Part shown: positions 1-52,027 of the stretch, in pieces
How positions within the stretch are numbered: position 1 is the first letter of the stretch
Layout of the letters: every line of letters begins with the position of its first letter
DNA from: Oceanospirillaceae bacterium
GTDB lineage: Bacteria > Pseudomonadota > Gammaproteobacteria > Pseudomonadales > Balneatricaceae
Length of the DNA stretch: 52,027 nucleotides
Reading direction: 5' to 3'
NCBI GenBank assembly: GCA_013215375.1
Contig: JABSRB010000001.1
Span: 219,600-271,626 of the forward strand
Program-made: the position numbers and the translations under genes
The notes under the pieces: generated by a model
The model's database searches: none
The model's input: only the letters and a program-made list of their open reading frames with translations
Told to the model about the DNA's origin: nothing

Positions 1-5
1 AAAAC

Positions 6-81
6 TGGCTCCTCGAGTAGGACTTGAACCTACGACCAATAGATTAACAGTCTACTGCTCTACCAACTGAGCTATCGAGGA
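6..81 (-). tRNA. tRNA-Asn (anticodon GTT)
   Basis: Read on the minus strand, this 76-nt stretch folds as a standard cloverleaf. It has a TCCTCGA acceptor arm, the D-arm core AGCTCAGTTGGTAGAGC, an anticodon loop carrying GTT, a T-arm with GGTTCAAGTCC, and an encoded CCA end. It lies 42 bp downstream of tRNA-Ser on the same strand, so the two are probably co-transcribed. Confidence 0.97.
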
Positions 82-123
82 ACTCTACATCTTCATCACA
101 ATAACTGCTGGTAAAACAGTTAA

Positions 124-211
124 TGGCGGAGGGGCAGGGATTCGAACCCTGGGATCCTCACGAATCGCTGGTTTTCAAGACCAGTGCTTTCGGCCACTCA
201 GCCACCCCTCC
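124..211 (-). tRNA. tRNA-Ser (anticodon TGA)
   Basis: Minus-strand 88-nt class II tRNA with a GGAGGGG/CCCCTCC acceptor stem, an anticodon loop CTTGAAA giving anticodon TGA, a long variable arm, the T-arm GGTTCGAATCC and an encoded CCA. It is the first gene of a likely two-tRNA transcript with tRNA-Asn. Confidence 0.97.
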
Positions 212-520
212 AGAAGATGGGCGCAGAGTTTATCGATTTGCCAGCAGGAGTCAATAGCATTACCAACAAATAATGCTTTTTTTCGTCACTACTGCATTTT
301 TTGCTTTCAAACAGGCAAAATCCAGCTTAAAAAACAGCCAAAACAAAGCTTTTGTATAAAAATCAACCACAAACTGACAAGCCTAATCCCTTTTACTGCC
401 TCTATAACAAACCTATTAAAACAACCACTTTCTCAGTATTTACCATTGTTTCATTAGCAATCATTACTGATTAAGATGTTATACCACCCGCGCACATTCC
501 ACATTACTATTGAATACTGC
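212..520. other. gene-free stretch between tRNA-Ser and the psuK promoter
   Basis: Apart from the tRNA promoter at its left end, I see no coding potential and no repeat shared with the rest of the window. The sequence is AT-rich with several poly-A/poly-T runs. Confidence 0.6.
227..254 (-). promoter_or_regulatory. putative sigma-70 promoter for tRNA-Ser/tRNA-Asn
   Basis: On the minus strand TTGACT (249-254) is followed after 16 bp by TAAACT (227-232) and then a GC-rich stretch, CTGCGCC, as in growth-rate-controlled stable RNA promoters. The -10 matches only four of six consensus bases, so this is a moderate call based on position and spacing. Confidence 0.42.
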
Positions 521-549
521 TTGTAAAAATATTTGGAATCTCATATTAT
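521..549 (+). promoter_or_regulatory. putative psuKG promoter
   Basis: TTGTAA (521-526) and TATTAT (544-549) are separated by 17 bp and match four and five of six sigma-70 consensus bases. The predicted start point near 556 lies inside the 19-bp inverted repeat. If correct, transcription begins downstream of the possible TTG start at 533, so translation must begin at ATG 587. Confidence 0.5.
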
Positions 550-589
550 TGGACTTATGTCCTTTAACCAACATAAGTCCAATAATATG
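542..589. promoter_or_regulatory. perfect 19-bp inverted repeat over the psuK promoter and start codon
   Basis: The left arm catattattggacttatgt (542-560) is exactly the reverse complement of 571-589, with a 10-bp spacer. The left arm covers the putative -10 and start point; the right arm ends on the ATG at 587. Because the psuK product starts with a winged helix-turn-helix, an autoregulatory operator is the simplest reading. A start-codon-sequestering RNA hairpin is the alternative if transcription starts upstream of 542. Confidence 0.7.
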
Positions 590-1672
590 ACTGAGCGCGA
601 ACAACAAATTATTAATGCCATCCATGAAAACCCACTTATCTCACAATTACAGCTCGCTGATAAAATCGGCATTAGCCGTTCTGCGATCGCCAGCCACATT
701 ACCAACTTGACCGCCAAGGGCATCATCGAGGGTCGTGGCTATGTAGTCACCAAGAAAAAGTTTTGTGTTGCGATCGGTGGTGCCAACATGGATATATTAG
801 GCGCGCCCAACCAAACTATTTGCGCGGCAACCTCCAACCCTGGACAAGTCTCTATGAGCCCAGGCGGCGTTGCACGTAACATCGCAGAGAATATAGCCAA
901 ACTGGGAGACAAATGTTATTTAATCGCCGCTGTTGGCGATGATAACAACGGTAAGCAGTTGATTGAAATCACTCAAGAGTCTGGTGTAGACATCTCTCAT
1001 GTACAGACTTTTGAAGGCTGTAATACTTCTAGTTACTTATCCATTATCGATCATCTCGGCGAGATGCAACTCGCCATTGCCGATATGAAGATCATCGAGA
1101 AACTACAGCCCGCGGTGCTAAAAAAACACTTAGTGCTGTTAAAGCAGGCACAGATGATAGTGCTGGATACCAACATCAGTAGCGAGCTGATGGCATACCT
1201 TTTTGATAACTTGCCTGACAGCCAGTTTTTTGTCGACACTGTTTCTATCGCTAAAGCGGGAAGAATTCTGCCATTCCTCGCTAAAGTTCACAGCTTAAAA
1301 CCCAACCTGCTTGAAGCTCAGAGCATGTCGGGGATTAATATTGACAGCTACCAACAACTGCCAGAGATTGCGACTTGGTTTCACCACCAAGGCGTACAGC
1401 GACTGTTTATCAGCTTAGGCAAAGGCGGCCTTTTTTATTCCGATGGGAACACTAACGACATTGTCACATTAGCCACCAGCAACGTGCAAAACAGTAACGG
1501 CGCAGGCGACGCTATGAGCGCAGCCCTAGTCCATAGCTTCCTTGCGGGCAAAGACTTGTTAGAGAGCAGCTACTTCGCTCTGGGGGCGGCAAACTGCACC
1601 ATCGCCAGCACCACGACCATTAACCCGAATTTATCAATTTCTTCTATAGACAATTTACTTAAGGAAAAATAA
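587..1672 (+). CDS. psuK: pseudouridine kinase with N-terminal helix-turn-helix (PfkB family)
   Basis: Predicted to phosphorylate pseudouridine to pseudouridine 5'-phosphate in the cytoplasm, feeding the glycosidase encoded next. The 361-residue product has a winged helix-turn-helix at about residues 1-55 (ADKIGISRSAIASHI recognition region). A PfkB kinase domain follows, with SPGGVARNIAENIAKLG near residue 92 and the C-terminal signature NSNGAGDA holding the catalytic Asp. The first residue of that signature is Asn rather than the usual Asp. The frame is open from TTG 533, but promoter and palindrome geometry favour ATG 587; no good ribosome binding site precedes either. The stop overlaps the psuG start (TAATG). 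A close PfkB sugar or nucleoside kinase is the alternative, but the psuG neighbour settles the substrate. No pseudouridine transporter gene is adjacent. Confidence 0.88.
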   Translation: MTEREQQIINAIHENPLISQLQLADKIGISRSAIASHITNLTAKGIIEGRGYVVTKKKFCVAIGGANMDILGAPNQTICAATSNPGQVSMSPGGVARNIAENIAKLGDKCYLIAAVGDDNNGKQLIEITQESGVDISHVQTFEGCNTSSYLSIIDHLGEMQLAIADMKIIEKLQPAVLKKHLVLLKQAQMIVLDTNISSELMAYLFDNLPDSQFFVDTVSIAKAGRILPFLAKVHSLKPNLLEAQSMSGINIDSYQQLPEIATWFHHQGVQRLFISLGKGGLFYSDGNTNDIVTLATSNVQNSNGAGDAMSAALVHSFLAGKDLLESSYFALGAANCTIASTTTINPNLSISSIDNLLKEK

Positions 1673-2595
1673 TGACCAACCTCGACCAGCATCTTATTAT
1701 CAGCGACGAAGTCAAAGCAGCTCTAGCTGCCAACAAGCCTGTGGTAGCCCTTGAATCAACAATTATATCCCACGGCATGCCCTACCCTAGAAATGTCGAA
1801 ACAGCCCTTAACGTCGAGCGTGTAGTGCGTGAAAACGGTGCTATACCCGCCACTATCGCCATCTTAAATGGCAAGCTCATCGTCGGTTTATCTGCAGAGC
1901 AAATTGAGTATTTGGGCAAGGCAGGCCAAGCTGTGATCAAAACCAGCCGCCGAGACATCCCGTTCATTGTTGCCGGCAAGAAAGATGGCGCGACCACTGT
2001 TGCTTCAACTATGATTTTAGCGCAAATGGCGGGCATTAAAGTCTTCGCCACTGGCGGTATTGGCGGCGTGCATCGCGATGCACAAAACACCATGGACATC
2101 TCCGCAGATTTACAAGAGTTAGCCAATACCTCGGTAGCCGTCATTTGCGCCGGGGTTAAATCTATTTTAGACATTGGCCTAACACTTGAGTACTTAGAAA
2201 CTTACGGCGTGCCGGTGATAGGTTATAAAACCCGTCAGATGCCCGCATTCTATACCATTGAAAGTGGTTTTGAGGTTGATTACAAGCTAGATAGCGCCAC
2301 AGAAATCGCCCAGAGCTTGGCGGCTAAATGGCAGTTGGGTTTAAAAGGTGGCGTGGTTATTGCCAACCCTATCCCCAAAGAGTATTCAATGGATGCTAAA
2401 GAAATTGCCAACACTATCGATCAGGCAATCATTGATATGCAGGCACAAGGCGTTAGCGGTAAAGACAGCACCCCTTTCCTACTGGCACGCATTGCAAAAG
2501 TGACAGAAGGCAAGAGCTTGGACTCGAACATCCAACTGGTTTACAACAACGCGGCACTTGGTGCGCAAATAGCCCAGCAGCTGTGTTTGGCATAA
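1672..2595 (+). CDS. psuG: pseudouridine-5'-phosphate glycosidase
   Basis: Cleaves the C-glycosidic bond of pseudouridine 5'-phosphate to uracil and ribose 5-phosphate, completing the pathway begun by psuK. The 307-residue protein is collinear with the family. It has ALESTIISHGMPYP near the N-terminus (Glu28 as the expected catalytic acid), KTSRRD near residue 90, GGIGGVHRDAQNTMDIS with the metal-binding Asp region, and CAGVKSILD carrying the expected catalytic Lys. The start codon overlaps the psuK stop, and AAGGA lies 7 bp upstream, so the two are translationally coupled. Confidence 0.96.
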   Translation: MTNLDQHLIISDEVKAALAANKPVVALESTIISHGMPYPRNVETALNVERVVRENGAIPATIAILNGKLIVGLSAEQIEYLGKAGQAVIKTSRRDIPFIVAGKKDGATTVASTMILAQMAGIKVFATGGIGGVHRDAQNTMDISADLQELANTSVAVICAGVKSILDIGLTLEYLETYGVPVIGYKTRQMPAFYTIESGFEVDYKLDSATEIAQSLAAKWQLGLKGGVVIANPIPKEYSMDAKEIANTIDQAIIDMQAQGVSGKDSTPFLLARIAKVTEGKSLDSNIQLVYNNAALGAQIAQQLCLA

Positions 2596-2653
2596 TACCG
2601 CAACGAACTATGTTAAGGAGGACTTAAACCGAGCTCTGATATTTTTTAGATGC

Positions 2654-2687
2654 AAAAAAGCCAGCGCATAACTGCCCTGGCTTTTTA
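2654..2687. terminator. bidirectional rho-independent terminator between psuG and lipA
   Basis: AAAAAGCCAG pairs with CTGGCTTTTT across a 12-nt loop. A T-run follows on either strand, so the hairpin can end both psuKG (plus) and the long lipA operon (minus), which converge here. Confidence 0.85.
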
Positions 2688-2727
2688 ACTTGTTACTTTT
2701 AGCTTTCTAACTTATAGCTTGTCGCTA

Positions 2728-3726
2728 CTAACCTTCAAACACCCCTGATGCCTGTAAGTCTGCGTGGTAAGAAGAGCGCACTAGCGGCCCACTCGCCACA
2801 TGTTTAAAGCCCAGTTCTTTGGCGGCTTTAGCAAAATCATCAAACTCTGCGGGTGTCACATAACGATCTACCGGCAAATGGTCACGACTAGGCTGCATGT
2901 ACTGCCCAAGGGTCACCATATCAACATTGTGCGCGCGCAAGTCTTTAAGCACTTGAACAACCTCTTCGTTGGTCTCACCAACACCGACAATAATGCCTGA
3001 CTTAGTACGAATATGCGGCATCACTTCTTTATATCGGCGCAACAACTCTAGCGATCCTGCATAACTAGAACCGGGATTGACCTTTTTGAACAGTCGCTCT
3101 ACCGTCTCCATATTATGGTTAAACACATCGGGCGGATTGGCCGCTAAAATTTCTATCGCTCGCTCTGCACGACCACGAAAATCTGGTACTAATGTCTCTA
3201 TTTGTAACGTCGTTGAGCGTTTGCGTGTCTCGATAATACAGTTAGCTATGTGCTGGGCACCACCATCGCGCAGATCATCGCGATCAACAGAGGTGATCAC
3301 CACGTATTTCAAGCCCATTTCAGTGATGGCTTCAGCCAACTCTCTCGGCTCATTTTCATTCAGTGCATTGGGTCTACCGTGCGCAACATCACAAAAAGGA
3401 CAGCGCCTAGTGCAGATGTCACCCATAATCATGAAAGTCGCAGTACCTTTACTGAAACACTCACCAATATTAGGACAGCTGGCCTCTTCACAGACAGAAG
3501 ATAAATTGTGCTCGCGCAGCTTAGCCTTGATACGTTTTACTTCTGCATTGCTGCCCATACGTACTCTTAGCCAAGGTGGCTTTTTCAGCATGTCGGCTTT
3601 TTCAGTGGGCAATATGCGAATAGGGATACGCGCCATTTTATCGGCACCACGCAATTTCACCCCTTGATCTAGACGTTTGCCTTTGGGCCTAACTCTTTGG
3701 GGAGTAACATCTTTTATCTCTATCAT
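2728..3726 (-). CDS. lipA: lipoyl synthase
   Basis: Radical-SAM enzyme that inserts two sulfurs into octanoyl chains on lipoyl domains (pyruvate and 2-oxoglutarate dehydrogenases, glycine cleavage H protein). The auxiliary [4Fe-4S] cluster motif is Cys79-x4-Cys84-x5-Cys90 and the radical-SAM motif is Cys105-x3-Cys109-x2-Cys112. The C-terminal RSSYHA contains the serine that ligates the auxiliary cluster. The length of 332 residues is normal. The start is 9 bp after the lipB stop, so lipB-lipA form the end of the operon, and the bidirectional hairpin follows. Confidence 0.98.
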
Positions 3727-3735
3727 AATCTCACT

Positions 3736-4386
3736 CTATTCAAACTGCGTCGCTATAGTGACTTTATTATAGCCAACTTCTCGCACGAAATAATCAGCAA
3801 GTCGCTCTGCAACTAGCTGTTTATCTAAATTATTCACGAAATCTGCTAGATTACTCATCTGCATTCCCGCATAACCGCAGGGGTTTATGCGTAAAAAGGG
3901 TGCTGTATCTAGATCTAAATTAAGGGCAAAACCATGAAAACTGCATCCACGGCGTACTCTTAAACCCAGTGAGGCGATTTTTGTCTGATCGACATAAACC
4001 CCTGGGGCATCGCTTTTTGCATAAGCTGCTACTGAAAACTGGGCCAGCACGCTAATAATCGATTGTTCCATCATAGTAACAATTTCGCGCACACCAATTT
4101 TGCTGCGGCGCAAATCAATCATCAAGTATACAATCAACTGACCGGGACCGTGATAAGTCACCTGGCCTCCTCTGTCCACTTGCACCACCGGTATATCGCC
4201 AGTATTAAGCAAGTGCTCTGCTTTACCCGCCTGGCCTTGAGTGAATACCGGCTCATGCTCTAAAAGCCATATTTCATCTACAGTGTCGCGGTCGCGAGTA
4301 TCGGTTAGGTGCTGCATTTTCCGCCACGTAGGCTGGTAATCTTGCGCCCCTAAATAACGAATAATAAGTTCAGAATTAACGGCCAT
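3736..4386 (-). CDS. lipB: lipoyl(octanoyl) transferase
   Basis: Transfers octanoate from octanoyl-ACP to lipoyl domains, the step before LipA. The 216-residue protein shows [17 protein letters not shown] near residue 71 and the catalytic pair Lys136 (in QTKIASLG) and Cys170 (in NPCGYAG). This is the spacing of the well-studied enzyme. The start codon overlaps the stop of the DUF493 gene (ATGA). Confidence 0.98.
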
Positions 4387-4709
4387 CAGATAACAGTGAC
4401 AACTCTACCAGTGGCTTTGATTTCAGTAAAAAAATCCTTCAGCTGCTGCTCGCTTTGCGCCAGCATAAACAACCTTACAGAACGAAACTTACCGCTCTTA
4501 GAGTCTTGATGAGTCACTTTACTTAAATCAATATTAGCATCGTATTTTTCCATGAAGGTTAATACGAACTGTTGGAAGTTTTCTTTGTTATAACCGATGA
4601 CTTTAATAGGGTAATCAGCACAGGGGAACTCAATTTTAGGCGGCGCGGGCATCTGTTCAGCCGCTTTCATACGAGCAGCAGGTGTAGCTTTGGAGATAAA
4701 TTTTTTCAT
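4386..4709 (-). CDS. ybeD: YbeD/DUF493 family protein
   Basis: A 107-residue cytoplasmic protein of the family that sits next to lipB in many gammaproteobacteria; its precise function is not established. The conserved core is [22 protein letters not shown] followed by [16 protein letters not shown], an alpha/beta fold resembling ACT or ferredoxin-like regulators. The frame is open further upstream, but that part runs antisense-free into the end of dat and has no family similarity. ATG 4709 gives the usual family length. The stop overlaps the lipB start. Confidence 0.88.
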
Positions 4710-4839
4710 GTTTAAGTACGTTTCGATTCTGACTAGCGTTAAGCGTGACATTATACACGCAAACAACACAAACCCCAGACATTCGCTCTTTTGAGCTATG
4801 CTGATGCCTGAAATACCGACTAGGCTATCCAGAGCTAAT

Positions 4840-5685
4840 TTATAGCTGTGACTGGCTCTGTGACAACAATAGATAGAGTCGCTGCCACATTGGCCCAATT
4901 TGACCCTTTGAGATAGCAGTGTCATCGATCTGAACCACTGGCAACAAACCGCGTGTAGAGCTACTTATCCACACCTCGCTAGCATTGAGCAGACGTGCAT
5001 AAGTTATCGGCTGATGCGAAAAATGTAGCTTGTTGTTAAGCGCTAAACGCTTAACTAATTGACTAGTAGTGCCACTTAACAAGGTATTGGAGGGTTGCGG
5101 GGCTATAATCAGCTCATCCTCGACGATAAACAAACTGGAGCTAGCACCTTCAAGGACTAGGCCATCACGCTCCAATAGCGCCTCTTGCGCGCCGTTTTCA
5201 CGCGCTTGCTCCATCACTAAGATATTAGCCAATAAACTGGTGGATTTAATATCACAGTGCTTGCCGCGCAGATCCTCACAGACAATCACCTTTATCGGCA
5301 GTACGTCTTTAATATCTAAAGCATAATTATCGGTGATATCAGTGGTACAGGCAAAGACGGTTGGCACCATTTTATTGTCTATAAGATGACTGCGTTTAGT
5401 ACCTGCCCCTCTGGTAACTTGAATATACACGGACTTATTTCCGCCGCCATTTTTAGCCACCAGCTCAGTCGCTATTTCGCCAAAGGAGTGATCCGCATTG
5501 ATATGCAGCGCAGCTAAACTCTTATTGAGTCTTGCTAAATGCTCATCGAGCTGAAAACCCATCCCCTGATAAAAGGGGATTACTTCATAAACGCTATCAG
5601 CGAACAAAAAACCGCGATCAAAAACAGAGATTTTGGCTGCTGACGCTGCAATAAACTGACCATTCAAATAGACAGTATTACTCAT
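4840..5685 (-). CDS. dat: D-amino-acid transaminase (class IV aminotransferase)
   Basis: PLP enzyme predicted to interconvert D-alanine and D-glutamate with their keto acids, linking it to the peptidoglycan genes upstream. The 281-residue protein has the PLP-binding Lys147 in CDIKSTSLLAN. It also has Arg98 and His100 in GTKRSH, the carboxylate-binding pair that separates D-amino-acid transaminases from branched-chain aminotransferases and aminodeoxychorismate lyases. It follows dacA, with an intercistronic hairpin between them, and precedes ybeD by about 130 bp. Substrate range remains an inference from these residues. Confidence 0.87.
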   Translation of the reverse strand: MSNTVYLNGQFIAASAAKISVFDRGFLFADSVYEVIPFYQGMGFQLDEHLARLNKSLAALHINADHSFGEIATELVAKNGGGNKSVYIQVTRGAGTKRSHLIDNKMVPTVFACTTDITDNYALDIKDVLPIKVIVCEDLRGKHCDIKSTSLLANILVMEQARENGAQEALLERDGLVLEGASSSLFIVEDELIIAPQPSNTLLSGTTSQLVKRLALNNKLHFSHQPITYARLLNASEVWISSSTRGLLPVVQIDDTAISKGQIGPMWQRLYLLLSQSQSQL

Positions 5686-5701
5686 AACTATACTCTCTGC
5701 A

Positions 5702-5740
5702 CCTTTAACCTAAATTCGGCAGTTGAATCTAGGTTAAAGG
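5702..5740. other. intercistronic hairpin between dacA and dat
   Basis: CCTTTAACCTA (5702-5712) pairs exactly with TAGGTTAAAGG (5730-5740). Inside, ATTC pairs with GAAT after a single mismatch, leaving a 7-nt loop. No T-run follows on either strand, so it is better read as an mRNA processing or stability element than as a terminator. Confidence 0.6.
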
Positions 5741-5755
5741 GGTAGCCACTGGCCA

Positions 5756-6922
5756 TTAACCAATCAAACCTATAAAGAACAACATCACATTATCCCAAAG
5801 CTTGTTGAAAAAACCACCTTCAGCGATGGATTCTAAAGCAACCAGTGGTACAGACTTTACTTCTTTGCCATCTAAACTAATACGCACAGTACCGTAAACT
5901 TGCCCCGCTACGACAGGCGCTTTAACTTCCGTATTAATGTCCATGGTCGCTTTTAAACCCTTCGCTTGACCACGGGGAATAGTGACAGCCAGTGCCTGAG
6001 CAATACCTAGACGAACTTGGGATTTTTGACCACCCCATACCTTTACTACCGATAATTGCTTATTGGCTTCGTAAAGTTTGTGAGTGCGGAAGAACCTAAA
6101 ACCGTAAGCTAACAGCTTTTGCGACTCACGCGCTCTCGCCTCATCACTTTTAGTACCCAATACCACCGTAATTAGACGCATGCCTTCACGCTTAGCAGAA
6201 GCGACTAAACAATAACCCGCAGCATCCGTGTGGCCTGTTTTCAAACCATCAACTGTCTTATCACGCCATAGTAATTTATTACGGTTTGGTTGGCGTATAT
6301 TATTGTAGGTGAAATATTTTTCTGAGTAGATCCCGTAATGCTCAGGAAAGTCCCGGATAATGGCACGCGACAATAACGCTAAATCATAAGGCGATGAATA
6401 GTGATCTTCATGGGGCAATCCGGTCGCATTGGAGAATTTAGTATTTTCCATTCCCAAAATTTTGGCATGTTGGTTCATCAAGCTGGTAAAAGCAGTCTCG
6501 CTACCCGCTATGTGCTCAGCCATCGCCACAGAGGCATCATTACCCGATTGAATGATAATGCCTTTAAGCAGCAACTCTAACTTTACCTGAGTGCCCTCTT
6601 TAATAAACATTCTAGAACCCGGCGTTCTCCAGGCTTTTTCACTGACCAACACTTGATCATTTAGACCAATATTGCCTTTGGTTAATTCGTCTTCAGTAAC
6701 ATAGCTGGTCATCATTTTAGTTAAACTGGCAGGCGGAAACTGTTGATGGCCTTTTTTCTCTGCGATGATGGTGCCAGTATCTGCGTCCATAATGATGTAA
6801 CTAGTGGCGGCAATTTTCGGTGCTGCGGGAATCAGCTGCGCAGCTTGTGTAGCAAAAGAGACGGCAAAAACAGCCAGCAGGCCCAACGTGCCGTAAAAAT
6901 TCTTTTTATTCAAGAGGGTCAC
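5756..6922 (-). CDS. dacA: D-alanyl-D-alanine carboxypeptidase (PBP5/6 type)
   Basis: Periplasmic, membrane-anchored class C low-molecular-weight penicillin-binding protein that trims the terminal D-Ala from peptidoglycan stems. The 388 residues begin with a Sec signal ending near AATQAAQ (about residue 28). The catalytic motifs follow in order: SLTK (Ser66-Lys69), SGN (126-128) and KTG (228-230). A beta-rich PBP5 C-terminal domain ends in an amphipathic/hydrophobic tail (NKLWDNVMLFFIGLIG) that anchors it to the inner membrane. The start is GTG 6922 with AAGGAG upstream. It is followed by dat. Confidence 0.96.
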   Translation of the reverse strand: MTLLNKKNFYGTLGLLAVFAVSFATQAAQLIPAAPKIAATSYIIMDADTGTIIAEKKGHQQFPPASLTKMMTSYVTEDELTKGNIGLNDQVLVSEKAWRTPGSRMFIKEGTQVKLELLLKGIIIQSGNDASVAMAEHIAGSETAFTSLMNQHAKILGMENTKFSNATGLPHEDHYSSPYDLALLSRAIIRDFPEHYGIYSEKYFTYNNIRQPNRNKLLWRDKTVDGLKTGHTDAAGYCLVASAKREGMRLITVVLGTKSDEARARESQKLLAYGFRFFRTHKLYEANKQLSVVKVWGGQKSQVRLGIAQALAVTIPRGQAKGLKATMDINTEVKAPVVAGQVYGTVRISLDGKEVKSVPLVALESIAEGGFFNKLWDNVMLFFIGLIG

Positions 6923-7008
6923 AATGACTCCTTATTTTAATAACAGGTTTTAATAAACATCAGTAAAACACCGATGCATGTAGAGATTTAGAGCGCTGCC
7001 TAAGTTTA

Positions 7009-8106
7009 CTATTTTGGCAGGTCGACTAAGTGCGCTCCTGGAAAGCCGCTAGAAGCCAATTGGTCCGTTAATTGGAGCGTCTTACTACGACTTTTTACCG
7101 GGCCTAAGATCACTTTGTATAGCTTGCGTTGTTCTCTTTTTATCTCGCTTATCAACACCGGTAATTGGTAATCATTCACTTTGAGAGTAACGGCATGCGC
7201 AGCCTGCTCGGATGAATAAACGCCAACTTGTATATAATGAATACCTTTATAGATATCTGCTCGAGCTAGGATAGGTTTTTTCGCAACCGGCGCTTTGTAC
7301 ACATATTTTTTAGCTTTCGTTTCATCGTTAATAGCCGCTGTTTTTTTAGGCTTAATCACTGGTATAGGCGCAACCACAGCCACTATAGCCGGCACTTTTA
7401 AGTTATCGACAATTTTTGGTTTTTTGGCACTGCCTTTTAAAAACTGCGCAATGGCCTGCCTATCTTTATCGATAGAATGACTGCTAGACAACATTGAGGG
7501 AGACTGTGTTTTAATGTTTTTCTGAGTTTTATCAGCCGTCCAAGTAGCAGGGTCTATTGCCACTACTTCAACTTGCGAAGTACCTTGCTTCAACATATCC
7601 AATTTAGCGGCAGCCGCATAAGACAAATCAATAATACGCCCTTTATGAAAAGGGCCTCTATCATTCACTCTGACAATCACTTTACGGCCATTTGCCATAT
7701 TGGTTACTTGCACATAAGTGGGAATAGGCAAGGACTTGTGCGCCGCAGTCATTTTGAACATGTCGTATTTTTCGCCATTGGCCGTTAAATACCCATGGAA
7801 TTTTTTACCATACCAAGATGCGCCACCGGTTTCGCTATAACCGGCAGAACTTGCCATCACAGAATAGTTTTTACCTAATACTTCATAGCGACTTCTATTG
7901 CCACCGGGACTAAGACGCTCTATTTTAGGCACTGCATCTTTCACATGAGATACATCTACTTCTGCATCCGGCCCATAATCTTTGACTACTTTATAGCGCC
8001 CCTCATTAGTTTTAGAGACAACTGCGGTTTTGTTGGCACAACCTGCAATGAACAAAGTGACAAACATTAGCAATAACAGATTAACTATCGATTTATGATT
8101 ATTCAT
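7009..8106 (-). CDS. rlpA: RlpA family septal-ring lytic transglycosylase lipoprotein
   Basis: Outer-membrane lipoprotein expected to bind and cleave denuded glycan strands at division sites. The N-terminus has a lipoprotein signal with lipobox IAGC at residues 20-23. A double-psi beta-barrel spans about 90-180 (ASWYGKKFHGYLTANGE, with the conserved Glu and NDRGPF). A lysine-rich linker follows, and the C-terminus is a SPOR domain (YIQVGVYSSEQAAHAVT to the end). At 365 residues the length is typical. It sits between mltB and dacA in the usual order. Confidence 0.94.
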   Translation of the reverse strand: MNNHKSIVNLLLLMFVTLFIAGCANKTAVVSKTNEGRYKVVKDYGPDAEVDVSHVKDAVPKIERLSPGGNRSRYEVLGKNYSVMASSAGYSETGGASWYGKKFHGYLTANGEKYDMFKMTAAHKSLPIPTYVQVTNMANGRKVIVRVNDRGPFHKGRIIDLSYAAAAKLDMLKQGTSQVEVVAIDPATWTADKTQKNIKTQSPSMLSSSHSIDKDRQAIAQFLKGSAKKPKIVDNLKVPAIVAVVAPIPVIKPKKTAAINDETKAKKYVYKAPVAKKPILARADIYKGIHYIQVGVYSSEQAAHAVTLKVNDYQLPVLISEIKREQRKLYKVILGPVKSRSKTLQLTDQLASSGFPGAHLVDLPK

Positions 8107-8113
8107 ATCACCC

Positions 8114-9100
8114 TTAACTCAGCTTGTTTTCAGCTTTGATTAATTGACTTAACTGGTAGACAGCCATGGCATAATATCGACTATGATTGTAGCGAGTGAT
8201 CACATAAAAATTATGCAAACCAAACCAGTATTGATCTTTTTTATTATATTTAAGCAACATTAACGTCGCCTTTTCGCTTTGCTGGCGATTTTTCGCGCCT
8301 AACACCGATTTAGCATGCCACTGCTCTAGCGTCACTTTAAGCTCTAAACCATTGTTAATCCATTTATTATCTAGCTGTTTTGCAACTTTAGCACTGAGCA
8401 CTACCGGCTGCCCTGTAAGCCAGCCATGTTGTGAAAAATAATTGGCAACACTGCCGATTGCATCGACTGGATTTTTCCAGATATCACGTTTACCATCACC
8501 ATCAAAATCAACCGCATATTTTCTGAAACTTGAAGGCAAAAACTGCCCATAACCCATGGCTCCCGCATACGACCCTTTAGGTTTTGTATAGGCAATATTT
8601 TCTTCTTTGGTCAAACGCAGAAACTCTGTTAGCTCATTGCGAAAAAACTCTCCTCGACGCGGTAAATCAAAGGCAATAGTCGCCAGTGCATCTAACACTC
8701 GATAACTACCAGTGATTTTTCCATAGCGCGTTTCAACACCAATAACTGACACTATCATCTGTGCCGGCACCCCGTATTTCTTTTCTGCTCGAGTAAGCGC
8801 GTCGCGGTGCTTTTTCCAAAATTTATTGCCGTTCTGGATGCGCTTAGTTTCTATAAACCGGCTACGGTATTTTTCCCAACTCAAACGTCCTTCAGCCTGT
8901 CTATTCATCGCCTTTAAGATAGAATTTTGACGCTTGGCGTTCTTGAGCACTTTTACTAAATAATCTCTAGAAAAACCCTCCTTAACCATGCTCTGCAACC
9001 ATTTTAGTGCAACGGGATGCTCTGCATAATTAACGGCAAAGGCCGAGGGAGATAACAACAAGCCACAGCAAAGGACTCCCAAGATTTTTCTAATCTGCAT
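8114..9100 (-). CDS. mltB: lytic murein transglycosylase B
   Basis: Cleaves peptidoglycan glycan strands with formation of 1,6-anhydromuramic acid. The 328-residue form from ATG 9100 starts with a signal peptide ending SPSAFA. There is no lipobox Cys after it, so this looks like a soluble periplasmic MltB rather than a lipoprotein. The catalytic Glu is in VIGVETRYGKITG, followed by YAGAMGYGQFLPSSF and the calcium-loop-like DFDGDGKRDIW. The frame is open upstream to 9298, but that part overlaps rodA and lacks family character. The stop is 7 bp from rlpA. Confidence 0.94.
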   Translation of the reverse strand: MQIRKILGVLCCGLLLSPSAFAVNYAEHPVALKWLQSMVKEGFSRDYLVKVLKNAKRQNSILKAMNRQAEGRLSWEKYRSRFIETKRIQNGNKFWKKHRDALTRAEKKYGVPAQMIVSVIGVETRYGKITGSYRVLDALATIAFDLPRRGEFFRNELTEFLRLTKEENIAYTKPKGSYAGAMGYGQFLPSSFRKYAVDFDGDGKRDIWKNPVDAIGSVANYFSQHGWLTGQPVVLSAKVAKQLDNKWINNGLELKVTLEQWHAKSVLGAKNRQQSEKATLMLLKYNKKDQYWFGLHNFYVITRYNHSRYYAMAVYQLSQLIKAENKLS

Positions 9101-9111
9101 ATTTCCATTCC

Positions 9112-10248
9112 TTAGATAACAACATTGCGATGCGTATGCACCGACATAATAACGCCAAAGCCTATTAGCAGTGTAACAATAGAAGTACCGCCATAGCTCA
9201 TCATTGGCAGGGGCAGCCCCACCACGGGTAGTATGCCACTGACCATGCCTATATTTACAAAAATAAACACAAAAAAGGTCAGTACTATACTGCCGCAAAC
9301 TAAACGACCAAAACTGTCACTGATCTGGGACGCCATCCACAAGCCACGAGCGATTATCAACAGATACAAGCCAATTAGCGCACTTATACCGATAAAACCT
9401 TGCTCTTCTGCCAACACTGCAATAATAAAATCAGTATGGGATTCTGGTAAAAAGTTCAATTGAGATTGGGTCCCCTCCAGCCAGCCTTTACCACTAAAAC
9501 CTCCGGAGCCAATCGCGGTCTTTGATTGAATAATATTCCAGCCACTACCTAATGGATCACTCTCAGGATCCATGAAAGTCATCACTCGCTGCTTTTGATA
9601 ATCTTTCATAAACATCCACAACAGCGGCAAGCAGGCAGCGGCGGTACCCAGTGCTAAAAAGATATAACGCCAGCGAACCCCTGAGAACAACAGCACAAAG
9701 ATCCCCGATGAAGCAATTACCAAAGAGGTGCCTAAATCAGGTTGTTTCATGATCAGTGCAGTGGGGATTGCGATTAGAATCAGCGTAATGCAACACTGTT
9801 TAAAAGTCGGAGGCAGGGGCCTGCCAGCCAGACAATAGGCCACCGTTAATGGCAGTATCACTTTAATAATTTCCGAGGGCTGAATTCTAATACCAGGTAG
9901 CGCCAACCAGCGCTGCGCACCTTTCGCCCCGACACCGAACAACAGTACACAGATCAATAAGATAATTCCTATTGCATAAATCCACGGCGCCCACCTCTCC
10001 AAGAAAACCGGGCTAATTTGCGCAACGACCAACATGGCCACTAAGCCGATGCCCATACGCACTGCTTGGCGCATCACATAACCCGAATCTTGCGCTGAGG
10101 CGCTGTACAAAACAAACAAACCAAACACACACAGAATTAGCAAAAGTATCAGCAGAGGAGCATCCAAATGAGTGTAGCTCCACAAGCTCGGCTTAGAGCG
10201 CAGATGCGAGCTTGAATTTTGCATCGAGCGCGAAAAATCTTTACTCAC
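9112..10248 (-). CDS. rodA: RodA peptidoglycan glycosyltransferase (SEDS family)
   Basis: Multi-pass inner-membrane enzyme that polymerises lipid II in the elongasome together with PBP2. The hydrophobicity pattern fits ten transmembrane segments. Family hallmarks are IRIQPSEIIKVILPL, EEQGFIG and the C-terminal LPLPMMSYGGTSIV. I place the start at GTG 10248, which overlaps the mrdA stop (GTGA) and has GGAG 9 nt upstream. An in-frame GTG at 10266 is the alternative. The length is 378 residues. Confidence 0.95.
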   Translation of the reverse strand: MSKDFSRSMQNSSSHLRSKPSLWSYTHLDAPLLILLLILCVFGLFVLYSASAQDSGYVMRQAVRMGIGLVAMLVVAQISPVFLERWAPWIYAIGIILLICVLLFGVGAKGAQRWLALPGIRIQPSEIIKVILPLTVAYCLAGRPLPPTFKQCCITLILIAIPTALIMKQPDLGTSLVIASSGIFVLLFSGVRWRYIFLALGTAAACLPLLWMFMKDYQKQRVMTFMDPESDPLGSGWNIIQSKTAIGSGGFSGKGWLEGTQSQLNFLPESHTDFIIAVLAEEQGFIGISALIGLYLLIIARGLWMASQISDSFGRLVCGSIVLTFFVFIFVNIGMVSGILPVVGLPLPMMSYGGTSIVTLLIGFGVIMSVHTHRNVVI

Positions 10249-12158
10249 AATACTTCTCCGCCCCACTCTTGCTGCTCTGGATCAACACCCAACAAATAAG
10301 CATCCATTATCTTTTTCGCCAGTGGCGCTGCTGTACTTGAACCTCCACCACCGTTTTCGACCACTACCGCAATGGCAATTTTTGGATCATCCACCGGGGC
10401 AAAGGCAATAAACAACGCGTGATCATGGTATTTTTTCTTTAATTTACTTTTATCGTAGCGCTCTCCCTGCTTGATACCAACCACTTGAGCAGTACCTGTT
10501 TTCCCAGCAATTAAATAGGGCGAGTTTTTACCAATTTTTCGAGCAGTGCCGCGCTTGCCATTAACTACAGCAATCATCCCATCGATGACGACGTCCCAAT
10601 GCTCTGGATTTTTTAGCTGCACATCTTTAGGTACTGGATTACGCCCCAGCATATCAGGCTGCGTTAATATTACTTCACCCGCGCTATTTACATCGCGAAA
10701 GCCCATCAACAATTTTGGTTGCTTCCAAACCCCTCGATTGGCCAACAACATCGCTGAAGTTGCCAATTGCAGGGGAGTAGTTACTAGATACCCCTGACCA
10801 ATGCTCAAGTTTAGAGAGTCACCAGGATACCAAGTTTGCTTGTAACGCCGCTTTTTCCACGCCTTAGTGGGCAGTAGCGCAGGAATCGCCTCAGGCAAAT
10901 CCAAACTGGTTACTTTGCCAAGGCCAAACATGTCCATATAATAGGAGATATTATCCACACCGGTTTTATGCGCTGCATCGTAAAACCATACATCACATGA
11001 CTGAGCCAGTGCTAAATTTATCCCCACTTTACCGTGCCCGCCACGTTTCCAGTCACGGTATTTGCGCTTATATCGATCATCGGCAATAATATAATAACCC
11101 GGATCAAATATAGTATGGGTCACAGGCACACTACCACTGTCGATAGCTGCTAGTGCAGTAATTGGTTTGATGGTAGAGCCTGGTGGGTAACCACCACGTA
11201 TGGCTCTGTTGAACAGCGGTAGGTCTGGGGACTCTCGAAGGAGATTGTAATCTTTGGTTGAAATACCAGTGACAAACAAATTTGGATCGTAGCCAGGAGT
11301 TGAAACCAGCGCTAAAATCCCACCTGTTTTAGGATCAATCGCCACTACGGAAGCTTTTTCACCCGCCAGCAACTTTTCAGTGATTTGTTGCAGCGGCAAG
11401 TCAATCGACAATTGTAAATCTCTGCCAGGCACTGGCTCTATATTCTCTAATATGCGCATTACCCGTCCACGAGCGTTGGTCTCTACCTTGCGCATACCCA
11501 CTGTGCCATGCAATTCATTTTCGTAATACTTTTCAATACCTAACTTGCCGATATAGTTGGTTGCGGAGTAGTTTCGCTCATCGACACTTCGCAGCTCTCT
11601 TTCATTAATACGTCCGACATAACCCATAGCATGGACTAACGTTTCGCCGTAGGGATACACTCTAATGAGATCAGCCTCAACTCTTACCCCAGGCAATCGA
11701 TGATAGTTAACCGATAACTTAGCGATTTCCTCCACCGATAATCTAGAACGCAATAAAACCGACTCGTAGGGGCGACGCCGACGCTTCAAACGTTTGTTAA
11801 AACGTTCCAAGTCGCGCTTTGATATTTCTATAATCTCACCGACTTGCGCAACAATTTTCTCAAGATCCCCGCCTATTTCCTCTTTTAATATAGTGACATT
11901 ATAAGAGGGTTTATTATCGGCAATCAGCACTCCAGAGCGATCAAAGATCAAACCTCTAGTGGGCTTTACAGGCTTTAATTGAATACGGTTTTTATCTGAA
12001 AGCGATGAGTATCGCTCATTTTCCAGCACTTGTAAGAAGTACATACGCGACAACAAAGCACCCATTGCTATCACCACTAGCAAGAAGGCAATGAACGCTC
12101 TTAGTTGAAAAGTTCTGCGCTCTTCGGGGTGATCTTTAAATCGTGCATATCCTGACAT
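10245..12158 (-). CDS. mrdA: penicillin-binding protein 2 (elongasome transpeptidase)
   Basis: Class B penicillin-binding protein that cross-links peptidoglycan during cell elongation, partnered with RodA next door. A single N-terminal membrane anchor (about residues 20-45) is followed by the pedestal domain and the transpeptidase domain. The active-site motifs are Ser328-x2-Lys331 (PPGSTIKP), SCD at 387-389 and KTG at 553-555. The 637-residue length is normal. The stop is overlapped by rodA. Confidence 0.97.
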   Translation of the reverse strand: MSGYARFKDHPEERRTFQLRAFIAFLLVVIAMGALLSRMYFLQVLENERYSSLSDKNRIQLKPVKPTRGLIFDRSGVLIADNKPSYNVTILKEEIGGDLEKIVAQVGEIIEISKRDLERFNKRLKRRRRPYESVLLRSRLSVEEIAKLSVNYHRLPGVRVEADLIRVYPYGETLVHAMGYVGRINERELRSVDERNYSATNYIGKLGIEKYYENELHGTVGMRKVETNARGRVMRILENIEPVPGRDLQLSIDLPLQQITEKLLAGEKASVVAIDPKTGGILALVSTPGYDPNLFVTGISTKDYNLLRESPDLPLFNRAIRGGYPPGSTIKPITALAAIDSGSVPVTHTIFDPGYYIIADDRYKRKYRDWKRGGHGKVGINLALAQSCDVWFYDAAHKTGVDNISYYMDMFGLGKVTSLDLPEAIPALLPTKAWKKRRYKQTWYPGDSLNLSIGQGYLVTTPLQLATSAMLLANRGVWKQPKLLMGFRDVNSAGEVILTQPDMLGRNPVPKDVQLKNPEHWDVVIDGMIAVVNGKRGTARKIGKNSPYLIAGKTGTAQVVGIKQGERYDKSKLKKKYHDHALFIAFAPVDDPKIAIAVVVENGGGGSSTAAPLAKKIMDAYLLGVDPEQQEWGGEVL

Positions 12159-12177
12159 AGAAGCTAATTACACTGGC

Positions 12178-12645
12178 CTATTTATGGTATGGGTGTCCCT
12201 GGATAACACTCCAGGCTCTGTATAATTGTTCAGACAATAATATCCGCACCATGGGGTGGGGAAGTGTAAGCGCCGACAGTGACCATTTCTGATCCGCCAG
12301 AGCACTACACCTTGGATCTAAGCCATCTGGCCCGCCTATTAACAAGCTCAAGTTGCGTCCTTTAAGCTGCCAACTTTCCATTTGTCCAGCCAACTGTTCT
12401 GTTGACCAGGTTTTACCTGTCACCTCAAGGGCTACCACCCAATCGCCAGATGGGATTGCCGCTAACATGGCATCCCCCTCTTTTTTAATCGCCCGCTTAA
12501 GATCGGCACCTTTTCCGCGGGGTCCGATTGGCAGTTCGATTATCTCGACACTCATCTCTCGAGGCATACGCTTAGTGTATTCATTAATACCAGTAGTGAC
12601 CCAAGCCGGCATTTTTGTACCGACAGCCAACAGCTTTATCTTCAT
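12178..12645 (-). CDS. rlmH: 23S rRNA (pseudouridine1915-N3)-methyltransferase
   Basis: SPOUT-family homodimeric methyltransferase acting on helix 69 of 70S ribosomes. The 155-residue product from ATG 12645 begins [15 protein letters not shown], the canonical N-terminus. The knot region [10 protein letters not shown] binds SAM, and the C-terminus is [19 protein letters not shown] with terminal GHPYHK. A seven-codon in-frame extension to 12666 exists but does not match the family. The gene lies between rsfS and mrdA as usual. Confidence 0.96.
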
Positions 12646-12681
12646 ATATTGAATACTGCTAAACACACTTGATACATCATC

Positions 12682-13038
12682 TTATTTCGTTTCTTCTATA
12701 ATAGTTCCAGGCTGCATATCAAAGCGCCATAGTTTTTCAAGATCGTATAACTCACGAGCTTCTTCTGTTAATACATGGATGACCACATCGGACAAATCCA
12801 CAATAACCCAATCTCCGCCTTTGTGCCCTTCACTGCCAATAGCCACAATTGACTGTAATTTCAGTTCATCTTCAACGTTGCCAGCGATAGACATCACATG
12901 GCGCTTAGAAGTTCCGCTACAGACAACCATGTAGTCAGTAACACTGGATTTACCTCTAACATCAATTACTTCAATGTTTTTGGCTTTTAGATTTTCAAGT
13001 TCTGCTATGGCTACTTCTATCACTTTTTTACTTTGCAT
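12682..13038 (-). CDS. rsfS: ribosomal silencing factor RsfS
   Basis: A 118-residue DUF143/Iojap protein that binds L14 of the 50S subunit and blocks subunit joining when nutrients are short. Diagnostic segments are IEVIDVRGKSSVTDYMVVCSGTSKRH, GSEGHKGGDWVIVDLSDVVIHVL and the C-terminal YDLEKLWR. It is followed after a short gap by rlmH. It is separated from nadD upstream by a 343-bp repeat-bearing gap, so it may have its own promoter. Confidence 0.96.
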   Translation of the reverse strand: MQSKKVIEVAIAELENLKAKNIEVIDVRGKSSVTDYMVVCSGTSKRHVMSIAGNVEDELKLQSIVAIGSEGHKGGDWVIVDLSDVVIHVLTEEARELYDLEKLWRFDMQPGTIIEETK

Positions 13039-13096
13039 TTTCTTTACCTTAATTTAATTTTTTGTGTGCACTTGAGTCACACCGATATCTAAAAAA

Positions 13097-13190
13097 GATC
13101 CCCGGAGCAAGCACTCTTGCTCCGCTCGACTTCACTTTGTGAAGTGGGGTGTTTTTTGTTACTTTTGGTTCTAGTAAGCTCACGCCCCAA
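13097..13190. repeat. degenerate interspersed repeat with two hairpins (copy 1)
   Basis: Two adjacent hairpins are visible: GGAGCAAG/CTTGCTCC, and ACTTCAC/GTGAAGT followed by GGGGTGTTTTTT. The block is collinear with the reverse complement of about 31155-31270. The shared landmarks are gctcgacttca, gggtgt and tcacgccccaagg in the same order and similar spacing. The open frame across it (13149-13355) has no protein character. Confidence 0.5.
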
Positions 13191-13331
13191 GGAGGGTGTC
13201 GCAAAAGTACTGCACTCGATAATTCGGCGTTAAAAACTGGCTCAAAATGCTCATTTATAACTATAAACTCCGCTATTTCGCCAGTTTTTGCCTTGCCTTA
13301 TCATCGTTCGCTACCTTTTGCGACAGCCTCC
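13191..13331. repeat. nested-stem interspersed element (copy 1)
   Basis: A 141-bp element bounded by inverted repeats GGAGGGTGTCGCAAAAG (13191-13207) and its one-mismatch complement (13315-13331). Inside, AAAAACTGGC (13232-13241) pairs exactly with GCCAGTTTTT (13280-13289), and TTTATA faces TATAAA at the tip (13254-13267). The core is about 85-90% identical by eye to 15340-15455. It fills most of the rsfS-nadD gap. Confidence 0.82.
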
Positions 13332-13381
13332 AAGGAGCGGGGAATTTACTCTTGATGGTTTAGGCGCAGCCTAACTCATCT

Positions 13382-14044
13382 CTATTGATACAAACACTGT
13401 TGACCAATGTAATCCGCTACCCCTTGGGGCAGTAAATCTGAATGTTTTCTATTTTTAATGTCTCGGCGAATATCACTCGCAGACACATCCGTGGTGGGCT
13501 GTTCAAAAAAATATAGATGCCCTGCAGTGCTTTTTAAAAGCGCACTAGCATTATCTACACGCTCCATTAATAACTTTTTATGCCGTTCACTATACTCAAG
13601 ACAATACTGCGGTCTTTGCAGCACAACAATATGGCATAAACTTAAAAATTGCTCGAATTCGCTCCAGCTCGGCAGTGTAACAAAAGAGTCCATGCCAATC
13701 ACCATTATCAATGGTCTTGTCGCACCTATTTCTGTGCGCAGCTGTTTTAATGTCTCAATAGTGTATGAGGCACCCGTCGAATTTATCTCTCTTAGATCAA
13801 GTTTAAGGTCGGGCTCTTGTGCCAGCGCTATTTTCAGCATGTTAATGCGCTGCACATTAGTAGTGCTAGGCGCCGATTTATGCACTGGCACCTTGGCTGG
13901 CAGTAAATGTATCGGAGTGACGTCAAATAAGGCACTGACATGCCTAGCACCACGAATATGTCCTTTATGCACAGGATCAAATGTCCCACCCATAAAAACA
14001 TAGGCTGACACTGAATCTTTAGCAGTACTCAAAGCAACACTCAT
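13382..14044 (-). CDS. nadD: nicotinate-nucleotide adenylyltransferase
   Basis: Adenylates nicotinate mononucleotide in NAD biosynthesis. The 220-residue protein has the nucleotidyltransferase motif GGTFDPVHKGHIRGA near residue 19 and the second motif DVSASDIRRDI near residue 195 (ISxTxxR equivalent). The start overlaps the proA stop (TAATG), showing translational coupling with proA as in related genomes. Confidence 0.95.
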   Translation of the reverse strand: MSVALSTAKDSVSAYVFMGGTFDPVHKGHIRGARHVSALFDVTPIHLLPAKVPVHKSAPSTTNVQRINMLKIALAQEPDLKLDLREINSTGASYTIETLKQLRTEIGATRPLIMVIGMDSFVTLPSWSEFEQFLSLCHIVVLQRPQYCLEYSERHKKLLMERVDNASALLKSTAGHLYFFEQPTTDVSASDIRRDIKNRKHSDLLPQGVADYIGQQCLYQ

Positions 14045-15300
14045 TAACTGCGAATTTCACCATCGCCGAGCACAATATACTTCTGCGAGGTCAGTCCCTC
14101 TAATCCAACAGGTCCCCTCACATGAATTTTATCGGTAGATATACCAATTTCAGCACCTAACCCGTATTCAAATCCATCGGCAAAAGCAGTTGAAGCATTG
14201 ACCATAACCGAACTTGAATCAACTTCACGCAAAAACATCCGCGACTTAGCATAGTTTTCTGTCACAATCGCGTCTGTATGCGCCGAGCCATATTTGTTTA
14301 TATGCTCAATTGCCGCAGCTAAATCATCAACTATCTTAATGGATAAAATACCTGCCAAATATTCGGTTGACCAATCTTCTTCAGTGGCTACTAACAGTTG
14401 CGGAACGACATCTCGACTGACTTCACAGCCTCGTAATTCAACGCCTTTTTTGCTAAATTCGGCACACAACTCAGGTAATACTTGCTCGCTAACGTCACGG
14501 TGAATAAGCAAGGTCTCCATCGCATTACACACACCATAACGACGTGTCTTAGCATTCAATGCAATCTTTAACGCTTTTTCTAAATCCGCTTGATCATCGA
14601 TGTAAACATGGCAGATTCCATCTAGATGTTTAATCACAGGCACTTTGGCATCTCTGCTGATTCTTTCTATTAAACCTTTCCCGCCGCGTGGGATAATGAT
14701 ATCGACGTACTCGGCCATGGTAATAAGTTTACCAACCGCTTCTCTGTCCGTCGTTTCTACTACTTGCACAACATCAGCAGGTAATTGGGCTTGCTCTAAC
14801 GCCTTTGTTATACATTGCGCTATGGCTTTGTTTGAGTGAATAGCCTCTGACCCGCCACGCAAAATGGTAGCATTGCCTGATTTAAGACAAAGACTCGCCG
14901 CTTCAATAGTAACATTTGGACGCGATTCATAAATAATACCGATCACACCTAAAGGCACGCGCATTTTACCCAGCTGTATACCGCTGTCTAAATAACGCAG
15001 ACCATCAATGCTACCCACCGGATCTGGTAGTGAGGCCACTTGTGTGAGGCTTATGATCATTTTATCAATAGTCGCATCATTAATACGCAGACGATCGACC
15101 ATGGGAGCGGATAGATTTTTAGCAATGGCATTGTCAATATCTTTGGCATTTGCTGCCATTAAGGCCTGGCGAGAGGCATCTAACGCCTCGGCCATTTTCG
15201 CCAGTGCCAAATTTTTAGCACTGCTGTCAGCTCTGGCGATAAAACGAGAAGCCGCGCGGGCTTTTTCGCCTAACTCTTGCATGTATTGATCAACACTCAT
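14044..15300 (-). CDS. proA: glutamate-5-semialdehyde dehydrogenase (gamma-glutamyl phosphate reductase)
   Basis: NADPH-dependent second step of proline synthesis. The 418-residue protein from ATG 15300 begins [18 protein letters not shown] and has the active-site Cys258 in [13 protein letters not shown]. It also has [13 protein letters not shown] and the late [16 protein letters not shown] motif. The same frame stays open for 36 codons upstream, but those codons are the sequence of an interspersed repeat (15324-15462) and should not be included. nadD follows with overlapping stop and start. Confidence 0.96.
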
Positions 15301-15323
15301 CGTCTGTTCGCTCTTTACATATA

Positions 15324-15462
15324 GAGACCTCTGAATAGCTACTGCACTCGATAATGCGGCGTTAAAAACCGGCTCAACATGCTCATTTACACCAGTAAAC
15401 TCCGCCATTTCGCCGATTTTTGCCTTGCCTTATCTTCGTTCGCTACGTTTTACAGAGGTCTC
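15324..15462. repeat. nested-stem interspersed element (copy 2)
   Basis: A 139-bp relative of 13191-13331, but with different ends: GAGACCTCTG (15324-15333) and its exact complement CAGAGGTCTC (15453-15462). The middle stem AAAAACCGGC/GCCGATTTTT has one mismatch. The tip stem TTTAC/GTAAA (15386-15399) replaces the TTTATA/TATAAA of copy 1. It lies immediately upstream of proA. From 15463 to 15659 I see only AT-rich upstream sequence of the next gene. Confidence 0.82.
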
Positions 15463-15659
15463 ATATACTTAATTTTATTAAAAAATCATCCTGTCGCCGA
15501 TTAAACCGACTATATTTCTTCACTATAAATGCGACATGTTGGCAATGAAAAGTCAGCACAGGTGCAAAGGTGATTAAATGTAATTATACTACGCCCTCAA
15601 TCGCTTAATAACCCTTATCCAGGCAGATATCTTGTGCTATTTAAAAATAATTAGAAATA

Positions 15660-17237
15660 ATGACAAATAACATTTCCGATACAGCGACACAGCCAACATT
15701 TTTTGCCCCCTCGCCCTTTAAACTGGTCTTGCTAACGGCAGTCATTATGTTTTGCTGCATAATAAGTAGTAGTGCTTTCATCTATGCCTATACTAAAACG
15801 CAAGCCACTGCATACACCCAGGAACAAGTTCATATACTGGCAACGCAAGCACAGGCCACACTGATACCGATGATTTTAGTACGAGACACTTTGAGCATGA
15901 GCTTTTATCTTAAAACTCTTACTCAAGCGAATGTGATCAACGGTGCTACACTCACTGATGCAAAACAAAAGGTGATTGCCAGAGCTGGCCAGCAAGATAG
16001 TGATGTACGGCGCTTTACACTTTTCAACAACCAGTTAAAAATTGGTGAGATCAGTTTATACATCAACACACAAAGCTCTCTCGCTTTTTTCAGCAAGTTG
16101 TTATGGATGCTGGGACTGCTCAGTGGAGCGACTGCATTAATCACTTTAATTGCCATCGCTATCATCGCCAAAAAAGTAATGCTCGAATTTAGCTTACAAT
16201 ACAAACCTTTGCTAGAGCATCGCTTTTCTTTGGAACTTGCCCAAGCACAGACACTTGATCTCTCAAACACAGCAGCTATTAACACTACCGCTAACTTACC
16301 AGACCAAGCTGTGTCACTGGCGATTGTAGACCTCGACAAAAACTCCAGCAGACCAATTAACACTGCTCCAGAGGAAACTGTTACGGGGGAAAACCAAGCA
16401 TTGGTTTCTCTGTTAAAACCCGATACACGCGAGCGAATGCCCCACTTCAAACCTTTTAGTAATCACGCTGATGAAGAAGTAAAACAGCGCAAGCAGGTCC
16501 ACAATACTGAAATTGAATTGACGGAGTCTGTGCAAATAGAACTAGATACTCAACCCTTTGAACCCCTCGAATCACCAAGTACTGACAAAAGACCAGCCAA
16601 CCCTCTGTTCAGGTCTCACCCTCACGAAGAACAACTAGACCTATACTCTCTCGAACACCAAACCGAGCTAAATTTAAACGCATCTGATGCAGCATACGTA
16701 TTGTTTATTGACTGCAGCAGTAACAGAGCTCCCATTGAACACCCTACAGAGCACCAAGCCTTACTTGCCCAGTATCGACGTTTGATACAAATGGTAATAG
16801 GAATATATGGGGGGAACATAGAGTTACTGGCTAGCGGAGACATCAGGGTGATGTTTGATGAGGCTGATGCAGAAGACAATCATGGTATCCAAGCCCTATG
16901 TGCGGCGAAGCTATTTAACCAGCTCTACAAATATTATAATCATCGCCAGATAACACGCATGCAAGCTACGCTAAACCTTCAAATATCACTGGTGCGCGGC
17001 AACAAAAACAAAATTGAATTGCTGCGTGAAGAATCCCATTTCCTCACCCGCACTACAGACTCTAATGAGCTGATCAGCCATACCCCCCTAAGCGAAGTTA
17101 AAATGTTAAAAGAAACGCTATTAGATGGTGCCCAAACTGAACGTCGTGAAGAAGACAAAATCCTTATCTTGAGTTTAAGCCCGAAACACCAAGAATTACT
17201 GGAAAAACAAGCGCGCCATCTGGTAAAAAGTTTGTGA
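15660..17237 (+). CDS. two-TM membrane protein, AhpA/YtjB-like N-terminus, cyclase-like C-terminus
   Basis: I do not recognise an exact family with certainty. The 525-residue protein has a transmembrane segment at about 21-44, an approximately 100-residue periplasmic part (TQEQVHILATQAQATLIPMILVRD) and a second transmembrane segment at about 147-171. This architecture resembles AhpA/YtjB (SMP) proteins found near serB and parC in relatives. A low-complexity acidic linker (about 190-330) leads to a region (about 345-450) that reads like a class III nucleotide cyclase fold. That region has FID with Asp351, then YGGNIELLASGD with Asp394 at the two metal-ligand positions. The lysine usually found before GD is not present, so catalysis is doubtful. 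The upstream ribosome binding site is weak. It converges on parC. Confidence 0.7.
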   Translation: MTNNISDTATQPTFFAPSPFKLVLLTAVIMFCCIISSSAFIYAYTKTQATAYTQEQVHILATQAQATLIPMILVRDTLSMSFYLKTLTQANVINGATLTDAKQKVIARAGQQDSDVRRFTLFNNQLKIGEISLYINTQSSLAFFSKLLWMLGLLSGATALITLIAIAIIAKKVMLEFSLQYKPLLEHRFSLELAQAQTLDLSNTAAINTTANLPDQAVSLAIVDLDKNSSRPINTAPEETVTGENQALVSLLKPDTRERMPHFKPFSNHADEEVKQRKQVHNTEIELTESVQIELDTQPFEPLESPSTDKRPANPLFRSHPHEEQLDLYSLEHQTELNLNASDAAYVLFIDCSSNRAPIEHPTEHQALLAQYRRLIQMVIGIYGGNIELLASGDIRVMFDEADAEDNHGIQALCAAKLFNQLYKYYNHRQITRMQATLNLQISLVRGNKNKIELLREESHFLTRTTDSNELISHTPLSEVKMLKETLLDGAQTERREEDKILILSLSPKHQELLEKQARHLVKSL

Positions 17238-17368
17238 CAAAGACGCGGTTTAGCCCACACTTTTCGGTGTTATTCCCCACCGTGACAAAGCCCAGCTATA
17301 CGAGTGATAATCAATACACATAGTTTAAATCTAATTCTAATCGCTTGTTTTAATTAACTTTACCCAAG

Positions 17369-17383
17369 CAGGAAAATTTCCTG
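17369..17383. promoter_or_regulatory. 15-bp palindrome upstream of a candidate promoter
   Basis: CAGGAAA-a-TTTCCTG is a perfect inverted repeat whose right edge lies about 32 bp before the TATAAT at 17415. It is operator-like in size and position, but no cognate regulator is apparent. Confidence 0.35.
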
Positions 17384-17414
17384 ACCTAAACAGGTTTGTT
17401 CATATAGCGTTCAC

Positions 17415-17557
17415 TATAATACTGCTAGTTTATCTCAGGGCTTAAATCAACATTAGATTGAAAGAAAGCCCATATGTACAACATTTTTGCTAGGGTTAGT
17501 AAAATTTAAGAGCGGTGGGTTTTGTGTAAATATTCACCGGTCTTAAATTTTTTTACA
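17415..17557 (+). ncRNA. candidate small RNA (promoter -10 plus strong terminator)
   Basis: A perfect -10 TATAAT (17415-17420) predicts a start near 17427, though the -35 region is weak. About 75 nt into the predicted transcript lies a 16-bp stem with a single mismatch (17502-17517 with 17535-17550), followed by a run of seven T. An internal stem GGGCTT/AAGCCC lies between. There is no open reading frame of note. Alternatively the hairpin could be a distant terminator of the upstream membrane-protein gene, which ends 265 bp before it. Confidence 0.4.
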
Positions 17558-17636
17558 TTTACCAGCTACCAATTCTTTCTAGTGTTATTGCCTGCCCCAA
17601 ACCTTCCTCTGTATCAGCAAGCACTCTCCATTTAAG

Positions 17637-17770
17637 CGCCTTGGTATTACCTACATGGGTGCAGGTACTTGGGATTTATCGTGAACAAAATCTCGCTATG
17701 CCATAGTGTCTATCCCTCATCCTGACCCTATAGGTTCTTTGCCATCACGCTATACCGACCTCCTGAGCAT
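17637..17770. repeat. 99-bp-family interspersed repeat next to the parC terminator
   Basis: Positions 17637-17706 (core ctacatgggtgcaggtactt, then gggattt...aacaaaatct) and 17732-17770 (ttctttgccatcacgctata to gcat) align with one full unit and the partial last unit of the tandem array at 26980-27225. In both places the repeat runs directly into the A-run of a terminator. Confidence 0.72.
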
Positions 17771-17799
17771 AAAAAAGCCTCTATAATAGAGGCTTTTTA
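17771..17799. terminator. rho-independent terminator after parC
   Basis: AAAAAGCCTCTA pairs with TAGAGGCTTTTT around a very small loop. On the minus strand it lies 20 bp after the parC stop. The symmetric A and T runs would also stop plus-strand transcription from the opposite side. Confidence 0.88.
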
Positions 17800-17817
17800 G
17801 CTGCACTCAGCAAGACT

Positions 17818-20094
17818 TTATTCGCCTTCTACCTGCTCAGTAGTTTTCGCTGCTACCACTTCGACACGTTCAACACGCTGATAACCCCGAGGCAGCTTAT
17901 TACCGCGTCTACCGCGCTCCGCTTCAAAATGGGCTATATCGGAAGGCTTGAGCTTTAAGTGCTGCTTTCCAGAGTGAACCAATAGAGTATCTCCTGGATT
18001 AAACACCGTTAACACCACCATCAACTCTTCTCGCGCACTCGCTTTGGCCGTAGGTACGTTGATAATTTTATTACCTTTACCTTTGGCAAGCTCTGGTAAA
18101 TCCTGCACTGGGAAGACTAACATTCGTCCCTCGTTGGTAATCGCCGCCAACATTTGATCCCCCGCGACTACAATGTTGGTCGAAGTAAGTAGCTGGGCAT
18201 TTTTAGACAAGCTCAATGCCGCTTTGCCATTTTTAGTTTTACTCGACAAATCGGCAATGGTGGTTAAAAATCCGTAGCCTGCATCAGAGGAGAGCAATAC
18301 CTTATCGGTATCGGCACCTGACACCGCCAATTCAATACTGGCCCCTTTCGGCATGGATATGCGACCAGTGACGGGTTCTCCCTGCCCTCTAGCAGAAGGT
18401 AAATTGTGTGTCTCCAAGGTATAGCTTCGCCCAGTGGAGTCGAGTAACAGCAAGGGTTGATTCATCTTCCCCTGACAGGCAATTTTAAAACTATCGCCTG
18501 ATTTATAACTCAAACCAATGGGGTCAATATCATGTCCTTTAGCGGCTCTGATCCAGCCTTGCTTAGAGATAACAGCGGTCACCGGATCTGCTGATAATAG
18601 ATCTTTTTCATCAAATGCTTTGGCTTCTAGGCGCTCGACAATCGGCGAGCGTCTATCATCACCGTAGGCATCCATATCTGACTTCAGTTCTTTTTTAATT
18701 AAAGTGCGCATGCGCTGATCTGAACCTAAAATCAATTCTAACTTTTGGCGCTCTTCTGCTAACTCGTCCTGCTCACCTTTAATTTTAAACTCTTCAAGCT
18801 TCGCCAAGTGACGTAATTTAAGATCTAAGATAGCATTGGCTTGAATATCAGTGATATTAAAGCGCTGCATCATCACTTCTTTGGGATTTTCCCTGGTGCG
18901 GATAATCTCAATGACCTCATCAATATTGAGATAAGCAGCCATTAAACCATCGAGGATATGCAATCTTTCAAGCACTTTATCTAAACGATACTGTAAGCGC
19001 TTACGTACTACCCCAGTACGCCAGCTCAGCCATTCCGTTAATATTTGACGTAAGTCTTTAACTTGAGGCCTACCATCGACACCGATCATATTCATGTTAA
19101 CGCGATAAGTGCGCTCTAAATCAGTGGAGGCAAATAAATGCGCCATCAACTGCTCTAGGTCGATACGATTAGATCTGGGCACTATCACTAGACGGGTTGG
19201 ATTCTCATGGTCTGATTCATCGCGTAAGTCAGCAACCATCGGCAGCTTTTTCTGCTGCATTTGCGCCGCTATCTGCTCTAGGATTTTAGCCCCAGACACT
19301 TGATGGGGAAGCGCAGTGATAATCACATCGCCCTGCTCTTTATTCCACAGCGCGCGCATCCGCACTGAACCTTTACCAGTCGTGTATAGCTTGCGAAGAT
19401 CTTCTTTCGTTGAAATTATTTCCGCATCAGTAGGCATGTCAGGACCCGGGACAAACTCACAGATTTCCTCTAAAGTAGCGCGCGGATTTTCCAGCAAGTG
19501 TATACAAGCCGAAGTGATTTCTCGCAAGTTATGTGGCGGAATATCCGTGGCCATCCCCACCGCAATACCAGTACCACCGTTGAGCAGTATGTTGGGCAGT
19601 CGCGCTGGCAACACAGTGGGCTCGTTCATGGTGCCATCAAAGTTTGGCACCCAGTCGACTGTACCCTGGGATATTTCTTGGAGTAATATTTGGGCGTATT
19701 TGGTTAAACGCGCCTCAGTGTAACGCATCGCCGCAAATGATTTAGGGTCATCCGGAGCCCCCCAGTTTCCCTGGCCGTCTATTAGCGGATAGCGATAACT
19801 GAATGGCTGAGCCATCAACACCATCGCCTCATAACAGGCACTATCGCCGTGTGGATGATACTTACCTAATACATCGCCCACTGTACGGGCTGATTTTTTG
19901 TGTTTGGCACTATTTTTTAGCCCCAGCTCACTCATTGCATAAACAATGCGACGCTGTACCGGCTTCATGCCATCACCGACATGGGGCAATGCACGATCGA
20001 GAATAACGTACATAGAATAATCTAAGTAGGCCTTCTCGGTAAAATCCCTAAGGGGTAATGACTCTATACTGTCATCTGTTGTGTAACTAGACAT
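17818..20094 (-). CDS. parC: DNA topoisomerase IV subunit A
   Basis: DNA-cleaving subunit of topoisomerase IV, which decatenates daughter chromosomes together with ParE. The 758-residue protein has the catalytic Tyr125 in [10 protein letters not shown]. The quinolone-determining segment [14 protein letters not shown] carries the wild-type-like Ser85 and Glu89. The C-terminal beta-pinwheel is present and ends in an acidic tail. parE lies 29 bp upstream on the same strand, so the two subunits are made from one transcript. Confidence 0.98.
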
Positions 20095-20123
20095 AACTAT
20101 TCAACACACCTTTGTAAGCTTAC

Positions 20124-22016
20124 TTATACTTTGGTTAAATCGCCGCTACTTTCCAACCAAATTTTTCGATCTGGAGCCCGTTTTTTGGCCAGCAGCATAT
20201 CCATCATTTCATGGCTATCATCACCAGGCTCTATGGTTAATTTCACCAGCCTGCGTGTATCGGGGTCCATAGTAGTCTCGCGCAGTTGCATCGGATTCAT
20301 CTCACCCAATCCTTTAAAGCGCTGCACGTTTATTTTGACATTCTTTCGCTCCGCTTTGATTCGCTCGACAATGCCGTCACGCTCACTATTATCCAGCGCG
20401 TAATGCACATCCTTTGCCGCATCAATACGGTACAGAGGAGGCATCGCTACATAGATGTGTCCGGCACTCACCAAAGGTTTAAAGTGGCGCAGAAATAGGG
20501 CGCAGATTAAGGTGGCGATGTGCGCTCCATCGGAGTCGGCATCGGCTAAAATGCAAACTTTACCGTAACGCAAGCCACTGATATCGTCACTGCCTGGCTC
20601 CACACCGATCGCCACTGAGATATCATGAATTTCATTGGATGACAGCACTTGGGATGAGTCGACCTCCCAAGAATTTAAAATCTTACCACGCAACGCCATG
20701 ATTGCTTGAAACTGGCGATCTCGTGCCTGTTTAGCAGAGCCTCCCGCTGAATCACCCTCCACTAAAAACAATTCGGAGCGCATCGTTTCTGTGCCAGAGC
20801 AATCTGCAAGTTTGCCTGGCAATGCCGGTCCTGTAGTGATGCGTTTGCGTATTACCTTCTTACTGGAACGCAGTCTTTTTTGTGCATTGGCGATCACTGA
20901 CTCGGCCAGTTTTTCGCCGTCTTCTACGTGTTTATTCAACCATAGAGAAAACGCGTCTTTGATAGCACCTGATATAAAGGCGGCGATATGCCTAGATGAG
21001 AGTCGCTCCTTGGTTTGACCGGCAAATTGCGGGTCGCGCATTTTCGCAGAGAGCACATAACTACAGCGTTCCCAAATATCTTCGGCACTTAACTTAACCC
21101 CCCGTGGCAGCAGTGATCTAAACTCACAAAATTCACGCATCGCCTCGAGCAAGCCAGTTCTAAAACCATTCACATGCGTCCCGCCCACCACAGTGGGGAT
21201 CAAATTCACAAAACTCTCAGTCGTTACCTCACCGCCTTCTGGCAACCACTGCACCGCCCATTCAACCGCATCAACTTGTCCTTGTAATTTCCCGACAAAA
21301 GGCTGTAGCGGAATCGTTTCATAGACTTGTGTCATCCCCGACAGATAAGCACTGAGACCATCTTCGTAATACCAGCTCTCTTTTTCTGTCTCTTTAGCGC
21401 TCTGATCGGTAAAAGTCACCTTAAGCCCTGGGCAGAGTACTGCTTTGGCCCGCAAATTGTGCTTGAGCTTGTTGACATTGTATTTGGCGGTATCGAAGTA
21501 CTTAGCATCCGCTAAAAACTTGACGGTAGTACCTGTGTTGCGTTTACCACAAGTGCCTATTACTTCCAGCTCAGATATCTTTTCACCGTCGGCAAAGCCG
21601 ATGCTGTAAATTTGTGCATCGCGTTTGATCTCTACCACTAAACTTTTTGACAGCGCGTTAACGACCGAGACACCTACGCCGTGCAGACCACCAGAGAAAC
21701 TATAGTTATCATCGCTAAATTTTGCACCGGCATGTAATTTGGTCAAAATCAGCTCGACACCACTCACCCCCTCTTCTGGGTGAATATCAACCGGCATACC
21801 GCGCCCGTTATCTGAGACGGATATAAAACCATCTTTAAACAGCACCACATCGATTTGATCGGCGTGACCTGCTATCGCCTCATCCACCGAGTTATCGATA
21901 ACTTCCTGGGCTAAATGATTGGGTTTATCAGTCTCAGTGTACATGCCAGGTCTACGCCTAACAGGGTCTAGACCACTTAGAACCTCAATCGAATCTGCTT
22001 GATATTGACTACTCAT
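20124..22016 (-). CDS. parE: DNA topoisomerase IV subunit B
   Basis: ATPase subunit of topoisomerase IV. The 630 residues hold a GHKL ATPase domain (EVIDNSVDEAIAG, then GGLHGVGVSVVNALS), the transducer domain and the TOPRIM domain with EGDSAGGSAKQARDR and DADSDGAHI metal-binding motifs. It lacks the long insertion of GyrB, and its pairing with parC settles parE against gyrB. The start overlaps the end of yqiA by 8 nt. Confidence 0.98.
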   Translation of the reverse strand: MSSQYQADSIEVLSGLDPVRRRPGMYTETDKPNHLAQEVIDNSVDEAIAGHADQIDVVLFKDGFISVSDNGRGMPVDIHPEEGVSGVELILTKLHAGAKFSDDNYSFSGGLHGVGVSVVNALSKSLVVEIKRDAQIYSIGFADGEKISELEVIGTCGKRNTGTTVKFLADAKYFDTAKYNVNKLKHNLRAKAVLCPGLKVTFTDQSAKETEKESWYYEDGLSAYLSGMTQVYETIPLQPFVGKLQGQVDAVEWAVQWLPEGGEVTTESFVNLIPTVVGGTHVNGFRTGLLEAMREFCEFRSLLPRGVKLSAEDIWERCSYVLSAKMRDPQFAGQTKERLSSRHIAAFISGAIKDAFSLWLNKHVEDGEKLAESVIANAQKRLRSSKKVIRKRITTGPALPGKLADCSGTETMRSELFLVEGDSAGGSAKQARDRQFQAIMALRGKILNSWEVDSSQVLSSNEIHDISVAIGVEPGSDDISGLRYGKVCILADADSDGAHIATLICALFLRHFKPLVSAGHIYVAMPPLYRIDAAKDVHYALDNSERDGIVERIKAERKNVKINVQRFKGLGEMNPMQLRETTMDPDTRRLVKLTIEPGDDSHEMMDMLLAKKRAPDRKIWLESSGDLTKV

Positions 22017-22626
22017 TTACTATTGATCCTAATAAAAAATGCTGCTCTGCGAATTCAAACAACTGCGGTATTACCGCACTGAAATTTTCGTAACTGTGAT
22101 TTCCCGCCTCACTTACCCGCTGTTCAACACCTGCGAGCTTTGCGACAGCTTCGCCATAATCCAAAGTTTCATCGCCCTTTTGCGAGAGCAATAATAGACG
22201 TTTAGGGTCTTTTATCTGGGCTACGTCTAGCGCCTGCAACTGCGTTATGTGCTCAGTGGTTAACTGATACTTTTCCCCAGTGTATAAATTTTGCTGTTCA
22301 CCTAACATCTGCGCCAGTAAAAGGTATGGGTAGACAGCCGGATTAATCAGTACAGCGACACAATTTTCATACTTTTGCGCCAAATAGATACTGTAGTAAC
22401 CCCCTAACGAACTGCCTATTAATAAAACTGGAGAGTCTGAATATTGCTCAATTAGCTGTGACAGCGCATCAATCGCAAGTTTTGGCGAAAAATCAATGCT
22501 GGGTATTAATAACTCATAACCACTAAGGCTCAGTTGATGCTCATTATAATAAGCACTTAGCTGTTGCGCCTTTAACGATTGCGCCGAGCTATTGAAGCCG
22601 TGAATATAAATCACAGTCAACGACAT
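22009..22626 (-). CDS. yqiA: YqiA-type alpha/beta-hydrolase esterase
   Basis: A 205-residue cytoplasmic esterase with YIHGFNSSAQSLKAQQL at the N-terminus, nucleophile elbow GSSLGGYYSIYLA, a late Asp (DETLDYGEA) and catalytic His in GNHSYENF. The physiological substrate is not known; the E. coli homologue hydrolyses short acyl esters. It sits in the conserved yqiB-cpdA-yqiA-parE order and overlaps parE. Confidence 0.92.
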   Translation of the reverse strand: MSLTVIYIHGFNSSAQSLKAQQLSAYYNEHQLSLSGYELLIPSIDFSPKLAIDALSQLIEQYSDSPVLLIGSSLGGYYSIYLAQKYENCVAVLINPAVYPYLLLAQMLGEQQNLYTGEKYQLTTEHITQLQALDVAQIKDPKRLLLLSQKGDETLDYGEAVAKLAGVEQRVSEAGNHSYENFSAVIPQLFEFAEQHFLLGSIVNE

Positions 22627-22733
22627 ACTGTTTATCCTTACAGTGCTTTTTAACCTTGCAAGTTACCGAAGCTAGCCGTTAGTTGCAAGTAAATGTTCCC
22701 TATAGGTTAAAAATAACTAGTCAAAAAGTGGCG

Positions 22734-22780
22734 CACAACACCCTGATGATAGTAGGTCAGTCGCTAGCTGTTGTGTTGTG
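22734..22780. other. intercistronic inverted repeat between cpdA and yqiA
   Basis: CACAACAC (22734-22741) and GTGTTGTG (22773-22780) can pair across a 31-nt loop in the 169-bp gap. There is no T-run, so I do not call it a terminator. Confidence 0.35.
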
Positions 22781-22795
22781 ATAACACTTAACGAG

Positions 22796-23578
22796 CTAGT
22801 CTACTCTAATCACTTGTGTGGTAATGGAGCCATCACTGTGCAGATTTAGAATACGAAAAGCCGCCTTAGCAAGCTCAACATCATCCTCTATTTCAGGCTT
22901 ATTTTGACGGGCTTTAAATTGCGGGGCGGTCGCAGGCGTACAAAACAACTCAATACCTTGCTTGATTAAATGCAGTTCTTGGTGCAAATGCCCAAAGCTG
23001 ATGGCTCTGACTTTATTTAAGGTTTTTAGCTGCTGCCAAAAAACATCACTATTAGCCAGTTTAATTTCATCTTGCCAAAGGCTCCCTACCTCAATAGGTG
23101 GATGGTGCATAAACAGCAATATATGCTTGGCATCAAGCTGATCAATAGTGCTTAAAAAATCCAGTTCACTGGCGCTTAACGAGCCACTTCCAACCCCATC
23201 AGGGTGACTAGTACTATCTAGCAACACCATCGCCCAGTCACTCTCTAGCACCACTTTTTGCTGCATCGCTGCATAGGCGGACATACACTGTTTATCGTCG
23301 TGATTTCCCGGAATCCAATGACGCTGCAGGGCAATATCAAGCGTTTTGTCCAATACCCTCTGATAGGCTTGCTGTGCACCTGACTGTGCGATATCACCAC
23401 TTAACACTAAATGGTCAAAGCGCCCTTCTCGGACATTGATTTGTCGAATATTTTGTATCACCCTATCTAAACGAGCATCGGGATAACAGCCTCGATACCT
23501 ATCACTGGGCTGCGGCTGCAAGTGACAATCAGTGATTTGAACAATACTAACGCAGGAGTCTTGAGACTGCTCAGACAT
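22796..23578 (-). CDS. cpdA: 3',5'-cyclic-AMP phosphodiesterase
   Basis: Class III cyclic-nucleotide phosphodiesterase of the calcineurin-like metallophosphoesterase fold, lowering cAMP. All metal-ligand blocks are visible in the 260 residues: QITDCHL, LSGDIAQSG, WIPGNHDDKQ, FMHHPP and FGHLHQELHL. Its place between yqiB and yqiA matches E. coli and Pseudomonas. Confidence 0.94.
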   Translation of the reverse strand: MSEQSQDSCVSIVQITDCHLQPQPSDRYRGCYPDARLDRVIQNIRQINVREGRFDHLVLSGDIAQSGAQQAYQRVLDKTLDIALQRHWIPGNHDDKQCMSAYAAMQQKVVLESDWAMVLLDSTSHPDGVGSGSLSASELDFLSTIDQLDAKHILLFMHHPPIEVGSLWQDEIKLANSDVFWQQLKTLNKVRAISFGHLHQELHLIKQGIELFCTPATAPQFKARQNKPEIEDDVELAKAAFRILNLHSDGSITTQVIRVD

Positions 23579-23601
23579 AAAATAACGACCTTAAAATTTG
23601 A

Positions 23602-24084
23602 TTAGTTACTGTCTATAAATGTATTGAGCATTATCTCTTCGCTCTGATAACCGTGGGTTAAACAATGAGACAACCATTGAGCGAGGTAATCGTTCAACTG
23701 GATTTTTTCATCGATTTGGTACATTGATTTATTCGGATAACTATATTTGCCGCTAAACTGTGATTTTTTGAAGGGCCTGATCACCTCTGCCATCTTTGCA
23801 TCGTGATACAACCTTACCAGCAACTGGGTAGACATTAAGCTTTGCACTTTCTCACACAAACTAGCGCCCGCTACATGAGATTGACTAATCACTAATGTGC
23901 TAGTGAACTTAAATCGCTCCTGCACACTAAGACTTACCCGAGATTGCCCCTGGGCCATATCGACGATAAAGTCGCGCTGCTCACACAGGTCTATGTCAGG
24001 TAACAATTTCAGTATCCTGGCATAGTTGGCCTCACACAGCGCCATTTGCTTGGATAAATCTGGGACGTATTTAGCTTTCATCAT
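23602..24084 (-). CDS. yqiB: DUF1249 family protein YqiB
   Basis: A 160-residue cytoplasmic protein of unknown function. The family pattern is clear: YVPDLSKQMALCEANYARILKLLP at the start, a central beta region with VVISQSHVAG-like text and YPNKSMYQIDEKIQLNDYLAQWLSHCL at the end. In E. coli nudF precedes this gene; here an unnamed 58-codon gene takes that place. The start may be either of two adjacent ATGs. Confidence 0.9.
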   Translation of the reverse strand: MMKAKYVPDLSKQMALCEANYARILKLLPDIDLCEQRDFIVDMAQGQSRVSLSVQERFKFTSTLVISQSHVAGASLCEKVQSLMSTQLLVRLYHDAKMAEVIRPFKKSQFSGKYSYPNKSMYQIDEKIQLNDYLAQWLSHCLTHGYQSEEIMLNTFIDSN

Positions 24085-24167
24085 TTTATCTTTTATAAAT
24101 CATCAATTGCACTTACCTATAAAGGTTAGTAAATAGATGTGGTGTGGTTAAGCCTTTACTACCAGTA

Positions 24168-24344
24168 TTATAGCTTACAACTCAAGCAGTCTTCAAAATC
24201 CAAATCTTCAAGCTCGCGACGTGCATCTAATGCCTGTTGCACTCTACCCTGTAAGTCCAGTGCCAATGCTTCGTTTGAGGCCAGCTTTGCACGGGTAAAT
24301 ATATCGACCATTACCGTTAACTCATCTAAAGTAAAATCGTTCAT
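24168..24344 (-). CDS. small acidic protein of unknown function with C-terminal CxxC
   Basis: A 58-codon frame starting at ATG 24344 behind AAAGGA, which is a good ribosome binding site at normal spacing. The product begins MNDFTLDELTVMVDIFTRA, is predicted mostly helical and acidic in the second half (ARRELEDLDFED) and ends DCLSCKL. It lies 46 bp after recJ and 83 bp before yqiB on the same strand, so it is likely co-transcribed. I do not recognise a family. Coding status rests on the ribosome binding site, operon position and helical, non-repetitive composition. Confidence 0.68.
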   Translation of the reverse strand: MNDFTLDELTVMVDIFTRAKLASNEALALDLQGRVQQALDARRELEDLDFEDCLSCKL

Positions 24345-24390
24345 ATTTTTTCCTTTATCTCTATGATAATAAAATTTTATCGTTAAACAT

Positions 24391-26136
24391 TTAATCTATA
24401 ACGATATGCTCAACCATCAATTGCAGGCTGCGTTTCCCGCGAAATTCATTCACATCAAGTTTATAAATCACTCGCACATGCTCTATCGATTCATTCGGCC
24501 AGATATTTTCATCAATGTTAAAGTAGATAGCATCAATAGCCAGTCCTGTCTTTATTTCCATTAATACTAATTTTAGATGTTTTTTACCGACGATGCGCTG
24601 CTGAATTATTTTAAATTCATTATCAAACAGCGGCTCGCTAAATTGATGACCCCAAGGGCCCGCATTACGGAACATTTCAGCTTGCTGCACATTCATGTCC
24701 CCCGCTTCTAATCCGCCATCGGTTAATAGCGTTGCCTTTAAATCTTCAGGGCTTAATTGCTGCGCGAGAACTTGCGTAAAAGCAAGCTCAAAAGCCTTTA
24801 GAGAATCGGCACTAATCGTCAAGCCAGCGGCCATCGCATGCCCACCAAATTTTTTAATCAAGCCTGGATTTTGGGCATCGATTAACGCTAAACCATCGCG
24901 CAGATGATAACCGCTAATAGAGCGGGCCGAACCTTTTATTTCTCCGTCACTGCCCGGCGCAAAAGCAATAACAGGGCGATGCAAACGATCTTTAATACGA
25001 GAGGCCAAAATACCTATGACACCTTGATGCCAACTATCGTTATATAGACAAAGCCCCATAGGTAACGACTGCTCTTGCGATCCCACACCGATATCTATTT
25101 TTTCTAAAAACTGCAGCGCTTGCGCCTGCATATTTTGCTCTATGCTACGGCGTTCAAGGTTCAGCTCATCTAGCTTAAGCGCATATGCACGTGCTGTTTC
25201 CTCATCTTCACAGAGCAAACATTCGATGCCTATAGACATATCATCGAGCCTGCCAGCAGCATTTAGTCGCGGTGCCACAGCAAAACCTAAGTCACTCGCC
25301 ACCAGTTTATCAAGCTTGCGATTGGCAACTTCCAACAGCGCCTTTAAACCCGGGCGTGTTTTACCCGCCCGGATACGCAACATCCCCTGATGCACTAAGG
25401 TTCTATTATTGTGCTCCAACGGCACGACATCAGCAACGGTGCCCAATGCGACTAAGTCTAATAGCGAAGCGAGATTGGGTGAGGGTAGAGCACGCGCTTC
25501 GAACCAATTTTGGCGCTGCATTTCACGGCGCAATGCGATTAAAATATAAAACACCACCCCAACACCACAAGTAGATTTAGCGGCAAAATCACAGTCCTTG
25601 CGATTGGGATTAACAATGGCTATCGCATTGGGTAATGTATCTCCCGCTAGATGATGATCTGTTACCACAACATCTATGCCTAAGGCATTGGCGCGATCCA
25701 CCCCTTCAATACTGGCCACACCATTATCAACAGTAATGATTAAATTTGGCTGATCCTGCGCGGCAACTTCTACTATCTCTGGTGACAACCCATAGCCAAA
25801 TTCAAACCTGTTGGGAATGAGGTAGTCCACATCCGTGGCCCCCATCATGCGCAACCCTAATATCAATACTGTGGTACTCGTCGCACCATCACAATCGAAG
25901 TCACCAACGATAATGATCTTTTCATTATTAACGATGGCGCTGGAAATTCTATCCACTGCTACGCCGATGTCTTTAAGGCCCGAATCTGGCAGCAAATCTT
26001 TAAGGGACCGCCCTAGCTGAGCTTGGTCCTTGATACCGCGAGCCGCATACACCTTCGCCAGCGGCTTGGCCACTTGCGAGAAAATATTGGCACTATAATC
26101 AATGTCTTCTCTACAGAGTATTTCGACTTTATTCAA
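24391..26136 (-). CDS. recJ: single-stranded-DNA-specific 5'-3' exonuclease RecJ
   Basis: DHH-superfamily nuclease acting in RecFOR recombination, mismatch repair and base excision repair. The motifs are VGDFDCDGATSTT (residues 78-88), TVDNGVAS near 136-142 and the signature TDHH at 159-162. DHHA1 motifs GSARSISGYHLRDGL and KFGGHAMAAG follow, then a C-terminal OB-type domain. The length of 581 residues is usual. It follows elyC by 10 bp. Confidence 0.97.
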   Translation of the reverse strand: MNKVEILCREDIDYSANIFSQVAKPLAKVYAARGIKDQAQLGRSLKDLLPDSGLKDIGVAVDRISSAIVNNEKIIIVGDFDCDGATSTTVLILGLRMMGATDVDYLIPNRFEFGYGLSPEIVEVAAQDQPNLIITVDNGVASIEGVDRANALGIDVVVTDHHLAGDTLPNAIAIVNPNRKDCDFAAKSTCGVGVVFYILIALRREMQRQNWFEARALPSPNLASLLDLVALGTVADVVPLEHNNRTLVHQGMLRIRAGKTRPGLKALLEVANRKLDKLVASDLGFAVAPRLNAAGRLDDMSIGIECLLCEDEETARAYALKLDELNLERRSIEQNMQAQALQFLEKIDIGVGSQEQSLPMGLCLYNDSWHQGVIGILASRIKDRLHRPVIAFAPGSDGEIKGSARSISGYHLRDGLALIDAQNPGLIKKFGGHAMAAGLTISADSLKAFELAFTQVLAQQLSPEDLKATLLTDGGLEAGDMNVQQAEMFRNAGPWGHQFSEPLFDNEFKIIQQRIVGKKHLKLVLMEIKTGLAIDAIYFNIDENIWPNESIEHVRVIYKLDVNEFRGKRSLQLMVEHIVID

Positions 26137-26146
26137 AAAAGTTACC

Positions 26147-26947
26147 TTAATCTAAGTTCGGCGCAGGAAATAGCGCGTCTGTTTTTCCGGTATAATAATA
26201 TACAACTAAGCCTATCCACTCTTTTATCGCAATGCCCAAATCCCGAACGTGCTGCCAGTACCTGGGATCGACACGCAATGCGTTAGACGTTTTAGAATAA
26301 TAATCTACAGGGTAAGCCACTACATCCCAACCACGCAATCGAAAAATCCCCATCGACCTGGGCATATGAAAAGCAGACGTGACCAATAACCAGCGCCCCT
26401 GTGGCACGCCGCCAAGTAATTCTTCAGTCAAAGTGGCATTTTCAAAAGTATTGCGCGACTCTTTTTCCCACAGCACCCGCCCCTCCACGCCCTGCTCTTT
26501 AAACCAAACAGCCATGGCACTAGAGGCTACCGCTTCTGGATGCAATAATGAGCCACTACCACCGGTGAATACAATTTTAGCTTTTGGATAAGCTCTCGCT
26601 AAAGCGGGGATAGCCATCATTCGCTCTGCGGCATTATTGAATTGCGCCACCTGCCAAGTGAGCCCTAAATCTCCGCGCTCGGCGCCACCTAAAACAATAA
26701 CTCCACGAATATTCTCTACAGAGTTAGTCGGGGCGGTAAAGCGTTTTTCAAGCGGTCGCAGTAAAACATCTGCAACCGGCAAAAACAAAATAGACAGGGA
26801 TAATATAATGCTGGTCAATAAAATCCGCATGCCCCATTTAGAACCGCGACTAATCAACAGCGCTGCTATGCAAATTGACAATATTAGAAAGTGGTCTGGA
26901 CTGGCAATAAACCAGAACAGTTTTGATACAACATAAAAAATATCCAT
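26147..26947 (-). CDS. elyC: ElyC/SanA/YdcF family (DUF218) membrane protein
   Basis: A 266-residue inner-membrane protein with two N-terminal hydrophobic segments (about 5-28 and 38-56) followed by a DUF218 domain. The domain shows GVIVLGGAERGD, KIVFTGGSGSL, WEKESRNTFENA and LVTSAFHMPRSMGIFR. In E. coli ElyC affects envelope and lipid-carrier homeostasis at low temperature. The assignment to ElyC rather than YdcF rests on the double TM start and length. It heads the minus-strand run down to parC. Confidence 0.8.
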   Translation of the reverse strand: MDIFYVVSKLFWFIASPDHFLILSICIAALLISRGSKWGMRILLTSIILSLSILFLPVADVLLRPLEKRFTAPTNSVENIRGVIVLGGAERGDLGLTWQVAQFNNAAERMMAIPALARAYPKAKIVFTGGSGSLLHPEAVASSAMAVWFKEQGVEGRVLWEKESRNTFENATLTEELLGGVPQGRWLLVTSAFHMPRSMGIFRLRGWDVVAYPVDYYSKTSNALRVDPRYWQHVRDLGIAIKEWIGLVVYYYTGKTDALFPAPNLD

Positions 26948-26979
26948 TCACTTGCCCTTTAATTTATTAAGCAAAATAA

Positions 26980-27225
26980 GCTCTTTGGAATTGTCTACAT
27001 GGAAGTAGGTCGTTGGAAATTCCCGAGAATAAATTCACGCCACACCACTTACGTTTACCGGACTTCCTGACCATATACGCTCTTTGGCATTGCCTACATG
27101 GATGTAGGTACTTGGGATTTGTCAGGAACAAAATCCCGCCATGCCACTTACGTTTACCGTACTTCCTGTACATATACGCTCTTTGGCATCCATGCCACCG
27201 CGTTATACCGTACTTCCTGTACATA
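26980..27225. repeat. 99-bp tandem repeat array (2.5 units) next to the thrC terminator
   Basis: Units begin with gctctttgg at 26980, 27079 and 27178, a period of 99 bp; the last is internally deleted and ends at 27225. The second unit has perfect internal symmetry CCTACAT-gg-ATGTAGG and GGGATTT/AAATCCC. Because 99 is divisible by three, an 85-codon minus-strand frame (26967-27224) stays open and shows a repeating QRAYMxRKxGKRKW pattern. I regard that frame as a by-product. The array fills the elyC-thrC gap and shares sequence with 17637-17770. Confidence 0.85.
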
Positions 27226-27256
27226 AAAAAAGGCTCGATAAACGAGCCTTGTTTTT
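27225..27256. terminator. rho-independent terminator after thrC
   Basis: AAGGCTCG pairs with CGAGCCTT around an ATAAA loop, flanked by an A-run and T-run. It is about 20 bp beyond the thrC stop on the minus strand and is directly abutted by the tandem repeat. Confidence 0.88.
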
Positions 27257-27270
27257 ATAATACATTTAAC

Positions 27271-28659
27271 TTATGAAAGCTTGCTCATCATAAATTCATG
27301 GACTTTTTTCAAATCATTGTCAAGCACTTCAAAGGCTTCTTCACGCTCAAACAAATCACTTAAGTGATCAGGCAATACCGGTGGTCTTAACCCCGCTTTA
27401 ACAATAGCATCGGGGAATTTCACAGGATGCGCCGTCGCTAAAGTGATCATTGGCACAGCAGCATCGACATTTTTATCACGAGCAGCCTTCACGCCAATCG
27501 CTGTATGTGGGTCCAACAAATAACCCGTTTCACGATAAACACTTTCAATAGTCTCACAGGTTTGCTCATCGCTCACACTGACGCTATAAAAAATACTCTG
27601 GAGTTTTTCAACCTGCTCGGCAGGCAGTGATACAGATTGGGACTTAAAGCGACCCAACAATTCACTGATAGCCTGTCCATCTCTATCATATAAATCAAAC
27701 AACAGACGTTCGAAATTCGATGACACCATAATGTCCATCGAGGGAGACAAGCTATGTTTGAGCGCACTCTTTGACATATCATTATTCGATATAACACGAT
27801 GCAAGATATCATTAGAATTGGTAGCAACGATCAATTGCTTGATCGGCAAACCCATCTGTTTAGCAATATAGCCTGCAAAAATATCGCCAAAGTTACCAGT
27901 CGGCACTGAGAATGATACTTCTCTATGAGGCCCTCCTAATGCGATCGAAGCGCTAAAGTAATAAACGATTTGCGACATAATGCGCCCCCAGTTTATCGAG
28001 TTTACCGCCCCTAAGTTACGCCCTTCTAAAAAACCCTGATCGGCGAAACTATCTTTTACCATCTCCTGACAGTCGTCAAAATTACCAGTGATGGCAATAT
28101 TGTGCACGTTGTCAGCGATGATACTGGTCATTTGACGACGCTGAACTTCGGATACTTTTTCATGCGGGTGCATCACAAAAATATCAATGCAGTCACTGTG
28201 TCGACATCCTTCAATCGCAGCTGAGCCTGTATCTCCTGAGGTCGCCCCCAAAATGACTATTTTTTCACCGCGACGCTGCAGGATAAAGTCCATCAAGCGA
28301 CCTAATAGCTGCAGTGCAAAATCTTTAAACGCCAGAGTCGGGCCATGAAATAATTCAAGCACCCACTCATTGGTGCCTAGTTCTTTTAAAGGCGCTACCG
28401 CTGCATGGTCAAAACCAGCGTAGGTTTCGTCTATCATCACCCGCAATTCATCATCGCTAACGCAACCAGCTATAAAAGGTGCAATGATTTTAAACGCCAA
28501 CTCTGAGTATGACAAACCTGCCCATGAGGCGATCTCTTCTTTACTGTACTTAGGTAGCGTTTGCGGCACATATAAACCACCGTCTGCCGCAAGTCCAGCC
28601 AGCAATACTTCTTCAAAATTTAGAACCGGCGCATCACCGCGCGTTGATATATATTTCAT
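27271..28659 (-). CDS. thrC: threonine synthase
   Basis: PLP enzyme that converts O-phosphohomoserine to threonine. The 462-residue protein has the PLP Lys112 in GPTLAFKDFALQ, the GATSGDTGSAAIEG phosphate-binding loop and the N-terminal MKYISTRGDAP typical of the long form. It follows hom by 11 bp. No thrB is next to the pair, as in Pseudomonas-type genomes where homoserine kinase lies elsewhere. Confidence 0.97.
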   Translation of the reverse strand: MKYISTRGDAPVLNFEEVLLAGLAADGGLYVPQTLPKYSKEEIASWAGLSYSELAFKIIAPFIAGCVSDDELRVMIDETYAGFDHAAVAPLKELGTNEWVLELFHGPTLAFKDFALQLLGRLMDFILQRRGEKIVILGATSGDTGSAAIEGCRHSDCIDIFVMHPHEKVSEVQRRQMTSIIADNVHNIAITGNFDDCQEMVKDSFADQGFLEGRNLGAVNSINWGRIMSQIVYYFSASIALGGPHREVSFSVPTGNFGDIFAGYIAKQMGLPIKQLIVATNSNDILHRVISNNDMSKSALKHSLSPSMDIMVSSNFERLLFDLYDRDGQAISELLGRFKSQSVSLPAEQVEKLQSIFYSVSVSDEQTCETIESVYRETGYLLDPHTAIGVKAARDKNVDAAVPMITLATAHPVKFPDAIVKAGLRPPVLPDHLSDLFEREEAFEVLDNDLKKVHEFMMSKLS

Positions 28660-28670
28660 TTTCTAATCCC

Positions 28671-29972
28671 TTATAAATGCTCAACGCGAATACGCGTAAC
28701 TTCACCTAGAATGCAATCTAACGCCTCTATTGCGGCAATCGCTTCATTCATTTTTTGCTCAGCCACTTGCTGAGTTAACAAAATAACTGGTACGTAATCT
28801 TGATCGGATTCTTTTTGCACTATCGCTTCAATATTAATGCCGCTTTGACCCAATATTTTAGTGACATCCGCTAACACACCTGGTTTCTCAGCAGCTTTTA
28901 AGTGCAGGTAATAACAAGTTTCAGTCTGTTCCATGGCCAAGATAGTAGTATCTAACAATGCCTCTGCTTGAAAACCAAGAGGCGCTACTGGGTTAGTATT
29001 TGCACCGCCTATATTACGCGCTATATCGATAATATCAGCGACAACAGCGGAGCCTGTCGCCTCAGCACCAGCACCAGCACCGTAATGCAACGTTTGCCCG
29101 ACAGCGTCAGCATCGACAACTACCGCATTCATCACGCCATTAACGTTAGCTAGCAAGGTCTGTTTTGGGATCATGGTTGGATGCACGCGTAACTCAATAC
29201 CTTGAGCTGTACGTCGCGCTATCCCCAAGTGTTTAATTCGGTAGCCAAGTTCATCGGCAAACTTGATGTCTGCTGCAGTAATTTTGCTAATGCCCTCTGT
29301 GTAAGCTTTTTCAAACTGCAGTGGCACACCATAAGCTATAGATGCCAATATAGTCAGTTTATGAGCAGCATCAATACCTTCAACATCAAATGTGGGATCA
29401 GCTTCTGCATATCCTAACGCCTGCGCTTCAATCAACACATCGGCGAAATCTCGACTCTTCTCTTGCATCTCCGAGAGAATAAAATTGCCAGTGCCATTGA
29501 TAATACCGGCAATACTGTTAATTTTATTACCTGCTAAACCTTCTCTCAAAGCTTTTATAATGGGGATTCCACCGGCAACTGCCGACTCAAAAGCAACCGT
29601 TACGTTGTGCTTTTTTGCCGCGGCAAATATTTGATTACCGTGCACTGCAATTAACGCCTTATTGGCAGTCACAACGTGTTTTCCATTTTCAATAGCTAAC
29701 AGAACTAATTTGAGTGCAATGTCATAGCCGCCAATTAACTCAACGACAATATCGATCTCTGGGTTAGTGGCAACTTCAAAGATGTCTCGGGTAATATTGG
29801 TAGTGGTGGTAATACAATTTGGGTTGTCACGACGAGCACCAATTTGCTCAACAATAATTTCGCACCCTACACGACGGCTAATTTCTTGCGCATTACGTGT
29901 TAGTACATTGAATGTACCGCTGCCGACGGTACCTAAACCACATATTCCAACTTTTACCGGTTTCAAAATCAT
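28671..29972 (-). CDS. hom: homoserine dehydrogenase
   Basis: NAD(P)H-dependent reduction of aspartate semialdehyde to homoserine in the threonine/methionine branch. The monofunctional enzyme of 433 residues has the Rossmann motif GICGLGTVGSGT at residues 9-20 and the catalytic core with SAVAGGIPIIKALREGLAGN. A C-terminal ACT domain (YYLHLKAAEKPGVLADVTKIL) indicates feedback control by threonine. It is the first gene of the hom-thrC pair. Confidence 0.97.
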   Translation of the reverse strand: MILKPVKVGICGLGTVGSGTFNVLTRNAQEISRRVGCEIIVEQIGARRDNPNCITTTTNITRDIFEVATNPEIDIVVELIGGYDIALKLVLLAIENGKHVVTANKALIAVHGNQIFAAAKKHNVTVAFESAVAGGIPIIKALREGLAGNKINSIAGIINGTGNFILSEMQEKSRDFADVLIEAQALGYAEADPTFDVEGIDAAHKLTILASIAYGVPLQFEKAYTEGISKITAADIKFADELGYRIKHLGIARRTAQGIELRVHPTMIPKQTLLANVNGVMNAVVVDADAVGQTLHYGAGAGAEATGSAVVADIIDIARNIGGANTNPVAPLGFQAEALLDTTILAMEQTETCYYLHLKAAEKPGVLADVTKILGQSGINIEAIVQKESDQDYVPVILLTQQVAEQKMNEAIAAIEALDCILGEVTRIRVEHL

Positions 29973-30362
29973 TCCTCGAAGTCTATATATTTATTCATAC
30001 CAAACTACGCACTCCACACGAGCGATAGCGGATCGATAGTATAGCTAAGAAGGCTAAGACAAACTATTGCCGGATTATTATTTAATCAAAGTATTTAATG
30101 TTTTTCATAGATATAACTTAGTGACAGTGATTTTTATAAGATGGTGCAAAAAAACACGCATGGTGAAGAGACTGAAATTAACTGTCTAAGCTAACTTACC
30201 GGATTGGAATAGGATTATTGTTGGTGTAAAAGCAGAACTCTAAAACAAAAAAAGCCTCTATTAAAGAGGCTTATTATATCGACAATTATATTCTTCGATC
30301 TCAGCATAACTTACTAAAAGAGCATGATAGCGGCATTCGATATGTCGAGGTCTCATGTAAAA
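29973..30362. other. 390-bp gap between hom and dsbC
   Basis: It holds the upstream region of hom (minus strand, right side of hom) and the dsbC terminator at 30246-30273. I see no convincing promoter hexamer pair, no open frame and no copy of the window's repeat families. Confidence 0.6.
30246..30273. terminator. rho-independent terminator after dsbC
   Basis: AAGCCTCT pairs with AGAGGCTT around ATTAA; on the minus strand a run of T follows. It lies about 90 bp beyond the dsbC stop and closely resembles the parC terminator stem. Confidence 0.85.
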
Positions 30363-31103
30363 TTAATTAAGCACACCCAATTCCTGCAACAAACTCTCGG
30401 CGGAGGCAAAACCGGAAATTTTAGCACCTGTTTGGGTAAAAATGGTCGGCGTTGCATTTACCCCTAATTGCCTAGCTAACTCAAATTGCTTTTGCACTGG
30501 ATCATCGCAAGTTAAAGCATTAACCCTACCCGTTTGCTTGGCTATATCCATTGCTTTAGCAGGGTCCTTAGCACACCAAATCGATGACATCTGATTGGCA
30601 ACTTCTGAACCGATACCTGCGCGAGGAAAAGCCATGTATTTAATAGTGACCCCACTTTTTTGCAGTTGCGGCAGCGCTTTGTGCAACTTCTTACAGTAAT
30701 AACAACTTATATCGGTAAACACGCTAATAACCGCTTTTTCCTCACCGAGCGCTGCGTAGACAATCTGCTCACTGGAATCCACTTTTGCCAATGTTTTTGC
30801 AACCCTACGCTCATTTTTTTGTTGTGACAAATTCACAAAACCTTGCTCAGGGCTTAGATTAAACATTTGTCCCAGCACCATATATTGCGCATTTTCATCC
30901 GAAAATATCACCTCCCCTGATACCAGCGTCACTTCGTACATTCCAGGCCAGGGAGATTGAATAATAGTATCAACTTTGATACCCGCATTAATTGTCTGAA
31001 TTTTATCGATGATATTATCTTCAATTTCTCCAGCAGTTAAGTTAGTCATACCAAAAGCGACTAATCCCAAGCAGAGTAGCTTTACCATTACAGCCTTCAT
31101 CAT
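30363..31103 (-). CDS. dsbC: thiol:disulfide interchange protein (disulfide isomerase) DsbC
   Basis: Periplasmic dimeric isomerase that reshuffles wrong disulfides. A signal peptide (about residues 1-24) is followed by the dimerisation domain (about 25-85) and a thioredoxin-fold domain with active site Cys134-Tyr-Tyr-Cys137. Well-studied homologues have CGYC, so the second position differs here. The structural pair WC...TC and the cis-Pro loop NATPTIF are present. The length is 246 residues. It follows xerD after a 225-bp repeat-bearing gap. Confidence 0.93.
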   Translation of the reverse strand: MMKAVMVKLLCLGLVAFGMTNLTAGEIEDNIIDKIQTINAGIKVDTIIQSPWPGMYEVTLVSGEVIFSDENAQYMVLGQMFNLSPEQGFVNLSQQKNERRVAKTLAKVDSSEQIVYAALGEEKAVISVFTDISCYYCKKLHKALPQLQKSGVTIKYMAFPRAGIGSEVANQMSSIWCAKDPAKAMDIAKQTGRVNALTCDDPVQKQFELARQLGVNATPTIFTQTGAKISGFASAESLLQELGVLN

Positions 31104-31154
31104 TTACTTCTTACCATGTTATTCAATAGAGATGACTTAGACGAAACCTAAATC

Positions 31155-31270
31155 TTCTAGGGTTGATCCCCACCCCTTGGGGCGTGAACTTGTTGCAATC
31201 AAGATAACTAGACACCCGCCTCTGACTTTGAAGTCGAGCAAAACAAGAGGCCTTTGCCCTGGGGGTCTGT
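31155..31270. repeat. degenerate interspersed repeat (copy 2)
   Basis: Read on the minus strand it is collinear with 13097-13190, sharing gctcgacttca, gggtgt and tcacgccccaagg in order. Similarity between these landmarks is low (roughly 60% by eye). It occupies the xerD-dsbC gap and has no coding character. Confidence 0.45.
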
Positions 31271-31328
31271 ATTAATTTATATAGAGAAACATCAGCCTGA
31301 TAAGTTCAGAATTACTCACTAAACAGCA

Positions 31329-32198
31329 TCATACATTTGTATATTTATTTGTACTAGCTATTTTACTGTGGCCCAAAACCTGCTGTACGACTGGCAACTC
31401 AATTCCCTCACGCAGTAAATGCACCGCAAAAGAGCGCCGCAACGCCTGCGCTGATACCACAAAATCAAGCTTAGCGGAAACTGCGTAACCTTTAATTCTG
31501 TACCAAAAAGTTTGTCGCGTCATTTTAAGACCACGCTGAGACAAAAACAGTAAGTCACTATCTTGTTTGATGATAAAGGCTTGACGAGCGCTGCTTTGAT
31601 ATTTTTTAAGCCAACGACAGCACTGCGGTGTTAAATACACCGATCGAATCGAGTTATTTGCCGTTTTCACCTTAATCATAGCAGTACCAAAATTCACATC
31701 ACTGAGCCGAAGTTCGATCAGTTCAGATACTTTAACACCTGTCGAACAGAGCACTTCTAACATCGCTCTATCCCTTAACCCTATAAATTGATCAATATTG
31801 GGGACCGCCATTAGCGTTTCAAGCTGTAACTCACTTAACACCTTAACAGGCTTGGATAACACTTTTGGCGGCACAATAGCGAAACTAGGATCACTGGTCA
31901 TTAGCTGTAAACCCACCAGATATCGATAAAACTTTTTTATACTCGAAAGCAGCCTCGCATTAGAACTTGCTTTATAACCCGCTGACATACGGAACAACAA
32001 ATACTGATTAATAGCTCGGTTATCTATAGACAACAAGTCGCTATTATTTTCACTCAACCAAGACTCTAACGCGATTAAATCGCACTGATAGGCAAGGATA
32101 CTGCTATTCGAAATTTTACCGATACTTCGCAGACTCGCCACAAAACCGGCAATTAAAGTAGCCTCTAGAACAACGGGCGACAGGGGTTTATTGGTCAC
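31329..32198 (-). CDS. xerD: XerD-like tyrosine recombinase with substituted active site
   Basis: By position and sequence (MTRQTFWYRIKGYAV, YKASSNARLLSSIKKFYRYL) this is the XerD that would resolve chromosome dimers at dif with XerC. Aligned to E. coli XerD, the six catalytic positions read Lys156 for Arg, Ala180 for Lys (ungapped; a gapped alignment could supply Lys178), Gln251 for His, then Arg254, His277 and nucleophile Tyr286. The protein stops at KYTNV, three residues after the tyrosine. It lacks the roughly 17-residue tail that docks with the partner recombinase. It starts with GTG overlapping the upstream stop (GTGA). The N-terminal SAM-like DNA-binding domain looks intact. It is either a non-cleaving paralogue or a decaying gene. 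Confidence 0.85.
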   Translation of the reverse strand: MTNKPLSPVVLEATLIAGFVASLRSIGKISNSSILAYQCDLIALESWLSENNSDLLSIDNRAINQYLLFRMSAGYKASSNARLLSSIKKFYRYLVGLQLMTSDPSFAIVPPKVLSKPVKVLSELQLETLMAVPNIDQFIGLRDRAMLEVLCSTGVKVSELIELRLSDVNFGTAMIKVKTANNSIRSVYLTPQCCRWLKKYQSSARQAFIIKQDSDLLFLSQRGLKMTRQTFWYRIKGYAVSAKLDFVVSAQALRRSFAVHLLREGIELPVVQQVLGHSKIASTNKYTNV

Positions 32199-33490
32199 CG
32201 GAAAACTTTGATAGTCGCTATGTTTTTTTTGTCTACTGGATAAGTAACGACACCTTGCTCAACTCTACGGCGCATAATTATTTTATCTTCACTCACTTCT
32301 AACAATACGCCTTCCAACTCTTTTCCGACATTTGTTTGCAGGCGAATTTTTTGCCCCTGCAGAGAAAAGAGCTCAGAAAAATCTACACTGCGAAATCTCG
32401 CTTTCTTTTTAACTTCAATGCGCTGTATCACTGTCTCTTTAAATTCAGTCAATATCTCCCGCTCATCATCTGCAATTAGCGTTTCTATGCTGTGGCCTTT
32501 AAGCAGTGGCAGGTAATGGCTAGAAACTACTTTTTTATTAACGCTTAATTTCAAACCTTTCGCGGTAAAAAGATTAAAACTCTGACTAAAAACTTGCGGC
32601 AAATACAGAGGATCACTTGGCGTTAAACGCAACATTATATTCACTCTTGGAGCAAAGAAAGCCAAAATACTCTCATCCAACTCCGGTAGTGCAGAATCCT
32701 GCTCACCGAGCATTTTCAGCTGTACTATAGCTTTAAAGAAATCAGGGTAGCTGCTCTCTTTAATCCCCTCCTGCTTCGCACAGTACTTGGTTCTTTTTAA
32801 ATTAAAACCAACGTCGGAAACATCCACGGAAGCATAGGTAACTTGCGCCCGACTCATGATGGTACGATCATAAAAATCAAGAGGGACTTTACTGTTAATC
32901 TCAAATTCGAATAACGCCTTTGACAATCCAGGCACACTGACAGCGGCTGCAGCTTTAAAGACACGACCGGACGAGTCTAGCTGAACCTTTACTTGCGCAT
33001 CCACCTGCAATCTCGACAATCCCAGCTGTGTTGCCAAAGTGCTAAAATCTGTTTCTTGGGCGCAGGCCAACCCCCACAAAGTCTTTACGTCGGGAGCCAG
33101 TGGCTCCTCCCTACCCGCAGATTGCATAAAGTCTGAATCAATATCAAAAATTACACTGGAGAACTGTAAATCAACTTTTTCTGGCAACCCGCCTTTGATC
33201 CAATTACTCGCACCAATAAGCGTTATAGCACTGCCAGATACAATATCTACTTTATCGATTAACACCACATCTTGATAACCAATGGGCGCAATTCTTACCC
33301 CTAGTAACTCAACCCTTCCCTCTAAATCGACCGCTAGATCGGTAAAGCTAATATCTACCACTGGCGAAAGCTGTGCGATAAGGTCTGTTACTATTTGTTT
33401 ACTTTTATACTGATAGAAAAAGTATCCCCCAGCGATCCCCACCGCCAGCAACAATATAAACACCAACCATCCTATTGCTTTATTTGACAT
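32195..33490 (-). CDS. membrane-anchored protein of unknown function
   Basis: I do not recognise a named family. The 431-residue protein has one N-terminal transmembrane segment (about 7-27, KAIGWLVFILLLAVGIAGGYFF). A beta-rich extracytoplasmic region follows whose opening (ISFTDLAVDLEGRVELLGVRIAP) recalls AsmA/DUF748-like lipid-transport scaffolds. Two cysteines occur (near 143 and 238). The final 70 residues (QGQKIRLQTNVGKELEGVLLEVSEDKIIMRR) look like a small beta-barrel. The stop overlaps the xerD start, so the two are translationally coupled. An unnamed gene in the same place between rplS and xerD also occurs in Pseudomonas. Confidence 0.8.
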   Translation of the reverse strand: MSNKAIGWLVFILLLAVGIAGGYFFYQYKSKQIVTDLIAQLSPVVDISFTDLAVDLEGRVELLGVRIAPIGYQDVVLIDKVDIVSGSAITLIGASNWIKGGLPEKVDLQFSSVIFDIDSDFMQSAGREEPLAPDVKTLWGLACAQETDFSTLATQLGLSRLQVDAQVKVQLDSSGRVFKAAAAVSVPGLSKALFEFEINSKVPLDFYDRTIMSRAQVTYASVDVSDVGFNLKRTKYCAKQEGIKESSYPDFFKAIVQLKMLGEQDSALPELDESILAFFAPRVNIMLRLTPSDPLYLPQVFSQSFNLFTAKGLKLSVNKKVVSSHYLPLLKGHSIETLIADDEREILTEFKETVIQRIEVKKKARFRSVDFSELFSLQGQKIRLQTNVGKELEGVLLEVSEDKIIMRRRVEQGVVTYPVDKKNIATIKVFR

Positions 33491-33764
33491 TTCTACCTAC
33501 CTGTTGAGTTATTCAGATCCCTTGACAAAAAAAGCTGTCGCTCATTACACATACCCTAACTTTTCGCTTTGCTATTCTTCCAACCAATAAAGAGCGAGAA
33601 AAGCCGCGCTGAACCGTTATTTTTAGCAACCGTCACTAAAGCAATATTTTAGTATCTTATCAATAATGTATATAGATTATAGATCCCTTATGCCCACACA
33701 TCAACGTGCACTTAAGCGCCCTTCCAAGATCACTACACATTAGACAAAAGCACCAATTTTTAGA
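33491..33764. other. gap between rplS terminator and the unnamed membrane-protein gene
   Basis: An imperfect inverted repeat (CTTTTCGCT near 33560 and AGCGAGAAAAG near 33591) is the only structure I can point to. A plus-strand TTGACA at 33513 lacks an acceptable -10. No open frame of interest is present. Confidence 0.5.
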
Positions 33765-33794
33765 CAAAAAAAAGACGACCTAAGTCGTCTTTTT
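33765..33794. terminator. rho-independent terminator after rplS
   Basis: AAAAGACGAC pairs with GTCGTCTTTT around CTAA, with an A-run on one side and T-run on the other. It lies about 20 bp past the rplS stop on the minus strand and ends the rpsP operon. Confidence 0.9.
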
Positions 33795-33815
33795 ATGGTT
33801 AAAGAACTATTGGGA

Positions 33816-34172
33816 TCAACCCAACTTTTCTTTAATACGTGCAGACTTACCGCTAAGCTCGCGCAAGTAGTATAACTTCGCTTGACGAACATCACCGCGA
33901 CGCTTCACTTCAATCTCTTCAACAATTTTGCTGTAAGTTTGGAATGTACGCTCAACGCCTACACCGTGTGAAGTTTTACGTACTGTGAAAGCAGAGTTTA
34001 ATGCACGGTTACGTACACCAATTACTACACCTTCATAGGCTTGTAGACGGCTGCGAGTTCCCTCAACAACACGTACTTTAACAATTACTGTATCCCCTGG
34101 ACCGAAATTAGGGATTTCTTTAGACATTTGTTCAGCTTCAATTTGCTGAATGATAGAGTTCTTACCGCTCAT
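33816..34172 (-). CDS. rplS: 50S ribosomal protein L19
   Basis: A 118-residue ribosomal protein at the 30S-50S interface. The hallmark segments are [29 protein letters not shown] and [18 protein letters not shown], ending [19 protein letters not shown]. It is the last gene of rpsP-rimM-trmD-rplS. Confidence 0.98.
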
Positions 34173-34187
34173 GCGTAGCTCCTAATG

Positions 34188-34937
34188 TTAACTGTCAGAC
34201 TTCTCAGTCTCACAGATATATTCTTCTAATAACTGTTGCTGTTGTTTATTGAGATCTAATGCTTCTAGCAAATCAGGCCGTCTTTCAAAGGTACGTCCCA
34301 ATTGCTGTTTTAAGCGCCAGCGCTTAATTTTTGCATGATCTCCACACAGCAACACTTCAGGTACTTTACGATCGTCAAAAATTTCAGGTCGCGTATAGTG
34401 CGGGCAGTCTAAAAGACCTTCTGCGAAGGAATCCTCTAGCGCTGAATCTACATGTCCAAGTACACCTGGCACTAATCTAGATACCGCATCAATCACCGTC
34501 ATGGTCGGCAATTCGCCGCCACTTAATACAAAGTCTCCAAGGGAGATCTCCATATCGATGTCCGATTCTATTAAGCGCTCATCAATACCTTCATAGCGCC
34601 CTGCAACCAATATTATATTTTGATACGATCTAAGCTCTACTACTAGCTGGTGATCCAGTTTTCGGCCTTGGGGTGAAAGGTAAATTACTTTAGCCTCACC
34701 TGGGCACAACTGCTTTGCAGAGTGTATTGCGTCTTTCAATGGCTGTACTTTCATCAACATACCGGGACCACCTCCAAAGGGGCGGTCATCGACAGTGCGA
34801 TGTTTATCACTGGTAAAATCACGAGGATTTAAACAGCTGATATGTATCAAACCATTTTTAACGGCTCTTCCCGTAACTCCGAAACGACTAATCGCCTCAA
34901 ACATTTCAGGAAATAGCGATATTACACCAAACCACAC
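34188..34937 (-). CDS. trmD: tRNA (guanine37-N1)-methyltransferase
   Basis: SPOUT methyltransferase that makes m1G37 and so prevents frameshifting at proline codons. The 249-residue protein carries the trefoil-knot segments [27 protein letters not shown] and [15 protein letters not shown]. The conserved start [15 protein letters not shown] is present. It starts 3 bp after the rimM stop. Confidence 0.98.
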
Positions 34938-34940
34938 CGG

Positions 34941-35474
34941 CTAAAACTCAGGGTCCCAATCGACCCGTATAGAACCTGTCTCTAAGTTAATTTCTTTCAC
35001 CACTTGATCCGGCAGGTAGGGAATCATGCGCTCTTTGTCATCGATGCTATTGCTATCACCTTTAACAACTAAAACATCATTCGATCCCGTTTCTATCAAA
35101 TGGCTTACTTTGCCTAATACTTGATCAGTCAAAGTATAAACAGTTAATTGCTCCAATTGGCTCCAATAGTACTCACCAGTATCAAGTACCGGCAGCTGAG
35201 ATCGTTCAATGGCTATATCAATACCACAGTATTGACGCGCAACATCGCGATCATCTACTTTTTCCAATTTGGCAACTAAGCCCTTACCATGTTTTCTTGA
35301 AGTCTCAATATTAACAGGCACCCACTGACCATCGCGCTGGATTAACCAGGGCTTGTAGTTGAGAATACTCTCCTTCGGATCTGTGTGTGAATAGATTTTA
35401 AGCCATCCTTTAACACCATAGACCGAGGTGATTTGACCAACAACAGTCAAATCTTCTGTTTTATAAGCTTTCAT
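34941..35474 (-). CDS. rimM: 16S rRNA processing protein RimM
   Basis: Late 30S assembly factor that binds S19. The 177-residue protein has the N-terminal RimM domain (VGQITSVYGVKGWLKIYSHTDP) and a PRC-barrel half (YYWSQLEQLTVYT to the end). It lies between rpsP and trmD in the canonical operon and has AAGG upstream of its ATG. Confidence 0.97.
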   Translation of the reverse strand: MKAYKTEDLTVVGQITSVYGVKGWLKIYSHTDPKESILNYKPWLIQRDGQWVPVNIETSRKHGKGLVAKLEKVDDRDVARQYCGIDIAIERSQLPVLDTGEYYWSQLEQLTVYTLTDQVLGKVSHLIETGSNDVLVVKGDSNSIDDKERMIPYLPDQVVKEINLETGSIRVDWDPEF

Positions 35475-35498
35475 AAAGAACCTTTTAAGGGCAGCAAA

Positions 35499-35747
35499 TT
35501 AAGCTGCTTTTTTCGCGTCTTTGATCAGTTGAGCAACACGCTCTGATGGTTGAGCGCCTTTGCCCATCCAGTATTCAACACGATCCAAGCTAATACGCAA
35601 ACGCTCTTCCTGACCCTGTGCAATAGGGTTGAAGAAACCTAGACGCTCAATAAAGCGACCATCGCGAGAATTACGCGAGTCAGCAACAGTGATGTGATAG
35701 AATGGACGCTTTTTAGCGCCGCCACGAGATAGACGAATAGTGACCAT
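35499..35747 (-). CDS. rpsP: 30S ribosomal protein S16
   Basis: First gene of the S16 operon. The 82-residue form from ATG 35747 begins [19 protein letters not shown], the standard N-terminus, with AAGGATC upstream. The frame is open for 14 more codons to 35789 but these do not belong to the family. [15 protein letters not shown] and [14 protein letters not shown] are conserved. Confidence 0.98.
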
Positions 35748-35884
35748 AAGTGATCCTTTATATATTGCGTGGGCGTTAATATGACCCAACGTTAGTTTTC
35801 TACCCAGGGCTCAAATCTTTACAGATTACACCCCAAATAGTCCGGCACACCTCTCGAGGAGATGTGAAATTTTTCCGAGGCCAG

Positions 35885-35913
35885 ATTTTACGCCAATTAG
35901 TACAAAAAGTGAA
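35885..35913 (-). promoter_or_regulatory. putative promoter of the rpsP operon
   Basis: On the minus strand TTCACT (35908-35913) and TAAAAT (35885-35890) are 17 bp apart, matching four and five of six consensus bases. The predicted leader of about 130 nt includes an inverted repeat near 35850-35868 (CACCTCTC/GGAGATGTG). Confidence 0.4.
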
Positions 35914-36004
35914 GAGACAAACCCGCTCATTTTAACTCTATTATCATTCAGCAAAGCAACAGAGCGGGAATTCAAACGATATAGGAGGGAAACAGACTGC
36001 AAAT

Positions 36005-36033
36005 GAGTGCTTTGTCAGTGTTAACAAACACTC
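36005..36033. terminator. possible terminator hairpin after ffh
   Basis: GAGTG and TTTGT on one arm pair with ACAAA and CACTC on the other with one bulged base. It lies just past the ffh stop on the minus strand. The following T-run is poor, so termination may be weak. Confidence 0.4.
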
Positions 36034-36046
36034 ACTTCATAGCGAT

Positions 36047-37432
36047 CTAACGCATTCCAGGAAACCCGCCACCACCGCCCATACCCGGTGGCATCATGCC
36101 TTTCATGCCGCGCATCATTTTAGTCATACCGCCTTTGCCAGAGACTTTTTTCATCATTTTGGCCATCTGCTTATGCTGCTTTAGTAGGCGATTAACATCT
36201 TGAATTTGCGTGCCTGAACCCGTAGCGATACGCTTTTTACGAGAGCCGCTGATAATATCTGGGTTACGACGCTCTTTAACGGTCATTGAATTAATAATAA
36301 CCACTAGCTTACCCATGCCTTTCTCAGCCTGTGCAGCTTGAGCAGCTTGGACCATTTGACCCATGCCTGGCAGTTTATCCATCATCGACATCATGCCGCC
36401 CATGTTGTCCATCTGGGCAATTTGCTCGCGAAAATCTTCTAAGGTAAAGCGCTTACCTTTGCTCATCTTGGCGGCAAACTTTTCCGCTTTTTTCTTATCT
36501 ATTTTTCGCTCGGCATCTTCAATCAGAGAGAGCACATCGCCCATTCCCAAAATCCGAGAAGCTAGACGCTCTGGATGAAACGGCTCTAATGCATCGACTT
36601 TCTCACCGGTACCAATAAATTTAATCGGTTTTCCGGTAATCTGCCTCACAGAAAGCGCTGCGCCACCTCGTGCATCACCATCCGCCTTGGTTAAAATCAC
36701 ACCGGTTAAAGGCAGAATTTCGCCGAAGGCTTTGGCGGTATTCGCTGCGTCTTGACCGGTCATCGCATCGACAACAAACAACGTTTCTACAGGATTAATA
36801 GCCGCGTGCAGTTCTTTTATTTCGGCCATCATTTCACTATCAACAGCCAAACGGCCTGCGGTATCCACTAACAACACATCAAAATGCTGCAGCCTCGCAT
36901 GCTCTAGGGCGCTGTTAACGATATCAATGGGACGCTGCTGGTCATTCGACGCAAAGAAATCTACACCAACTTCTAACGCCAGCGTCTCCAACTGCTTAAT
37001 CGCCGCAGGGCGATAGATATCTGCGGAGACAACTAATACCTTTTTCTTTTCACGCTCTTTTAAAATCTTTGATAGCTTGGCAACAGTAGTGGTTTTACCC
37101 GCACCTTGTAAGCCTGCCATCAATACCACTGCAGGAGGGGTCGCCGCGAGATTTAAACTCGAATTTTCCTCACCCATGATACGCACAAGCTCTTCGTTAA
37201 CTATTTTAACGAAGACTTGTCCAGGTTTTAAACTAGCAGTGACTTTTTGTCCCACTGCCCGCTCTCTTACGCTGTTAATGAAATCTTTTACAACGGGAAG
37301 CGCAACATCCGCCTCTAAGAGCGCCAAGCGCACTTCGCGCAATGTGCCTTTAATATTATCTTCTGTAAGTTTTGCCTGACCTGTGACCGCCTTTAGCGTA
37401 CCGGTTAAGCGCTCTGATAAATTCTCGAACAT
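36047..37432 (-). CDS. ffh: signal recognition particle protein Ffh
   Basis: GTPase that with 4.5S RNA targets nascent inner-membrane proteins to FtsY and SecYEG. The 461-residue protein has an N domain, a P-loop GLQGAGKTTT at residues 107-116, DTAGR, TKADGDARGG and a methionine-rich M domain from about residue 325. It ends in a Gly/Met/Pro-rich tail (GGGGGFPGMR). It is divergent from the ypjD-like gene and upstream of the rpsP operon, as in Pseudomonas. Confidence 0.98.
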   Translation of the reverse strand: MFENLSERLTGTLKAVTGQAKLTEDNIKGTLREVRLALLEADVALPVVKDFINSVRERAVGQKVTASLKPGQVFVKIVNEELVRIMGEENSSLNLAATPPAVVLMAGLQGAGKTTTVAKLSKILKEREKKKVLVVSADIYRPAAIKQLETLALEVGVDFFASNDQQRPIDIVNSALEHARLQHFDVLLVDTAGRLAVDSEMMAEIKELHAAINPVETLFVVDAMTGQDAANTAKAFGEILPLTGVILTKADGDARGGAALSVRQITGKPIKFIGTGEKVDALEPFHPERLASRILGMGDVLSLIEDAERKIDKKKAEKFAAKMSKGKRFTLEDFREQIAQMDNMGGMMSMMDKLPGMGQMVQAAQAAQAEKGMGKLVVIINSMTVKERRNPDIISGSRKKRIATGSGTQIQDVNRLLKQHKQMAKMMKKVSGKGGMTKMMRGMKGMMPPGMGGGGGFPGMR

Positions 37433-37767
37433 GTTTACCTCTAAATGCTACACAATGACTTAAACCAAAAGAAAGATATTCATTTATAGGTCCAGTCCAG
37501 ATATATTTTCTTATCAATAATGGCCATTATTGTAACTCAAAATGATTATATTCTCCTACTGCAAATCAGATTTAGCGCGGCTATTTCATAAAAACTCAAA
37601 GAGATAGTAGCCAGCCATCGGTAAAATTATCGCGTTAACTAACAGACACTGTTCACATCAAGCTCTTCACGCTAGCTTTAACACCGCATTTAACCAAATA
37701 ATAATTAAGCCAATCTATAATCGACATATTATTTATGGCAAAATAACCTCCCACAAGGAGACACACA
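37433..37767. promoter_or_regulatory. divergent ffh / ypjD-like upstream region with an 18-bp palindrome
   Basis: CAATAATGG-CCATTATTG at 37515-37532 is a perfect 18-bp palindrome lying about 83 bp upstream of ffh. On the plus strand TATAAT at 37716-37721 is a candidate -10 for the ypjD-like gene, with a poor -35. No open frame is present. Confidence 0.45.
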
Positions 37768-38565
37768 ATGTTTAGTGTTTTAATTTTAACATCCGCCCTT
37801 TTATACCTATTATCTGCGGGTGCTCAATATCTTTTATTAATTGAACACAATAGCTGGATCTCCACCGCAAAACTTAAAGCCGCAAAACCTCTTGGCGCGC
37901 TGGCGATCATCAGTCACACTTTTTTACTGCAACAGTCACTACAGCTGGAACACGGCATCAGTTTAAGCATATTCACCACCGGCTCACTCGTCAGCTGGCT
38001 AGTCGCCTTAGTACTTGTTATCAGCAGCATGCGCCAACAAGTCGAAAACTTATTCATCGCCGTCTTTCCAATGGCCGCTCTGCTAATACTATGCGACGGT
38101 TTTTTCACCATTGCCGCGCCAAAGCCCTATGAAAGCGGACTTATTAGCCACATATTACTGTCTATCTTGTCTTATAGCATTTTCACCTTGGCCGCTTTTC
38201 AAGCTGTACTGCTACACCAACAAAACAAAGCGCTCAAACATAACATTTCCGGCCCTTTACTCAACTCGCTGCCACCGTTACAAACAATGGAGCGGCTACT
38301 GTTCGAAATGCTCTGGACCGGATTTGCCCTTCTCTCGGTATCATTAGTCACAGGCATTATTTTTGTTAATGATATTTTTGATCAGCATTTAGCACACAAA
38401 ATTTTTCTATCCTTTATCTCTTGGCTGATCTTTGCCACGTTATTGACTGGGCGGGTTTTTTGGGGATGGCGCGGCAACAAAGCGATCCGCTGGACAATCG
38501 GCGGCTTCATCTCTTTGATGCTTGGCTTCTTTGGATCAAAACTGGTATTAGAAATACTGCTATAG
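37768..38565 (+). CDS. ypjD: YpjD-type inner-membrane protein (cytochrome c assembly/CcsA-like family)
   Basis: A 265-residue integral membrane protein with about eight hydrophobic segments and the family arrangement of cytochrome c assembly proteins of the YpjD type. An early ILTSALLYLLSAG helix, a central HILLSILSYSIFTLAAFQAVLLHQQNKAL and a late LSFISWLIFATLLTGRVFWGWRG are visible. The precise role is unknown; related proteins handle heme. An excellent ribosome binding site (AAGGAG) precedes ATG 37768. It lies next to ffh and the CNNM gene, the same trio as in E. coli. Confidence 0.88.
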   Translation: MFSVLILTSALLYLLSAGAQYLLLIEHNSWISTAKLKAAKPLGALAIISHTFLLQQSLQLEHGISLSIFTTGSLVSWLVALVLVISSMRQQVENLFIAVFPMAALLILCDGFFTIAAPKPYESGLISHILLSILSYSIFTLAAFQAVLLHQQNKALKHNISGPLLNSLPPLQTMERLLFEMLWTGFALLSVSLVTGIIFVNDIFDQHLAHKIFLSFISWLIFATLLTGRVFWGWRGNKAIRWTIGGFISLMLGFFGSKLVLEILL

Positions 38566-38634
38566 ACCAATAAGCTCTTCTGATAAATAACTAAATCAAC
38601 TGCAAAAATGACGTTAGCCTAAGCACTTTTGGTA

Positions 38635-38663
38635 TTGACAGCAGAGCGTCGCGGCCTGACAAT
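38635..38663 (+). promoter_or_regulatory. putative promoter of the CNNM-family gene
   Basis: A consensus -35 TTGACA (38635-38640) is followed after exactly 17 bp by GACAAT (38658-38663, four of six). The start point near 38670 leaves a short leader before the TTG start at 38696. Confidence 0.5.
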
Positions 38664-38695
38664 ACGCTCAATTAAACTATATAGGATCCACCACC

Positions 38696-39976
38696 TTGGA
38701 AGACGCGTCGATAAGCCTACTATTAGGCATTCTCTGCTTCTTGATATTATGCTCAGCTTTTTTCTCAAGCTCTGAAACCGGCATGATGTCTCTCAACCGC
38801 TACCGCCTGCGCAATTTAGTCAAACAAAAACACCGCGCCGCGAGAAGAGCAGACAAATTACTCAAGCATCCCGACCGATTGATTGGCGTCATTTTAATAG
38901 GCAATAACTTTGTTAATATTCTCGCCTCAGCGATCGCCACAGTTGTCGCTGTAAGGTTATGGGGAGATGCTGGAATTGCGATCGCCACCGCCACCTTAAC
39001 CATCGTTATCCTCATTTTTGCAGAAGTGACACCCAAGACCATAGCCGCACTGTACCCAGAGAAAATTGCTTTCCCAGCCGCTTATATACTTGGACCTCTA
39101 TTAAAAGTGCTCTACCCATTGGTTTTCATCGTCAACAAAATCACCAATGGATTATTGATGTTATTCGGACTCTCCTCCGCCAACAAAAACGATCAAGACC
39201 TCAGCACTGAAGAACTGCGTACCATTGTTAACGAATCGGGGTCAATGCTGCCTAAGGGCAAGCAATCTATGTTACTTGGTGTTTTAGAACTCAACGAGAT
39301 GACCGTCGAGGACATCATGATCCCAAGAAACGAAATCCTTGGGATTGATTTGGATTTAGATTTTGAGCAAATACTGGACACTATCACCAGCTCCGAACAC
39401 ACTTTGTTACCGGTCTACAACACGGATATTAACAAGGCGATTGGCATTTTGCACTTGCGCAACCTAACCAAACTCATCCAACAGAACAACCTCACTAAAA
39501 CGACCTTAGTACAAGTGATCCGCGAGCCATACTTTATCCCCGAGAGCACCCCACTACAGGTACAGCTATTCAATTTCCAAAAAGAAAACCATCGACTCGG
39601 ATTGGTTGTCGATGAATACGGCGATATCCAAGGCATTGCGACTTTATCGGATATTCTAGAAGAGATCGTAGGTGAACTTTCCAGCGTGCAAAAAGAGCAG
39701 AGTAACGACATCCATCGCCAGGAAGATGATAGCTATATTATCGATGGCACCGCCTTTATAAGGGATATCAACAAGGCGCTGAATTGGACGCTCCCGACCG
39801 ACGGCCCCAAAACACTGAACGGATTAATTACCGAAATATTAGAGGCAATCCCCGAGGCCAACGTCTGCTTAAAAGTCAAAAACTATCACATTGAAACACT
39901 GCAGATTTCCGATAATCAAATCAAATCCTCTCGACTATTTGCCCTTGAGACAGATGACGAAGACGATGACGAGTAA
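38696..39976 (+). CDS. yfjD: CNNM/CorB-CorC family membrane protein
   Basis: A 426-residue inner-membrane protein likely involved in magnesium or other divalent cation transport. The DUF21 transmembrane domain (about residues 1-190) has SSSETGMMSLNRYRLRNLV, GVILIGNNFVNILASAIATV and EVTPKTIAALYPE. A CBS pair follows (MTVEDIMIPRNEI through GIATLSDILEEIVGEL). The C-terminal CorC/HlyC domain ends in an acidic tail (ETDDEDDDE). The start is TTG with AGGA 9 nt upstream. It lies between ypjD and ansA. Confidence 0.92.
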   Translation: MEDASISLLLGILCFLILCSAFFSSSETGMMSLNRYRLRNLVKQKHRAARRADKLLKHPDRLIGVILIGNNFVNILASAIATVVAVRLWGDAGIAIATATLTIVILIFAEVTPKTIAALYPEKIAFPAAYILGPLLKVLYPLVFIVNKITNGLLMLFGLSSANKNDQDLSTEELRTIVNESGSMLPKGKQSMLLGVLELNEMTVEDIMIPRNEILGIDLDLDFEQILDTITSSEHTLLPVYNTDINKAIGILHLRNLTKLIQQNNLTKTTLVQVIREPYFIPESTPLQVQLFNFQKENHRLGLVVDEYGDIQGIATLSDILEEIVGELSSVQKEQSNDIHRQEDDSYIIDGTAFIRDINKALNWTLPTDGPKTLNGLITEILEAIPEANVCLKVKNYHIETLQISDNQIKSSRLFALETDDEDDDE

Positions 39977-40009
39977 TACTTCAGTAACGTCTGATTAACA
40001 GGAAACACT

Positions 40010-40960
40010 ATGCAACCTATTCTCATTATCTATACCGGTGGCACCATCGGCATGCGCACCAGCTCGGAGGGCTATCAGCCCTGTGACGGCATTCAGACAT
40101 TGATCGAGAGCTCATTGTCTATGGCAGCTTTAGCTCAATTACAGCCCTATCAGGTACATGAGTTCGATAATTTAATCGACAGCTCTAATGCCCTACCCAG
40201 TAACTGGCTTGAAATAGCCCAATGCATAAAAGACCACTATCAACAGTACAGTGCTTTTATTGTATTACATGGCACTGACACTATGGCTTACACAGCCGCT
40301 GCATTGCACCATTTACTGGGAGAGAATATAAAGCCAGTCATTGTCACCGGATCACAGATCCCAATGTGTGAAGCACGCAGCGATGCCAGCAGCAATCTTT
40401 TAGAAGCAGCACTGTTCGCGCGCAGCGGCAAAGTTGCGCAAGTTTGCATTAGCTTTGCCGGTAAACTCTTGGCAGGCAATAGCGCCAAAAAAGTTCACAC
40501 TAGCGCCATGGCTGCGTTTGATAGCTTAAACCGCCCACCTTTAGCGCTGGCCAATATAGCTTTAGATTTTTCGCAGAACACTGTGACGATGAGCAACGCT
40601 AAAACCGACAAAAGCTTTGAATTTCCCAGCTTACAAGAAAAGAGCGTAGCGGTGATCTTCCTTTACCCAGGCATTAACGACAGCGTCATCAACGCTGCGT
40701 TTTTAGACTCACAAACCACTGCAGTGGTCATGCTCAGCTACGGCGCAGGCAACCCTCCCGATCAAAACCTCTGCTTAATAAAAGCACTTGAGAGCGCTCA
40801 GCAGCGTAACATTCCCGTTATCAACATCACTCAATGCTATTCTGGCTCCGTCTCGCAAGGCACATATGCGGTGGGATCAGTACTGAATAAATTTGGAGTT
40901 ATTAGCGCAGGAAATAGAACACTAGAAGACGTAGTCACATCTTTGTACATTAAGGATTAA
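40010..40960 (+). CDS. ansA: type I (cytoplasmic) L-asparaginase
   Basis: Hydrolyses asparagine to aspartate and ammonia. The 316-residue protein has no signal peptide, which supports the cytoplasmic type. The two threonine motifs are IIYTGGTIGM near the N-terminus and LHGTDTMAYTA near residue 88. VTGSQIPMCEARSDASSNL is also conserved. A good AGGAAA site precedes ATG 40010. It converges on moeB with only 1 bp between the stops and no obvious terminator. Confidence 0.93.
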   Translation: MQPILIIYTGGTIGMRTSSEGYQPCDGIQTLIESSLSMAALAQLQPYQVHEFDNLIDSSNALPSNWLEIAQCIKDHYQQYSAFIVLHGTDTMAYTAAALHHLLGENIKPVIVTGSQIPMCEARSDASSNLLEAALFARSGKVAQVCISFAGKLLAGNSAKKVHTSAMAAFDSLNRPPLALANIALDFSQNTVTMSNAKTDKSFEFPSLQEKSVAVIFLYPGINDSVINAAFLDSQTTAVVMLSYGAGNPPDQNLCLIKALESAQQRNIPVINITQCYSGSVSQGTYAVGSVLNKFGVISAGNRTLEDVVTSLYIKD

Positions 40961-40961
40961 A

Positions 40962-41720
40962 TTATTTATTGCCCTTGCAAACAGGACAGTTAAGATCAGC
41001 TTTGAGCTTGAGCGTTTGCCATTGCATCGACTTCGCATCGAACACCATCAACCGCCCCACTAACGCCTCTCCAACGCCCGTGAGCACTTTAAGCACCTCA
41101 AGCGCCTGCATAGAACCAATAACGCCGACTAGAGGCGCTAACACGCCAGATTGCGAACAACTCAACTCCTCGCCCTCATGCTCACCACGAGGATAGAGAC
41201 ACTGGTAACAGGGAGAACCCGACACTCTTGGATCAACCGTCAGCAACTGTCCCTCCATACGAATTGCCGCACCGCTCACCAACGGCTTAGTTTGTTTTAC
41301 ACACAAGCGGTTAATCAAATAACGTGTGGCAAAGTTATCGGTACAATCCACCACCAAATCAACTTGTGCCACCACTTTTTCCAGTGACGGAGCAGCCAAG
41401 CGATGCGCTATAAGCTGCACTTGAATATCCGGGTTTAACGCATGAATTCGCTCCCCAGCGGAAGCAACTTTAGCTTGACCTAAACTGCTTTGCTGATGAA
41501 TAATTTGGCGCTGCAAGTTAGACAACTCCACCTCATCATCATCCAACAATACCAGCGAACCTACACCTGATGCCGCAAGATACATAGCCACAGGACTGCC
41601 TAAACCGCCGAGCCCTATCACCAGCACTTTACTATCAAGCAACTGCTGCTGACCTTCAATATCGATATCTCCAAGCATAATTTGCCTTGAATAGCGTAAC
41701 AACTGCTGATCAGATAACAT
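40962..41720 (-). CDS. moeB: MoeB/ThiF/HesA family adenylyltransferase
   Basis: E1-like enzyme that adenylates the C-terminal Gly-Gly of a sulfur carrier, most likely MoaD for molybdopterin synthesis. The nucleotide-binding GLGGLGSPVAMYLAASGVG (residues 36-54) and DDDEVELSNLQRQ are clear. The zinc-binding cysteines are C171xxC174 and C245xxC248. At 252 residues it is the MoeB size without a rhodanese domain. It ends the hemA-prfA-prmC-moeB run. ThiF is the main alternative; the operon context favours MoeB. Confidence 0.9.
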   Translation of the reverse strand: MLSDQQLLRYSRQIMLGDIDIEGQQQLLDSKVLVIGLGGLGSPVAMYLAASGVGSLVLLDDDEVELSNLQRQIIHQQSSLGQAKVASAGERIHALNPDIQVQLIAHRLAAPSLEKVVAQVDLVVDCTDNFATRYLINRLCVKQTKPLVSGAAIRMEGQLLTVDPRVSGSPCYQCLYPRGEHEGEELSCSQSGVLAPLVGVIGSMQALEVLKVLTGVGEALVGRLMVFDAKSMQWQTLKLKADLNCPVCKGNK

Positions 41721-41768
41721 TTTTGCCTCTTATGAAGTACTGGTTTTCACCTAGGTGACTATCCGAGC

Positions 41769-41960
41769 ACAGACTAATCTACTGCGACCAAGTCTATTTG
41801 GTTAAAATCAACGCTAAATTTCGTTAAATAGCACGCTATTATTCGGCAAATCCCTATGCCTCACCCCTTCGGGGCTGGCATGATAAATTGTTCCAGACAA
41901 TTTATTCGCCTCAAATTACCGCTAATTTTTCCTCAAATAGCCTTGCTCTCACGACGATCG
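41769..41960. repeat. interspersed repeat in the prmC-moeB gap (shared with lolB-prs)
   Basis: Positions 41769-41830 match the reverse complement of 47922-47984 at about 85% by eye, opening with the identical acagactaatctactgcga. Positions 41920-41960 match the reverse complement of the tail (47886-47941: cgctaattttcc, then ttgctctc and acgac). Between them lies sequence with two hairpins, CCCC-TTC-GGGG and ATAAATTGT/ACAATTTAT. The second block overlaps the last codons of prmC. Confidence 0.75.
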
Positions 41961-42814
41961 CCGCCCTCAGATAGCCACCTAGCCAAACTTACTCGATCAT
42001 TGCCGGCTAGATCTTTAACGGTATGTGCCTGCGTATAGCCATAGCGCTCAAACAATTTACACACCGCGACACCTTGCTCAAAACCGTGTTCAAGCAACAG
42101 CCAGCCATTGTCTTGTAAATATGCTCGGCTGCCTTCGATAATATCCTGAATATCTTGCAGACCTCCATTTTCAGCGACCAGCGCAGTCAGTGGCTCAAAC
42201 CGCACATCACCCTGTTGCAGATGATGATCATCCGACTCTATATAAGGAGGATTAGAGAGAATCAAATCAAACTTACCCACAAGCGGCTCAAACCAACTGC
42301 CTGTTAATACTTTGACATTATCTAACTGTAATGTTTGTCGATTGCGCTCCGCCAACTGTGCAGCAGCTGCAATATAATCAGTTGCCACTATTTTCCAGCT
42401 AGACCGCTCACTTGCCAACGCTAATGCGACGGCACCCGTTCCCGTGCCTAAATCAGCCACACAGTAATCACCATCTGACAGCAGCGCTAAACCTTGCTCA
42501 ACCAACAACTCAGTGTCGGGACGCGGAATTAAAGTATCCTTTGAAACGGCTAAACGAAGCGTCCAGAAATCTTGATAGCCGAGCAAATAGGCAATGGGCT
42601 CGCCCTCTATACGCCTTTGCAGCAACTCAGAAAACCGCTTACACTGATCATCTGTTAGATGTTTTTCGGGCCAAGTATACAAATAACTAGTGTTTTTTTG
42701 CAGTACATGCGCCAACAGTAGCTGTACATCTAGCCTAGCGGTATCACTGAATTCCGCTAACAGCGCACTTTTCTCAAGGGCACCGCCAATACACAAACCA
42801 GCCATAAATGACAT
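41933..42814 (-). CDS. prmC: peptide chain release factor N5-glutamine methyltransferase
   Basis: Methylates the Gln of the GGQ motif in RF1 and RF2. The 293-residue protein has an N-terminal helical domain that binds the release factor, the SAM motif DLGTGTGAVALALA (121-134) and catalytic NPPY (188-191). The start overlaps the prfA stop (TAATG). The last ~10 residues (GGDRRESKAI) extend past the usual end and are encoded by an interspersed repeat. Confidence 0.96.
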   Translation of the reverse strand: MSFMAGLCIGGALEKSALLAEFSDTARLDVQLLLAHVLQKNTSYLYTWPEKHLTDDQCKRFSELLQRRIEGEPIAYLLGYQDFWTLRLAVSKDTLIPRPDTELLVEQGLALLSDGDYCVADLGTGTGAVALALASERSSWKIVATDYIAAAAQLAERNRQTLQLDNVKVLTGSWFEPLVGKFDLILSNPPYIESDDHHLQQGDVRFEPLTALVAENGGLQDIQDIIEGSRAYLQDNGWLLLEHGFEQGVAVCKLFERYGYTQAHTVKDLAGNDRVSLARWLSEGGDRRESKAI

Positions 42815-43896
42815 TAGTCGCCCAGCTCTCCCAACAACTCTGTCTGACGCTCAATCAATAAAGGACCAATCACTTGCCCTAACTCGCCTTCCATTATCTC
42901 ACCTAATTTATATAAAGTAAGGTTGATACGATGATCGGAAACACGCCCTTGAGGGTAGTTATAGGTGCGAATACGCTCAGATCTATCGCCACTACCGACT
43001 AAACTTTTACGAGTATCAGCCTGCTGCGCCGCCTGTTTTTCATCTTCAGCGGATTGCAATCGAGAGGCCAGCAATGACATCGCTTTAGCGCGGTTCTTGT
43101 GTTGCGAGCGCTCCTCTTGACACTCCACCACCACCCCAGAAGGTAAATGGGTTATACGCACCGCCGAATCGGTTTTGTTAACATGCTGACCGCCGGCACC
43201 TGATGCACGGTAAGTATCCACCCGTAAATCAGCTTTATTGATTTGCACTTCATCCACTTCATCCATCTCTGGCATGACAGCTACTGTACAAGCTGATGTA
43301 TGTACTCGCCCCTGGGACTCTGTTTCAGGTACACGCTGCACTCTGTGCACGCCGGATTCGAACTTAAGCTGTGAATACACATCGGTACCGACGATACGTG
43401 AAATAATTTCTTTGTAGCCGCCGTGTTCGCCGTTGTTAGTACTGATAACCTCTATACGCCAACCCATAGAATCAACATATTTGGAATACATACGAAACAA
43501 ATCGCCGGCAAAAATAGCGGCCTCATCACCACCCGTTCCGGCGCGTACTTCTACAAATACATTGCGGCTGTCATTGGGATCTCTTGGTAGCAATAACACT
43601 TGCAACTGCTCCTCGAGTTCTTCAATTTTTGCCTTGCTAGTTCGATACTCTTCCGCGGCCATTTCACGCATCTCAGGATCGTCATCTTCTGCCATCAACT
43701 TAGCTTCTGCAAAATCATCCAAGGCACTGCCAAAATCACCAAAGACCAGCACAATAGGCTCTATCTCCGCATACTCCTTAGAGTGCGAACGAAACTTATC
43801 TTGGTTGGAGATAATTTCAGGGGTACTCATCAACACCGCAAGCTCTTCGTATCTTTCGGCCAATTTTTCTAATTTCAATCTTACGGATTCTTTCAT
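42814..43896 (-). CDS. prfA: peptide chain release factor 1
   Basis: Recognises UAA and UAG stop codons. The 360-residue protein has the codon-recognition tripeptide PET at 190-192 in [13 protein letters not shown], the RF1-type PxT motif, and the peptidyl-hydrolysis loop GGQ at 235-237 in [12 protein letters not shown]. It is coupled to prmC, whose product methylates Gln237. Confidence 0.98.
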
Positions 43897-43959
43897 CCTA
43901 ATTCCTCAACACTTACCACTTGATCTCACTGCCAAGACCAAGCTCAATAACTTAAATTC

Positions 43960-45219
43960 TTAATCGTCAGCGTCAAGCTGAAACAACTCTTCTGTCAACT
44001 GCGTTAAATCTGTTCGCCCCTGTGCACTGGCCTTGCGCAATTGAATACTAGGGTGATGCAATACTTTGTTGGTTAAACGCCTAGCGAGCTCTATCACCAC
44101 TTGTTCTGCGTTATCCCCTTTAGCCAAATTCTTTAATGCACTGCTTACTTCCTCGTCTCGCAGCTGCTCTGTACGCATGCGCAGTGCAGTTAATGTACTC
44201 ACAACATCTCTAGATCGTCGCTCTAAGACATATCTATCCACGCCATCAATAATGATTTTTTCCGCGTCAAGTGCCGCTTCCTGACGCTGTTGTTGGTTTT
44301 CCTGGATAACCTGATGCAAGTCATCCACGGTATAAAGGTACACATCATCAAGCTCTTTTACTTGCACTTCAATATCTCTTGGTACCGCAATATCTATCAT
44401 AAACATAGGCTGATGTTTACGCTTAAGCAGTGCCGATTCCACCGCCCCTTTACCTAAAATCGGCAGCTGTGAAGCAGTGGAGGCAATAACAATATCTGCA
44501 CGATGCAATATATCGGGGATATCTCCCAGCAAAATAGCTTGGGCATCAAAATTCGCCGCGAGCGCCTGCGCTTTATCCAAAGTGCGATTAGCGACAATAA
44601 TATTGGTGACTCCAGCATTTTTGAGATGCCTAGCAACAAGCTCAATGGTCTCCCCTGCACCAATCAATAGCGCCGTACTGTCTTCGAGATCAGAGAATAT
44701 ATGCTGCGCCAAACTGACTGCCGCATAGGCAACCGACACTGGGTTCTCACCAATCGCGGTATCGGTGCGAACTTTCTTTGCCACGGCAAAGGTCTGCTGG
44801 AACAGCTGACCAAGCTCTCCCTTTAACAAATTCATTTGTTGAGAGACGGCAAAACTTGATTTCAATTGGCCTAAAATCTGTGGCTCGCCTAATATTAGGG
44901 AGTCGAGCCCACAGGCCACTCTCATCATATGTTGCACAGCGTCTAAACCGGTATGCGAATACATGCTCTGTTCTATTTCAGCGGTAGATAATGACTTGTA
45001 CTGGGCCAACCAATTCAATATCTCTTGAGTGCTTTGTGTATTCGCCGAGCAGTAGACTTCAGTTCTATTACAAGTAGATAGAATCGCGATCTCATTCAGC
45101 CCGGCGCTATCTCGCGCTGCAATTAACGCATCTTGCATCACAGCAGGCGCAATAGCCAAGCGCTCACGCACTTCAATAGATGCCGTCTTATGGTTGATAC
45201 CCAACGCCAAAAGGGTCAT
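43960..45219 (-). CDS. hemA: glutamyl-tRNA reductase
   Basis: First committed step of C5-pathway heme synthesis, reducing Glu-tRNA to glutamate-1-semialdehyde. The 419-residue protein has NHKTASIEVRERLAI, the catalytic Cys50 in LSTCNRTEVYC, a Rossmann NADPH site (ALLIGAGETIELVARHL) and the C-terminal dimerisation helices. It heads the hemA-prfA-prmC-moeB operon and is divergent from the TPR-lolB-prs run. Confidence 0.98.
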   Translation of the reverse strand: MTLLALGINHKTASIEVRERLAIAPAVMQDALIAARDSAGLNEIAILSTCNRTEVYCSANTQSTQEILNWLAQYKSLSTAEIEQSMYSHTGLDAVQHMMRVACGLDSLILGEPQILGQLKSSFAVSQQMNLLKGELGQLFQQTFAVAKKVRTDTAIGENPVSVAYAAVSLAQHIFSDLEDSTALLIGAGETIELVARHLKNAGVTNIIVANRTLDKAQALAANFDAQAILLGDIPDILHRADIVIASTASQLPILGKGAVESALLKRKHQPMFMIDIAVPRDIEVQVKELDDVYLYTVDDLHQVIQENQQQRQEAALDAEKIIIDGVDRYVLERRSRDVVSTLTALRMRTEQLRDEEVSSALKNLAKGDNAEQVVIELARRLTNKVLHHPSIQLRKASAQGRTDLTQLTEELFQLDADD

Positions 45220-45571
45220 ATAAAAGATCTAATCCCGTAAGCTAAATTCTCGCCAACCCGCTACTTTGAAGCGAACGGTTAGAAATGATAAATAAAAACG
45301 CGCTATATTAACAACATTGCCCAACAATTTCGCCATATCTCTTTTTTATTTCACTTTTACAGTCTCAAAAATCAATTATATAAAAAATAGACGATGAGCA
45401 TGCAAACTTAATCCCTACAGATCAGTCATAGGCATTAATTATTATCCACTTTCCAGCTTTTAGGATAAACTAACTAAGCTATAATCAATGTATTGGCAGA
45501 TTTCACCAGCCTCACCAGCTATCAACAATTTGTCGACCAATCATTTTGACTCAAAAGGACAGGACCCAAAC
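45220..45571. promoter_or_regulatory. divergent hemA / TPR-lipoprotein upstream region
   Basis: A perfect TATAAT at 45480-45485 is a likely -10 for the plus-strand genes, with a weak -35. Its start point near 45492 would exclude an ATG at 45488 from the transcript. That supports GTG 45572 as the first codon of the TPR gene. I see no clear hemA promoter and no repeat. Confidence 0.45.
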
Positions 45572-47266
45572 GTGATAACTGTACGTACTACTATAATTCT
45601 TGTCTGTTTTATCGGCCTATTTGGTTGCGCGACTCAATCACATTCCTCGTCCGAGGCCACTTTCACTGGCAAATACAACAACGGTGATTTACATCCCCAA
45701 ACTCTGTATGACATTTTGCTTGCAGAACTATCAGGCAATGCAGAGAACTATCAATACAGCCTCGATAAATACCTAAAACAGTCAGAACTCACCCAAGATG
45801 CAGGCATCGCCAAAAGAGCAGTGCGAATCGCCCAGCATTTAAGAGATACAAAAGCCCTCACTAAAGCAGTCAAATTGTGGATAGTAGCAGCGCCTGACGA
45901 GCCAGAACCCTACCAATTACTGGCAAATATTTTAATTACCCAAAGTAAATTCAGCGAGGCGCTACCACATTTCAATAAAGCACTAGATTTAGGACAAAAC
46001 AAAGTATTATTAATGTTAAGCGCGCAACTTAAAAAAATGAGCAAAGCAGACATAAACGCTTACATAGATCTACTCAATGATATAAAGGTTAAAAAAGATA
46101 TTGAAAGCGACAAACTGGTCACTTTGGCAATATTGTATGCACAACTGCAAGAATATCCCCAGGCGATAGAAAAACTTGAATCAGCACTAACGCTCACTCC
46201 AGATTACCCGACCGCCCTCTACCAAATGGCTGAAGTTCTTAAAAGCTTGGGGCGTTATAGCGACTCATTAACAACATTAGACAAACTGTTAATCAAACAC
46301 CCCAATGACCGACAATTTAATGCATTACAAATCCAGCTTTTATTCTCCCTGCATAGAAACCAGCAGGCCACTGACAAAATAGACCTATTGCTTAAAGAAA
46401 AGCCTGAAGACTCGGCTCTTCACAACTATTTAGGGCTCACTGCCTTAGATTTTAACGAGCTTACGCTGAGCATGAGAATCTTCAAACATATACTAAAAGA
46501 GAACCCTGCCAACAGTTCTCCTTATTTTTATTTGGGAATAATCGCCGAGCGTGCCGATTTATATCCAGACGCGATAGACAATTACTTAAAGGTTACAACC
46601 GGAAAAAACATCCTCCAAGCCCATACTCGCGCCATCAGCCTGCATAAAAATGGCACTGACAAACCTAAAGTGGAAAAAATAACAGCGCAGCTAATTCACG
46701 ATAACAATTCAGCAAAAACCACTTATCTATTGATGTTAGCCGATTGGTTGAAAAAATTTAATTTTACCGCCCAGGCTATTGCGGTGTTAGATAAACAAAT
46801 TTTGGTCGAACCTAAAAACACCGATTTACTCTACGCTAGAGCCATGTACTTAGAACCCTTAGATTTTAGTGCCGCGGAACAAGACTTCTTAACAGTCCTA
46901 CAAATAACACCGAACAACCCCATTATCCTCAATGCTTTTGGCTACACTTTAACGGTCCACACCGATCGCTACAGTGAAGCTTTAACACTCATAGAGAAAG
47001 CACTGGCACTCTCCCCTGAGGATCCAGCAACTATCGATTCTATGGGCTGGGTGCTGTACAAACTGAAACGCTATGAGGAAGCCATCACTTTCCTTTCAAA
47101 AGCATTCTCTCTCTACAACGACCCTGAAGTCGCCTCTCATTTGATTGAGGCGCTAGCGAGCGCCAACCAAATCAAAGAAGCTAACAGGCTATTCTTAAAA
47201 ATCAACAGCTCTCATCCCGACAACAAATTCGTAAAAAAAGCACGATTATTTTTAGAGAAACAATAA
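45572..47266 (+). CDS. tetratricopeptide-repeat lipoprotein
   Basis: A 564-residue TPR protein predicted to be an outer-membrane lipoprotein: residues from GTG 45572 form a signal with lipobox LFGC (FIGLFGCATQS). At least eight TPR-like helix pairs follow, for example QLQEYPQAIEKLESALTLTP and LYKLKRYEEAITFLSKAFS. The frame is open 28 codons further to ATG 45488, but the downstream GTG has AAAAGGACAGGA before it and gives a proper signal peptide. A homologue precedes lolB in Pseudomonas (PA4667-like). The role is unknown; co-location suggests lipoprotein or envelope biogenesis. The stop is 1 bp from lolB. Confidence 0.9.
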   Translation: MITVRTTIILVCFIGLFGCATQSHSSSEATFTGKYNNGDLHPQTLYDILLAELSGNAENYQYSLDKYLKQSELTQDAGIAKRAVRIAQHLRDTKALTKAVKLWIVAAPDEPEPYQLLANILITQSKFSEALPHFNKALDLGQNKVLLMLSAQLKKMSKADINAYIDLLNDIKVKKDIESDKLVTLAILYAQLQEYPQAIEKLESALTLTPDYPTALYQMAEVLKSLGRYSDSLTTLDKLLIKHPNDRQFNALQIQLLFSLHRNQQATDKIDLLLKEKPEDSALHNYLGLTALDFNELTLSMRIFKHILKENPANSSPYFYLGIIAERADLYPDAIDNYLKVTTGKNILQAHTRAISLHKNGTDKPKVEKITAQLIHDNNSAKTTYLLMLADWLKKFNFTAQAIAVLDKQILVEPKNTDLLYARAMYLEPLDFSAAEQDFLTVLQITPNNPIILNAFGYTLTVHTDRYSEALTLIEKALALSPEDPATIDSMGWVLYKLKRYEEAITFLSKAFSLYNDPEVASHLIEALASANQIKEANRLFLKINSSHPDNKFVKKARLFLEKQ

Positions 47267-47267
47267 A

Positions 47268-47882
47268 ATGAAATTCACTATCGGTCTATTGGCTGCTCTG
47301 CTTATCCTCACAGGCTGTAGCACCAACCAAAAACTAGACACCGCCACTGCCGGGCCAACCCTTCTTTGGACCGACCATTTCAATGCCATCTCCGCCATTA
47401 AACACTGGCAATCTAATGCAAAAATCGCCATTAAAGTAGACAGTAAAACACAGACTGCCAAAATGCTCTGGCAGCAAAATAACGATCAATTTAACATTGA
47501 GTTTAGCGGTCCCTTCGGCCAAGGTGGATTTTCCCTGCGCGGCGACAACAACTCAGTGGTGCTTAACATCGCCAAAGAAGCTCCAATCAAAGGCGCCAAA
47601 ACCAGCAAAATATTACGCGAGCGCCTTGGCTGGGAGATCCCGGTTGAAAATGCAAAGTACTGGCTACTCGGCATCCCTTCACCACTGACAAAGAGCCGTG
47701 CGACCCTTAAAGACGAGCGCCTCACCGCCCTCATTCAAGACGGATGGAACATAAGCTACCCCAAGTATAAAAAAGTTGGCAACCACTATTTACCCACAAG
47801 AATAGTGATTAGCAAAGACAAACTGAACTTCCTGATTGTTATTTACCAATGGAACACACAACTTGATGCCACTCAATCCTAG
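47268..47882 (+). CDS. lolB: outer-membrane lipoprotein insertion factor LolB
   Basis: Accepts lipoproteins from LolA and inserts them into the outer membrane. The 204-residue protein has a signal with lipobox LTGC near residue 16-19. The incomplete beta-barrel fold follows (HWQSNAKIAIKVDSKTQTAKMLWQQ, then FNIEFSGPFGQGGFSL and a late WNISYPKYKKVGNHYLPTRIVIS). It is tightly linked to the TPR gene upstream. In relatives ispE comes next, but here it does not. Confidence 0.95.
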   Translation: MKFTIGLLAALLILTGCSTNQKLDTATAGPTLLWTDHFNAISAIKHWQSNAKIAIKVDSKTQTAKMLWQQNNDQFNIEFSGPFGQGGFSLRGDNNSVVLNIAKEAPIKGAKTSKILRERLGWEIPVENAKYWLLGIPSPLTKSRATLKDERLTALIQDGWNISYPKYKKVGNHYLPTRIVISKDKLNFLIVIYQWNTQLDATQS

Positions 47883-47885
47883 AAA

Positions 47886-47984
47886 ATTGCCCGAGAACTG
47901 CCGTCGTAGCGAGAGCAATATTATTTAAAGGAAAATTAGCGACTATTTTAACCAACTAGGCTTTATCGCAGTAGATTAGTCTGT
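47886..47984. repeat. interspersed repeat in the lolB-prs gap (shared with prmC-moeB)
   Basis: Read on the minus strand, 47984-47922 matches 41769-41830 at about 85%, and 47941-47886 (overlapping it) matches 41920-41960. It begins 4 bp after the lolB stop. Relative to the flanking genes both copies lie in the same (antisense) orientation. The open frame at 47956-48150 on the minus strand is partly this repeat and I do not call it a gene. Confidence 0.75.
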
Positions 47985-48188
47985 TTTCAATCAACCTCCT
48001 AACCACGCTATCAAATTGTTTCGGCAAACAGCGCTTTCTCCCTTGACCTTTGGCGGTTTTTGCAGCAAAATACGGCCGCAATTTTTGGCTGTTTATTGAC
48101 TTTGTTTTCGCTGTAATTTCGTGCAACCTAGCAACAGAACAGCCACACAACTAAATGCTTATTATGATTATCTAAAAAGGTATGCTGC
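47985..48188 (+). promoter_or_regulatory. prs upstream region
   Basis: TTGACC at 48043-48048 followed after 17 bp by CAAAAT (48066-48071) is a modest promoter candidate. AAAAAGG lies 8-14 bp before the prs ATG. No ispE fragment is recognisable in any frame. Confidence 0.35.
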
Positions 48189-49130
48189 ATGTCGCAATTA
48201 ATGGTTTTCAGTGGTAATTCCAACCCAGAGTTAGCACTTAAGGTGGTAGAACGCTTAGATATACCTATGGGAAAGGCTCATGTAGCTCGTTTTAGTGACG
48301 GCGAAGTAAGCATTGAAATACAAGAAAATGTGCGCGGCAAAGACGTTTTTATCATTCAGTCAACTTGCTCTCCGACCAACGACAACCTAATGGAACTCGT
48401 GGTCATGGTTGATGCCTTGCGCAGAGCTTCTGCCACACGCATTACCGCGGTAATACCCTATTTCGGCTACGCCCGCCAAGACAGACGCCCTCGCTCTGCA
48501 CGTGTAGCGATTAGCGCCAGAATAGTTGCTGACATGATTACCAATGTCGGCGTAGATCGCGTGATGACCATGGATTTACACGCTGATCAAATTCAGGGCT
48601 TTTTTAGTATTCCAGTAGATAATGTCTACGGTTCTCCTGTATTGCTCGATGACATATTAGAACAGCAATATGAAAATTTAATTGTTGTCTCTCCCGATGT
48701 AGGTGGAGTAGTAAGAGCGCGCGCGGTTGCCAAGCAATTAGATTGTGATTTAGCCATCATTGACAAGCGTCGCGAGCGCGCCAATGAGTCTCAAGTGATG
48801 AATATTATCGGTGACGTCGCTGGTCGTACTTGTATATTAGTAGATGACATGACCGATACCGCTGGCACTTTGTGCAAGGCGGCCCAAGCGCTAAAGGATA
48901 ACGGGGCTGAAAAGGTTTTCGCTTACGCTACTCACCCAGTACTATCCGGGGATGCGATATCCAATATAAGAAACTCCGCCATTGACGAGTTAATAATTAC
49001 TGATACTATTCCGCTCAATGAGGAAGCCAAAGCTTGCACTAAGATCCGCCAACTAACAGTAGCTCCGCTACTGGCAGAAGCATTGCGCAGAGTATCAAAT
49101 GAAGAATCCATCAGTGCAATGTTCCGCTAG
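48189..49130 (+). CDS. prs: ribose-phosphate pyrophosphokinase
   Basis: Makes PRPP from ribose 5-phosphate and ATP for nucleotide, NAD, histidine and tryptophan synthesis. The 313-residue class I enzyme shows [34 protein letters not shown] (ATP loop), [13 protein letters not shown], the flexible [10 protein letters not shown] region and the PRPP loop [13 protein letters not shown]. It is followed by rplY after a structured leader. Confidence 0.98.
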
Positions 49131-49161
49131 AGAATCAGCGAACACTGCAGGGATAAACATG

Positions 49162-49251
49162 CTTTTAACGCCAACGTTAAAAGTCAATCAACTTATACTC
49201 TCTGTTTAGAGTACAAGTTTAACTACAGCGGCGCTGGTCGCGGCTCCGCTG
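49162..49251 (+). promoter_or_regulatory. three successive hairpins in the prs-rplY intergenic leader
   Basis: CTTTTAACG-ccaa-CGTTAAAAG (49162-49183) is a perfect 9-bp stem. ACTTATACTCT with AGAGTACAAGT (49191-49218) has one mismatch. CAGCGG with CCGCTG (49226-49251) lies just before the ribosome binding region. None is followed by a strong T-run, so a leader structure fits better than a terminator. Confidence 0.45.
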
Positions 49252-49269
49252 GAAAATATAGGTAATAAA

Positions 49270-49866
49270 ATGAGCAATTTCACTATTGAAGCTGTAATTC
49301 GTGAAGATCAGGGCAAAGGTGCGAGCCGCCGCCTGCGTAAAGAAAATCTTGTACCTGCCGTTGTATACGGTGGAGCCAAGAACAAAAAGCCACTTTCTCT
49401 TTCTTTGATCAACAAAGATTTTGTTAAGCTGACTCACAACGATAGCTTTTTCTCTTCTATCATCACTTTAGTTATTGATGGTAAAGAAGAACAAGTAATC
49501 ATCAAAGATCTACAGCGCCACCCAGCTAAGCCACTTTTGTTACACGCTGATTTCCAGCGCGTTTCAAAGACCAACAAAATCAGCATCAAAGTACCTATCT
49601 CTTTCGATAACTTTGAGCAATCTGCTGTTGCAAAATCTGCTGCTAAATTTGCAGTTGAAGCAAACGTTGTTGAAGTTATCTGCCTAGCAGACAAGCTGCC
49701 TGAATCTGTAAGTGTTGATCTTTCAAACGTTGAAATAGGTCAAGTATTACACTTGTCTGACATCATCGTACCTGCTGGCGTTGCAGTTTCTTCACTACGT
49801 CGCGGTTCTGATCACGATCAGAGTATCGGTTACGTTTACTCTCCACGTGGCGCTACAGCTGAATAA
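49270..49866 (+). CDS. rplY: 50S ribosomal protein L25 (CTC type)
   Basis: Binds 5S rRNA. The 198-residue protein is the long CTC form: the L25 domain (about 1-95, [27 protein letters not shown]) plus the TL5/CTC C-terminal beta domain (about 96-190, VPISFDNF to [10 protein letters not shown]). Codon use is strongly biased to frequent codons relative to neighbours, as expected for a ribosomal gene. pth follows 23 bp later. Confidence 0.97.
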
Positions 49867-49889
49867 AGCTTTTCTGCGAGTATAACTGC

Positions 49890-50480
49890 ATGAATGACAA
49901 AATTGATCTTATAGTAGGCTTGGGAAACCCTGGGACGAAATACGCTCACACCCGTCATAATGCCGGCGCAGAATTTGTCGAGCAGCTTGCAACTAAGCTG
50001 CTCGTCAATCTCAACCAAGAAAAAAAGTACTCCGGTCTCTACGCCAAAGCTCAAATAAATGGCAAGACCATACATTTACTGATCCCTACCACCTATATGA
50101 ATTTAAGTGGCAGCTCAGTGGCAACACTGGCAAATTTCTATAAAATCCCCCCACAAAATATCTTAGTCGCTCACGATGAGCTCGACATTGCTCCAGGCAC
50201 TGCGCGCTTCAAAAAAAGCGGCGGCCACGGCGGCCATAATGGACTGAGAGATATTATTGCTAAACTTGGCAACAACCGAGATTTTTACCGACTGAGGATA
50301 GGCATTGGCCATCCTGGCATCGCAAAAGACGTCGCTAATTTTGTACTGGCAAAAGCCCCGCAAAAAGAGCAACACATGACTCAGACCGCTGTGGAAGAAG
50401 CACTAGCACACACGGACACCGTTATCGATGGGCAGTGGAACATCGCCATGAATAAACTTCACAGCTTTAAAGCCGTTTAA
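49890..50480 (+). CDS. pth: peptidyl-tRNA hydrolase
   Basis: Recycles peptidyl-tRNA that drops off the ribosome. The 196-residue protein has [18 protein letters not shown] with the catalytic His, [19 protein letters not shown] and the [14 protein letters not shown] tRNA-contact segment. It lies between rplY and ychF in the canonical order. Confidence 0.98.
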
Positions 50481-50683
50481 CCCCCCTAGTACACTGCAAC
50501 TCACCCCTACCTCAGACACCTTTTCTCCGCCTAAAAAGGTACCCAACCCGCTCATTGTAGATTACAATATCGCCATTAAAAATTTGCGGGCACAATGCTC
50601 TGCAAATGACATTTTCTCATCTCCTTAAAAGCGAATTTAACCACGTAATTATCGAGATAACAGCAATACTAAGGATCATAATC

Positions 50684-51775
50684 ATGGGTTTTAAATGTGG
50701 CATTGTCGGCCTGCCAAACGTCGGAAAATCAACGCTCTTCAACGCACTTACCAAAGCCGGCATCAGTGCAGAGAACTTTCCTTTCTGCACCATTGAGCCG
50801 AACTCAGGTGTGGTTGCAATGCCCGATCCTCGTTTAGACAAGCTGGCAGCTATCGTCAACCCAAAACGTGTTTTGCCGACAACCATGGAATTCGTCGATA
50901 TTGCCGGATTAGTCGCTGGCGCCTCTAAAGGCGAGGGACTTGGTAATAAATTTCTGGCTAACATTCGTGAAACTGATGCGATTGCCCACGTTGTGCGCTG
51001 CTTTGAAGATGAGAACGTTATCCATGTCGCCAATAAAATCGACCCTAGCGCCGATATCGACATTATCAATTTAGAGCTGGCGCTGGCGGATCTTGAGTCC
51101 GTAGAAAAACAATTATTACGTAATAAAAAACTCGCTAAAGGTGGCGATAAAACCGCTGTAGCTGCCCACGAACTACTAGAAAAACTACTACCACACTTGG
51201 AAGAGGGCCTGTCTGTTCGCGCTTTGGAATTATCTGAAGACGAGCTAAAAATTGTCCAAACCTTCCATCTTATTACCGTAAAACCAACCATGTACATCGC
51301 TAACGTCGACGAGGAAGGATTTGAAGACAATCCTCATTTAGACACCGTCAAGGCCATCGCCGCAGCAGAGGGCGCTGTTGTAGTCGTGATATGCAATAAA
51401 CTTGAAGCCGAAATTTCCGAGCTAGATGACGAGGAACGCAATGAATTCTTAGAGGATTTAGGCATGGGCGAGCCTGGATTGGATCGTGTAATACGTGCGG
51501 GCTACGAGTTGCTTAATTTGCAGACTTATTTTACTGCTGGTGTACAAGAAGTGCGTGCATGGACAGTCAAAGTAGGTGCTACGGCTCCTCAAGCTGCCGG
51601 CGTTATCCATACGGACTTCGAAAAAGGCTTTATCCGCGCCGAGATCATTTCCTATGAGCACTTCATTGAGTTTAATGGCGAGCAAGGCGCTAAAGACGCT
51701 GGAAAATGGCGTCTTGAAGGCAAAGATTACATCACCCAAAACGGCGATGTTATTCACTTTAGATTCAACGTATAA
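50684..51775 (+). CDS. ychF: redox-regulated ATPase YchF (Obg family, OLA1)
   Basis: Ribosome-associated P-loop NTPase that prefers ATP and is linked to stress responses. The 363-residue form from ATG 50684 begins [17 protein letters not shown] with the G1 motif. It includes [20 protein letters not shown], a coiled coil (about 130-200) and a C-terminal TGS domain. The frame is open 26 codons upstream, but AAGGATC 5 bp before this ATG and the exact family length support this start. Confidence 0.97.
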
Positions 51776-51901
51776 ACCACAGCAATCTAGATTATCATAA
51801 TACCGGCACAAACAACTGCTGGTATTTTAATCAACACAAGATTGTCATTTGTTGAATTCTCAAGAAATCGCAATTATTCTAGTTTATTTATATAAACACT
51901 G

Positions 51902-51930
51902 TTGACACAAAGCCTCAAACAGAGAATAAT
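51902..51930 (+). promoter_or_regulatory. promoter of tRNA-Met
   Basis: Consensus -35 TTGACA (51902-51907), a 17-bp spacer and AATAAT (51925-51930, five of six), followed by the GC-rich discriminator CGCGCC. The predicted start is about 12 bp before the tRNA. Confidence 0.65.
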
Positions 51931-51948
51931 TCGCGCCTCAAATGAAGA

Positions 51949-52025
51949 GGCAATGTAGCTCAGCTGGTTAGAGCATCGCATTCATAATGCGAGGGTCGCA
52001 GGTTCGAGTCCCGCCATTGCCACCA
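51949..52025 (+). tRNA. tRNA-Met (anticodon CAT, elongator)
   Basis: A 77-nt cloverleaf with GGCAATG/CATTGCC acceptor, D-arm AGCTCAGCTGGTTAGAGC, anticodon loop TTCATAA, T-arm GGTTCGAGTCC and encoded CCA. The first acceptor pair is G-C, unlike initiator tRNA. Its location after ychF matches the elongator Met gene in Pseudomonas; tRNA-Ile2 with a modified CAT anticodon is the less likely alternative. Confidence 0.93.
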
Positions 52026-52027
52026 TT

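Follow-up and report, generated by a model that had tools for sequence, protein, structure and literature searches.

The XerC and XerD proteins of the genus to which the window belongs (the window being the whole stretch of 52,027 nucleotides analysed here) probably form a non-recombining complex that binds dif and has been retained for a structural role at the chromosome terminus, involving Topo IV or FtsK. That the genus turned a dimer resolvase into a recombination-dead, dif-bound pair, selected for a terminus function that requires no cutting, is proposed with slightly better than even confidence. Xer/dif is generally regarded as a recombination machine. If the proposal is true, the genus represents a natural separation-of-function mutant, dif and the Xer proteins have a selected role besides dimer resolution, and multi-Mb chromosomes with RecA can manage without Xer recombination. 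The chemistry was apparently dropped while the proteins, the site and FtsK-gamma were kept, which would be direct evidence of another selected job. The degenerate pair also raises the question of what happens to dimers in a genus that has RecA.

The window derives from genome G000 (5.0 Mb, 96 contigs, 95% complete), which was compared with six other species of the genus (G001 to G006; seven genomes in all). Canonical XerD proteins came from 42 relatives, of which 29 belong to the family (outside the genus) and 13 to the rest of the order. XerD of one family genome, G008, shares 94% identity with its counterpart in Marinobacterium sedimentorum, and the family is therefore probably the one that contains Marinobacterium. 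The first-pass annotation had placed xerD before dsbC, hom, thrC and recJ, and this placement was upheld: the gene order in the window is ffh-rpsP-rimM-trmD-rplS-(431-aa gene)-xerD-dsbC-hom-thrC, followed by a RecJ-like ORF. Names of the neighbours were assigned by reading, that of dsbC also being taken from the first-pass annotation. The order rimM-trmD-rplS-(431-aa gene)-xerD-dsbC-hom-thrC is identical in the six congeners, and the position of xerD is syntenic in all seven species. The features of the locus, in window coordinates, are as follows.

31329..32198, minus strand: xerD (289 aa, GTG start), an XerD orthologue whose active site is degenerate
31731..31733, minus strand: codon 156, Lys at the catalytic Arg-I position (K/S/N/N/K/N/N in G000 to G006)
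31659..31661, minus strand: codon 180, Ala at the position of the beta-hairpin catalytic Lys (Lys retained in G001 only)
31623..31628, minus strand: codons 191-192, Pro-Gln, aligned to E183/E184 of E. coli XerD
31491..31523, minus strand: codons 226-236, MTRQTFWYRIK, a block strongly conserved in the genus XerD alignment, which we take to be the recognition helix
31446..31448, minus strand: codon 251, His-II of HxLR replaced by Gln (in 7/7 of the genus)
31437..31439, minus strand: codon 254, Arg-II (retained in 7/7)
31368..31370, minus strand: codon 277, His-III (retained in 7/7)
31341..31343, minus strand: codon 286, nucleophile Tyr (retained in 7/7)
30363..31103, minus strand: dsbC-like neighbour, a synteny anchor of xerD
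32195..33490, minus strand: 431-aa gene, family unassigned, directly upstream of xerD and overlapping it by 4 bases
33816..34172, minus strand: rplS neighbour, a synteny anchor of xerD
24391..26136: RecJ-like ORF beyond thrC

The protein aligned to E. coli XerD (PDB 1a0p) with an E value of 3.5e-55, and its best NCBIfam model was XerD (TIGR02225) at 240.3 bits, below the cut-off of 329.6. In a protein search over 57 genomes, the best match in each of the six congeners was 38-52% identical. A midpoint-rooted XerD tree, given without support values, placed the seven genus members in one group on a long stem. Only a single XerD-grade match was found in the 95% complete G000 assembly, and it lies in the xerD position, which gives no support to the earlier description of the gene as a paralogue. 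The genome search that the first-pass annotation had proposed thus returned no second XerD-grade match, together with an xerC that is present but degenerate and a dif-like site. The pair appears to descend from XerCD with its site kept, and to have lost the catalytic signature of that family.

Alignments to 1a0p and to the relatives agreed with the earlier reading of the active site. The R-K-H-R-H-Y set is incomplete in the window protein, with K156, A180 and Q251 as replacements and R254, H277 and Y286 remaining. In aligned columns, Arg-I is lost throughout the genus and the beta-Lys in six of the seven species (A, K, Q, S, S, Q and S in G000 to G006), His-II is Gln everywhere, and Arg-II, His-III and Tyr are always retained. 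The full set was found in 42/42 relatives, none of which has lost Arg-I or His-II. Since each of these two residues is canonical in all 42 relatives and lost in all seven genus members, their loss is beyond chance, and strain decay is excluded for this XerD on the same counts. The first-pass annotation had reckoned with a sister species carrying a full R-K-H-R-H-Y XerD at this locus; none of the six congeners does.

The protein ends three residues past the Tyr, as was claimed earlier; this distance is 2-12 residues across the genus and 19 in 42/42 relatives, so that the C-terminal tail docking on XerC is cut from 19 to 3 residues in the window protein. The Arg and Gln of the putative recognition helix are retained in 7/7. 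Columns were called invariant when the canonical set had the same residue, one exception being allowed. Among 82 such XerD columns, 36 were retained in all seven species, 31 partly, and 15 were lost in all genus members; the lost columns include Arg-I, His-II and tail positions, and the retained ones include R228, Q229, F231 and W232 of the putative recognition helix.

The canonical XerC set consisted of 26 proteins, from 25 of the 29 family genomes (G014, G015, G019 and G034 were left out) plus one. The gene order dapF-DUF484-xerC-HAD (names by reading) is conserved in 7/7 of the genus. Both His-II (the His of HxxR) and the Tyr are lost from XerC in all seven species versus none of the 26 relatives, which are all canonical. 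Arg-I is retained only in G003 and Arg-II in 4/7; a Lys aligns at the beta-Lys position in two species (G005 and G006), and a His at the His-III position in G000 only, within a gapped and doubtful stretch. The N-terminal SAM-like domain was recognised in all three genus XerC proteins scanned (three of the seven). Judged by eye, an HPRA-type XerC end is retained in 5/7, and erosion of the C-terminal region is strongest in G000, G001 and G004. Of 86 invariant canonical XerC columns, 15 were retained in 7/7, 49 partly, and 22 were lost, R223 in the helix corresponding to the XerD recognition helix being among those kept. Judged from these alignments, XerC is the more eroded partner of the pair.

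A dif search with the canonical core, allowing ≤3 mismatches, was positive in 29/29 non-genus genomes of the family and only 1/7 of the genus, suggesting that dif had been lost. This idea was dropped after a dif-like site was found in 7/7 of the genus at an orthologous locus that lies upstream of a shared fadL-like gene. When the core was left free, both arms were exact in four species (G002, G003, G005 and G006). The site reads TTCATGTAT-TTATTA-TTATGTTAAAT in G000 and G004, and that of G001, at the same fadL-like locus, has one change in the XerD arm, which is exact in the other six species. The XerC arm is TTCGTATAA in the four species with an exact match and TTCATGTA(T/A) in the remaining three, where it is changed alike. 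Dinucleotide shuffles of the upstream region never reached the observed match (0/100 per species), with a search pattern that was composed once the sites were known. The DNA around the site is otherwise unalignable, MAFFT having put the seven sites into three different blocks. In G002, the dif copies at two contig ends differ slightly and may be variants of a single site from different strains. Together with the recognition-helix Arg and Gln, the orthologous site in 7/7 lends weight to the earlier suggestion of a drift toward a DNA-binding role.

GC skew was examined on two contigs, from G006 (187 kb) and G000 (32 kb), and on both the dif-like site lies near the skew turn. On the G006 contig, where dif is at 78.2 kb, cumulative skew hardly changes between 54 and 90 kb, peaks in the 81-90 kb interval and then falls. 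The G000 contig has its turn near 28 kb, with dif at 19.35 kb. GGGCAGGG is found on the G006 contig four times on the plus strand, always before 58.7 kb, and six times on the minus strand, always after 64.3 kb, and the remaining three GGGNAGGG words contribute two further plus-strand sites before 58.7 kb and eight minus-strand sites, two of them before 64.3 kb. A linear chromosome ending at dif was ruled out, as this contig continues through dif over its 187 kb. FtsK-gamma was found in 7/7 of the genus, and its sequence appears normal.

The reading frames of xerC and xerD are open in 14/14 cases, and neither gene has been dropped by any of the seven species. In the G002/G005/G006 pairs (dS < 2), dN/dS was 0.155, 0.176 and 0.151 for XerD and 0.180, 0.170 and 0.108 for XerC. 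Other genus pairs were mostly saturated, and three with dS of 2.9-4.2 gave unreliable values of 0.11-0.24. Canonical pairs with dS < 2 had a mean dN/dS of 0.20 (74 XerD pairs) and 0.25 (67 XerC pairs), which are rough figures as many pairs span distant genera. Purifying selection therefore acts on both genes in the measurable pairs, and with 14 open frames and dN/dS of 0.11-0.18 in three pairs, neither looks like a pseudogene. Both proteins nevertheless change much faster than their neighbours, mean within-genus identity being 46% for XerD and 41% for XerC, whereas hom reaches 87% and rplS 95%.

According to the proposed scenario, the genus would have started from the normal XerC/XerD-dif-FtsK system of its family, and the strand-exchange chemistry would then have been lost in both recombinases, probably in the common ancestor of the genus. 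Strand exchange by the present proteins is judged very unlikely to occur, since XerD lacks Arg-I in 7/7, the beta-Lys in 6/7 and the full tail in 7/7, and XerC lacks the Tyr. The pair is predicted to bind dif still, and would have been retained as a sequence-specific complex, with XerC and XerD occupying the two arms of the site in the terminus region as a structural mark. The bound pair would most likely serve as a scaffold directing final decatenation by Topo IV, and/or as an end point for FtsK translocation, in either case without recombination. A second terminus job that requires no cutting is suggested by the conservation of both genes and the dif site despite the apparent loss of cutting. 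As in the gammaproteobacterial XerC/XerD-dif-FtsK system, the genus has syntenic xerC and xerD, FtsK-gamma, KOPS-like polarity, and a two-arm site with a 6-bp core in the terminus region. Unlike in that system, both recombinases are without catalytic residues, XerD is without its tail, the dif core is altered, and the XerC arm is altered in 3/7.

The Topo IV or FtsK role is the weakest step of this proposal and is drawn by analogy. In E. coli, PMC4865107 describes a Topo IV role at dif for which XerC needs no catalytic activity, which is the kind of role suggested here, although the E. coli proteins also recombine and the chemistry of the present pair seems lost genus-wide. That role is reported to need XerC and the XerC box, the effect of the XerD box being weak (PMC4865107), which counts against the Topo IV reading, as XerC is more eroded here and the XerC arm is changed in three species (G000, G001 and G004). 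The retention of Tyr, Arg-II and His-III in XerD in 7/7 is also odd for a pure DNA binder. No paper on a catalytically dead XerC/XerD pair was recognised by title or start of abstract among the matches listed from open-licence PMC.

RecA is present in 7/7 of the genus, which rules out a loss of homologous recombination, and chromosome dimers should therefore form. They may be removed by residual catalysis or by another enzyme, or they may be tolerated. Of the alternatives to the dif-bound structural pair, the one that survives best, while still unlikely, is that another site-specific recombinase resolves dimers and that the Xer pair is a relic, re-used or not. Apart from the dimers expected with RecA, it is favoured by two integron-type integrases (TIGR02249) in G000, at 436.9 and 383.3 bits.

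L001 1444-2472: integron-type integrase, G000
L002 1186-2145: integron-type integrase, G000

By reading, one of these adjoins a transposase-like ORF and the other a small possible toxin-antitoxin ORF pair. G000 also has a further short PF00589 fragment and one PF00239 match, and varied PF00589 matches occur in other species of the genus. However, the 94% complete G002 genome has no PF00589 match besides the degenerate pair and no PF00239 match, and so showed neither a further tyrosine recombinase nor a serine recombinase. No alternative recombinase was recognised as common to the genus among the matches to these two families. Retention of dif and dN/dS near 0.15 would not be expected of a pure relic.

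Slightly less likely again is residual or altered catalysis by XerD, in which it could suffice that XerD performs one strand exchange and other enzymes resolve the junction. The three retained catalytic residues of XerD, the retained FtsK-gamma and the E-E or D-E pair at the FtsK-gamma contact in 4/7 are consistent with this idea. In Cre, R173, K201 and H289 are presumably the counterparts of Arg-I, the beta-Lys and His-II. PMC4381057 reports that Cre H289A is still recombination-competent, which favours this idea, but also that R173A binds and synapses its site without recombination and that K201A is catalytically inactive. The losses of Arg-I and the beta-Lys in XerD thus argue against residual catalysis, as does the absence of the Tyr from XerC in 7/7.

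Decay of both genes after the need for dimer resolution had ceased is improbable. The low identity within the genus would fit it, some genomes of the order have neither an XerD-grade match nor dif, and some Legionellales reportedly manage without Xer/dif (PMC5357621). Like these lineages, the genus has a multi-Mb genome in which no working XerCD is expected; unlike them, where the same paper gives the machinery as not required or absent, it keeps the proteins and the site. Against decay, all 14 frames are open, dN/dS is 0.11-0.18 in pairs with dS < 2, the recognition residues and dif are retained, and neither gene is missing in any of the seven species. The earlier alternative of a decaying gene finds no support for xerD itself, whose frame is open in 7/7 with dN/dS of 0.15-0.18 in three pairs.

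B. subtilis XerD is said to have a recombination-independent terminus role in SMC unloading, in work attributed to Karaboja in 2021. Such a function, cited in PMC12322038, would give XerD of the genus a comparable terminus role in unloading condensin. Possible targets are a G003 protein of 1147 aa, which matches the SMC hinge and an SbcC-type Walker B, and an ORF in G001 of 1140 aa with a similar match. This role is the least probable alternative, as canonical SMC (TIGR02168 above cut-off; 33 candidates scored per genome) and MukB (PF04310) were each found in 0/7 of the genus, and the 187-kb G006 terminus contig has a single exact XerD arm, dif itself, where a cluster of several might be expected. 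ORFs of about 1147 aa in other genus species gave similar weak matches. Canonical SMC above cut-off was seen in 1/19 family genomes (genus included) versus 9/10 others of the order, top candidates being scored.

Within the structural pair proposed here, three features shift together, as the same three species (G000, G001 and G004) share each change: an altered XerC arm of dif, loss of the XerD E183/E184 positions, and the strongest erosion, judged by eye, of the C-terminal region of XerC. In E. coli XerD, E184 is reported to pair with FtsK-gamma, and E183 is a proposed contact of the XerC tail (PMC5052618). The two positions are E-E or D-E in G002, G003, G005 and G006. Loss of E184 alone is not decisive, since only 32/42 canonical relatives have Glu there. 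A neighbour-gene tree (five genes; six outgroups, two with only part of the five) joined G000 and G004 (1.000) and placed G001 weakly with G003 (0.651), and the joint shift possibly reflects one or two events on this basis. Because the three changes coincide, the complex may be subject to partial erosion in these species.

The 431-aa gene upstream of xerD is present in 7/7 of the genus and had no match in NCBIfam or Pfam. Diverged matches lie ≤1.5 kb from xerD in 15/23 other relatives' loci searched. It was also found that diverged matches, 20-32% identical in aligned pieces (two queries), occur in 3/80 named loci as well. The N-terminus of the protein is hydrophobic.

Two further observations concern relatives at the order level. 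Five genomes (G040, G046, G051, G053 and G056) had no XerD-grade match (best E value 9.5e-6 or weaker, or none) and no dif at ≤3 mismatches, and FtsK-gamma was found in four of them; separate complete losses of Xer/dif within the order are possible, G046 being 81% complete and G040 a single contig. Second dif-like sites with three mismatches were detected in two other relatives (G023:C7:182861 and G042:C81:16985), and are possibly attachment sites of mobile elements.
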